Assembly (NCBI GenBank): GCA_026874595.1
Contig: CM049309.1
Location: forward strand, 73,454,426 to 73,518,425
Length of the DNA: 64,000 bases
Reading direction: 5' to 3'
Source of the DNA: Sipunculus nudus
Lineage: Eukaryota > Annelida > Sipuncula > Golfingiida > Sipunculidae
A program made the translations under genes and the position numbers. Within the stretch, counting starts at the first letter, position 1, and every line of letters starts with the position of its first letter. Positions 1 to 64,000 of the stretch are shown here, one piece after another. Under the pieces are notes generated by a model that did no database searches, was not told where the DNA came from, and saw only the letters and a list, made by a program, of their open reading frames with translations.

Positions 1-3000
1 TGAGCCTACCAGGCTAGTACAATACAGCAGTGTGTAGCCGCTCCTGGGGCCACACTTCACGTGTCTGTGATCTTGTTCTCGTCGTTTAAGTAATGTGAAA
101 GGTCTTCGTGGCCTCATCTTCACAGCTGCGCGTTTTTAGTCATCATGGAAGTTGTGGGAAAAACACAACATAACAGAGGTGAAACGTGGCAGTAAATGCC
201 TCACATGTGTATGCATTCTGTTTATGATGGGTTATACCGCAGAAAAGATGTTCATTTACAACAGAACTTGGTCAGCACAGGTGATCTTTAAAACCTGGTG
301 ACTGATACACCTGTTGCCTGCTGATGTGCCTTGTGACCAACCAGTATGGTAAGTGTGCTTCAGAATTCTGGACCACCAGATCAATAAGAGTTTGGCAGTA
401 AGGTAATGGGCAAATGCCGAGCACTTACCAGCAAACTAGGGAATGTATGTTAGGTAGAAAGCAAATGGATGTATGTAAGGGCTAGATTGAATTTCTGCAT
501 CACAGCGGCCTGTTATGGGGATGTTGGGGAAGTTTGGGGAGGGGGGCCTGGTAGTGTTGCGCAGCAGTGTTTGTATCACCCGTGGCTTTGATCTTTCTTT
601 TTATAGCACTACATCAAGGCTTTTGGGATGTGCAGCGTGGTTGTGGCAGAGCTGCCAGCCCTTTAATTCAGGGTAGAAACCAAGAGGGCCACTGGACAGA
701 GCTCCGCTTGCCTGCGTACCACTAAAGCCAGGTTTGATGGGATTCATTAGGGAACAGCCAGTAATTACAAAGACGCTCCCCCTGTAACAAGACCTGTCAG
801 GTTGCGGCCATGTTTATTTTATACCCACCCAACACAGACATGAAATAGGACACGTGCACACACGGAGCGTAGGCCCAGTATTGATGTGTGTTTCTCATTT
901 GGGTACCCTGTGGTCTGATGTTCCATGTTCTTGCATGCTAACTAAGCAAGCCCGCCCTCAAAGTACAGCAAGTGTTCAAGTCAGAGGGTTAATTACAACC
1001 CCCTTCCCCACCAGCTTACTCTGTGCACCATAATTTGGCAGTGTGACGTAATTCACTTTGTATTAAAAATACATTAGGATAGCAGCCCATGTAATGTTTT
1101 ATTGATAAGTATATGTGATGGACATTTATGTTCTTGTATAGATTTGTTCCCCGGGGAAGGATGTGTGCTGACATGAACCATACAACAAAGAGACATGTAG
1201 CTTTACATTTTTGCGGTGGGGTAGAGTGTCTGTTGACCAAGACTGACCTCCCCATTACAATAATGGAACATATTTTGTACCTGTTTATCTTGGGTGTTTA
1301 GCTGTTTGCTGATTCAGTGTTGGCCCATGCGGGGATATTCATGTTTGCGCACCAGGGACAGGGCACCGGGCTTATTGATCACATAGAACAACAGGCTTCA
1401 ACGGAAAACTGATGCCAATCACAAAACCACACTTTACTGCCAGCCAATCGGGTGGTGACAGATCGCATCTTGTCACCTAATTGTGGAGGTTGGGCTTTGA
1501 ACCAGACAATATATATTGTGTACTTTCTCCTACCGACCTGTATCTGTGTGTGCCTATTGGTAACCCTGGAGGCCGTCTGTGGTGCTGTTTACTTTTGACA
1601 TATTATTACCAACTTACAGTTTCTCCTAACTTTTCACATCTAGTAAACTCACCCATTTCAAATTTATGTCAGTGTTTGCATTGTCTTGCTCATATGGCTT
1701 CAAAATTAGAAAATAAAGCTTCTGTTACAAATAAGTCATGCAACACACAGGTAATTCATAAATCGCTGTTGCTATAGTTTACTATTGACCAGTTTTATAA
1801 TGATTAGTACAGCTGCCACATTCATATAATCTATTATCATTACATTTTACCATCAATTGTCATTAATATAGATTGATCATTTATTTATTGCTGCTTGTTA
1901 AGATTCCCGTCCTTCTATCACAGTATTCCATACTCTAAGCTGCACTGATTCTTTCACTTTCAAATCCCATAAGTCAAGCATCCAGTTTATAAAAAAAAGG
2001 AGAAAAATGCAAGCAGATGTATAACACTCATGGCAATTTCTATTTGAGTATGCAGTAATACTGTGTATTTTGAACTGATAATTTAACCATTGTCAGTGTA
2101 ATCACTGATTTACTTCCCCCTTAAAATTTATGGATGCACATATATAATCCCATGGTTAAACACTTTGCTTTATACTTATGAAGAAAATGTGTTTAAATCA
2201 ATGAATAGTTTACTCACTCATTTTAATTGGCCAAATGCTGCATATTTTGCATACATGGATATTCACATTTTAATTCTTTATGGACTCTTGTGATCACACC
2301 TGAAAAGAATAATTCAAAGCCTAGAAAATCTGTACGTTTGTCAAATTAGAAAGAAAGATGTAATATGGATTTGAATCAGCATTTAAAAAAAAAAATTATA
2401 TGGATGCAAGGTCACAAAGCTTGTTTCACATGCGTTAGCATTGGGGTGTAACAGTGCAAGGAAAAATTTATGCATTTAATTGCAATCCCTCAATTAAATT
2501 ATAATAGATTCTTAACCTCAAAATTGATTATTTTTTTTTTACATACATGTACCACCCCCAAGTCCTCTGTCAGTTGTCAAATTTTACTGAGCTCAAGGAA
2601 TGTTCAAGCAATTTTTCATGTGTGTGCTTTAGATCTGGTATTGAACAACGCTTGCCAGTAGACTGCACCACTCGCAGAAAAATAAAATTGCAGTAAACAG
2701 AGGAAGAACATTGTTCATTTACTTACTGAATTAACGAACATAGGTTGTAGTAAAAAATATTTGCTTTTATTTAATGAAAGTCTGAAATTTACTTCTAAAG
2801 TAATAACAAAATTGAGAATTTTATTGAAGGAAAAGAATCTATAATCAGATTGATTTTAATTCCACTCACAATCCACAGGCCCATTTTATAGTACAAAATT
2901 TAGTGATAGAATATTTATGAGTGTCCCTGACAATTGGAACCTGTTCTCCCTGTGTAAATCCACAGGCTATCTTTAGAGAACATAATTGACTGTTCCTGGC

Positions 3001-3810
3001 TCTTGTCTTATATTGATTTGAGGGACCAATCCTAGGTAGTTTTGATAGGCCCGCAAAATGGGGTTTAATGTTACGGGAGCCAAGGCAGAATCTAGCTTCA
3101 AATGAAGCTTGTATTTAGATGGGTAAATGACATTTTAAAATGATACGTTTTGCTTTGTTGTCTCATGTTGCACTATCATTCGTGTCAATCTAAGCTGATT
3201 TTTTTGCCTCCCTGGAAGGTAGGCATTGATGTTGGCCAAAGACGGTTAAAATACAACCTGCTTAATCAAGAAGATACTGAAATGTCTGGACTTATGTCAA
3301 ACATGAACTAGAGGTCTTTTTACTAAAGAACCTTGTATTTCATATTAACTACTTGCATTGAACAGGAGAATCCCTCCTGCTTTTCATATGAACTATAGCT
3401 AGGATAATTTAAAATAATATGGTAATTAATATATATGTATCGGCACATGAGCTTAAAATTCCTGAAAATATAACCTGTCTTCCTTTGATACTTTGCAACA
3501 CTGCCTAGATCTACCATTGCAGGGTGTCCCAGAACTTGGATAACCTGGAAATTGAGTTTACCTGAGTTTTCAGTCAGTGAAGCATCATAAGGTCTCAGAA
3601 AATGGCCTTAAATTAGAGAAAAGTCTGACTATTTCATCAGCAATGAAGAGAGAGTAATCAGTGCATATGCTTGTTACAGGTGGTTTTCTGTATGTGTCTT
3701 CTGAAATTGGACATTTTTTCAACACATGCCCAGCAAGTCCAGTAATATCCACAACCCATAATACACACAATGCTTAGCACTTATTCTTTATCCTGATTGG
3801 CATCTGGTCC

Positions 3811-3878
3811 GGACCAATCGACGATTGGTCCATAAAAGATCCCGTTTGGGATTTGGTCCGGCCTAAACCCTGATCGGG

Positions 3879-3915
<37 letters not shown>
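3811..3915. repeat. Hairpin cluster followed by a (TA)n microsatellite
   Basis: Perfect 10-bp arms GGACCAATCG and CGATTGGTCC flank a single base at 3811-3831. A second small hairpin with ATCCC/GGGAT arms follows, then a third copy of the TGGTCCGG motif, then an uninterrupted TA run from about 3881 to 3915. The density of short palindromes resembles the end of a miniature inverted-repeat element that carries a microsatellite, but no matching second end was found. Confidence 0.5.
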
Positions 3916-3918
<3 letters not shown>

Positions 3919-5137
3919 ATAGATAGAATCTGATGTAGATTAAACAGGTGACATAGTGAAGTCAAGAGTAGGCAAGGAACGCTTCTATTGGCATGATCAT
4001 GGCATTCACCTTGGCTTTTTGTTATTACAAGTGGATCATTGAATACCTTTAGATACAGGAGCAAGGACAGAGTGCTGTGCATTAATCTACTGTCTGTAAA
4101 CCAGGCCTATCTGAAGTTTAATATGTAATACAAGTCCATAAGTATTTCTGGGCAGCAGTTGGTGCCATAACTTTAGTTGATTTATCACTCATCTAGGCCA
4201 ATGTATGGCTAAAAATTGATGCAGGAAACACAGACTTTCATAAGATCGATAGAAATGGGTTGGTTGCACCATATTGTTTTCAGAAACTTGGTTTGTAAAA
4301 CCCACTGCACACAATTGGAAAATCCCTGAGCTACTTGCAGTATGGTAAAGCCCATGTGGGATAATTATGTAATTGTTTGTGGATGTTATTTGTTTTTGGA
4401 AATTTGACATTTTTCCAAGTCATCAGCTTTGTATAAAGTAGCCTTCATTTTGGCTGCTGGAGTGTATGCTGCTGTTAAATCAGTGTCTAGACTGCCCTTG
4501 CAGCTTGTGGAGGAGGTTTTCATCACAGACCCAGTGTTGAGAACACTTCCCATCAGCCTTCAGTTACAGCTCTTACCTTGAGTTTACCAAACAAGTGAGC
4601 TGAAATTGTTACCTTAAAATACATATATCCTCTTTTGTTTGCCATGTACAAATGTGCTGTATACCTTGCCATGAGCTTATACAGTCACTCTATGATAATC
4701 TGTCAACTTTGAATTATCACTATAACTTATTTTCTTGATATTGTGGAATGATCACATCTGTGTGATATATACCAGAGCACAGAAGGTACACAAGGAATAA
4801 TGAATAGGTGAAAGAGGTATGACTGAAAGTACTTTAGTATGTGGAAAGTGAAAACAGATGATTTGTAATGTTTATATCCAGTCAGTCATATATTTGAGCA
4901 ATATAAAAACACTGCTGAGACAATACCCTTTAGACACATCAAACATGGTCATGTTTCTATATTGAAAGTAAATGCCACTGTTGTTCAAGACAAAAAGGTT
5001 GGTTCATAAAATTTGTATGGTCATAGTGGCAATTAAAATTTCAATCAAGTCAGGGTTTACTGTATTCATTTAACACTTATTTATATTTGCTAGTCTGCAC
5101 AGATGATATGTTTTTCATATTGTTGATCTGCTATCAA

Positions 5138-6773
5138 CAGGGCTTGACATTAACTTTTCAGCTTGGCTGTCCTGTCGGACAGGTTGAGGTAGTTCTTACC
5201 TGTCTGAATGAAAAGCTGAACTGTCCGATAAAAACTAAAGTTTTATTGGGCTACTTGATAAAAGTTAAGATATATAAATATATATTCATATAATTATATA
5301 AAATGACCTGGTCCCTACTTAGGAATCAGAGCAAATTTTTAATATATTCTGAAATGTGTTGGCCAGCAATTATTGGATAAGTATTGATTATCTTATGGAA
5401 ACTTATAAAAATACATTTTAAAGATGTTATTGTTGAAAATCTCACAATATATTACACTAAATATTAATGCCCTTACAAAGTAGAATAAATACATATAGGC
5501 TACCTAAAATTATTAAGTTAAAATCATTTTAAATATATCATTCAAGTATTTAAAAAAATAAATATAAATAAAAATGTTTGAATTTATATTGAATATTAAC
5601 TCTATAACCTAGATCAGTATTATCAATGTTCATAACAATTTTATAGGGGTTTCATATTTTTTTATGTTCCTGCATTGCAATAATTAAGTCATACATTTTA
5701 TGATTTATGATAAATAAAATCATCTTCATTAACACGTTTATTTAATATTACTCTCTAAACAATCATCATATTAAAGCTAATTTTTATGTCATGATATATG
5801 TCATATCAATAGGATAGGCCTTTAAAATCTTGCAAGACAATCATATGAACAATACTGACAGTTGGTCGGCAGGGAAGCAATTAAAACCTCTATTATTGCT
5901 CACGGGGCAATCTAGAAAACCGTTGAAATCTTTTCAGGTAAAAATTATTAATTGAAACAGATATGCATGTTGTATTCCTAAGATCATAAACATATGACAT
6001 AGTCTTTTTTTTATGGAATTACCTATTTTATGTGAGTTATAGGTTTAAATGTAGAAAATGTCAATTCCCTGGTATGGGCACGGGGGTCAGCAGTCACAGA
6101 GCTGTCTGGTTTGAATATATTAATAAGGGAATTCCTATTCAAATGAGATCATGTGACAAATGTACCCAATAGGGACAAATGAGGTTCTGGAAATAAAAAT
6201 TGAATATTAATACATAATTCAATACGGAACCGGAGTGATGCCGATCTTTTTGAAGGATGTTTTAGGCGGTAAAGTCTGACCGCACAACGGTACCTGCGGG
6301 TTTCGTCTGCACGGTCACTCGGTCATATAATGTTAATAATGACACATTTGGCCATTGCCACGGTAGCCTGAGACCGATTTTTGATAATAAAGGCTGATGA
6401 GGATAGGTATATTAAAGAGTGGCGGCAAAAAATTAAAATCATGGATGTTCGGGAGTCCGGGCGGCACGCCGCGCTCTACCAGCTTGTGGAACACATTGCT
6501 AACGAACCAAGAACAAGTACTAAGAACCAGGTACACAGGAAACTCAGCAAAATCAAGAAATTTGTTCTTTTTATGCGAATATAACATGATATTCATGAAT
6601 AGGAAGGTTGTCGCAAGGTTACCACTGGTTACCTTTTATAATATGAAGTGTTTGTCAGTCACCCCAGCATGAGCCGGGGCTGCCCGATCGGACAGGTCAG
6701 GTCGACTCCAGGCTGTCCGACTTGCGAAATTGCCTGTCCCGGGCAGTCGGACAGCCGTTAATGTCGAGCCCTG
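5138..6773. mobile_element. Non-autonomous DNA transposon with terminal inverted repeats (hAT-like)
   Basis: The left end reads CAGGGCTTGACATTAAC and the right end, on the minus strand, CAGGGCTCGACATTAAC, a 16 of 17 match. The hexamer TATCAA directly flanks both ends (5132-5137 and 6774-6779) and looks like a target-site duplication. Both subterminal regions carry repeated CTGTCC/GGACAG motifs in both orientations, as expected of transposase-binding repeats. The interior is AT-rich. Short open frames at 6381-6584 and 6397-6672 show no recognisable transposase, so the copy is probably non-autonomous. A hAT assignment rests only on the end motif; hAT duplications are normally 8 bp, so another superfamily is possible. 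Confidence 0.75.
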
Positions 6774-9700
6774 TATCAAGTGCTTAACACTCTTTAAAAT
6801 AGTAGTTTTGGTCCATACAGTTCTCCATCATGCATGTGCCAGACTCATTAAAAAATTAGGTTCAGTGCATCAGTGCAGAATTTCAGCAAAAAAGATGAAG
6901 ATTGTACATGGTTTTTAAAAAATAAAACAGTAATTGTGATCATGGTTTTTTACAAAGTAACATTAATTGGGATTTAATCAGTAGTTTACTCTTTCTCCAC
7001 TCATATGGCTTTATGAAATTTATAAAATAAAGGAGTTTTCAGTAAAACATCGTTCTGTTTTACTTGCTGATGTAGGTGCACTTTAGATAGGGATGGCACT
7101 GTTTAGCTGCTGTCAGTAGACCATTCAACATTCATCCCAGTGTTTATTGGGGGGATACAGATGCTGAAGCAGGGGATGAAGAGGCTGACCAAGGGCGAAG
7201 ACAGCCTAGTGATAGGGCCTTTCTTCAGCAGACCATGGCTGTCTGCGGCAAGCCATGCAGTGGTAACCTGTAGCTGCCGCCCACCTGTGTCCACCTGTGA
7301 TCAGCCAAGCCCTGGCGGGGAGGGCCAGTCTCTGCAGCACAGAGACAGACACCTGATCTCTCATGTTTAATAGAAATATCAGAATCATATGCCCAGGGTT
7401 TATACTTGCCAAAATACCCCTGACAAACACAGCAGCTGCTCATGTGGCCATAGAATGGTCGGTGGTGAAATTGATTTCTTTCAGACCTTTAACTGAGGAT
7501 GCACAGTGTAGTGATCACTTTGATTTGTTATTTTAAATTTCATGTTTAATAAATATGGACTGTTATCCCTCATGCTGTTGAGTGCACTGCCATGCTGGTA
7601 CTTCAGCTGTCTTTGGGTTCATGATGCAAGTTTATTATTGCAGTTTCACAAGATCTTGTCCTGTTCTAGCTTTATTTAGTTGATGGAAGATTTCTCTGGC
7701 ATGTTTTGCCTTTTCAACTTTCTTAAAGTTTCATGTTAGTGCACCTTCAGTGCAGTGAGGAGTTGTAGTTTTATGAACATGCAGAGAGCTTTCTGTGCAG
7801 TTTTAGTAACAAATTGAGTGGCAGTATTGCTGAGTCTGTAGCAAATTATTTTCCCAAGGCTTGAATAAAGCTGAAGATGGATGCAGTTTGATTGTGGTAG
7901 TTCTAATCTCTGTTTATTTGTGCAGATTTACTCTGAAACTTAATAATCCTGCAGCCATATCAAGTTGTTATTCTTAATTGAGAATGAAAATGACAAATAT
8001 GAAAATGAGAAATATCCAAATCTTTATCTGTTGTTAACCACCCATCTGATGTCCTATGACTTCTCTATCTTCACTGCACAGACAGTGCCATCTGTTGGCC
8101 ATGGGCTATATTTATTTAAAACAGAAATATCCTTCACCTCCACCAAAACACTGTTAATGAAGCTGAATATAAAAAACAAGTCAGTCATGTTAGTGCAGCA
8201 GGGCTAAGAGCTTTTCTTATGAGGCAGGCTGCTTGTTTAGGACTGGTCCCAGCAAACCTTGGTGTTGGAGTATGGAGTTGTTTCCTTGAATTTCCTACAG
8301 ATGTGCCATCTTCTAGCACGGCTGCAGTACCTGTGAGGTCTGCTGATGATCTGTCTACAGGGCTGTTTTGGTTGTTACAGCTGGGTTTCTTTGACTGTGA
8401 AGAAAGTTTAGCAATTTATTTAAATCAAGCAGGAAATCAGTTCCTTTACAGCTCTGATAATACTATGTCAGTCTGATATTACTCCATGAATTCCAATATA
8501 TTGTTTAACTATTTCAGGAATTGCTAAACTCTGTAATACTTGACCCCAAGTCAATTAATATTTTATTGTCATGTTCAACTTTGAAATAGCCAAGTCAGCA
8601 TGATTTTTTTATCAGTATATGATCCTTGTGGAGAATACATACATGTGTGTTCTCAGGGGCCAATTTCAACTGTTGATGAGATAACAATCAGGTAACTGAT
8701 GATCCCTTGCTGGAATAGAATTTTAAAATTTCTGTTTCAATAAATTTTGTAGCAGTCTAATGAATGCGGATGTTATGACCTTTCAAATCAATACCCTCAT
8801 GGTTTTGTGTGTTAAGTTAATAAATGCTATCATTATCAGTAATAGTTAACCATGGTTCTGATGAAATAGCTTTAAACAAAGCCAGTACTTGTTGCACAGT
8901 TCTGATTCGCCAGATAGCATGGTTATACGAATACAGTATCGCCATAGATTATCTAATTAATGAACGCCTTATTATTATCATAAGTTCATGAGATATAAAC
9001 GGAGGTTATAGAAGTAATTATCCAGCAGAATTTTGATAAGCTGTCAATAATGAGATAATTTAAACCACTGGTTTTATTGTTTATTGTATGGTAATCTCTT
9101 TCCTCATGATTTCATAACCAGGTTTGGTAATTTCTGTAAAGTCTGTCCGGTAATTAATTAATTGTAACTGTGAATTATTTCTCCATTTTGGATTCATTAG
9201 TTAACGTTTTACAACTTAATCCTAATCACATGTGGTTGTAACTTATAATTTTGCTTAATTTATAATCATATATTCCATGCTATTATAAGATAACCATATT
9301 TGTGTGGCAGTTGGTATTTTCCCCCATTTTACTTTTCAGATTTAATTAAAATGCTCTTTAACATTTTATGTCGTTTGTTATGTGGTTTTGAGAAATTAAG
9401 CAGGACATTCAAAGTTGAAGTCTTTTGCTTATTTACTCGTCATACCTGTCCAACCCTTCTACTTGGGGGTAGGGGGGTGGGGAGGGGTTGCTTATGTAAA
9501 GGGACCGTTATTTGAAAATTGTTTAGATAACTGGTGTACTTCAAGAAATTCTGCTTGTGGGATATTGTACTGTGGTCAGTTCAAGTGGTGTCCAAAACAC
9601 TCAGTTTTATAACTAAACCCCTTCTATAACACCCTCGCCTCTGGGACAAGACAGTGAAATCTCAACACAATTCAGGTTTCAGTGTAATGTCTTAGCTACA

Positions 9701-12700
9701 GTACATGTTAAGATGTCTGGGTTATTCCAGGCCAAATGCATATATAACAAAACCTGAAATCCAAAAGTTTGTGATGTATTCTCACTCGGTGTCCTTCACT
9801 GGCATCCAATAGAGGCTGCCACCTACTTGGTGGACATATCATTAAATTTAATATACAATATTTAAATGAAAAAGAAGGGATGAGAAATTAGTCCCAGTGT
9901 CTGGCTAGTGCAGTAATTTACTCTTAATATGTCATTTTGAAAATCAGTCTTTGTAGCTATGATATCAAAGTCATGCTAGTTTTATGGGTCTGATTTTGGA
10001 AGGAAGAGGCTTGTGCATTAAGTTGGCCCACTGACAGAATTTGACAGTGGGACCCTGCCTGGTGTTAATCATTATGCATTGCTGCTGCATTCCCAGTCTG
10101 TCATCAGTACATGCTGTTGCTGCATGAGTCACCAATGCATTTGTTTCATTTCAGCCAGTATTCGTGTTTCATTCTGCATGTTTTAAGTAGCAGCAAAGTG
10201 TCATGTGGTGTGAAGAAAAACATGACAGTATGGTCCAGTCTTAATTGTACTTATGAACTTGTCATATTATGTTGTAATTAAAGGTCTTTCAATAATTAAA
10301 GTGTTATTATCTGTAATACACTAGAGCCTGTACTAAGTGAAAATTGAATATCCAAAATTCAGCTGAATGCAAAAAAATAGGAAATGTGTTTTATTCAAGT
10401 CTTATGATATGTTATCTTCATTTGTTCAGAGAGTCTGTTATCTGAACATATTGCATTGAAATCCTCCTTACTGTTCAGGTAACCGAGGCTCTCATGTATT
10501 TCTGTGAAGGAGTACATGTCTTGTTTCAGACAGAGAATGTTTGATTGCCAAAATTAAAGGGTGTTGAGGACAGTTTGATAAATTTATATGCGGTGGATGC
10601 TCCCCTGTGACAGGATGGTCTTCAGGGCCTTGTCATTATTGAACCTTGGGGGCCCTGTTTGGGTTGTGATCCGGGACCTTGAAGGACTGCTTCAGTTATT
10701 AAAGACTGTTGGGACTAAGGCCAGATGTGTCATATGTGATTACATGTTTTGAAATGATAGTCCCTGGTTGTCGGGTACTGCAAATGTGGATCATGCAGGG
10801 ATCCATTGATTACGTACCTTTTGTGGATTCTGGGATGATAAGAGACTGATGGCCGTTCATGAGTTAGAACCTGAAAGAACTAGAAAGGTGGTGTTGCTGT
10901 CCTTGAATGACTGGGCACAGGTTGACAGGGTCTGTAAATTGAGTGGACTTCTAAAAAGGATCAGTGTATTTCAGTCCACTAGCATATTTGGGTTTCATTA
11001 AGTTTATTGCAGCTCAGTTATTCAGGTCAGCCATGTGCACATTTCGTCCAAAGAATAGTATTTTAATGCATTAGCAGGACTTAAAGTTATTTCATCTTGG
11101 CAGTTTGAACAGACAGGCCACACACCTGGTTAACCTGGCAAAACTGGTGTTTATCCTCTTATAAATTTCTGAAAAATTTTAACTTGAACATCTTGATTGT
11201 GGTAATTGATATGTTCTTCAAAAGAATCACCATGGATCACCAGCACCTCAGCTGGATATGTAGTCTCCCACCAACTGATCCACAAATAATAAGAAATCTT
11301 GGATATGTTTTAGAACACTTTATCATCAATAACATTTCTTTAAGTAGGAACTTGTCAAATCCTTCAGGGGCTCATTAAAGTAGTGAAATCACCTTTAAAT
11401 GAATTGTCAAAATTGCCACAGAATGTTTTTAATTGTTTTCTCTTAGGAATAAAGATATCTCTGGAACTCAGATTTAATTTAAACTTTAGTTGTGTACTTG
11501 TGGTTGGCTTCTTTGGCTGAGTTATTGATACTTGAAGGTAATTAGTTAGTATAACATTGTTCAGCTCAAACTAAGTACTTTTATCCATTTGACTTCTGTG
11601 AATAGGCAGGAAAGTTGCTTAAAAGGTACATATTTAATTTTATTGTTAGAACCTCATTTGATTACACATGGGAGGCTATTTTTATTCCCTAATTTCACTA
11701 TTAAATGATATATAAATTACATATTGTTCATAATTTGTTACATAAAATTTATATTACCTGAACATGTAGCATGTGCAATACACTTGGTGTATATTGATTA
11801 TTAGCTTTGTTCTATATATATATATATGGTTTCATGCGTGTCCATTTATTAAACTTGCATGCTAATTTGAACAAGAATCTGGTGGGAGTTGAGTTTCTTA
11901 TATATGAGAAATGTTAATATTTGTATCTCTTAGAAGACAATATTGTGTTCTGGTTATGAAGCTGATACTGCTACAGTTGTTCATTATCATGTGTGAACCA
12001 GAAACCTTGCATTCCAAAATTATGCAGCAGACTTGGACAGAATTTCTATGAGCAATTCAATTCTCTTGTAGGAGCACATTTACTAGCAGCTCATTACTTA
12101 ACAAGGGTAGGTTTAACTGCTACTGTGGCATTCACATAGTCACATAGTATTGTCCCATGTGACACTTGTGCTTTGGATTTGTGTGGATGAAACCCTCCTT
12201 AGTGAGGGCCAGTCCATTGCTAACACATGAAGTGTAGTTATCAGGGTTATTACTTTGTGTATGCGTGGAGTCCATAGCAACAGGCCTCCCTTTGTAGGGA
12301 GGGGTTGGCCTATGTCATTGTGCCTTTAATGACAGCAGTTTCCACTTCCCTCATTGGACGTTACACTTGATCAATCAATTGACATAGGCGTCCCAGGCAA
12401 AGCCATCACCCGCGGGTGTACTCTGCATTGTGTGCCCCAGCCGGGATATATTGATAAAAACCCCTACGTGGCAGTCCCATTTTTAGTAGTGTACTCTCTG
12501 GCCCATGCTGGTGAGAGTAAATGGCGCATCTCTAGGGCTTTTAGTTTCACTCGTGCCACAGGAACGGAAGATGCTCACATTGGATAACTGTGTCCTTCAT
12601 CCCAATGTGCTGACTATCACAGGTGCAGTCAAGGTGAGATGCTTAAAGTCATCAGGTAGAATTCCCAGGAATGGGTTGCCGTTTAATATAACTTTCTCCC

Positions 12701-15700
12701 AGTAGGCTTAAAGGGACTCGGCCATCTCCATGAATGATGCTTAAATTATGTGGGCCAATGGGGCACCTGATATCCATGAGATAACAACGCCGGTTTGTCT
12801 TGTGTAGTAAATCAAAGACGCTCAGGTGTCATTCATTTAGTCTTTAACAATAAATGCTCTGTCCCATGGGCAGAGTGTTGAGTCACCATTTAATGTACTG
12901 ATCTTTCCTGAAATGTCTTCAGCGACTGGCCTTGGTTCATTTTAATTGTATTTTCACCTAGGATACCATTTATGATTCATTAAACCCTGGGAGATGCATA
13001 ATGGCGTCACTACTAACATAACTCAATGGAGTACACAGGGCAGTGATGTTTGGGCTGGATTCCAGGCATTCCCAGGTATTGGGAAAGGTATGAAAATGAG
13101 CTTTAGTTCCAGGTGAAACTGGATACTTTGAAAAGTGGCAGAGCTAGATTTCAGTATAACACAGCCTTATAGTCCCAGAATGTGGACAGGATTACACTGC
13201 CTGGACTGACCCTAAGCGGCACAGCAAGCTGTCTATTCAGCACTGCAGTGGAAGCAGCCAGTGTTATACCTTACAAACCTGAATACGATCAGGTAACATT
13301 CCAGGTGTACCAATGGCAGGCGAACATATAGCTAAAAGGGTGTGTGTACCTCTGACGTTCATGTGGCTTAAACTTTTTACATGCAGCATGCAGCATCTGA
13401 TCAACTATTTATTATTAAACCTTATTAATTAAGACCCTCTGATGTTTAATCCCAGCAGAATTGGTAAAATATGACCATTGCTGTGTGTTATAAGGAAGCA
13501 GAAATATGTCTAGATATGGCAGCTGGGGCTTGCACTGGTGGTTTATGGGTGTGTGTTTAATTAGATTAGCATGTAAAAGCATGCGTTTTCAGATAATGCC
13601 AGACTTTTGCTCCATCAGAGTTGAATTATTAATGCCGGGCTTTTACGAAAGGCACATGGGTATGAATGGAGGGTATGATTTATCCTCCATCCAGAAATGT
13701 TAGTTTGAATTGTCAATCACATGAGCTAAGTCCATGCATTTCTATTCCTATACAGTTCCGGCTTGTGTTTAAAGCCATCAGCCTCATTTGATTTCAGAGG
13801 CATTGTTTTCAGATTTATTCAAATTAGAGGAAGAAAAACCTACCCAGTAGGTTTGTTGTGGTTTCTATTGTTTCACTGGGCTATGGAATACTGTCCTGTA
13901 TTTCATCGCTTCACTGGGAATTGATGACATGGTTAGGACATTAATGTATTAGATAGAAAACTGGATGCTATGACTAATCCTTGAAATCCTGTTTAATTCC
14001 TGTTCTTACTTCAGTTATGATCAAAGAACCAGCCCAGCGCAGGTGCTAGGTCCATTTTTAGGCAGTTAATTGGGCCCTAGGTCACCAGCCTTCCCAGGCC
14101 AAGCCAAGGAACTGAGTGTTTTCAGAACTTGCTCATGCAAGAGTTGCTGCCCTGTTTTGCACCACCCCTTAAGCAGTTGCAACCAATGATTTGGTGTTTC
14201 TTATCAGTTAATATGAAACTAAACATCTTTTATTTTCTGTAAATAAGAATGATATAAAGTAACAGGATCTTGCATGTTTATTCTTAAGGGATTTATTTTT
14301 GTTTCTTGAGCATTCCCTTCTTAGAGTCCCACTTAACCTCAGGCAGGCTTGTGTCACTGTTATGTGATATGCTATATCAACTCCTACACACTTTTCACCT
14401 GTACACATAACCACATGTGCTAGTTGTCACCTTGGTATATTTTGTATGAACACTGTGAACAACACACAGCATGAACACATGTGCCTTCTACATATCTATG
14501 CCTGTTGGTGAAAATTTGATATGATTTTGAAAGTCAAGTAAGTGTTTGATTTAAGTCAATAAATCCTTTTACCATAGTTTTCCCATCTGTAAATCATTGC
14601 CAACATTATGAGGAAATAATATTTTGGCTTGGATAAAGTTGATCCCTATCAGTAGGAAACATTCACTCCTCAACATCGCGTGGCTTAGGAAAGGTGAGTT
14701 TTACCCGAAACAGGCTTGTACATTTATCAGTTACTTCAAAATGGCTTGCTTTTGATGTGCCCCTTGCAGCTGTTTAGTTTGCTGAGCTTATTTTATGACA
14801 TGCGAAGACTTGGTAGATGTAGTCATTAATGATTGTGTATGTTTTAACTGTTAAATCATTCAGGATGTCTCTGCTACCTCAAGTGCAAGGTTCCCAAATG
14901 GATGAACTAAGTCTGAACTTAATACATTACTGCTGAGTGATTAGACTTCAGATGAGGAACCAGCAGATTATGAAAGCCCCATGAGTACCAGCAGGGTTTT
15001 CGGGGCATGGTTATGAAGTTCTCTCTGGAAGAGCTGGATTGTATCTATGGCTTCTCCCATAGACTGGGGATGGCGTTTATATAGATTAATAGCTGATGAA
15101 TGCAGATAAACTTTGTTTGTAGGCCCCTCTCAGAAACAATTACTTGTCGGGTGCACATCAAACCACCACCATCAACTGTAGATAAAGAGCCACCATTGCC
15201 CAGGGAAATGGCCTCTGTGCTTGCATTTTTACAAGGAAGTTCAATTACTTCATTGTTTTCCGTGAAACGTGCATTTGTAAAAAATAGCTGAGGGCTGGCC
15301 ATTGTTGTTGGCCGAAGGAGAGTACTTGGTACCATGAAAATGGTCGCGGCCAGCATTTACGTGGGTTTTATGAATTTATAAAGGAGCTGTGGCATTTACG
15401 GCCTGCATAACCACGGATGTGGGCTGTAGCATTATTGTATTAATATTTGAACACTGCCAGTGAGAAAACAAAATTTATCACTAAAAGAGACAATGAGAGC
15501 CATGGCTGAGGTTTTACAGGTTGCCTGATGATGAACCTGTTCATTAGCCAGTCAGATCATTTATAACGCTGCTGAGATGTCAATTAAAATTTAATATTTA
15601 AAGTGCCTGCTTTCACACACACCCTTTTTCTCTGGTGTCCTGTTATCACAACAGAGGTTGGTCCTGTTTAATATATTTGTTAAGATCTTCCCTGCTGTCC

Positions 15701-17860
15701 TTCCATTTATTAATCTTGTTAAGATACTTTTTTACACAACTCAAGTCACCTGTCAAAATAATATGGGTATTAATCTGTAAATGTGCCCTTAGATGTACAT
15801 TCTGCCGAGAAAAAATGCTACATTACATTACAATATAAAATCAAGAATGTCTTTATGATTTGCTCATCTGTTTAATAACCTGTCATATGGTAGTGCAGGT
15901 ATTTTTGTCTTATGATTGTATAGTTATTATAGCACGCTGTGAAATAGCACAATTTTCTTGGCTGGGATACTGTAGGTATATGCCCAGACTTGTTTTATTT
16001 CCTTGACCCATCAGGATACTTATGTTATTTCCTTTATGCCTAATTTGCATGGAAGCTTTAACTAAAGGTGGCTAGGTTTTATTGGCAGACAATCATTATT
16101 TTTGCTGCAGGTAATATTATTGAACAGGCACAGAGCCAATACAGAGACAATGGAAAGCACACAGTTTTGTATGAACAACTGTTGCCAAGTATTGTCCAGT
16201 ACACCTGTTGTGGCACAGGTGTAAAAATATGATGACACAGTGGGCGGGGATGATGGGCACCTGTGGATGGACGTCTGATGATGTCTGTGTGTACAGGCGC
16301 CCACAGGTAACCGGTGTTAATATTGCACCTTTGCAGACTTAACTCTCAGCTGTTGGTAGCTCATAAAAGGATAGAGCCTTTGTTACTGGAAATAATGCAG
16401 ACATTGATGAAATTGATTGAGTTGCAGAGGCAAGTCATTGTGAGTGTGACATACACTGTGTCACAAAGCAGGGCTGGGCATATGCAAAATTTATTTAGCT
16501 GTGTTATGTCAATTTGCTAGGGGTTGCTGTGTCCATGGGGACAATATTGCTTGTGTCACTGCGTGCCTGGTTCCATGGCAACAGGAAAACATTCTGGGCA
16601 GATTTCCAGCAAATATTAGAGCTGCCTTTGATGTAGCAACATTGTACAGGATCTCATGCAACACCAGTTCATATGATTCTGTAGGAACTCGCACTGAGCA
16701 CTTAAGAGCTGGGCCTGCCGGGTCATGCTTTCAAACTGCTTGTGCCAAATAACTTGTCATGAATGCCTTCTTGTATAGCCCTCACTGCCACTATGTGTAT
16801 AGTATATAAAATATTTGCTTTGCCAGGGCTAAGGCTGATCTGTGTAGTGTCCACATGGGTTTGCATACAAATCGTGACTGCCTGTCTATGAAATTCTCAT
16901 TGCGGGACAGCATCCCCTTTTGTGTGACACGCTGTGTATACACTTTGTATGTACAGGATGGCTGTCCGTTAAACCAAAGGACAACCAACCAAATGCGGTT
17001 GGAAACATACTTGTTGATCAGCTTGTTTTGTGGTATGATATTAGAAGGTGTTTACTAAAAGGATGGGTTTGACAGACAGTGTTTTGGATATGGCCTAAAT
17101 ATGAACCCTCTACGCTGGCTCACTGTCTGCTTCGTGTACACAGTGCTTTGAGTGGGTCTTGTGTATATTTGAGTTTGCATTACCTGAGACGAGCCTCAAA
17201 AGTTGAAGTATACCTGGTAATTTTGATTGCCAGCAGGTCCCATGTATGAACTTGACTTAGGTCAGGTGAAAATTACCTGCTGTATAATTGAAAAAAATAA
17301 AAAATCACACTTTTATTTCAATCAGCAACCGGGTATTTTGCCTGGTAATATTGCTGAGTTTGTGATATTAATAGATATATGTTGTGATCACTTGTTAAAA
17401 TCAAGTGATGGGTGGCTTAGAGTGAGTGTTTTAAGAACTTGACAGAATGCAGGTGAAATAGATGGTATGAAATGAACACTACCAGCAAGGGATATGATCT
17501 TTTTTATCCTACCCTGCTGGCTCTGTTAATACACCCTGCTGGCACAGGCTTGTGATCTTGTTTCAAACAAATTCATACTTTGTTCAACATTAACTGCACA
17601 CCTGCAACACAGCACTTGATATCATACACTCCATCAAATGGCAATAGACAGGCCATCTAAGAATCATCAAGCAAGCCCAAGGCCCTGCCCTCTGCTTTAA
17701 TCATGTTTCATAAAGCCCAGCAAGCAAAACCCATAAATCAGCCTCACTTTGCTAGGCTAAAGCTGCTCTCAGAAACTGGTGACATTCATCAAGCCAGATG
17801 CCTTACCTGGACAGTCTAATACAGCAATAAACAACCATAGGTTATTTTTAGTATATCAAA

Positions 17861-17861
17861 T

Positions 17862-17901
<40 letters not shown>

Positions 17902-17903
17902 TA
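17861..17903. repeat. Compound (TTA)n(TA)n microsatellite
   Basis: About eight TTA units run directly into about nine TA units. A second AT-rich run with TATATA then CACACA lies near 17998-18023. Both are simple sequence repeats upstream of the first coding exon. Confidence 0.9.
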
Positions 17904-18832
17904 GTATTAGTGATATAGATTAAGATATATTTAAATCACTAACCTTTGTCATGTCAAGTACTTTATGGTGAAATTGATTAAAAAAACTTATGTAATTATA
18001 TATATATATACACACACACACACCTACCTATAGATCCTATCTCCAATTCCTATTATTGTTGGGCACAGCATACTGGTGGTGGAATTAATTACTAATCATC
18101 TGTAACTATAATATAAGTACATGTATATCAATGATAGGAGTACAAATAGAACTGTTGTTAAATGAATATTTTATTATAGCGTCATACTGAAACAACAGAA
18201 TTATGTGTTTATCTCAGGATGCTATTTATATCCTCAGTGATTGTCCAAGCTAACTATATGCCGACTGTATTATCAAGTAGAGCAAGGTGGGTGGATGAAA
18301 CATGCATTCCTCATTTACATTTCATATCACCAACAAGCTTATTTTACATCTCAGAGCGAGTTAATCCTGCAGTAAAATCTAATTACAGTTTATTAACCAT
18401 ACACTATAACATGCAGGTTTATGTTCCCCGCAAAGTGAGTATTATCCTCGATTAGTCCACTGTGAGGAGCTGCAAACTGATGTAGGTGCATTCAATTGGA
18501 TTAGGCCTAAGTTCTTTTATTATTCATCCCTTGGCTCACCTAGGACCTCCCAAAGGCGGAAATGCTGGCCTTGTGCTGAGGGCCTATGTCAGTCTGCTGA
18601 ACAGCCTGCACACAGGGTTTAGCATCTGCCTGCTTTGCCAGATACTGCTGCGGTTTAGGTAGAGCATCAGACAGCCCTGTCAGTGGGCCCCTCTGTAGCA
18701 GTAGTACCTAGCTTGTTTACAGGTTTCTGTCTCTTTCTGTTTCTGTCGGACTGTACAGTTGGTCCTGTACCCTTATTGACAACAGGTCATCCAGTTGTCA
18801 CCACTCTGTTGTTGACTTCCACCAATACCGGC

Positions 18833-18877
18833 ATGGATCCATTGCAGTTGCCAGGAATCCCTGATGCTACAGCACAG
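18833..18877 (+). CDS. PTBP1: PTB coding exon 1 (initiator exon)
   Basis: The exon reads [15 protein letters not shown] and ends in phase 0 at CAG|gttagc. The next exon begins with RGSDELL, matching the vertebrate arrangement in which a short N-terminal peptide starting Met-Asp precedes RGSDELF. The ATG context has G at -3 and G at +4. A pyrimidine-rich tract and CAG at 18756-18758 could be the acceptor of this exon, leaving 18759-18832 as 5' untranslated sequence. The frame stays open upstream to an ATG at 18683, so a longer N-terminus cannot be excluded. The start was chosen by analogy with the family. Confidence 0.72.
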
Positions 18878-21800
18878 GTTAGCTTTTGTATTCCATTCAG
18901 GTTACCATGCATTAAGGCCCAGCTTTGTGGGAGTGATAAAAGCTTGCAGGATTTACTCCCAATGTCCGTGGTTCTGATGAATGATTTGGCCATGGATTAT
19001 AGTGCTCTTTCAACTGAATAATGAAGCTTCCATGCATCCTGTGCTCTGGGCTAAGGAGAAATTATGGCCACCTGCTATTTATATATTTATCTAAATTTGT
19101 ATCACTTGTATCCTCAGGTGTAGGCCAGACAAGACAAGTTTATATATGTAGAGCTTCATTCCTGGTCTATTAACACATCCTGTGCCTTTATATGTTTTAT
19201 ATTTATGGTGCTTTGGTGTTGTTTTGACTTTCAATTATTTTACTTGAGCATTAGGGCACTAATGTATGGGCAGGTGTCAAGTTGTAGACTCTAAGCTTTC
19301 ATGATTGATAATGTGTAGATAAAAGCTGTAAAAATATAAAGTACAATAGGAATAAAAGCTCTTTGCTAGGTAGGACAGTGTACATGTTGGGTAGGTATGG
19401 TGAATGCTAATATTTAAGTTGTCATGTACTGTACACAGTGCTTATTTGATGAGATAGACAGGTGGGCAGTAATTATGATGAAACATCATTCGTAATCAGG
19501 AAAATGGCTAATTGGGGGATGAGTTAGTGCACAGTGGGCCGTCCCTCTTGTAAGTTACAATATTGATTCTGATAGTTTTAAAGTTTCCATTAAGAGGGTT
19601 CAGACACTGTTGACCTGCTTTGGAAAGACTCATGCGGTGAGCTGAACTGATCAAACTTTTTGTCTTAGTGTGATAAGTCAAGGATTCATGTGACATTAAA
19701 ATGCAGGTCAGCCCACAGTGGGGTCAGACACAAGTGGAGTTTCATATTGCGATGTATTCCGTGGATTAAATATGGAACCACTCGGGCTGCTTGAAGCAGA
19801 CTTTGAACAGGTTTTGGCAGATTCAGTACAGGTGAGCTGTCAAGTGGTACATAGCTAGCTCCCCTCGTAGTGAAAGGTATGATGGGAACATGTCTACCTT
19901 CACGCGGAAGGTATGTCAGTCAGGAGACGAAGTAGTACAGCATTCAGCATTTATGTTCTCCACAATTACGGTATAACAGTCACGAACACGCAACTCTTGA
20001 GGTTACCAAAACACAGTGTTTGAGGTTACACCATGAAAAGCTTAGTGGGACACACTGAAGACGAGTGACATTTACTTTGGAAACACAGTGTCAGATTACC
20101 TTGCTAAAAAAAGATTCTACCTTTTCATACAGCACTATTACTATGCTTGCTTTGGCATAGTTTGGGCTGAACCATATCAAAAAAGTCCATTGAAAAGCTT
20201 TTACCTTTATTGGCAGTGATCTTGTTTATGTCAGTCACAGTGTAGCTGTGGAATTTGATGTATTTAGTAAGTTATGGCAACCTAGAAGCATTGATATTAC
20301 CTAGTTGAGCTGCAGTTTCCATATTAAAACATTTCAGTTAATCAAACATACCTTTAAAATGTTACTGTTCTCTTTTAACCCAGAGAATATAAATGCACCA
20401 TGTAGTGAAGTATGGTCAAATAGGCTGTTATTATTGTGATATAGCAGCTATTATATTATACCATTCAGCTGCTAAAATCATTATTTTGGAGGGATGTTGG
20501 CTGTTTCATAAAACCAAGTTCAGGTATGACAAGTTACCTGACAATTATCAATATTATATGTAATGTTGATTATTTTTCTTTCCTTGTTTTAGTGGCAGAC
20601 ATGAGATATTTCAGGAAATATCATATAACAAGGAAGTTTGAGAATTTCTATCAAAGGAATTTCAGGATATTTTACATGAACAACACTTACATTTAGGAAA
20701 CTTTCTGGCTGTATCTGGAACTTCTTAAATTCTATATAGATTGAAGGGTAATGGTTTCAGATTCAGAAAGTTGTACAAAAGAGTATAAAAAAGAATGAAT
20801 GTTAAGATAAAGGATATAGAAGGTTGGTACTTCCCACCAATCTTTTGTACTGTGAGTAATGTATACTAAGAATATTTTTTCATTCATCGGTTAAATCACA
20901 CATGAACCTGGATTTGTTCTAATGCTTTCTTATATTGTCATATATTGTGCATAGAGAATGTGTCTGTTCTGCCCCATTATTTAAAAAAAAAAAGCACTTT
21001 TCCTTAATTTATTCTCTCAGTCCAGTGCTGTAATATGTGGCTCAGGACTGTCTTACTAATCCTTGTCATACTCGTAGCATCCTGGCTGTGAAGACTTAGA
21101 CCTATCCTTTAACATGTTCACAGGCAGTGATGCTTTATTTCCGTCTTTGCAGTGTATCTGTACTGTAACCCAACTGCCGGTGATGCTTGTTTAACCTGCC
21201 TCTGTCTTTTTCTCTGCAGCGTGGTTCCGACGAATTGCTCTCTCATTCTCCTTTGGTGACCAACGGCACAGGCATGAGCCCCACACAGTCTGAATTAAGT
21301 AACGATGCCAAAAAGGTAATATATCATTTTCCTTCTTTGCCTGCTTTAATTTTGATTTGAGCTTTATCTTGCTTTTGTTTCCTTCAAGCTTACTTCTATC
21401 TTTTTCTCTGTGTGTGTATGTGTGTGCATTTTGTGTATGGTTAAATATGTATGTGTGTGTGCGTTTTGTGTTTTTGTGTGGTGTAAAATGTGTGTGTGCA
21501 TATGGGAATATGCAAGTCCTTCTGCAGCTAACTAATAGCTCTTATGTGGCATACTGTGGTTTGCTTCATATTTGCAGGGTTAAAGTTTAGTAATTTCTAT
21601 TTATTCATTGTTTTGTGAGGGCTCCCATTTAAGCAATCTCGCCATATTCAAATCTTAAAGTAAACCATTTTCCTATTTGAAGTAATTATATCAAATAATA
21701 TGTACACCAAATCCTAATAATTGGACAGGGACCCAAGAGACCATCTAACTAGTTGAAATTAGTGTTCATTAATGGCAGATAATTTGAAAGATATATCCTT

Positions 21801-24800
21801 TATTATGGCTGTCTTTGAACATACTAGATCTCTTTTTATTTATATTAAATGTCCATCTTTTACCTTTCAACTTGACTTCCATGATGGGCCCTTGTATACA
21901 CAAAGGTTTTGTTTTAGCAATAATTCCCCTTTCGCAAGACAATGTCAGTATATCACACCTTTTCAAGCTTGCCCCCTGATAGCCAATGGCATACTTTGCT
22001 GGAAGAAGAGGTGTTCAGAATTAATCTTTTGTATATTAACTCCCTAAAAAAAATACATTTCTTAGTGTTTTTGGGTACATGCCATATAAAGGCTAATCAG
22101 TTCACATGACCAGTGAACTTAAGTTTAAATTCATACATCATTCTGCATACTCTCATTAGTCAATTAAAAAATGAAACACTGTTTGGTATTTTACATAAGA
22201 AGTTTGTGGTAGTTGTTTCAGGAGAAAGCAAAACTTGTGTGCGTGTTCGTGTCTCTGTGTGAGAGAAAGACTAAGCATCTTGGGAGTTGCTCAAGTCCAT
22301 AAAAATGTGATACCACTGGTGATCAGGCAATAACTCACACATTAATTACCCAGAGAATAGCTCTCAAATTGATTCTTTTTAACTGTTTAATGTAAGTGTC
22401 AGGTCCATAAAGTTGAGATCAGTTGTAATTAAACAAGTTAACACGAGAACTGCTTTAATTTGTTCTTTATGACTATATATTGTTAAAAGGAGAACAACTC
22501 TTATTTATTCTTTACAACAAAAAATGATGTTAAATATATGGCCTGCCATCTGTAATTGCCCAATTAGGCCCCAGACCAAATCTTTCAATATCTTTTCAGT
22601 CCATCAGCATATATATTTTCGCTTTCATTAATTTTCCTTTCAGTGTCCATTGGACTAGTTTCGCTTTCTCTTATTTATCATTTCACAATCTGTGGCACGC
22701 CATGAACTGTGCAGAAGGTACAGCTGGATGTAACTTGAACAGTCAGTAAAATAGCAAGACACATACTGTTAAAAATACATACACCACGATGCAAGTTGAT
22801 CATTCAATTAAGAGGGCAGAATACATACTTTTCAACATGTACATCTGCTTGGTGGCTGTAAATTGAGCATTCACAAGCAGCAAATTGATAAAACCTACAA
22901 CTGAAAGTAAAACAGGGCTTGACATTAATGGTAAACTGCATGCCCATGGCAAGCAAAATTTACAGAAAATGGTGGCAGGGCAACCAAAATTTGGCTCTTA
23001 GTCGGGCAAGTATAGATCAAACATAACCAAAGGCTTGAATCTGAACTAATCTTCAGCTAGCCATTTTCATTTTCTTTCTGTCAGAAATGAAATCATACCT
23101 ATTTATCGTAAATTACCAGTATGTTTATGTATAATAATAATGAAGAGAAATATTATTAACAAACAAACATTTTGGTGTTAATAGAAGTATTATTAACAAA
23201 AAAAACATTGAGGTGATAATTGTCTAACATGTAATATTACATGCAACACAATCATGTTTGGCATACTGTATCATCGGTGGTCACCACTAAGGTTTGTAGG
23301 ACAAGTAAAAATTCATGTTTGGCAAGTAAAAGCTAGATGCTACATGCCTACCAAACGAATACTTTCAAAAGTTAATGTGGAGCCTTGTAAATCATTGTTT
23401 ATATTGCTAAAACCTTAATTTACGTAATATAGAGCTTTTCCTCTGTCAGTTAAATTGTGCTTTCCCCATTTGCACAGCCAGTGGTAAACTTTGAAAATTC
23501 ATCATAAAAATTACACATTAATAAGTAAAAGCACAGCTTTGTAATGTAGATATTATTTCCATTGTATTCTTTATTTATCCAGGATGGATGCACTGGAATT
23601 GAAGATTATTTAGGAAAGGTTGCATTTGATTAAACAGATGTTCAGGAACCATGCTCTTAAATAGATATCATCACCACTGCCTGCCAGTTTATCTGATGAA
23701 AAATATAACCGTATATAACAGTCTCTATGAGAGGAGAGCTGCTTGCTTGCTTTATATCAACAGCTGGTCAATAAGTTATTCTCAGTGTTTGGGAAGTTTA
23801 TGTTTATTCATGTGAAAGTAATGACACATACCAGTTTGCAGGTGCACATATCATTGGACCTCCAGCATGCTGTCATTGAGGTGCATTGTGGGGGCTATGT
23901 TTGTTTTTTCCCCACAAGGGGCATATAAGCTTCACTAATAATTGGCTATCACAAAGTAACTTGTACTGGAAGTTTTTGACATTGGGTTCCTGCATATTAT
24001 GCAGTATATGAGTGTGTTTGATTTTGGATATAGGGTTGGTCAGGCACTTGAGGATTTCGGCAGGATCAGTTTCAATGAAGCTTTGTCTGAATAGCCAGGG
24101 TTCTTTAATCCTTGTCAACCCTGTAACTGTCTAGCAGTGAGGTACACTGCCCTCCATATGCTTGTGTACAGTTACCTACAGTGTCCACTCACTCTTTGAA
24201 GTATTCCCCTCCAGGCACCACATAGAGCATTGTGTGTTGTGTACCCCTCCCCCTGTAGGGGTCTTATTATGCACACAAATGGTCAATCAGCTACCCCCAT
24301 ACATTATGGTGCAGTGCTCGGTCAACCATGCAGGGACTATGAAAGCAGGTGACCACCAGAATGACCAGCTGTGTTGAGACAGACTGTTTCCCTGCTTGGG
24401 CAAATGGTTTTCCTTTATTAATTGCCACCTCTGGATAACATCATCCATGCATAAGGGATCAGTCTATAAATACCTATTCCATGCCACTCATTGCTCAATG
24501 CTTGAGCTCTGATCACTTTATTTTTGTACCCATGGCTGGTTTCCATAGAGTGATTTTTCATGGGGATAAGGGCAGACACATCTGCTATTAAGGGCTTCTA
24601 TCTAATCCCAGCAAACGGGTCTCTTTCATTTGAATCAGGAAAATATGAATTAATAAAGTAGTTTGTAATATCTTCATGTCATTTGACTGGAATCAATAAC
24701 ATAGGGGGAACGCTGGGGCTACCTGGCATTTACAAGTGGGTTGCTGGTCAATCCATCAGTCCATGCCACTAGGGGCCCATTTGATGGCCCTCCAGTATTA

Positions 24801-27800
24801 ATATTTCATCTGGTCTAATCCTTAAAGTAATTGTCACTGGCTACAGTCAACATCTAAAATAATACTGATCATGCTCGATTGAGGGGTTTGTGCACAGCTC
24901 ACCATCAACTGTTGCTTTTCAGCAGTCCCCCGTGTAGGACACTGTCATAGCAGAGTTTGCATGCAGTGTTTGGAGCTGACTTTTCCTGATTGATGCCAGT
25001 ATGAATAATTGAACAGAGCAGCCGGGCCAAATGGAAACATCAGTGGCCTGTGCTATGCACTAATGGCGTTTTTCCCCTACCCTGTTACTTTATGGTCACA
25101 ATGTCACCTTAGTGGGAAAATCGGCCTCCCAAACACCTGAATTCTCATGTCCAACATGCACCTGGACCAAAACACTGACCATTCTAGCAAATATCAGCAG
25201 AGGCCCTACTTTGGAGCTGCAGCCACAGAGCTGGATTAAAGCAGTTTGAGCTGACAGCTTCATTATTGTAAAAGCGTATGTAGATTAATTGTTAAACCAG
25301 CGAAATTAGTATTTTAACTTTGAGGGTGTGCTGCACTGGAGAGCAAGGTCATGCACGACCTGAATTAGGGTGCCAGGGCTTACACAGTGGCTGAACCAGT
25401 GCTGTGCTGACTTAGCACAGGTGATGATACCTCGGAGGGTCACATGACTTTGTCTCATTTATTTTACATGTGCTTCATTCCTTTCACTGATGCAGTGGTG
25501 GGCTTCTGGGATCTTACATCATTGACATTGTACTCAGACATTCTCATGATTGCAGAAGAAGATTCCCCCCCCCCCCCCCCCCGGCAAAACCTTCTCTCTC
25601 TCTTCCCCTCCCCTGCATAACATTCAAAGAACTTGAGATTTCTGTACCTTTTATACTTGCAGTTTTGTTATAGCCTGAAATTTTTTTATCCTGAAATTTA
25701 ACTATTTGATTTATTTCAGCAATATATTCTACATGTTTTAGAATTATGAGTCTACAGACAATATTAAAATTTGAAATATTTTTAAATTTATCAGTAATCT
25801 CTTACTTTCAAAATGCATGTCCAAATGTTATTCAATCCTTTACCCAGACCCCTAAAAATATAATTACAGATATTTTTAAATAAATGGGGATTGGTTTCTG
25901 CTTTAACCTGTTGATTGTATGCCCATCCCAGTCATGCCATATAGGCTTGTGGTTTTGGTGACCCCTATTGACATCAGCCTTAAGTGGTTTTGAAATTTAC
26001 AAGCTCATAGGGGCCATGTTAACAAAATGTGGGACACAAGTGAATAGAGGAAATCCCAGAAGTCTGTACTCTCAGGGAACATTGCTTAGCCACAGTCTGT
26101 TCAATTTAAGGCTGTTTAGTAACTGTGTGCATATCAATTCTCTTTTAAATAAAGTTACTTGGAAATATTGCATTTATTGATTCAAATAAAAGGAATAAAA
26201 AATAGACCATGTAAATAAGCAGAAACATTTTAAGGAGTCTTGGGCTACCTGGAATGCACTTTTTCAAACCCTGCATACCAATTATGATTTGTATCTTCCA
26301 CTTACTGAACAGAACTGTGTTATTATGATAATGACTAGGCTTAAATTGTGGAGTGCCATGACAGTACCCCAGTATATTGAAGCACAGCGTTATGAGTGAG
26401 ATTGAAGCCCACTGAAAAGCTTAACGAGTTGACCTACTAGATTCTGGCGTAGGTAGACTGCAAGTTGTGTAGAAATGGGGTTGAAATATATCAGCCTGGA
26501 ACTGTTTACAACTTTTGTGCACAGGTGTTGTATGCATGGCCCAGATGTTACATATATATATTTATATATACCTATTTTACCCCATTCCAGTATGGGTAAA
26601 TGAGCTAACAAGAAACATGTGCCAGTGTCATTTACAAATTATGGCCAGGATTTTTATACCCCACAAACAATTTTTTAGTGTCACAAAGATAATTTTGTCT
26701 GTGTATCAGGTTTCATGAACATTACTATATATTGAATGTAAACCTTGTGGACTGTTTCAGTAGTTGTATAATCTCCTTTTTTTTCTGGGGGGGGGGGGAT
26801 GGGATCTTTCCAAGTTGATATTGTCAAGGTAATTTTGTATCTTTGGTGTTATGGGTCCTCTCATGTTTTTATATCCTTACTGAGTATTATATTGGTATTT
26901 TGTATCTCAGTGGCTTTTTTGTCCAGTGCCCCAGATTCCTATTTTTGTAGGTTCACATAAGTTGAATGCAGTTGATACAATATGTGTAATTTGTGCCCGT
27001 CCGCATAGCTGTAGCATGCTGGTAATGCTGGCGGTGTGGTTAAGCCCACATATCCTGTTGGCTGCACATTCATCCGGCAGGCTATGTTCCTGGTAGTGGG
27101 TGATATCATCAGATGGAGACAGAGGGCTCTCTGTGTGACACCTAGAGATAATCGAGCCAGCATGTTAATCCAATCAAACAGGACAACAAGTCACTTCTTC
27201 CCCTTTTATCAGCAAGCATCAGCTCCACTGTGCTTGGCTATCCTGCATCCAAAAAATTAATCTGTGTCTGATTCACAAGAGATTAATTGTGCCTTCATTT
27301 GCATGTGTTTCCAGGCCGATCTAGGTGACAGTGTGTGTCTTGATATGACAGGGTGGTTAAACCTTTATCGTTCTATGGATCAGCAGACCATGTGACCCAT
27401 ACAGACAGCCCAGTGCATTGTGTGCTGTAATTATATCATTATACACTGTTAGCTCCTCATAGGCCACAGAGATCAAGCTCAGCCTCATCCTACAAGTGCT
27501 TGGCCTTTCCTGTACTAGTATGAATTAGTAAACCTACTGGGGACAACTACTTGTTACATAGAAGACTGCCTATAAACAGCACAGGCTGGAGAACCAATTT
27601 ACACAGGTAGGGTGGAGACATTAGTTGATAGTTATGTGCCCTGGATCTGCGCCTGTAACTGTTTGATTCTGTTACAGGCCATAACCTGGAAGCTTATGCT
27701 CCCCTTGAACATTGGACACACTTGAGTCCTGTGGATGTGAGAGGTAGTCATATATATAGCTCTGTATTATATGGGCTATCTTGTATCTACACGAGTTGTA

Positions 27801-30800
27801 TACAATTGTTTGCATGCTATACTTATTCACATGGTAATATCTGCACTTACCATGAACTCCCAGTGTGAGAGCTCTAATTGTAACAGCCCCTACTTATCTT
27901 TTTATTGTACATTTGTACTCTGTAAGGTAGTTTGGTCCAGCTCTGATCCCTGCGAGTGTCATTGGGGGGGGGGGGGGGGGGGGGGGGCTAGCTACCTTGG
28001 TATCCAACTGTAAATTGAGGGTTTGAGTGTGGTCCAAAAAAAGGATATCTCAAAATCACTCATGGGGCTGCCATTTTGCTTACCAACTAAAACCCAGATG
28101 TCACAGGTCACAAGTCGAAATAATGGTTGTACTGTTTGTCTTGATAATAGCTGGCTTAAACTTGGATATATATATATATGTTCAGAAGTTCTGCATTTAA
28201 AAGTCCATACTTTCCCCCAACATGGAATTTAGGAGATACCTTCATCATAAGCTTTGGGGTTACAGTTTGCTGATATACCCTGGGTGTGATTATGTAAATG
28301 AAAAAAAAAATATTCATTTTGATAGATGATGGGATGGAGTTAATGTGAATGTTACTTTAAAATTGGACTCTGTCAGTCACTTCTCATTAATTCTACAGTG
28401 ACTATTTTTCTGATCAGTACATAATTATAATGTTCAAATTTTAATATATCCTGGAAGATTTCTTTTTTAAAATCAGTATGTCTGAATCAGTATGTGTACA
28501 CATCAGTGGATCAAATTGCACACCTGTCAGATCATTTTAACCAGTATCTGAAAATTTGGGTCCCTGTCATTTAAACCTTTTTCTTGCATAAATTTCTCAT
28601 GTCCAGGCACAGTATTGCAATATCTCAGGTTCATTAAACGCAGTTCATGCTGTTATGACTTGTCAAGCCTGTGGGTAAACAGTGTGAATTAATGTGGTAC
28701 AGTAATACATGTTGGAGGTGCGCCAGTGCAGATGCAGAAGTTATTTATTCCTGAGATCATGGAATTCCATGTTAATCAGTGTGTCTGGGCTGTCTGAGCA
28801 GTACAGTGCCAGGTAGCAGCTGTACAGTGAATCAAGGACTGGTTAGTGCAACATGCTGTACAGCCTTTCTTTTTTGAGAGTTTTACCTGAGCTGAGCACT
28901 TTGACATACAGAAAACAAGCACCCCTCCTTTCCTTTGGTGTGTGTTCTTATTGTATATAATAGCAGGTGCCCCCAGAGCTCGGCAAATGAATTGTTGTGG
29001 TGCAGGGGTGGTTGTTTTGCTGTCCATGTCAGCTGCTGAGTTTGAGAGCAGCATTAATATGTGCTGTCTGCCGGCTTAACATATTGCAAAACTATGAGCA
29101 TAAATCACCTATTTCCTTTTTTCCTGCCGTTTAGTATTGTGGCAGACGTGCTTGTTTTGTGTATCAGCATTTTACAGTGTTCCATACACTTATCTGTCTG
29201 AAAAGACGTTTCGTGCAAGTCAAACATGATGGGTCTAAAAAGTTAAATGATAAAAAAAACTTGCCGTGTTTCAACTCCATACTGTTTGGGCCATCAGCTG
29301 GTGGCAAAGGAGGAGAACGTCAAGAAAATTGACTTTCCAATAAATATTTGAAAACAATAAACAGTGTGGAAGCTTACCCACGAATATAATTAGAAATAAA
29401 TGAGGCTTTCAGACTGTTGCCTCCAGAAAGATGTGGTATAGCTTGGTACAAGTTTATACATATCTTTTACTCTCATCAGTCATTTCTTCTCTGTATATCT
29501 TCCTCTCAGCTCTGTTTTCTGTATCACAATATATGTGTGTCATAGTCTGCTATAGTGTACATCTATCATGTATGGGGAAGGATTATATAAAACTGCTGCT
29601 ATGTTAACCGTATCTCATTGAAATATCAACCTCTGCATGAAATGGTTCTGATTACAAAAATTTATATGGCTGCATTATCTGAGATCTCATTTCCAAGAAA
29701 TATAATGATTGGATTAATTTACTGATATTGATGATGTTTTTCACTTCATTTTCTCCCATACATTAGATCATCCTTGAGACTACCTAATCATGTCAGGGTA
29801 CAGCTTGTTGTTAGCTAGTCTCATTTTAACCATCACTTCCAGCTGTGTCAATTCACCAATTGCTTATGTTGTCATATAAAAAAAGTCATACATTAGCTTA
29901 TATGCAGTTATGCACATTTACATAAAAAAAACAACAATGGAAAAAGGAATATTATTAGCAATGTGATCAGGATTTAGTTCATTTTGTGTTTGTAGGTAAA
30001 ACTTGACCAGAATCAGGCGGGAAAGGCCAGCCGAGTTCTCCATTTCCGAGGAGTTCCAAGCGACGCCACAGAGGGAGAAATCGTCCAGCTTGGACTCCCC
30101 TTTGGACGCATGACAAATCTAGTCCTCGCCAAAAAGAAAAATCAGGTACGTGTTGCTGACATCATATTCTATATTTGCTTGAGTGTATGAAGTGTTACTC
30201 TTGCTCTTAAAGATGTTTTGATGGAATGCTATTATTTGGTATTATTTACAGGGCTTCATATAATAAATTTTTATGTGTGATTTATAAAGATATTGAGTTA
30301 GTATTGCTCCAAATATATATTTATCTGAGTAATATTTGTTTGAAAGTTTTAGTTAGGGTAAGTGACATTTATTAACAAAACCATACTCTTTCAGTGTTTT
30401 ATCTTGTTATGTATAAATACTAGTAATCTAGTACTAGAAATTGAGTAGCATGAATAACATGCTTAGACTATGAGTTAGCCTAGGGAAAGGACAGAAGATT
30501 GATAAGGATTTAACAAAAAAATAAAAATAAGCAAATTCAAAAACTCAAATAATTATTTGGAATTGATTTCCTTTGTTTTTCATGATATAAATAGATAAAC
30601 TGCAAGAAACTGATACTTTCTGCCTGAGTTCAAATAGGTGTGTCCAAGATTGATGGTTTTATCAGGCGTAAGGCTTAGGCCTGTACAAGCCAGGCATTAG
30701 AGAACAGTTGGACGGGGAGTCTGGTAGAGGGTATACTCTGTGGTAAGCCTGGTAGCTGGCAGGCTCTGTGGTAATCCTGGTAGGAGACTTGCTCATGGTT

Positions 30801-33800
30801 AAGTCATCAGCAAGGAAGAGTGACAGAGGACTTAGTTTGATTTATTGTTATGTTTCAATTAATTCTTGTGAAATAAGAGTATTATTTGTGCCTGCGGATT
30901 GTCACTCAGGAGAGGGCTTGCTGAGGGGTGATGATGTACAGGGAAGCAACAGGGATTGTATTACAGGGACCATTTCCACTTGGGGTCCACAGAATGGGTA
31001 ATCACAATTGACTTGTGGTGCACTTCCATACATCAGGGGCTGCCAAGCACTGTCACTTGTCTCCACATGAAGTTTGATGTGCATCAAACCAAACACTTGG
31101 CATAGTTGTCCCTCATTCAGACTGACGGGGACCAATGACTGTTGAGATCATGGACAAGCCGATGAGGTCTTTTATCTATTGTGTGTTGACACAGCCCGTT
31201 GAAGAGGGTTTATACAGTGATAACCTCACGCAAGAGTGCCTTTCTTACTGGCATGAGCCCTCCTCTTTTTATCATACAATTGTTTGCTGGCACGGTGTGA
31301 TTGAGAACTTAATCTCAAGTGCTGCCTGGATTCATCTGTCACTACTTGCAATGCAAATCACATTTAAACCTCTTATACACACACTTCATTTACATATGAT
31401 CTCTGACATGACGTCATGTTTGTTTTGGTGTCCAATGCATGGGGCAGTGAAAATCTGGTCATTTCTCCCTGTAATCCTGTCCTCACTGGTCTAACCCTTG
31501 TTGTCTGGGAAGTCCTGAACTCTTCCATGTATCCTCCTGTCTGACCTGAGCTCATGGTAGGGTCAACTTGTGTCCCACATGTTATTTTGATAGTGTTTTG
31601 AGCTGTATATGTATTAACCCAGGATCAGATTTGGGATGGTGCTCACATTTCAGTGTATCTTAGCATTATGAAGATACATGTTACAAGTGCTATCATTTAA
31701 CAATCTCTATCTCAGTCAAGGGGGGATTGTTTTTTTCTTAACCTATACTTGTATTTTTGCTGGATCTGATCTGTATGTTATTGACTATTGTTGATATACT
31801 TTTCAAGAAACTTAAATGATTGTCATTTAAGCTGTCATTAGAGCTGTTTAATCCTGTTTTTTTTTATCATTATTCTGGATCATTCTCCACATCTGGAATA
31901 ATTTTTACAGCAGATTCTATAATAATCACCAGTTATCTCTCCAAACCCCACAGGAACACCAGTGTGATCATTTTTACAGTGATCAATGTTTAAGTCCCAG
32001 CACAGGTGACCTGCTGGTATTCTTTTGACTTTCCTTTTAAACAGCCTTGAAGTTCAGCCTAAGCAGAGGAATGGCATTGCACTACGTGCTCTTCTTAACC
32101 TAAGTCCTGTAGATATTCTGGGAAGTTTTTTGATAGATCGACTGAGAATTAGTGGGCTTGTAAAGTGTGGGACATTGAGTTCCTCATCTAACCTTCCTAT
32201 TTCTCGTTAAAGCATAAACTTCCATCAGTAAACACTGTTAATGAGAACAGCCTGACACCCAGCAGATGCTGGCGGGGCTTTGCTGGAGGTGGGCTGGCAG
32301 CAAAGCAAAGCACCTTGTGATTCCTCCCTGCAAATAATTAGATAATCGAGAAAAACGCCTGCTGGCACCTGATCACTTGTAACGCGGCAGGTTGCTTTGC
32401 TGACATTTTGTAAATGCATAATTTCCAAATCTGTCTGAAAAGTACTGTAAATCAGTATGCCTGCCTGGACAATTTACCAGTGTTTAACTTTAACATTGTT
32501 ACATGGTATAAAAATGACTCGAGTGATTTTATCTGGCACATGTACTGTTAACATTACCCCTATTTCATCTTTTTTTGATGGTTTCTTGTTATTGTATGTT
32601 TAAACAAAACATGAAACAAAATACATATATAATTATAATACGGACCATTTGTGATGGGTCAGTTTGGAGGTTTACCCAAAACATGCATCAAAATACAGGT
32701 GCTCCATGACACATTTAATATTACATTTCTGATGTCTTCAAATTGATTTTTTTTCTGTCATCTTAAAATCTGAGAAATGTGTGAATTAATTAAAGAATGT
32801 TTTCTTTTATTATCTAAGTACATTAAAAATGAAGTGATTCTGGTAAGAGATTCATGACTTGGTGCATGAGCATGAACAGAAGGGTCCGTTTCTACCCTTG
32901 TATGCTGAAAATAGTCTGAAGTCTTGTGTTTATTAGGAATGACCATGACCCAAATGACTCCGTTCATCTGCAGATAATGAGTAGCTAACAGGAATGGGCG
33001 TGTCCTATCTGTGCATCAGTGGGACTCAAGAATTATGGACTATCTTGGCCTCTGAGCGATGGTGGACTGAAATTTAGGTCATTGATCTGCTCTCAGCCTC
33101 AAATGTCCACCTTATTGGTCACCTATGGTCCTAATGTGTTGGGATGCAAGGCTTATGGCCCAAAAATCCTCAGCCCAAACATGGTTCATTCATCAGTGAC
33201 ACTGGAGTAATTATTCAGAACCGTAATTGATCACTAGACACAAGACACTAATGACTGCACTCTGATTAAATTGGATTGATCCAGGCAGAAACCTGGGCTT
33301 CACTCGGCTTTTGTTGTCATATTTGTCCTTCGGTTTCTGATGCTGGCAGAAAAGAAGCTGGTGGCAACGGTAACGGGGATGCGTTTTTGTCACTCCGCAA
33401 GTGTGTCTCTTTGTCAAGGTCCCGGCTTTGCTTGATAGGTGCTTTGTGACTTCAAGTACAAGGGCCACATGCTTTGGAATTAAGAGCACAAATGAAGATT
33501 AACAGGTTTTTGAAAAATGTAAAGAGAAAAATAAGTTCAGTAGTTTGTACCCCAGCGTTCACTTGAACCTACTTGTAACCTGGCATATACAGATCATACA
33601 AGCTTATGTCCCAGTTAGTTTTTTTCCTTGTGTAATCCAGGTCTCACTGCTAGGCTAATATGTTGCAGTGTTCTTTTGAATTGTTTCTTTGCCCGTGCTT
33701 AATTAAAAAGATGGGGTCTGTTGATGGGGAGGGGACCTGTGTTTATGTGGTTCTTTCTGCCCTAATTCTAGGGACTTTTTTTTAGCTTTGGCTTTAGGAC

Positions 33801-36800
33801 AGCTTGTCTGTCGTGTTATTGTGCTGCTAGCTGTAAGTTTCAGGTGTTTTGTTGAATAATCGAACGTGACAATCTTGTGAGAGGCTACCAGGTGATTCAT
33901 TTCAGTCAGGAATGTTGCTTGTGTTTGCAGGCTTTACTGGAAATGGCAGACATCAGCATGGCATCCGCGATGGCCACCATGTACAGCGAGCATCCTCCCC
34001 AGATACGCGGCCGCACAGTCTATGTACAGTTCTCAAACCATGAACAACTCAAGACAGAGACTTCACAACAGGTAACACCAGTTTCTTATGTTTCCTCTTG
34101 AGGTAATATGCACCTTCCCTCTGGAGCTGGAGTTTATTGTGTCTTATGTTTTTGCTTATCCAGGGTACTTGTTCCTGTTGCACTTGTTTCCAGATAAGTA
34201 TCTTAACTTTTGATATGTCTTAATAGAATATATGATAACAACTAAACATTGGTTTAAGTCAAATAGGTACAGTCAGTATAGGAAGCATCTCCTTATATTA
34301 ACTGTATCAGAATGTTTCCTTGAAATATTGTTTGCTTGTGCCACTGTTTAGGTCTTCATTTTTTTTATCTCTAACTTCATAGCAAATTTGCTTATATTTA
34401 TTACTTGTCAAAGTATTTGATGTGTCATGTGTGGTCCAGGTTCAAGCTGGCTGACCTTACCTGTACAGGTACACAACAGGTGCTACAAGATGGCTGACCT
34501 TAGCTATACAGGTACACAACATGTGCTGCAAGATGGCTCAACTTACCTATACAGTACTTAACAGGTGCCACAATCTGGCTGACCATACCTGTACAGGTAC
34601 ACAACAGGTGCCACAATCTGGCTGACCATACCTGTACAGGTACACAACAGGTGCAACAACCTGGCGGACCATACCTGTTCAGCTACACAACAGGTGCCAC
34701 AATCTGGCTGACCATACCTGTTCAGGTACACAACATGTGCCACAATCTGGCTGACCATACCTGTTCAGGTACACAACAGTGCCACAATCTGGCTGACCAT
34801 CCCTGTTCAGGTACACAACAGGTGCAACAACCTGGCAGACCATACCTGTTCAGGTACACAACAGGTGCCACAAGATGGCTGACCTAATAGGTAGAGGTAC
34901 ACACCAGGTGCCACAGTGTACTGATGAAGACTGGCATTTGGCTGACTAGTTTATTACATCTGAATTATGGGTACATGCAGTGCATGTTCCAAATAGGTTT
35001 TGGAGGTGGTGTCAGATACCCACATGTCTGAGGGCCATGGATTATGACACAGTAGTGTAGGAGCCCATTATCTGGGAATGTAACCATGCTGGGCATTCAC
35101 AATGGGGGTTGTTCTCAATGTGGGTCCATCCATCAATGTGGAGGCCTTGCATTCAGGCCAGCACACCAGCAGGGCCACAGGTCTATTTAAGTGGAACCAG
35201 GGGAAAATGTATTGCCTATTGATACAGTTATAACTGTGTGCAGTACATCTCATTAACATAATCACAATAGCATTAGGATGTCTGCCTGACAAATTGTCAT
35301 TAAATAATGAACTATTCTTTTTTATTGGTTCAGTGGTACTCCCTTACTGTCCTGTCTGTTGTTTTTAACTGTATATTTTAACTGTATATTTTATCTGTAT
35401 ATGATTAATCAAGGTTTTGTCTTTTCTTTTGATCAAGGTGTTTTGGGAGGTATGCATATTAAACACCAAAAGAAACATTTTTTTTCCCCTGCTCCCCCTA
35501 AGATATTTGAGGAACTTTGCATTTCAGACATGAAAGAATCTGAGTCTGAAGTGTATGTAAATTACGGATTTGCTTGAAGCTTGGAAGGTGGTCATAATGT
35601 AATGAATAATAGGTCTAGGTTTGTGTAAACTCCACAAGGACATACTGGGTCAAGGAATGTCTGATGATTTTTACTGGAACATCTTTCCCTGCATACTTGT
35701 TGTACATTTTCTGTCCCTGTGCTGTTCTTGTTATATTTATCAGCAGGGAATGGCCTTGCATACAGATAGAAGCATACGGGAGTGCTTTGTTTCCAGCCCT
35801 TTGATCTCAGCCCTAGATGATGTACATTTTGCCATATTAATTCCTGAGAAGTGTCAGTAGCCCATCAGTTTACAAGAGTCTGTCAGTAGCACTTTCCAGG
35901 GCACTCAGGCGCTTGGTCCTTCGAGTGATGAAATCAATAATTCTTTTCATCTCCGAAGCGACATGCTGGCTGATGCTAAAGATGGGTTACATGCAACAAA
36001 TCTGACAGCTGGGGTATTCACACAGGTACCATGAAATTCACTCGGGATACCATGCAAATGGGCGCTAGTACTTCCCGGCTCACTAAAAGACAGATTTCAT
36101 GTGAGCAGCACAGCTTGAGGCCTGCCGTGCTTAACCTACTAGTAAGATGTAAGGTACTTAAATCAATTAGCTGGCTTTTTCTTGTGGCCGCATCCATCAA
36201 ATGCCATCTTAGGGACCGGAGAAATCTTTATTGGACTTTGGTATTAAGGTTGGTTATATTCTTATTGACTGCTGTATTGTTATGTTGAGATGGATCTGTC
36301 AGATGTAAACTATACTGTTTTCTTCCTGCTGACTGATGGTCACTTAATATTGTATTCCTTGAACGTTCCTGATCAATTTAAATGGTACAACTTTGAGATA
36401 TTGGGGATAATGTCACTTTGCCTTGAAATCTCAGTTCTCAATCTCAGTTAATACACCTCAGATCTTTTGAGGTAATAATAGTTATTTCATGATACACATC
36501 TATAAATATTTATTTTACTTGAATATATATGTAATAATAACATTAAATTTGGCCATACTTAATTACATATGTCATAAAATGTGCTTTGAAGGTGTTGTCA
36601 TTGGTAGAATATTAAAATGAAAGAGTCTCTTTAGGTCTGCTTACCAGACATTTTACCTAGTGTATTTCTGTACATAAAAGTGTTGAAAACATCCTTCAAA
36701 TTTTTATGCTCATCAGTCTGAAGGTCTTGTTTATGGAAAGTCAGGATTTTGGAGGAGTTTATATCAAGAGGTGTGTCTGGGGAAAACAAAAATAATATAC

Positions 36801-39800
36801 AGGTCAAAACAGCAGGTACGAGAGTTAAGATGTACAAACACATGGCGTGTTAGGAACAGGTGGTGTACCTGGAAAAGTGTGTGCCAGGGTTACCTAAATA
36901 GTTTGTACTGTGTATAGACAGATGAAGACTGGCAGACCAGAGGCTGCAGCCATGCTCTGGCCAGCACTTGCAGGGCTGTAGACACATTTAGTGGGATTAA
37001 TTGTCTGCTTATTTGCCATAATCTGTTGTCTTTGCAGAATGTGAGTGCCCAAGCAGCTTTGCAGGCAGCAAATCAGATTATGAGTCAAAACATGGAAGAA
37101 CCCAAGACAGTTTTGCGGGTGATTGTGGAACACATGCTGTATCATGTCACAATCGATGTTCTGAAACAGGTAAGTGATGCATCAGCTTCATCAATTGTTG
37201 CTCATCTCCAGGTAATGTGTGTCTGTAAAGTTGCTCCGCAGCTTCTTTTGTTGTGCTTGAAGCATCGCCGGTGGATCAGATTTTGTGTTTGCTTCCTCTG
37301 CTGAGTATAATGATATTTACTTTATATCATAAGGTAGCAAGGTTGCACTCAAGATCTGGAAACCCTACAAGAGCAGGATTATCCTTTATGCTGTTCTTTT
37401 ATGTCCTATCTGGATGTTTTGCTTACACTTAAAAGGGTTGTTTACTTTGATGGGCATGGAGTAACTTGGCACAACTATCATATACACATGCAGATCCACA
37501 TTAAACCTTCAATAAAGAATTATGTTAATTATTATGATCAAATAAAATCAGGTTTTTGGTTTGTCATTTAAGCTTCGTTTTACCAAGAGAGGATACATCA
37601 GAATGTATTATCATTGTCAATTACTGATGAAGTGTTCAAAATATGAAAAGACAAACTTTAATTTCTACCACATTTAGCCTGTGAGATTTCTACACCAACT
37701 TTACCTGTTCTCAGTTGTCACTTAATTCCTGTATTTTTTCTTTCCAGATATTTTCCAGATTTGGCCAGGTCTTGAAAATTGTCACCTTCACAAAAAACAG
37801 TAAGTGAAAATGATGCGACACATTGTTACTGTGAAAAACTACTCATAAACATATTCAAACTTTAACCATCCCCAGATATTGTTAAAATACGTATCAGATG
37901 ATATTTGACCGACTTTCAGGTTAGTGACTAGCAACCCAAGCTGTTATTCTTTATTGTCAGGCATTCTTTATTATTACAGTCTATACATATAAGTTTATAT
38001 ATTTCTCTTTTCAGTTTGAAATGTACTGAATACATCTTTTTTGTCATGTTGTCTTACCAACAAGTAAGGTTTCTTTAAAAGCTTGTTTATGCTCTCAAGT
38101 GGAGTAGATGTCACTTAAAATGGTTAACATAGACCACATGTACAATGTGTCATTTCATACACCGGCAACAAATAATCAAAATATCTGTTAGTCTACCTTT
38201 TTTGAATAAAGTAGATACAGGCACTACAAAATGGCCTTTATAAAGACCTGACAAGGGAAAGGGGGGGGGGGGAGGGTGTCATATATAGATCTAAACAACC
38301 ATTGATCAGGTAAGCCACCATTCAGTCCATTTATTCTGTCCTCCATTTTATTTTACAGACTCATTCCAAGCACTCATACAATATTCAGACCCTATCGCAG
38401 CGCAGACAGCTAAAGTGGTGAGTATACAACCATGGCAACCGGTGACCCTAATTTGCATATGAATGAGAGCTGTACAAGGTCCCCTGTCACCTGGTTTTTG
38501 AAATGGAGAGGTGTGAGAGCTCTTAGATGTAGAGTTAATATTGACAGAGAGTAGATCCTCCCCCACACAAGGTGTGTCTATTGGGGGATCTCACTAGACG
38601 CTTACTTCTAGTGTTTACACGATGTGATGGGGACTTAGGTTTAAGTCAACACTAGCTTTAGTGTAAAGGTCACTGGGGCCTGAGGGGTCATGAAACATGT
38701 GCGTGCTCAACAAGGGGAGACTTCGCACATTAAAAAGTTAACACTCAACCTCGCGTGGATTTTCTGTTTGGTGGTAAAACACATTGAAGTGGAAAAAATG
38801 AGTCACATTATAGGCATATATTGCTGGTTAAGTTATTAAAAAGATAAAAAAGAAATCCCTGTTGTGATATGGTGTATATTTTCATAAATATAAAAAATTC
38901 ATATTGAGTTGATGTTACATTACTTAAGACTTTTGGATAGTACAACTTAGTGCTGTACTTAACAGACATGTCATGTATTGCATACCCGTATATTTGCTGA
39001 TCTGACACTAAACCTGCTTTGTCATGCATCATGGTTGATTGGCAGGTTTGCTGTTGTGTGGTGCATACCCAGTAGGTGGCAGCACCTATCCAGAACCTTG
39101 CAACACTTGATATATATATATGGATGATCAGGGACTATTGCAAAATGGATTTAGATTACTCTGGAAATAGCAAAATGTTAGGAAATTATTTCAATATGAA
39201 TTTATTAAATGTGATTAAGGATAGTTTTTTCAAAATGGATTTTAGATTTTCTTTTGAGAATACACAGGATGTATAAATTTATAGAACCATTTGAGTATCA
39301 CCGTAAAAAATGCCTAGAACCTGTATTATATCTGGTAAAGTGTGATTCAATGATTTGCATATGTTAGGAGATTGTTTCTATATCAGTTTATTGAACCATA
39401 TGAGTCTCACAGTAAAAAGATTCCTTAAATCTATATTTTATCAGGTAAAGTGTGACTAAATAATTTCCATATTTTTACTTTCAGTCTCTAAATGGTCAGA
39501 ATATATACAATGGCTGCTGTACATTACGCATAGACTTTTCAAAACTGACAAGCCTTAACGTCAAGTACAACAACGACAAGAGTCGTGACTATACAAACCC
39601 AAATCTGCCGACAGGTGACGGGAGTATGGGCTTTGACCAGGCGCTGAGCCTTGGGGCAGGTGAGTTTGCAGCTGGATTTACTGTGTTTACTGCATGCCTA
39701 CCCCATACTTGAGAAATACAACCTAGCAATGGAGCAGTTCAAAAACATTAACAGAACCATATGACCTAATTGTTAATTGTGTAAAACAGGGTAATGGCTT

Positions 39801-42800
39801 TAGTCCCAAATTTTTGTGGTATATTAACTTCATCTGGGTACAGTGGTTAATTTTAAGGTAAGTGATACAAGCCCCCAGTTGATTATTGTTATTGGCAGGA
39901 TATGAAATATTTAGCAATTATAGTGTGACAGGTTGACCATATTTTGCTGTGACAAGGGAGGGAAAAGGAGCAGATATAAATATTACACAAGGAATTATTT
40001 GAAGCTGTAATTCCAGCACTCCATAAACACTGCAAGAACTGTTATGTAGAAGTACAATACCACATAAGATTAAGGGGAAGGGATTAGCAGTTTAGTTATA
40101 CATTGTAAAAATGAATACAATTAATATGCAATGCTTGCCAAAATTGCACATTTTCCATGCCATATCCAAAATGGTGCAGGATGAATGCTGTTAAAATACA
40201 GGCTATGTTCAGTCATTAATGACATATCTGAGTTCAAGCCTGTTGTAGGTTGATCTTCAGAAGATATTTTGTATTCTCATGATCTGTAGAACAACTTGCA
40301 GTGTTATATCATACAGGGCCTTTTTAATGTGGGCACCTTGTATGTTAGGGAGGCTGTACTCAGGGTCTTAGATCTGTTTCGTACTGGGTGCCCAGTGAAA
40401 TTATTGTCATGACTTTCCACTAAAAGTTCATATTTTGCCATATTTAGGAATAGACTGCATTGGGATCAATAGCCACACAATGAAATTAAAAAGTCACATA
40501 GTGAGACCAAAAAGCTTGGATTTGTCAATATTTTATTGATTTATTTCGTTGGTTATTCTTTACTTAATCAGCATCCAACCTGTGTGTGGCCTGCCACTTA
40601 TTTTGCCTATGATTAGTTTAACACAGTTGCTAAAGACTACAGTTGGTGGAAAATTTATTTTCCTGAGATTTAAATTAATGGTGTCACTTATTCTTTTTCT
40701 GTGCATTTAATTTGGTTAGCTCCTTACTCATTTATTTCAACTGGTGGGGGAAGGGGGGGGGGGGGGTATTTAATTGATAAACATCACCATAGTTCAGTGG
40801 GCCCCCAGTGCTGGAACAAACCCCAATACATTTTAAACTGAGAGAAGCATGGATTAACCTGAATATTAACTACTATGGTTTACAAAATGTGGTAGCAGTG
40901 ATGTGATGTGACCAGTGTAGGTGGTTGTGATGACAATATTTAGTGGAGTTTGGTAATGACTAAACCTTGTACGGCTCAGCGAGTTTGGTGGCCTCTATGT
41001 TTCCCCTTTTCTGTTGACTGTTTCTTGTCCCAATGTCTCATACATATATCATACACTCATATTTGCTCTGCCTTATGCAATGAATAATATCGGGCTAACA
41101 GTATCACAAACTTGTTGATAACAATTTAACAAAAATCCTAACTTTTTGGCAAATAACTTTAAGCTAAAATTAGTTGATTGAATAAACCCAATACATAGCA
41201 ACAGTTTTCATAAATACTTGAAATGACTTTATATATTTGTCACTGAGATGTTTAATAAAAGTATGTTTTTCTGGCTATTACATTTACAAATTTACTACAG
41301 CACTAAATTATGTTGGACTGTATATTGTTTTTGAAATATTTCATCATATTAATGTTTAGCAGTAGTTTGCAAACGTGATGGGACATTTACCACTGTAAAG
41401 AAATACATGCATTTTGGTTTATTTGATTCGAGCATTCAGTTTACACACTATAATGATATCAGAATATTGAAGTATGGTATATAACCATTTTGAGGTGAAC
41501 TAGCATAGGTAGATTTGCTAGTTAGATCAGTATGTAACTTTATAATGTTAAATTTGATAGATTTGCCTTTGACTTTTCCAAAGTTCTCATTGATCATACA
41601 TAGTTTGAAGGATTTGAACTGTAAAGATGTTAATACCTGATTTTACATTATAACTTACCATCTGTATGTAAATAAAGGCTCCCAACGCGAGCCCAGCCAA
41701 GACAAGTGGACTTCTTCTTCTCTGCCTCTCTCTGGTAGGTCTTCGCTCTTTTCTTTCACGTTTCTGGGGTTGAAATCCATGCTGCTTATAACAAAAACAA
41801 AAAAAATTTAATTCCCACCTTACATCAATATCATCTAAATCCTATATCACTATGAATCACAAAGATGAAAGCAGGTTATGGTTAAATCCAAATAACATGA
41901 GTGACATGTGTTTTGATTTAATCCTTTTTATTAGAAAAAAATTGCTTCTGTTCCCTTGTATTATTATAAAATGAAATTAATAGTTAAAAATTTAATTAGT
42001 AGTCAGCAGAATGTTTTAATATAGAAGTTCATTTGTTTGATCAATTAGCATTTTACCTGTGATTTGGTAATTAATTTACCTGTTATCTTCCTCATCAGGA
42101 GTATCACCTGGCATACCTGTGCATGGTTAACACCTGATGCTTGTACATGGAACCCACTGTTTATGTTGTTACATGTCCCCAATACAAGCAAGATCCCTGT
42201 CTGAATTTTGCAGCATATGTATATTTCAACCCCTGTCTTTTTGCTAACATCTTGTTTCCCTTCTCACGCTTGCTTTAACCTCTGCCACCTAGTTACAAGC
42301 TGAGCATTGACCATGATTTTATGTTTTTGCACTTGAGCAATGATCCACAATTACTAGTGTTTAGTGTGTTAAGGTTTCACAGGCTTGTTATGGGCTGTGC
42401 TGGTCTGACCATAATTCATTCCATCACCTGTGTCCACCTGGTTTTTTGTTTATCTTTAGCATCATGTAAATTGGAGCATTCATTTCCGCACAGGACTAAC
42501 AGTAGGTGAACCAATTTTCTCAGAGGAACAAAAAAAAGCTTTTATGGGTTTCCTATGAACAATTTTTATCATAATTTTAGAATATGTATTTTTGAGAGGT
42601 TCAGCAAGGGTAAACAACCTATCTGTTCCTGCTTACCTACAGCAGGGCAGGTTTTCATTGTTCATGCTGTATGCCATAATTAGCTGGAACGCGTTAAATA
42701 ATTTGATTCTTGATGTTTTAATCGAGAAACAGCTCACTTCAGTCTGTAATTTGTTGCTCTGGGCTAATCAGCATTTCCACAGAGATATACCAAAGGTTAA

Positions 42801-45800
42801 TTGACACAAATCAAATAAAATTTATCAACACTTTCCCTGTTAGCAGATTAAATACAGATTTGTAAATTTGTTACACCATAATTTTGAGATGGGGACAGTT
42901 TAAAAACATCTTTGTTGGACCATCTGTATGGTGTTGTACCATCAGCACAAGCAACCCAAAAGTTAATGTAAAGCGAAATGGTAGAAAATTTGATTTATTC
43001 CTCCATATATTCATTACAGCTGTTTGTATCTGATGCAAAATGGCAGTTTATGAAACCCACGCGAAAAAAACCTGTGGACTTGGGTGATGGCATGGAGTAT
43101 AGTTGGATGGCTGGTAATTGTTTTTGGGGAATGAAATGACTTACTTCATGTTACAAACCAGCATATGTAAGAGTGCAGTCTGTGCCAAGTCTAAATGCAT
43201 AAGGTGTCCATCTCAGCAAGAAGCATGAACCTTGATCACACGTTAAACAGCGTGGCTGCTGATGAAGTGTTTGTGTTATTGCTGTGATGGGCTCTGGTAG
43301 TGAATTAAGACTGAAACCACAAGACTCCTGTTGCACAAGAACATAGACAAATTTTCAAAAAATTTTTTTATTCAAAAAAAAAATTTTAGTATAAAAATAA
43401 AGTTTGGATATTCAATACAAATTGAGGAGACATGTCAATAAAAAAAAATGCATAACATTAGACTGCTAACATGTTGCTCGGTGAAATATGGTTTTTGGCG
43501 ATTGCATGGTATTTGGACCCCCTGCTACATACCAAGCTTACCTGTAGTTAACCTAGCGGTATATGTTTCTGTTAGTGTGCACAGCGAGTCTTGTGGCCAG
43601 TGTTGGCGTTCCATTAATTGCATGCTGATTGTGGCCTTACACCCAAGGTCCCCCTGGTGTGCTGGTGCCCCCGTTTGCCACCACTGTGCCTGCTGGCTAT
43701 GGAACCACACTAACCCCGGCGGCGTGTGCCCCACTGCACGGAGGTACGCCATTGTCGCCGGAGTATGGTAATGGATGTTGTTATGTTGCTACTCTCTCCT
43801 CTCACATCACCTGGCAACCCCAGCACACAGCTTCTGTATCAGAGTAATGAACTGCCGGCAACTGTGGTGTCATTATTAACATAAATTGATTACTAAAAAA
43901 GCGTTTTCTGTAGTGCTTATCTGGTATTTTGCTTCAGAAAAACACTTCTCCAAGAACTGATCATTTAATGAGTGACATAGGGAATCTTTTCCATGTTGAT
44001 TTTGTGTGGAATTTGTTTTACTGAACAATTGTGTGACCTTTCAGTTTGTCAGCATTTATATGGTGTGACATCTTGAAGTGGCTAATTCTTTCACCGCAGT
44101 TTCAATATGGTAAAAAACTGGCCTCCTGTTTGCACTGTTGAATTAAGGGGAAGTAAATCTGATGATGATAAATTAAATTCATCATTGAAGCCTCAAATTT
44201 TTATACTAGATATATATTTTGACTGGGAATAAACTTTAAATTATAGTGTCTATTTGATTACTTTAAAGCAGAATTTTCCGATATTATGTGGTATCTTCGT
44301 TTGGAGTGAGGCAGTTGCGGCTAACCTTGCTTCATATATGTGCTGGGGCTGCCAGGTTGTTATTATGCACTTAGTAAATAGAACATCCATGATTTGTAAT
44401 TTGTAATCTTTTCCATTTATGCTTTGATTGGCAGCTTGTTATGTACTTTGTGAGGAGGTAACAGTTTTTATTTGAAAACTATAGTAGTTCAAATATACAT
44501 TAGTTTGCTTATAATGCTTAGTGCTGTAACACATAAAAGGGGAACTTCACAGTCCACCAGTTCACTGCATAGTGAGAATAAATCTGCAGATAATATTATA
44601 TATTTATATATATATATGAACACACATATGACTTTCCTTGTGCACAAATGCATCTTAAGTTCATTTACCAAGAGCCTAATGGCAAGATTAAATATTCCCA
44701 AATGTCAAAATTATCCCATGAAATGGTGCCACCTAGCTGTTGGAAATGTAATTACTTTTCATAGGATGTTTAGTGGAAAATGCCAGTTTGAAAGAGTCAA
44801 TTTGAAAATATTATTATGTAAGCATGTTGATTTCACAAAATCGAAATTTAAAATAGCTCAATAACTCTGCTATTTGGACCAAAGGTAGTGCCCATATCAT
44901 CCACTAGGTGGTGCTTTTGATCAATTATCCATATGTCCATCCATACATTTTCTGACATCATTTTGATTTGAATACAATGAAATGTAAAGGCCTAAGTAAA
45001 GCAGCATTCAGCAACAGGAACAAATCGCTAATTTAATTTTGCTGAAATATTCTTTTGTTTATTACCTGGAAAAATGTCCATTTCCCCTATGTAAATTTGC
45101 CCCAGCCACAATTCTCAATAAACAATTATGAAATGTTCAGAAATATGCTGAATTCCAAAACCCTAAACCCAATTAATTAGCTGACATCTGAAATTGACAG
45201 GTTTCCAGTTAACAGCATCACCTGATCTGCAGCGACTGGCACATGGCACTGGCTGGGGTAAATTTACAAGTAGCAGGACAGGTGTGGGGCTGAGTAGAGG
45301 ACCAGTCTATTGGCATTGCTGTCAGTGTTTGATGGCCAGCCTCATATCAGCCTTACACGGGTTCTGTTACTAAACCTCTTGTGACTGGTCTATCACTTTA
45401 CATAATGAGGGTCTGGCACACCCGTTTTCCGTGTATTCGCCAGTGGCATGGATGACTCTCTCTCTCTTATTATCTGAACTTTAAACTTTAGTCAGGTTAT
45501 TGTTTTATATTAAATTCAAACTTAAGAAAATTCAGCTTGCTAAGATAATCAGCAAATTAGCTCCCAACTTCCATTTTCCCACATTTTCAAATTGCTTGTA
45601 TATTGTCTGTTTCTGTTGTATGACTGAACTTGTATATGAAGCGTTCCCATATTGCAAGGAACAGGCTGTGATATTTCAAGTATTGCTGCAGTTTACTTCT
45701 TTATTGCCACATCATTGGCTGTACCTGAGAAGTTGGTAAAAGAAACTTCAGCTATGAGGGTGTATGTGTTTATCTTACCTGTTTACTGACTCTAGACATT

Positions 45801-48800
45801 TGTTTTATGTGTATTTTTGAACAGTTTTGATTGATTACTTGGCAGTGAGTTTAACATTGTAAACAGTTTGTGGTGATTCTAACTTACTGGTCATAGTGTT
45901 GTGCCCAGGTAATGTGATTCATTACATGTAATTAATGAGCAAATTAATCTCGTTACAGCCAGCCTTCCTGTAGGTGCCTTACAACAAGGTGAGTTAGGTG
46001 TGTGTAACCCCGTGACACCTGCATACACAGACACCTCAACACAAAGCAAATCTTTTTTTTATATCAGATCCAGTCAGAGCCATCAGTAATTTTGTCAGAG
46101 CCACCAATAATTCTGTCAGTCTTCTTGCATCGATTGACGTACTGCCTGCTGAAGAGCAGGGTATTAGGTATAAAAGGGCTAATATCCACTCCACCAATTA
46201 TGTTGAAAGTCTGTATTCACTTTGGTTTACCTGACATTTGATCTGATGCTGACATTTGGTATTCTTTTACATTAAAGACAGGAAAATCAATTGGCCACCC
46301 TCTACGGTGGCTGCATTGTACTAGAGGCATTGACATTGTCTCATTTACTCTCATTTATGTCTATTTGCTGCTCTAAGTTGAAATATTTCAACTATTTTGC
46401 AGTGTCTGGGCTTGTTTTTCCTATACAAAGTGACCCCTGTTGCCAGGAAGTAACGTATGCATACCTCCTATTATACATAACTGATTATATATTTGTATGA
46501 TAGGTATTTTTAGTACAGATTTAATCTACCGTGAATCTGTCAAAACAGGTGTAACAGTACTACTGGCATTATTGTTAAAGTGGTGTCTTGCAACCACAAA
46601 ATGGGCAGTATTAATGTTCTACTTCATGGAATAGCGGTATAGTGGAAACATAGCATGTTTAAGCATTTGTTTTCATACAAGCTGGATTTATTGTTTATAA
46701 ATTTAAAAATAAAATGACGGTTTTTGTGTTGTGGTGTTGTTGATAAAGTGTAAATCCCTCAAAGATAACCTGAAATAAAAAGTATACTTTTGAATTAAGC
46801 TGGTATTAGACTCTGATTGACACAATTAAGCCTGCACTCTCTGTGGTGGTGTTGTGTTTATGTTTTGTTTCCTCTGTTATGGCGAATCACTTCAGTTGGT
46901 GTTTACATGTGGGCACATGTGCATAAAGAATTATTTCTGTACAATGACCATTCAAAGCACATGAAAATAAATACTTTATAAAAGCTGAAAGACATATCCT
47001 GAGAATACATATACTCATGCTAATAAGTGACAGCATAAACATTTGTTAAAGCTGAATGTCTGTTATTCTCAATTAGAAATAGTCAGTCTTTGTCATGCAA
47101 GATAACATTAATTGACAGGAGTCCACTTTAAATGGGAACTTGTCCCAATTTAAAGCATGTTTATTAATTTTAATAATGCTCTATTTGAACAGATTTTTGC
47201 CAAGACTTACAATTATCTTGAGTTCTGATTGGTTATAAAATTTGGGTGCAGTAAGGGCTATGTTGTTTATGAACCAAATTAAATGCTTTGACACAGGCTA
47301 TGCACCATATAGGCAAAAATCTGCACAAATCCAGCACTTGTATTTAAATTTGACCTCATTTATCATTGTTGCATAATTACTATACATGCTTTGGTGATGT
47401 GGCGGGAACTTTGTTCAGTGTTTGGTGTTGCTTTCTTTTTAGAACCACAACATCATTTGCCCCTTGCAGCAGCGGCCGCAGCCATGCCATTCAGCCTGGC
47501 AGGCCTGCCCACAGCTCCAGCAGTTGGAGCCGCAGGCCTGCGCTTCCCAGGGGCCACCAACACAGGCACTGTACTCTTAGTCTCGAACTTGAATGAAGAG
47601 GTCAGTACACACATCAGTTCTTTTACTTTATATTATTCTTTTATTATTCTCTATAATGTTGCACTAATATTTTTAAATACCAATTCACTCCATCAGTTTC
47701 ATTCAGCAGGGGTCATACCTGATTACTCCTGTTATTTCAAATGTTAAATTTGGCTCTTCCCTTATAACATGTAAACTTTTAATCTTTTCCTGTTTATAGC
47801 TTTACAGTCAGTTATAACTAATAGTTATTTGCCTGTGTCTTGTCTTATAAAACCTGTACGGATGCAGGCCGTTTTATCTCTGTGCCTGCATGTTATTCTG
47901 AAATGAAGACTTAAACAGGTACAAATTATATATAAATATATATATAGATCATTGATGAAGAGAGAGTAAACAGTAGTTAGGTTGTCCTGCTTGTAGAGTA
48001 CATATACACCATGATACTTTTCCGTTGGTGATTATATATGACACAGTATGATGGCAGAGTGCACCAAATGACACTTCTCCATGCACCAGGGACAGCTATT
48101 AGCGCAAGCATGGATGCTGGGAACCATTTTTGTTTCATTTTGGGGCATGCTTTTTGCTTGGTTTCTTTAATAACATTTGAAGCTGTTGCCTTTCATTGTA
48201 AAATTTCATTTGTGTAGTTCATTTTCCATTGTAAACATAAGGGCTTTGTTTAACCGACCAAATGCATGTGTTGTGTCGCTGCATGTTAACATTAATGTCT
48301 TGGCAATCTTTGTATTACCGCTGCCGTCAGTATTAGAATATTTATGGAAAATCTGTCGTTGTCACACTAATCAACGTCTATATTGTAGGGGCTAATCATT
48401 ACCATCACGTTAATAAATGTCAGCGTCTTTTGTACATTTGTACATCTGTAGCGGAAAAAGCCAACCTGAGCCTTGATTTGTAATCGGTAATTTTCACTGT
48501 TGATTCACACGTTGATTTTATCCCTGTTTTTTCTTGTTTCCCCCATTCATCACTGCGCTGGTGTACCGTGTGGATCTTTGCTCGGAAACTTCGCTCTTCC
48601 GCTCTGCTCTACCTGTTGCTCTCAACTATAGAAGGTTACGCCCGACGCTCTTTTTACCCTTTTTGGTACGTTCAAGCACTATTTATTTCATTTTCTTATT
48701 TCTAGTTAATAGTTGGTTAGAGCATTAAAAAACACCATAGTATTTATGTGTACTATCCACACACACACACACTATACACACGCAGGTCTCTCTACACAAC

Positions 48801-51800
48801 ATTGAACTAATGTAGCAATGTGTACTGTATATATGACTGATGCGTTGATTTGGTATGTCTGATACATATGTGATGTGGTGAAACCTGACTGTTGACATCT
48901 CAGAACTGTCTCATGAGTGTGTAAGCATTATTTTAGTTTTTTCTTTATATTTACAGACTAATGCTCTGGGAATCCTTGATGGGGATATTTTTTATGAAAG
49001 CTGAGAATATGAACTTCATTATAATTTATTTATATCAAGAATATGTTTTATATAATTTTAAAACATTTGTCTGTAATTTCATGTATAACTAAGTACGGTT
49101 TACTCTTACAAAATACAGAACACCTAAACATCTTGCTTAATTCAGTGAAACCCCTCAGTCATTTTTCTGATTATGTGTTTTGTTTCAAAAATGTGATTTT
49201 ATTCAGTATAAAAGTTTGAATTGTACTTGAATAAAGTTCTTTTTTAAAATTTTTGACAAGTAAAGTCTGAACAAGGAAAAACCTGGGGGGGGGGGGGGGG
49301 GGAGGAAGGGCGGGGGGACTTTTTAGAGTGTATGTTTACAATTCCAAATATTTAAAATGGAATATTTTGCTTTCTTAATGGGGAGGAATATTAATTCAAA
49401 TTAAACTCTCAAAACTGCTTTTTTAAATCTTTAACCATTAGTTTTGGGAAAGCAAATTTTTCATATAGCACCATGTGGAAAACATTCTTAGCTCTCAGAA
49501 TATGTACATCATGTTGTCACAGAGTATCAGAGCAAGAAATATTAAAGAAAAACCAAAACATTGTTTATACACACTTCTTGGGCAGTACTGAAACCTGCAG
49601 ATGGGTCGCTCTCCTTAGCATGAAGAAACGCTGTGTAGATTCTCATTCTCACACCTGCGGGTGCTTAGTTAATATAAGTGATGACACAGTCTGTGTAGTG
49701 AATGGCGTCCGTGTCTATGATGCCTATTTGTTGCTGCATGTCCTTCTAATTATATACTTTGTACATAGTGCATAGATATTTTGTTACCAGTCCTATGATC
49801 TCAGTATATCAGCCTGGTTATGTTTATGTACCTACATACAACATACGTTTCTACAGCTTCGTACCTTAAATCTTACAAACAAATAATGGATACATTTAGT
49901 CATGTTGTGGTAGCTGTCACACTTTGCTTGTCTGTCTGATGGCATCTGGCAGTGTCAATGATCTCTCTACCTCAGGAGGTCGGGTTTCCTGCAGGTGTGT
50001 TGTGGTCACACTTGTGCAGGACATGTAGGTTTTTGTTTGTTTTACAGGCGTGTATGGGGATGTGTACAGAGTCAAGATTATGTTCAACAAGAAAGATAAT
50101 GCCTTGGTACAGTTTGCCGACCCTACCCAGGCTCAGATAGGTCAGTATACCGAGTTAAGCTTGGATTCAGTAAGTCTTGTAATAGATATTGTAAATATTG
50201 TGCACTTATAAAACAAGCATTGCTGGGATATGACAGCCTTAGATTGAGTATAAGAGGCTTTGAAAAACCTTCAACTTGAAAACAAATTTGGTTATTTACA
50301 AACATAGGGTTTATTATTGTCAGTATTATTATCTCAGTTGCATGACAGGGCCATCTGGTGGTCGAATTTAAAATTAATAAAAAATCAGTCTTTCAGTGAT
50401 ATAAGTGTTACTAGTACAGTAAATAATGGTTAGTACAGTTCTTACCATCAGTAATATAACTCATCTGTCCTTTTGTTAAGATGCATAAATAATTATGAGG
50501 AGCTCGAGTGTATAAATCATTGTAATATGTAAAAGGAATGTGTAAATAACCTATTCTGCAGTTGTAAAAGTACAACACTCCAGTGAACAGAAGTTCCGGC
50601 TGCAGCACACTGAGGTATTCATTAGTAATAACTCACAGCTGAAGACCAGTTTAACATTGTATGATTTTAACTTGGACTTATCTAAAGTTGTTGTTATTTA
50701 ATATTACAGCCCTGACTCACCTTGATAAAGTCAAGTTGTGGGGTAAGCAGTTGAAGGTGAACCCATCAAAACATTCGGTGGTTCAGATGCCAAAGGAAGG
50801 ACAGCCTGTGAGTCATGTTTTATATGTAGATCAGTTCATAAATCAAAAGAAAAAAAGACCACCTGTAAAATTGGGATGCTTTAATAATCAGAATAAAACT
50901 ATTTAAGTTACCTGGCATTTCTTCAGGAATCAACAAAGCAGATATTTCTAATCTTAAAGCACATTATAAATTTGTTTGAAAGTTGCACAATAACAGATAA
51001 ATATTTTGTCTTAATTTGATAAATATTATGTTCTGCTATATGTGACAGTATATTTCAGTATAAATGTAATTTTACAACCCAAAGTATTGCATTTAGAAAA
51101 ATAGTGTGTTCTTTTTATTGTTCACAATTAAGTTGCATATTGGAGCCATTTGGCTTTTGCCATTCATTTTTTGGACACTGCTTTTAAGATCATAAACATG
51201 AATTTCATGCTTGGCTGATGCTGTTGTAGCCTCTGGTGGTATAACTTTCCATCTACCCATGCAATATGTATCTGTTTATATTTTAATATTATTTCATTCT
51301 TTTCCAGGATGCTGGTTTGACCAAAGATTACACAACCTCCCCTCTGCACAGGTTCAAGAAGCCCAATTCAAAGAATCACCACAATATATTCCCCCCTTCA
51401 GCGACCCTGCATTTGTCCAACATTCCGTGAGTATATCATTTTACTTGTTTGACACACAGAAATCTTGATTTATACTGCACTTCTAGAATGTGGAAGAACA
51501 CATGTGCAAGAACCCCCCCCCCCCCAAAAAAAAAAGAGAGAAGAAAAAAAAACTGGGTCTTATAAAATTAAACCCATGTGCAATCTACCTTTGATATGAT
51601 TAATTCACTTATTTTACTGTGAATCTCATGAAACTGTGTAAGTTGGATGGATTCCTTAATTTACATTATTTGTGCTAACAGTTTTATGACACAATTTTCT
51701 TTTTCACAGAATGTCAGCTTTGTTGTTGATGAATAGGAAAGTACATATGATTTAAAATTCAGTGCAGCAATGTACAGAGGTTTGTGTTCAAATGAACTTA

Positions 51801-54302
51801 AGCCAGAAGTTAGGTCTCTTTCTGCATTAGAAGTAATTAAATTTTATGTAGTTTCAGCTCATGTCTCTTCATTCTGAGAAGATATTGTATTTCGTGGAAG
51901 TACACAATGACTGGTTCTCATTTACCAAGAAGTATATGTGATACTGCATACAAGTACAATCCTAAATTCATTATTTTCTTACAGACCCAATGTTACAGAA
52001 GAACAGCTAAAGGAAGCATTCGCTGAACATGGAACTGTAGTGGCCTTCAAATTTTTCCAGTAAGTACTGTATTGCATCACTCAATGTCAGCCGAAATAAA
52101 AAAAAAATGACTTGGGATGTGCCTCATCATTAGAAGAACAACAAATCATGCTTACACTCAGGGAATTAATTGATGCTACATGTGCTGCAGTTATAATTAA
52201 TAATGGCAGAATGAAGCACTACAGCAGAAAGCATAGGATATATAACTGAGGTTTAATATTTCTTTTTTTTTTCTTGTACTGTTATGAAAGAACATAATCT
52301 CCAGGCATTACAAAAGAGAAGATTTCCTTGATTGCTTTCCTGTTGTTATAAAGTGACCTCCTTATATGTATACATGTAAGGAAATAAGGGTTCATACAGT
52401 AGACATAGATGATCTGCATATGTTTATACATTAACTGTAATCATGGAAAATTTCTATGGATAGTGTTTTTGTCCCCCACTTCCGGGGAATGGGGGACATT
52501 TGTTTTGGTTTGTCTGTCTGTGTGTCCTTCTGTCCATCAGGTTTTCGTTTCTGTGCCTTAACTTTCCTAAATATTATCCGATTTCATTCAGATTTGGGCC
52601 AGTGATTGCTCTCATGCATACCTTGGCAGGGATTTGTTTTGGAGTGTCTGCCTGAAAATTTATGATCAGCAGCTCAAAAAAACAAAACAAAAAATTCCCC
52701 TTCAGTTCCCAACCAAAAATTATGACATGTGGCAACATCTTCAGGGGGCAATGAAAACTAAAACACAGCCACTTTAAAGCAGGGGACAACGAGGCGGAAG
52801 TGGGAGATATAAATTCCATGAATTTGCATTTTATAGGTTAAATCATGGACTTTCATTACAGTGTTTATTTCATTCATGTTTCTTCCTCTAGAAAAGACAG
52901 GAAAATGGCCCTGATTCAGATGGAAACAGTGGAGGAAGCGGTACAGGCTTTGATTGTAAGTATGAGTGTCTGGGTGTCAAAGGTCATTTATATAGTAATT
53001 CTATTATTTACCCTAAAGCCTTGCATCCATTATAATTTATAGTTTATTGTAAGTGAATGCAGTTAAGCATGTAACCTGTAAGTGCCTGAAGTTTTGTTTG
53101 TCATGATTCTGTAAAATTATGATCTCTTATTTAAGTGTTAATGGCTACTTGATAATTTAAAATTGTAATCTGTGCATTTATTATTGAGATCCTTTATTTC
53201 AAAGCTATTTAGTCATGTATAAACACACAATTTATATGTTTATAATTTAAAAGGAAGATAGCTAAAAGTGTAAAGATGAATATTGAAATTTTCATCAGAA
53301 TGTCATTTACCTGCATAGTGAACAAAATTCTTACTCCACTGAAACCCTTTTAGTGACTGTTTATGTATATTAAATTGTAGTAAAAACAGTAATGTTAAAA
53401 CTTGATAATTGAGTAAAATTGATAACATTGACGTTTTATATAGATGTTTTTTTACTGATATAAACTGTGATCTTGGTGCCTTACTGCCGTGTACCCTGAT
53501 CTGTCTGTTTTTACGAGCTCTGCTATACTCTATGTAGATCACCCACTCAGGGTTTGTAGTCACCCTTTGATTTCCCTATGGTTTTGTTTTCATTATTTCA
53601 AGTCTACCTACACCAAACTCAATGTGTTTTTAGTCCTTTCTTTATTACTGCTGTTGCCGCAGGGACCATTGCTTCGCTGGGATGGACTAGGTGTTTTTAC
53701 AATTTTGAGGAAGATCACGTGCATTTTGCACTTGGTGACCTCCCTCAGCAGCTTGCAACCCTATTAAATATTACCAAGGGCAGCTTCTTCAGAAAATCCA
53801 TAATTAATATGTGAAAATATTTTTTATTAAAATATTTCACATATGGTCAGTTTTCTTTACATAATGTTTGCTTGGAGTTAAAAATTGGAAACGAATAGTA
53901 TAATATATTTGGATATTGGCTTAATGGTAACAATGATAAAAAAAAAAATTCTTAGATTTTTGGCAAAGAATTTTTTACAGCAATTCAGATAAATGTTTGG
54001 CAAAGGGATGAAATTTAATATAAATAAATGAAAAAAAAATAATCTTCTAAAAAGGCAAAAGGGTTAAAATTGCAAACTAAATTGTGGAGAAAACACGAAA
54101 AATTGGGAAAGGAATGATACTTTGAAATAAAGAAGTTTGGGTAATTTTTCCAATACTTCTTGAAGCTGTCCTTGACTGTTTCATATTTTCCACTATGCTG
54201 TCCTTGCAACCTTTTAGTCTCCTTCGTTTCCAGGCTCTGCACAACTTCGAACTGGGCGAGTCTCACCACCTCCGAGTTTCATTCACCAAATCTACCATCT
54301 AA
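18833..54302 (+). CDS. PTBP1: Polypyrimidine tract-binding protein, four-RRM splicing regulator (whole spliced gene)
   Basis: The spliced coding sequence predicts an hnRNP I/PTB protein that binds CU-rich RNA, mainly in the nucleus, and represses or modulates exon inclusion. It may also affect RNA stability and translation. Exons join in consistent phase: 18833-18877, 21220-21315, 29996-30145, 33931-34071, 37038-37169, 37748-37799, 38359-38417, 39485-39659, 43648-43743, 45959-45988, 47443-47600, 48632-48665, 50048-50140, 50710-50807, 51308-51426, 51985-52059, 52892-52955 and 54234-54302, giving about 561 residues (human PTBP1 has 531-557). RRM1 lies at about residues 60-136, RRM2 168-250, RRM3 367-445 and RRM4 484-561. 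The RGSDEL motif near the N-terminus, the RRM2 tail with [17 protein letters not shown], and the RRM3-RRM4 linker with GLTKDY and SPLHRFKKP are hallmarks of the family. Invertebrates usually carry one ortholog of the three vertebrate paralogs, so the symbol denotes the family. Alternative pieces: cassette 41678-41734, alternative donor at 43767, alternative terminal exon 54430-54549. Confidence 0.95.
18878..21219 (+). other. PTB intron 1
   Basis: This is 2342 nt between the initiator exon and the RGSDEL exon. I see no coding exon or recognisable repeat family. The 3' end has a clear polypyrimidine tract before CAG. Confidence 0.6.
21220..21315 (+). CDS. PTBP1: PTB coding exon 2 (RGSDEL N-terminal region)
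   Basis: This 32-codon exon is phase 0 at both ends, between a CU-rich acceptor and AAG|gtaata. It starts [16 protein letters not shown] and ends SNDAKK. In vertebrate PTBP1 this segment carries part of the bipartite nuclear localisation signal; here the lysines at the exon end and the following KASR in exon 3 could serve the same role. It precedes RRM1 and is predicted to be disordered. Confidence 0.93.
21409..21503 (+). repeat. Interrupted TG-rich repeat near the exon 2 donor
   Basis: Runs of TGTGTG, some interrupted by TTTT or A, begin about 94 nt downstream of the exon 2 donor and follow a CU-rich stretch. In RNA this is a UG-rich tract, the sort bound by CELF or TDP-43-type proteins. 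Functional relevance is inference; it may be a plain microsatellite. Confidence 0.7.
22913..23387. mobile_element. Small MITE-like element related to the 5138-6773 element
   Basis: The left end CAGGGCTTGACATTAA is the same motif as the left end of the 5138-6773 element. The right end reads TTAATGTGGAGCCTTG, its imperfect inverted copy. The unit is about 475 bp, too short to encode a transposase, with internal repeats of a GGCAAG motif. The target-site duplication is not clean; both flanks contain TAAA. It sits in PTB intron 2 and is probably a degraded non-autonomous copy of the same superfamily. Confidence 0.55.
25565..25582 (+). repeat. Poly(C) tract, 18 nt
   Basis: Uninterrupted run of C in PTB intron 2, followed shortly by a CT-rich stretch. 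Exact length may be affected by sequencing or assembly. Confidence 0.85.
27964..27987 (+). repeat. Poly(G) tract, 24 nt
   Basis: Uninterrupted run of G in PTB intron 2, able in principle to form a G-quadruplex in DNA or nascent RNA. It is one of several long G or C runs in the window. Confidence 0.85.
29996..30145 (+). CDS. PTBP1: PTB coding exon 3 (start of RRM1)
   Basis: This 50-codon exon is phase 0 at both ends, between TTTGTAG and CAG|gtacgt. It encodes the linker ending GKASR and then the first half of RRM1: RNP2-like VLHFRGV, then [20 protein letters not shown] and LAKKKNQ. The vertebrate equivalent is VIHIRKLP, DVTEGEVISLGLPFGKVTNLL and LKGKNQ, so the identification is secure. Confidence 0.96.
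30146..33930 (+). other. PTB intron 3
   Basis: This is 3785 nt between the two RRM1 exons. It contains a short tandem repeat of about 28 bp at 30721-30804. I find no coding exon; open frames such as 31135-31494 have no recognisable product and no flanking splice logic. Confidence 0.6.
30721..30804 (+). repeat. Short tandem repeat, about 28-bp unit, 3 copies
   Basis: CTGGTAG recurs at 30721, 30749 and 30777 and is followed by similar text containing CTCTGTGGTAA in the first two units. It is an imperfect intronic minisatellite. Confidence 0.6.
33931..34071 (+). CDS. PTBP1: PTB coding exon 4 (end of RRM1)
   Basis: This 47-codon exon is phase 0 at both ends, between TTTGCAG and CAG|gtaaca. It begins [19 protein letters not shown] and continues with [18 protein letters not shown]. 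The latter is the last beta strand of RRM1 and matches the vertebrate segment IRG/LRG..YIQFSNHKELKT. It completes RRM1, with the exon boundary after the KNQ of RNP1 as in vertebrates. Confidence 0.96.
34072..37037 (+). other. PTB intron 4
   Basis: This is 2966 nt between RRM1 and RRM2 exons. It holds the 43-bp minisatellite at 34452-34918. I see nothing else definite in it. Confidence 0.6.
34452..34918 (+). repeat. Minisatellite, about 43-bp unit, roughly 11 copies
   Basis: Head-to-tail copies contain TACACAACAGGTGCCACAAT, then CTGGCTGACCATACCTG, then TTCAGG or TACAGG. Central copies are nearly identical; the first three and the last are more diverged, and one central copy lacks a base. There are no unique spacers, so this is not a CRISPR. 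Each unit contains CAGGTAC, a donor-like string, and an AC-CTGTTCAG acceptor-like string. It lies about 380 nt past the exon 4 donor, inside the intron. Confidence 0.93.
37038..37169 (+). CDS. PTBP1: PTB coding exon 5 (linker and start of RRM2)
   Basis: This 44-codon exon is phase 0 at both ends, between TTTGCAG and CAG|gtaagt. It encodes a short inter-RRM linker with [12 protein letters not shown], then RRM2 beginning [20 protein letters not shown]. The vertebrate text is AQAALQAVNSV and VLRIIVENLFYPVTLDVLHQ. The linker is shorter than in human PTBP1, lacking the alanine-rich insertion before RRM2. It is followed by a 578-nt intron in which I see nothing. Confidence 0.95.
37748..37799 (+). 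CDS. PTBP1: PTB coding exon 6 (RRM2)
   Basis: This 52-nt exon enters in phase 0 and leaves in phase 1, between TTTCCAG and an A|gtaagt donor. It encodes [17 protein letters not shown], the segment matching vertebrate IFSKFGTVLKIITFTKN. The asparagine codon that follows is split across the next intron of 559 nt, which contains a 12-nt G run at 38261-38272. Confidence 0.95.
38261..38272 (+). repeat. Poly(G) tract, 12 nt
   Basis: Uninterrupted G run located 86 nt upstream of the 38359 exon; the span continues as GGAGGG. Possible G-rich intronic splicing element, or a simple homopolymer. Confidence 0.8.
38359..38417 (+). CDS. PTBP1: PTB coding exon 7 (RRM2 RNP1)
   Basis: This 59-nt exon enters in phase 1 and leaves in phase 0, between TTTACAG and GTG|gtgagt. 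It completes Asn and encodes [19 protein letters not shown], the RNP1 strand and following helix of RRM2; vertebrates have QFQALLQYADPVSAQHAKL. It is followed by a 1067-nt intron with an imperfect 109-bp tandem duplication near its 3' end. Confidence 0.95.
39275..39480 (+). repeat. Imperfect tandem duplication, about 109-bp unit
   Basis: The string GAACCAT.TGAGT.TCAC..TAAAAA occurs near 39284 and again near 39393, and GGTAAAGTGTGA follows both copies at similar spacing. The second copy ends next to the acceptor at 39484, so the duplication reaches the branch-point area of the following exon. Divergence suggests it is old. Confidence 0.55.
39485..39659 (+). CDS. PTBP1: PTB coding exon 8 (end of RRM2 and linker)
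   Basis: This 175-nt exon enters in phase 0 and leaves in phase 1, between TTTCAG and CAG|gtgagt. It encodes [20 protein letters not shown], then [20 protein letters not shown], the last strand and fifth-strand extension of RRM2 and among the most conserved parts of the family. The exon then enters the disordered linker ([18 protein letters not shown]). The next constitutive coding exon is nearly 4 kb away, with the putative cassette between them. Confidence 0.96.
40753..40766 (+). repeat. Poly(G) tract, 14 nt
   Basis: G run in the intron between exon 8 and the cassette at 41678, preceded by GGTGGGGGAA. It extends the G-rich stretch to about 26 nt. Confidence 0.8.
41678..41734 (+). CDS. PTBP1: Putative 57-nt cassette exon in the RRM2-RRM3 linker
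   Basis: Starting after AAAG and ending at CTG|gtaggt, this segment enters and leaves in phase 1, so inclusion adds exactly 19 codons (about [19 protein letters not shown]). The first half is CG-rich compared with the AT-rich intron around it, as expected of an exon. The acceptor has a poor pyrimidine tract, and a CU-rich tract covers the exon's 3' half and continues past its donor. Human PTBP1 has an alternative exon in the same linker that adds 19 or 26 residues. I infer regulated inclusion; without cDNA it stays provisional. Confidence 0.55.
43648..43743 (+). CDS. PTBP1: PTB coding exon 9 (RRM2-RRM3 linker, P/G/T-rich)
   Basis: This 96-nt exon is phase 1 at both ends, between CCCAAG and GAG|gtacgc. 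It encodes [19 protein letters not shown] and [13 protein letters not shown], a low-complexity linker comparable to the PYAGAGFPPTFAIPQ region of vertebrate PTBP1. It is GC-rich relative to its introns. A second donor 24 nt downstream (after 43767, gtaatg) keeps the frame and would add GTPLSPEY. The acceptor has a modest pyrimidine tract. It is followed by a 2.2-kb intron in which I see nothing definite. Confidence 0.82.
43744..43767 (+). CDS. PTBP1: Optional 24-nt extension of exon 9 through an alternative donor
   Basis: Reading continues open past the first donor (gtacgc) to a second candidate donor (ATG|gtaatg) exactly 24 nt later, also in phase 1. The added codons read GTPLSPEYG across the junction, fitting the surrounding linker composition. 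The upstream donor is closer to consensus, so the extension would be the minor form. Confidence 0.4.
45959..45988 (+). CDS. PTBP1: PTB coding exon 10 (30-nt microexon)
   Basis: The 30 nt lie between CGTTACAG and AAG|gtgagt and are phase 1 at both ends. With the flanking split codons they read [10 protein letters not shown], which resembles the GLSVPNVHGAL part of the vertebrate linker at the same position. Because it is frame-neutral, skipping would join exon 9 directly to exon 11 without a frame shift. The donor is strong; the acceptor pyrimidine tract is short. The following 1.45-kb intron contains nothing I recognise. Confidence 0.72.
47443..47600 (+). CDS. PTBP1: PTB coding exon 11 (linker and start of RRM3)
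   Basis: This 158-nt exon enters in phase 1 and leaves in phase 0, between CTTTTTAG and GAG|gtcagt. It encodes [20 protein letters not shown], with the polyalanine run typical of this linker, then [11 protein letters not shown] and the RRM3 RNP2 strand [11 protein letters not shown]. Human PTBP1 has AAAAAAAAG, GLAGAGN and [11 protein letters not shown] in the same places. Confidence 0.95.
47601..48631 (+). other. PTB intron preceding the 34-nt exon
   Basis: The intron is 1031 nt. Its last 160 nt contain no AG dinucleotide between 48471 and 48629, only the acceptor AG itself. Within that zone TTGATTTTA near 48515 is a plausible branch site followed at once by a long pyrimidine tract (about 48517-48550), and CTCTTCC and GCTCTGCTCT motifs lie between it and the acceptor. 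Confidence 0.8.
48632..48665 (+). CDS. PTBP1: PTB coding exon 12 (34-nt, frame-changing, equivalent to human PTBP1 exon 11)
   Basis: The 34 nt lie between ACTATAG and TTG|gtacgt, enter in phase 0 and leave in phase 1. They encode [12 protein letters not shown], matching RVTPQSLFILFG of RRM3. Human PTBP1 exon 11 and PTBP2 exon 10 are also 34 nt; their skipping is promoted by PTB and leads to nonsense-mediated decay. Here, skipping would put the next exon in a frame that ends at TAG at 50138-50140. This is probably a self-regulated exon. Confidence 0.95.
49285..49302 (+). repeat. Poly(G) tract, 18 nt
   Basis: G run in the 1.4-kb intron after the 34-nt exon, followed by GGAAGGGCGGGGGG, which makes a strong G-quadruplex candidate on the transcribed RNA. 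Confidence 0.85.
50048..50140 (+). CDS. PTBP1: PTB coding exon 13 (RRM3 RNP1)
   Basis: This 93-nt exon is phase 1 at both ends, between TTTTACAG and ATAG|gtcagt. It encodes [20 protein letters not shown] and [10 protein letters not shown], covering strands 2 and 3 and RNP1 of RRM3; vertebrates have [24 protein letters not shown]. In the frame used if the 34-nt exon is skipped, its last three bases are a TAG stop. It is followed by a 569-nt intron in which I see nothing. Confidence 0.96.
50710..50807 (+). CDS. PTBP1: PTB coding exon 14 (end of RRM3)
   Basis: This 98-nt exon enters in phase 1 and leaves in phase 0, between ATTACAG and CCT|gtgagt. It encodes [20 protein letters not shown] then [11 protein letters not shown], the last helix and strand of RRM3; vertebrates have MSHLNGHKLHGKPIRITLSK and [15 protein letters not shown] replaces RITLSKHQ, so the beta-4 strand is somewhat diverged. 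It is followed by a 500-nt intron in which I see nothing. Confidence 0.94.
51308..51426 (+). CDS. PTBP1: PTB coding exon 15 (RRM3-RRM4 linker and RNP2 of RRM4)
   Basis: This 119-nt exon enters in phase 0 and leaves in phase 2, between TTTCCAG and CC|gtgagt. It encodes [20 protein letters not shown] then [15 protein letters not shown]. The [15 protein letters not shown] linker packs RRM3 against RRM4 in known PTB structures and is almost unchanged here. It is followed by a 558-nt intron with a 13-nt C run adjoining an A run at 51513-51535. Confidence 0.96.
51513..51535 (+). repeat. Poly(C) then poly(A) tract
   Basis: 13 C followed by about 10 A in the intron after exon 15. A similar C-then-A junction occurs at 59439-59466. 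Confidence 0.8.
51985..52059 (+). CDS. PTBP1: PTB coding exon 16 (RRM4 helix 1 to strand 2)
   Basis: This 75-nt exon enters and leaves in phase 2, between CTTACAG and CA|gtaagt. It encodes [20 protein letters not shown] then KFF, comparable to vertebrate SVSEEDLKVLFSSNGGVVKGFKFF. The loop is one residue shorter than in human PTBP1 (EHGTVV for SNGGVV). The next intron is 832 nt and carries the 52466-52810 repeat. Confidence 0.95.
52466..52810. repeat. Possible MITE-like repeat with hairpin end
   Basis: At 52471-52497, GTCCCCCA and TGGGGGAC form a perfect 8-bp hairpin around a short loop. The text that follows is rich in TGTCTGTCTG. Near the far end, GGGGACAACGAGGCGGAAGT is an imperfect inverted counterpart of the CCCACTTCCG start. 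The whole lies inside one PTB intron. End positions are approximate and family membership is not established. Confidence 0.4.
52892..52955 (+). CDS. PTBP1: PTB coding exon 17 (RRM4 RNP1)
   Basis: This 64-nt exon enters in phase 2 and leaves in phase 0, between TTCCTCTAG and ATT|gtaagt. It completes Gln and encodes [20 protein letters not shown] plus I, the RNP1 strand and second helix of RRM4; vertebrates have [21 protein letters not shown]. Its donor must pair with one of two alternative terminal acceptors (54233 or 54429). The 1.3-kb intron after it shows no other clear exon. Confidence 0.96.
54234..54302 (+). CDS. PTBP1: PTB terminal exon, proximal form
   Basis: After CGTTTCCAG the exon reads [20 protein letters not shown], then TI and TAA. 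This is the usual family ending (vertebrate [22 protein letters not shown]) and completes the last strand of RRM4. The stop is followed by sequence that would be 3' untranslated and includes the second terminal exon. No convincing donor follows the stop, so the choice between the two forms is a choice of acceptor. Confidence 0.95.
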   Translation, partial: ALHNFELGESHHLRVSFTKSTI

Positions 54303-54360
54303 ACCTTGGGGACCGGCTGTTACTCCCCTGCTGCCTTGGGATCAACCATTATGTAGATTT

Positions 54361-54393
54361 CCCTACTCCTTCTTCCCACCTTCTCTCTCTCCG
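54361..54393 (+). promoter_or_regulatory. CU-rich tract between the two terminal exons (candidate PTB-binding site and pyrimidine tract)
   Basis: The stretch is almost all pyrimidine, with CTCCTTCTTCCC and CTTCTCTCTCTCC. It lies 37-68 nt upstream of the distal acceptor, with a branch-like CAACTGATG near 54403. CUCUCU and UCUU are classic PTB-binding strings. It can act as the distal pyrimidine tract, and being PTB-bindable it could let the protein control its own terminal exon choice. The second part is inference. Confidence 0.6.
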
Positions 54394-54429
54394 TCATCAA
54401 CTGATGCGAGTTGCTGCTACTTGTTCCAG

Positions 54430-54549
54430 GAGATGCACAACTACCAGCTAGCAGAGACAGCACATCTACGAGTCTCCTTCTCAAAATCAACACTAGTACC
54501 TGGACATACTGTTTCTGTAGTAGCCATGCCAGCGGGCATAGTAGCCTAG
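54430..54549 (+). CDS. PTBP1: PTB terminal exon, distal alternative form
   Basis: After TTGTTCCAG the exon enters in phase 0, like the proximal one, and reads [20 protein letters not shown]. It then continues [19 protein letters not shown] to TAG. The first 22 residues match the proximal exon at about 13 positions and likewise complete RRM4, so the two are homologous copies. The distal form adds a 17-residue hydrophobic, valine-rich tail absent from the proximal form. Retention of the MHN, HLRVSF and KST elements argues against it being a decayed copy. Confidence 0.85.
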   Translation, partial: [39 protein letters not shown]

Positions 54550-54934
54550 CAGTAATACTGTCGTGATATCAAACATTAGAGATATACCAAGGTCTGTTCA
54601 GATTGGTCGTTTGAGCATGTGTTATATGCATCTCATACAATCTGTATTTCAACTCCAAAGGTCTCCTTGTTATAGATTTTTACTTGACATTGTATAAGCT
54701 GATATGGATATGCATCATGATCAAAATATTTTTTTTAAACATGTTGTATGTAGCAGAGTAGGGTATATTGAAGTGAGTACCGTAATCATAATCTCCTTTG
54801 TTTGATATCGCCAGCTGGAGCCACATGTGATACAATGAGCTTTGTTACAATATTTATTGGTCAGGTTGTTGAATTGTTAGGATAAATGTTTATTGAAGAT
54901 GTAATAATAGTTGAAAAATTATTCTAATGAGAAA

Positions 54935-54944
54935 AATAAATAAA
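54935..54944 (+). terminator. Poly(A) signal candidate (proximal)
   Basis: Two overlapping AATAAA hexamers lie about 390 nt after the distal stop codon and about 630 nt after the proximal one. Confidence 0.5.
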
Positions 54945-56368
54945 AACAAAAATATGTCATTATTAACTGTACATTTGAAACACAGACAAAACGAGGCTGT
55001 GATCACTCAGGCCATACATGGTAACAATTTTACTTCGTAGCCTGATAGTTTATCTCCAATTGTTAGCACTGCTGCAACTGCCAATATATATGGCAGCAAA
55101 ACCTAGGAGTGAAGCAAGTGAGGGCTTCATTTTAAGGAACTGTGGCAGGCTCTGGGGACATATGGATGCAATACATTAGTAGAAATTTTTCACAGGTTAC
55201 TGCGTTCAGATTTAAACATGGTTTAAGCAGCTGTGACATTTATGTTGTTTTTACCATCAGGAGCAGTTACAACTTTCATGACAATTTCGCTGTTGGGTGA
55301 CATGTTTAGATATTGTACAGTCGTCGTTTCTAGCTGACAGCTGCCACAGTAAAGCATTCTCTATGGTACTTTTATGTAACCATGGTTACTACAAATATTT
55401 TTACAAATTGAAATTACTGTTTAAGAGCGTGCCAGTCACCTCTTTCTCGCAGCTCATGAACTAATAACTCACTGCAAACACCCTGAGAGTAATACTCAAA
55501 AAGTTGTCCTAGCAAATATTATCATGTGTCTGGCATGAAGCTTGGCAAATTTGGATGTCCAAGGCAGGAACGGGGCGGGATATAATGTGAGCAATTATCG
55601 TCAGCTACAGGTACACCAGAGGGTACGGTTGGGCAAGGATGTTCAAATCCATGATCCACTCGGATCCTTCCGTCTGGTGTCTGATCCTATTCAGGGATCT
55701 GTTAATGCATTCCAAGGCTACATGTTGTCTTTTATTGTTAAGTACATGTATCCTAGGTCAATTCAGATAATTAACAGTTAAAAAAAGAAACCGTATGTAA
55801 TACAAGGGTATCCACAGTGAACTCTATCGCAGGTGACTTATTGTATGTTGTACTTTTATGCTTGACTTTTCTCATTTTAATACTTGGGAATAAGCTGTTC
55901 CTGCCCGCAGGAGGATCTTACAAACAAGTCTACGTCAGTCGGTACTCGGGCGTATCCCAGATTTTATTGACTAGATGTGTAATTTTAAGATTCTTTCATT
56001 TCTTCTTTCATCAGCTATATATGATTGTATTATTGGATGTTAATGTTAAAATGTCAGTTCACAGTTTTTTTTTTCCTTAAAAGAATGTGAACATGCGCAA
56101 ATTCAATGTACTGTCTCATTTATTTTTTTCCCATTTATTTAGCATTGTAGTTCCCTGTGAAAATGCCCAATGCAATACACAGATGTCTGAATTGACAATC
56201 TGTGGCGGTGTATTTAGTATGTATACGGAATTACAAGTTTAAACGGTTACGGGTGTTCTGTTAAAAAGTTGGTGATCCAAAATGGCAATTGCTGTTGTAT
56301 GTTACTGAGTTAATTGTGATCGCCCATGTTAAATTTTTAGAATTGAAGATTCAAAGAGTTGTAAACAT

Positions 56369-56410
56369 GGGTTGGGGGTTTGGGGGACTGTAGGGGGGTT
56401 GGCTAGGGGG
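56369..56410 (+). other. G-quadruplex-forming block in the putative 3' UTR
   Basis: Five runs of three to six G are separated by loops of two to seven bases, including GGGTTGGGGGTTTGGGGG. The pattern meets the usual G3+N1-7 criterion on the transcript strand. Confidence 0.7.
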
Positions 56411-57017
56411 TACAGTTTATCAAGACTCATTGTGAGAATATTAGGCCTCTTCTGCCCGCTCCTATATCTGCGGATGCTTGTTTTGAATGTAAATTTATAA
56501 GAGTTGTACATAATCGTTCATGCTAAATTTAAGTTGACTGTATCCCCTCTCAGGTTCTCAGATAGAACTACTTGGCCCCTATCAATGATCTTTGTTTAGT
56601 CTCAAAAACATGTGCACAAACATGTTGACAACATTCCTTGGCTAGTTCTTTCGCCGGGCAGGAGAGGGCGCCAGGTCATGAGGCTGCAATGCGGGGCCAT
56701 CAACTCGTGTATAAAGATCTGAAACATCGCTCCCACTGGGTATATGCAGCCTAATGGGGCGATGCTACAATGTGCCTATATAACGGGAACAAGAAGATTT
56801 TTGTAGCTTTTGATAATTTTTATCATATTTACTCATTTTTATTTATTGAGAATATCGCCACATGCCTCTATTGAGGACTTGTGGCATTTTTGTGGAGAGC
56901 AAAAACAATATATGAATATAACTACTTTTGATTGGCTAAAAAAAAATATTGCATACAATAATAGTTTATATCTTGTACCAATGAGAGCTTATAATTAAAT
57001 GGTACACATTGTTTTGT

Positions 57018-57023
57018 AATAAA
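57018..57023 (+). terminator. Poly(A) signal candidate (distal)
   Basis: AATAAA preceded by TTTTGT and followed after about 20 nt by GT-rich sequence. It is the best-formed poly(A) context downstream of the gene. Confidence 0.5.
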
Positions 57024-59303
57024 GCATTACTAAATGTGTTGAAAAGTGGCGGTGGTTATTCATGTCAAGTTGCATCATCACGTTTCTGAAATTTCAGTGC
57101 GATTGGTCCACACTGTACAGAGTTAACATGTATTTAATCTTATTTTCCTACTGGTAGAGGGTGTAGTGAATGTGTCATTGTACGGTAATGCTAAAAACAC
57201 ACTCCACATAAAGAGTGAAAAAGCAAGGAAAAAATATAGTTTGTAGAGATTGTAGAAGATATTTTTCTCACAAAAACCCACTTTGATGGTGATATTATTT
57301 TGATAGGCCTCTTTGAGTGGGATTGCGTATTGTGTAGTCGTTCTCAGATGCCTATGCCTTTTTGATTTCTCTCGTATAGCGTTTCCTAGCATATTCTGGT
57401 GGCTTTCCTTCTTACAAGTGCATACTAATACACTGTACACAAACTTTTTTGCTGTATTGGACTCAATTAAATCTTGTATTCATCCACTTTTGTCTCCGCT
57501 TTCTTCTGTCTTCTTTTTTGACCAGCTTAATGCTTGTCCCCACCTGTCTTATTGCATGATCCCACCATTGTTCTCCTCTTGTTCCTCACAAAATCTGCTG
57601 GAACCCCCAGCAGTGGTCTTATCTTTCACTCTGTGTTTGCAAGTAAACCACCTTCAATCAAGACTGGCACCCAGCTCTTATTATAGCTCAGATGCTCTCA
57701 GCCTATCTTTACCGACTTACAACTGCCACCAATAATAATGAATAATAAAACGGCTAGTGAATTCAAGTTGATATCATTGGCTGAGAGTACAAGGGCCATT
57801 GAGTGCAGGGTACAAGTCTATTTTCCACCTGGACAGTTTACCACAGTGACAGTTCAGGGGGAGACTATCACATATCATGTCTGGCAGATTTTTTCCCCGA
57901 TTAGTGTGTCAAATTAACCAGCTGTTACAGTTTGGTCAGCAAAGTAAGGAAGTGCCTGTGGCCAGAATTAGTTATGCAAAGAGTTGGTGTCGTAATGAAT
58001 AAAACCCCACAGCGGTAGTTCCTCCTCTCCAAGGATGAAACCGGTCACCGACGGAGAGGCAGAACTGCTGGATTCACTGAAGTTTATGGGTTATTTTTAT
58101 TAACAATTAATGTTGCATAGTTTGTGCATATTTTAAATATTAATAATGACTAGGGGTGACTTTACCAGTGTGCCATACCTGATTTTATTTGGGATGAAAA
58201 TTGTAAACTGGTTTTACAAAATTTTAATCTTGCATATTAGCATAAAGCAAGTCTTTGTCAACAACAGGTCAGGACGCAAACCCCATTTAGACCACGCTGT
58301 GAATGTTTCAATTTTGTATTTAACAAAAGTAAACGGATTTCAATTTTTGAAAATAAAGAATATGTTATAAGTGTACATATAGTCTGGGTCTGTTTCCGAT
58401 TTTCACATTTACAGCTGCGTTTTAGCAGTTATGAATGGCCACTTCATCAATAGAAAGATGGAAAATCAACCAGGTACAAGATCATATAGGCACAGTATTA
58501 TCATTATTATTCCAGGATAGACACCTGCACATCCCTGGCTCGACTGGTATCCTGCGTTGTTAAATAATTGACCGGTAGCAATGTTATTGCGCAGGGTACA
58601 AGTCTAAATCTATTTCTTCTTTCCTCGTAGTTGAGAGGGTTCCAGGTACACAGATCTAATATTTCACTACTCTCTCGAGCACCCTGTACAGAACTCGCTT
58701 GACTCACACTGTAGCATCTAGACGAGTCTAATTCATCCCGCATCTCTGCCTAATTCAGCGTCTTCTTTCCGTCTTCAGGTCCGTTTTCCTGCACTTCATT
58801 TTCACAAGCAAGAAAGGTTGATTTCTCTAGCACAGGCGCTCTAATTGCTTTAAGTATAATTTCGATTTTATTCTTTAATTTTTTGGTTTATATGTTGTCA
58901 CGATTACCATTCCGGGGTTGATGTGGTGCTTTTTCATACGATATGCTCTAATTAAGGCATGTCTTGTGTAAAGCACTTAAAACAAGGTTGTAGTAATAGT
59001 TCTTGCGAATTAGCCCTGAAAAGTCACAGTTAAACGAAATTCATGGTAAAACAATCAGCGCGCCTGTGTCTATTCCTTTGAGAATCAACGGTAAAACAGA
59101 AAGACAATGCTGTTAAAAACGGGGATATTTTGTTTATAAAAATAAGTTCAGTGCTCTGACAGTAACCGAGAGATGCATTCAGCCAAGCACTCGTGATGTA
59201 AGACTGATACCATGAAAAGATTAAAATTCACTGGAAATTTGGATGGGGCATTGGTGCGCACCTTTACCACAAGAAAAAATGCGACCAGACGTGTTCCTTC
59301 CCC

Positions 59304-59660
59304 TTAAATCTCCTACCTAGAAGTCTCCAGACTCTGTCGACGCAGACATGCTTAAAGGTAGAACCTTATTTGCCTCGATTTCAATGGAAGATTCAAATTT
59401 GTGTAGTTATTGGGCCAATGCGCTACTTGCATCAGCAACCCCCCCCCCCCCCCAAAAAAAAAAAAAATTATTTGAGATACAAATTTGTGTAGTTATTTAA
59501 ATCTCTTACCTAGATGTCTCCAGACTCTTTCAAGTAAGCAGACATGCTTGATGACCGCACCTTATTTGCCTCGATTTCATTGGAAGATAGATTTGTGTAG
59601 TTGTAAGGGACCATGCCCAAAGTACACAATTTCATTGAAAGATACAAATTTGTGTAGTTA
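59304..59660. repeat. Tandem duplication, about 193-bp unit
   Basis: TTAAATCTC.TACCTAGA.GTCTCCAGACTC occurs at 59304 and again at 59497. Each copy is followed by CAGACATGCTT, then ACCTTATTTGCCTCGATTTC and AAATTTGTGTAGTTA-like text; a third partial copy of the last part is near 59622-59660. A 15-nt C run followed by an A run (59439-59466) lies between copies. Confidence 0.75.
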
Positions 59661-60614
59661 ACAACGGTACTTAGAACGTTTCCTTACTATCATTCCTTTA
59701 AAATAACATGGCAGATTTACATTGCCCATTGACAATAGAGTATCCTGTTCAACAACGTAATGGGTAAATTTTCCTGGGCTTATTTCATGTTGTTATCCAT
59801 AGTCCGCCCTACTATATATAAACATTTTAAATCCATATTCATACAGTATATAACGAGAAAATTGTTCAGAAATTTGAAACGAGTTATTGTTGCTTATTAT
59901 GTTAAAGTTAAGAGGAGGCGTTCTTAATCATGATAATCATTTGTAAAGTTTGAGACCTTAGTTACATGCCGTTCAGAACCATGAAAATGTTGAAATTTTA
60001 CTGACCTCCCACTCTAACGGATCCACAGCAGTGTATTTGATCAGGCCTGTCATGACTATCATTCCTAAGTGAACCCCTTTTATATACTGGTGATGTCACG
60101 GACATCTTAGAGCATGCCCGACTTCTATTAGAGACAAAATCTTTTGCTGGCTTTTTATACTGTTTTGAACCCTTTTTGGTTAAGTTTCTTTAATAGTACC
60201 AAACATCTCCGTTAGGTGTCAGCACAAGCTTGTCAGACTGAAAAGGCCGACGTACAACATGTCTTTGATCCAGATCCTTTCCAAATTTTTCAACTTTTTC
60301 CTTGCTCAAAGCCCATTTCTCCGCAAAGTTTTATTGAAATCATATGTATACAGATTGAAATCATGGTAATGTCAGTTTGTGTGCGGCACTTCTAACACAC
60401 ATCAGTAATTTTGATTCCATGATCTCACATTCCCTTTTGGGTTTACATGGTCATAATAAGCTATTCAATGAAGAATTGAATATACTATTTCATGGTTTGA
60501 AAGAGAAGGTGTGTTGTATGACCATTTATTGAATCATAAAATAAACCCAGAATCATATAATCATCACACCCGTGACAGATGACGGGCTAACAACAGTTTG
60601 TGAAAGTGTTCCAA

Positions 60615-60637
60615 CCCCCCCCCCCCCCCCCCCCCCC
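60615..60637 (+). repeat. Poly(C) tract, 23 nt
   Basis: Uninterrupted run of C downstream of the gene, equivalent to a G run on the minus strand. Confidence 0.85.
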
Positions 60638-60986
60638 GAGTTAGTTATAACCCATGAACAATGCAATTATTTGCACCCCTCCTCCCCTCCCTCATATCAG
60701 TGTATACAACCCCATATTATTTCCTCACATCTCCACCCCGCTCGGTTAAGTTGAAATGATGTAGAATATAAAACTACACAGCACTAGTTGATCGCAGGCC
60801 TCAACCAACGTCGACATTTTTACAATTCATATTTAATTTGATATCTTACTAAAAGAATAAATAAGTATAACGATTTGCTGGCAGTCCCAACGTAATTACC
60901 AAATTCGGCCACCTTTTGTCATCAGCAGTGCTAGACGGATTACAGAATTTAAAAAGACAAAAACCTGAACAAGCGCATTCTGTATC

Positions 60987-61190
60987 CATTCCAGATCCCA
61001 ATTTTCCAGTAAAAATTGTGATATATCCATTCTGAATCCGAATCTTTGAGAAAAAGTAATCCATCCATTTCGGATCCGAATCTTCGGAAAAAAAGTCATA
61101 CCTCCATTCCGGATCCGAATTTTGAAAAAAAAAGAAGAAAAGTTTAACCATCCATTCCTGATCTTCCTGAAAAAAGTAATAATACCCACT
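60987..61190. repeat. Imperfect tandem repeat, about 38-48-bp unit, 5 copies
   Basis: Each copy starts TCCATTCC or a variant, continues GATCCGAAT or a variant, and ends in an A-rich stretch with GTAAT or similar. Copies begin near 60987, 61028, 61066, 61105 and 61153. The array creates a misleading minus-strand open frame with repeated aromatic and charged residues. Confidence 0.7.
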
Positions 61191-61611
61191 TCCGTACTTC
61201 CATGTTAATAATGAAGGAACCAGTATGATTGTTTTGATCTCCATAAAGAAGTTTTGATTATGTATACAGACGAACACACAGACAGACGAACCGGGACAAT
61301 CAAATATATATTCGCCGTTTCTGTCTTTCAAGGATCTTTTTTCGCGATCATGGTGCATGAGCACTAATATCTCAGTAATACTGTGACTCATTGGTGTTCA
61401 CGTCTACCTTGGATCCCTTCAAAATAAAGAAAATGTTTCACTAATATTACAAAAAAAAATTCATTCACAAGATATCGTATAGAGAGGATTAAATTTTGTA
61501 AGGTCCATCTTCATAATACCTAGAACTGGCGCACATATCTGTATCCTTCCTGCCGCCTGACAAATGATTCAATAAGATAAATAAAAGAAAAGGAAAACAA
61601 TTCGTTGGTTT

Positions 61612-61675
61612 TGGCGTGGCCTAACCTGATGGGTTTTACTCCGTTGCAGTGGGTCCTCGGTTCGAAGCCCGTCAG
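61612..61675 (+). repeat. Possible tRNA-derived SINE fragment
   Basis: GGTTCGAAGCC at 61659-61669 fits the RNA polymerase III B box. A loosely A-box-like GTGGCCTAACC lies about 40 nt upstream. No tail, target-site duplication or foldable tRNA was recognised, so this is weak. Confidence 0.25.
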
Positions 61676-61964
61676 TGTATATTAACGGTTCATCCATGTC
61701 TCCTGGGATATCCGTTGCCTCATGCCTATAAATATTTGTATATTAAATCTAGAAAGCTTACAAGTGACATATTATTCATATCGTGCACGTAGTTACCTTC
61801 ATCAACTATGTTAAATTCAACTAACAATACTACAAAAAGTCCACAGACCTAACCTTTGAAAAAAAAAACCCACCCCAACTACATTTGTTTTGGTAATTAG
61901 TTTGTCCCACGCTTGTTTACATACTTTCATCAGCATATAACGCACAAGCAAGGTTTTATCATTA

Positions 61965-62250
61965 TCATTTACTAGCGGTATACGCATCAATTTGTCATGC
62001 GACCTGTGACATCCGGGTTTTTTAGTGTACGCAAAATGGCAACCCCCATGGCCGGTTTTCAGAAGCCGGGAGAAGTAAATATGTCATGGTTCGTTGTGGG
62101 CGCGGGATTCGACACGAAAGTATTACGAAGACAACGTCAAGTCGAGAATCTATCTGAAGAGAAGGTTTGGTGATAAGGGGACATGTATTAGCAAAGTATA
62201 GGGCGGAGTAACGCTCTTTACCACGCCCAAATCTTCAAATCATTGTAGGA
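61965..62250 (+). repeat. Left arm of a long diverged inverted repeat
   Basis: This arm is homologous to the reverse complement of 63640-63930. Shared blocks in order are ACTAGCGGTATAC, CCTGTGACA, AAAATGGCAACCCCC (62033-62047), CGACACGAAAG, GAGAA-CTATCTG, GTGTATT/ATGTATT, AACGCTCTT (62210-62218), CCACGCCCAAATC (62221-62233) and GTAGGA. Spacing between blocks is nearly the same in both arms. A short frame from ATG 62036 to a possible donor at 62164 looks like a first exon, but the other arm breaks that frame at once, so it is probably repeat sequence. Confidence 0.8.
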
Positions 62251-63204
62251 CTAAAAATATGAAATATCGCCCGTTTTCCTGCGTTAATGAGACACTCATC
62301 AGAGTTGGCTCTGGTTATTCCATCTTTTTTTAATTTGGTCTACATGCCCCGGACGAATTTCCTGTCACGCGACGGTGGTCTGCTCGGTAATGGCAACACT
62401 AATTAACTTAGCGTGCTTGTCGCTGTCCGCCGAAAATTACCTCTCATATATATAATATACGTAATGTACTTGTACTGGAGACGTTTCAATGGGTCTGTCC
62501 AGACAAGCGACCAGTGTCGGTTGTTACTACGGTTATCAACACGCTGCGTACAGCACGACCTTATGTGTTGATATAGATGGGGAAAAAAAACATTAATAAC
62601 TGGTATATTTAGAAGACATAATTTGTAAACCTTAAAACTGTCTCTCGTTCTTTACATAGCGAACTACCTGTACAGTCTTGTGTTGTGACGGAACCTAGTA
62701 TAAACAGATCACGTATGCGTGATGAACACAAATTCTGTAAAGGAGATAAAAAAAAATCAGATTCTGTAACACTAGACAGCGTGAAATGTCTAGGGGAATG
62801 AATAAAGAAGTCAGTGGTTTTTTGTTAACAAATAACCATAATTTATTCTTAAAACAACCCTAACATTACCATACACTAAATCAATACAATTATACAGTAA
62901 AACAGCGGTATAACAGCAAATCAATACAATCACATAGAAAAATAATGTACACAGTACCTGATACTAACACCGTCACAACGATACGTTCTTTAAATGTATA
63001 CTCTCGGAGAATGACAGTCCAGTGTAAAGCTCTTGTAACAATCCAGAAAATTAACTGAAGTCCAAATGCATAAAATCCAGGAGAAAGTCTTAGAAAATCT
63101 ATAATTGCTGCATTCGTCGGTTAAGGTCCTAGAAGCTGACACACGCTTCTGCGTCCGCTGGAATCTGTTCTGCTGCTCTCTGCCTGGCTCTAAAACACAG
63201 CCCC

Positions 63205-63212
63205 TTTATATA
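63205..63212 (-). promoter_or_regulatory. TATA box within the LTR-like block
   Basis: On the minus strand this reads TATATAAA followed by GGGGC. Heat-shock-like pentamers lie about 30-100 bp upstream. It implies possible transcription towards lower coordinates starting near 63175-63180. Confidence 0.5.
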
Positions 63213-63287
63213 CCTTCACACCCCAAGCCGAGGATTTTCCACTTCTCGAACAGTCTATAAGATCTTGCACATCACAGTAAACACGCG

Positions 63288-63307
63288 TTTCTGGAATTCT
63301 CTAGAAA
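63288..63307 (-). promoter_or_regulatory. Heat-shock-element-like array
   Basis: Four contiguous 5-bp units alternate: TTC, GAA, an imperfect TTC (CTC) and GAA. This matches the HSF-binding pattern with one mismatch. The position, about 75-100 bp upstream of a TATA box, is typical of heat-inducible promoters and of stress-responsive retroelements. Confidence 0.5.
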
Positions 63308-63639
63308 AACAGCGCTGTGTATCTCTACATACCAGGCTCATCACGTGAGCTCTGCCAGGCGTGAAAACCCAAGGCTTACATGACAACGAGAGTTCAACCA
63401 GTACGGATTAAACATAGAATGTAACAAACGGCCCGGCGAGGGCGCCACAACACGAGTTACGCCCGTGTCACACAATAAAAAGAGCACCTGTAACAATGTA
63501 TGTAGAACTGGAGAAACATTACAATATTCTAAAAGGGAATTTGATATGCCTGATTTAGAGGGTATTTTCTTGTACTTAAGTTTTGACAAACAGAGAGACA
63601 GACAGACAAACAATGAGACAAAAGGAGACAGCATGGCAT

Positions 63640-63930
63640 CCTACTATAATTGAAGGATTTGGGCGTGGTCCAAAAGAGCGTTATTCCTATCTAAACTTAT
63701 CCAATACACGTCCCTTTGAAGCCAAACTCCCTCCGCAGATAGGTTCTCCCCTGGACACTGTGATCGGAGAGCTTTCGTGTCGCATACCAGCGTACTTATT
63801 GAACATGGACGGGTTTATTTCTCCCAGTCTCTCATGACCAACCTATTGGGGGTTGCCATTTTGTGTTCAGACGAAAACCAATGTGTCACAGGAGGAATGT
63901 CGATATTATGGGTATACCGCTAGTTTTATA
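63640..63930 (-). repeat. Right arm of the long diverged inverted repeat
   Basis: The reverse complement matches the 61965-62250 arm through the same ordered blocks. These include a 15-bp identity (63848-63862) and a 13-bp identity (63656-63668). The plus-strand open frame at 63583-63837 is antisense to this arm and is not credible as a gene. The arms are separated by about 1.4 kb. Confidence 0.8.
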
Positions 63931-64000
63931 AATTGTATATATCTTTATATACTCATCGAAATATCATGACCGTTCTTTATAACACTCCTTGCTGACTAGA

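Follow-up and report, generated by a model that had tools for sequence, protein, structure and literature searches.

A PTB-family gene of Sipunculus nudus contains a 34-nt exon that is probably the invertebrate counterpart of the feedback switch formed by PTBP1 exon 11 and PTBP2 exon 10. The reading is based on the sequence of a 64,000-nucleotide stretch of contig CM049309.1, here called the window, and on comparisons made with it. If it is correct, a well-studied splicing feedback loop predates the vertebrate PTB paralogs, what has been conserved is the distant branch point, beyond the exon alone, and a precise prediction follows for invertebrate RNA-seq with nonsense-mediated decay (NMD) inhibited. 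The features of the region are listed in Table 1.

Table 1. Features of the 34-nt exon, its upstream intron and the predicted skip product; positions are those of the window, and negative numbers are distances from the exon.
Feature	Position	Strand	Source
Upstream exon (linker and RRM3 start), donor GTCAGT	47443..47600	+	Gene model
AG exclusion zone (AGEZ), 159 nt; bounded by an AG at 48469-48470 and by the acceptor AG at 48630-48631	48471..48629	+	
Branch-site-like cluster; candidate As 48476, 48496, 48503, 48507, 48515 (-156, -136, -129, -125, -117)	48471..48516	+	Matrix scoring
Distal polypyrimidine tract, TTTTTTCTT at 48527 and TTTCCCCC at 48537, adjoining the -117 candidate	48527..48544	+	
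GCTCT cluster; four CTCT (PTB-type) at 48594-48622 overlapping four YGCY (muscleblind-type) at 48592-48620	48592..48622	+	
34-nt frame-changing exon, part of RRM3	48632..48665	+	Sequence, gene model, protein alignment
Strong acceptor-like sequence TTTCATTTTCTTATTTCTAG, 21-40 nt 3' of the exon end	48686..48705	+	Acceptor score
Downstream exon, carries the premature stop after skipping	50048..50140	+	Gene model
TAG in the skip frame, last codon of its exon	50138..50140	+	Join of 47600 to 50048

The PTB gene and its 34-nt exon

The gene lies on the forward strand and was modelled from 29996 to 54302 as 14 coding exons, which join into a single open reading frame, 1,419 nt long with its stop codon; coding exons upstream of 29996, and the start codon with them, are outside the model. 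The encoded protein scored 610.7 bits with the NCBIfam model TIGR01649 (hnRNP-L/PTB/hephaestus), whose cut-off is 287.4. The closest solved structures were RRM3-4 chains of PTB1 and PTB2 (E 2.6e-88 for PTB1), which we take to be human. These matches support the placement of the gene in the PTB family.

When TIGR01649 was searched against the 1.43-Gb genome, 12 exon matches were returned, six in the PTB gene and six in a gene at C3:94.94-94.96 Mb that appears to be an hnRNP L-like relative. A second PTB gene was not found in this exon-by-exon profile search, which can miss genes. A single PTB gene alongside a single hnRNP L-like gene is in line with an invertebrate. The hnRNP L-like gene fits TIGR01649 as the PTB gene does; its stretch homologous to the 34-nt exon runs uninterrupted over both borders (locus L001), and the exon is therefore not common to the two genes. 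One PTB exon compared with bacterial and archaeal genome contigs and with viral contigs had no confirmed relative among them, as expected for an animal gene.

An exon of exactly 34 nt within RRM3 had been described in the first-pass annotation, and both the coordinates and the protein alignment to PTB1 RRM3 bear this out. The exon codes for 11 residues and the first base of a glycine codon, and its peptide aligns with RVTPQSLFILFG of PTB1 RRM3. Its donor, GTACGT, is ordinary, with a score of 6.58 compared to 4.06-11.1 for 12 other donors. The acceptor, ..CAACTATAG at 48630-48631, scores 3.32. Of the gene's 14 other acceptors, 13 score higher, and so does, at 7.28, the acceptor-like sequence downstream of the exon. 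The latter could possibly be a decoy 3' splice site or a pyrimidine-tract site.

The AG exclusion zone

Ahead of the exon, the first-pass annotation reported 159 nt without AG; the coordinates confirm this stretch, and it is the longest of the 3,598 AG-to-AG gaps in the window (the runner-up measures 137). At the remaining 14 acceptors of the PTB gene, the AGEZ is 14-76 nt. At 23 acceptors of myosin genes in the same genome it is 11-56 nt; some of these acceptors may be wrong, since the matrix used to choose them was trained on the PTB gene and those of L004, L021 and L024 are over 50 nt 5' of the match. All 37 compared acceptors thus range from 11 to 76 nt. The myosin control kept 23 of 30 loci. 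Seven were left out: L015 lacked any candidate acceptor, and the acceptors of L012, L014, L026, L028, L030 and L032 scored below 3; the omission of these six gives our reading no help, as their gaps are 9-57 nt.

The window and the fetched loci, both strands counted, contain 2,157 acceptor-like AGs, of which 3 have a gap of at least 159 nt. Besides the 34-nt exon, these represent one place counted twice in overlapping loci, L014 and L023. Here, on the reverse strand, an AG-free zone of 177 nt precedes an acceptor-like AG in a myosin gene on C7, which may be another distant-branch-point site or a product of chance. Among human exons, 165 of 67,334 have an AGEZ of at least 150 nt (PMC1431707).

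The exon could also be constitutive, its 34-nt length inherited via conserved intron positions and RRM3 coding sequence, and the AG-free zone a chance feature of a T/C-rich intron end. Mononucleotide shuffles of the zone speak for such a chance origin to some extent: 1,975 of 200,000 (about 1%) were AG-free, and the rarity of the zone is therefore largely due to its T/C-rich base composition. Against it, the longest gap in the window is found at the very acceptor that vertebrate precedent predicts, and it is AG in particular that is excluded. Among the other dinucleotides, GG is absent for the longest stretch ahead of the acceptor, 44 nt, and GA occurs five times inside the zone. We regard a constitutive exon as unlikely.

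A genome search with 48440-48700, in which simple repeats and very common words were skipped, returned one match, the query itself. A repeat origin of the zone was rejected as unsupported, given this single match; nearby, only one 18-nt pair with 78% identity was present. RNA structure was not indicated in 48471-48665 (z = +0.53), and Rfam yielded nothing at gathering score over 28000-58000.

Branch-site candidates

Branch sites were scored with a general matrix, on which the five distal candidates between -117 and -156 reach 3.45-4.43. The first-pass annotation had placed a branch-like element and a pyrimidine tract about 116 nt upstream of the acceptor; the candidate A of TTGATTTTA at 48515 is indeed at -117 from the exon, and TTTTTTCTT and TTTCCCCC follow it. 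Windows of 45 nt with at least five sites scoring at least 3.4 numbered 49 of 63,949, the cluster's own windows included. Weaker candidates are found at -83 (2.34) and -80 (2.11). We disregarded a further one at -7 (3.28) because of its immediate proximity to the AG.

The region in which a conventional branch point would be sought is poor. The best score at -15 to -45 is 0.08, below every one of the 37 controls (1.18-5.74), which argues against a constitutive exon, although 271 of 5,000 shuffles that kept the composition (about 5%) also lacked a better proximal site. No good candidate is present at -15 to -75, and no AG intervenes between the distal cluster and the acceptor. The region thus shows the features by which Gooding 2006 recognized distant branch points: an AGEZ of at least 150 nt, a distal site with its pyrimidine tract, the lack of a good proximal site, and a zone that is not a repeat (on the single genome match, with simple repeats and common words skipped). 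The 34-nt exon likely has a distant branch point, and its skipping is likely regulated. No other acceptor of the PTB gene has this arrangement, and vertebrate PTB genes carry it at the corresponding exon.

Candidate binding motifs

CTCTTCC at 48594 and GCTCTGCTCT at 48601-48610 are both present between the -117 candidate and the acceptor, as noticed at first pass, and a fifth CTCT lies inside the 34-nt exon. Four CTCT in 30 nt are unique in the window, both strands considered, outside simple CT repeats; the same density was found at two places in 232,070 bases of both strands of the other fetched loci. YCTY occurs in the zone 5 times per 160 nt, whereas shuffles average 8.0, and 2,397 of 20,808 intron windows reach at least the density of the zone. 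We did not retain YCTY density as evidence for PTB control, as it is not exceptional.

The zone also contains six YGCY, four of them within 48592-48620. An exon with a distant branch point might thus be regulated mainly by another factor, for example a muscleblind-type protein acting on this YGCY cluster, and the PTB level would then be set through cross-regulation instead of autoregulation. The YGCY cluster is, however, less unusual than the CTCT cluster, since the two strands of the window hold four YGCY in 29 nt at 7 places, 48592-48620 among them, and its letters double as CUCU sites. We consider control mainly by such a factor quite improbable, more so than a constitutive exon. Because the same GCTCT units contain YGCY, the motifs themselves cannot separate PTB from muscleblind control.

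Predicted consequences of skipping

Joining position 47600 to 50048 leaves 30 open codons past the junction, followed by TAG. The first-pass annotation had this frame end before several further junctions, and the join reproduced it: five junctions come after the TAG, namely the one that closes the exon containing it and four more at 98, 217, 292 and 356 nt downstream. Under the general rule, the mRNA should undergo decay, because the TAG is upstream of later junctions.

This logic is weak when taken alone, since 8 of the 12 internal exons change the frame, which is also what a constitutive exon in this gene could readily do. Frame change with a premature stop was rejected as evidence in its own right: seven of 12 single skips in the PTB gene are alike in giving an early stop with at least two later junctions. 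The skip of 52892-52955 has no stop within the modelled exons, an artefact, and was not counted as an early stop.

Skipping might instead yield a stable short protein, made up of RRM1-2 and a broken RRM3, that is not a decay substrate. The 30 open codons and the position of the stop, as the last codon of exon 50048-50140, would suit such a product. The last four junctions, however, place the stop in the usual context for decay, and the skip products of PTB and nPTB decay in human cells (PMC1940037). A stable short protein therefore appears very improbable.

Other features of the gene and genome

Two exons at the 3' end of the gene, 54234-54302 and 54430-54548, have acceptors 196 nt apart, and each codes for an RRM4 end and a stop. 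The version with 54430-54548 ends in ..EMHNYQLAETAHLRVSFSKSTLVPGHTVSVVAMPAGIVA before its stop, and a CU-rich tract, CTTCTTCCCACCTTCTCTCTCTCC, lies between both terminal exons. This looks like a duplicated terminal exon that gives two C-termini, and it is possibly PTB-responsive itself.

A candidate 57-nt cassette exon at 41678-41734, with donor GTAGGT, is located in the intron of the RRM2-RRM3 linker. It is in phase and open when inspected by eye, and it adjoins the 160-nt intron window of the gene that is richest in YCTY (10 at 41713). The exon may not be real, as its acceptor scores -0.33.

On C2 (G000:C2:44849337-44852248), four tandem matches fall on roughly one and the same segment of the myosin head (model positions 109-153), which suggests alternative exons in a muscle myosin gene. 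A single muscle-myosin exon had its highest score, 194.1 bits, with a chain taken to be squid myosin, and nearly the same score, 193.0, with a Myosin-6 chain. Searches for molluscan haemocyanin (PF14830) and MHC class I (PF00129) gave no hits, nor did their controls, and so carry no information.

A possible feedback switch

In the switch that we propose, splicing of the 34-nt exon would use a branch point some 117-156 nt upstream, whose remoteness, together with the weakness of the acceptor, would make inclusion easy to block. Abundant PTB would bind the CU-rich stretch that separates the branch point from the acceptor, with probable further binding around the exon, and the exon would then be skipped. 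Skipping would shift the frame and bring in the stop at 50138-50140 upstream of junctions, as read from the sequence, and by the general rule the mRNA would be directed to nonsense-mediated decay. The outcome would be negative feedback on the PTB level.

The same feedback loop with a similar cis architecture had been put forward in the first-pass annotation. Much of it stands: the gene belongs with the PTB family and is the single PTB gene found, the AGEZ is large, a distal branch-site cluster is combined with the lack of a good site at -15 to -45, and the skip product fits the decay rule. The parts that do not carry it are the frame change, which is not specific, and the YCTY content, which is only moderately high. 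On balance, autoregulation of the 34-nt exon by PTB is more probable than not.

No report of a PTB exon 11-type switch in invertebrates was found in the open-access literature among the matches listed. Excerpts of PMC1431707, PMC1940037, PMC4379411, PMC2689934, PMC13247117, PMC2265522, PMC4094481, PMC8797185, PMC3856098, PMC10342978, PMC3040740 and PMC4176163 contained nothing on such a switch in these animals.

The findings suggest that the switch is older than the vertebrates. The chances that it shares common descent with the vertebrate switch are about even, because a single genome is considered and convergence is possible. Tentatively, and with slightly less than even confidence, we picture an ancestral bilaterian with a single PTB gene that limited itself via a 34-nt exon, a distant branch point and an AGEZ before the split into PTBP1, PTBP2 and PTBP3; the arrangement would have been kept here, the zone having been shortened or having never grown.

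Comparison with known systems

Autoregulation through PTB exon 11 was reportedly defined by Wollerton in 2004. Distant-branch-point exons in general share an AG-free zone between the distal branch site and the acceptor, and alternative splicing is commoner among them (both PMC1431707). Intron 4 of MBNL1 likewise has an AG-free zone, and according to a review, MBNL1 acts within such a zone of its own gene (PMC4176163). These are not PTB genes.

Within the PTB family, the regulated vertebrate exons are 34 nt long (PMC1940037). The switch need not be universal, given two cases. For ROD1 exon 10, the vertebrate paralogue of the exon, the branch point is conventional and ESTs give no sign of skipping (PMC1940037); the exon can therefore exist without the switch, which is also a point in favor of a constitutive exon here. 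A survey of C. elegans lists an otherwise unspecified alternative event of ptb-1 as one that creates no premature stop, with a value of 0.06 in a smg-1 mutant (PMC2265522).

Exon 2 of ROD1 is also 34 nt long, and its AGEZ of 168 nt is the closest in size to the zone described here; however, it is a different exon of its gene (PMC1940037). PTBP2 (nPTB) exon 10 has 34 nt and an AGEZ of 438 nt, and sits in an ultraconserved element, unlike the exon described here (PMC1940037). Inclusion of nPTB exon 10 and ROD1 exon 2 goes up upon knock-down of PTB or PTB/nPTB (PMC1940037).

The zone in S. nudus is much shorter than those of vertebrate PTB and nPTB; for human PTBP1 exon 11, the AGEZ measures 381 nt. 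The branch-site candidates are correspondingly closer than the verified human branch site at -351, mutation of which abolished inclusion in a reporter (PMC1431707), and one PTB gene was found here compared to three in human. The two exons agree in being 34-nt frame-changing exons of PTB genes with a large AGEZ, distal branch-site candidates with an adjacent pyrimidine tract, and a premature stop on skipping (PMC1940037, PMC1431707).
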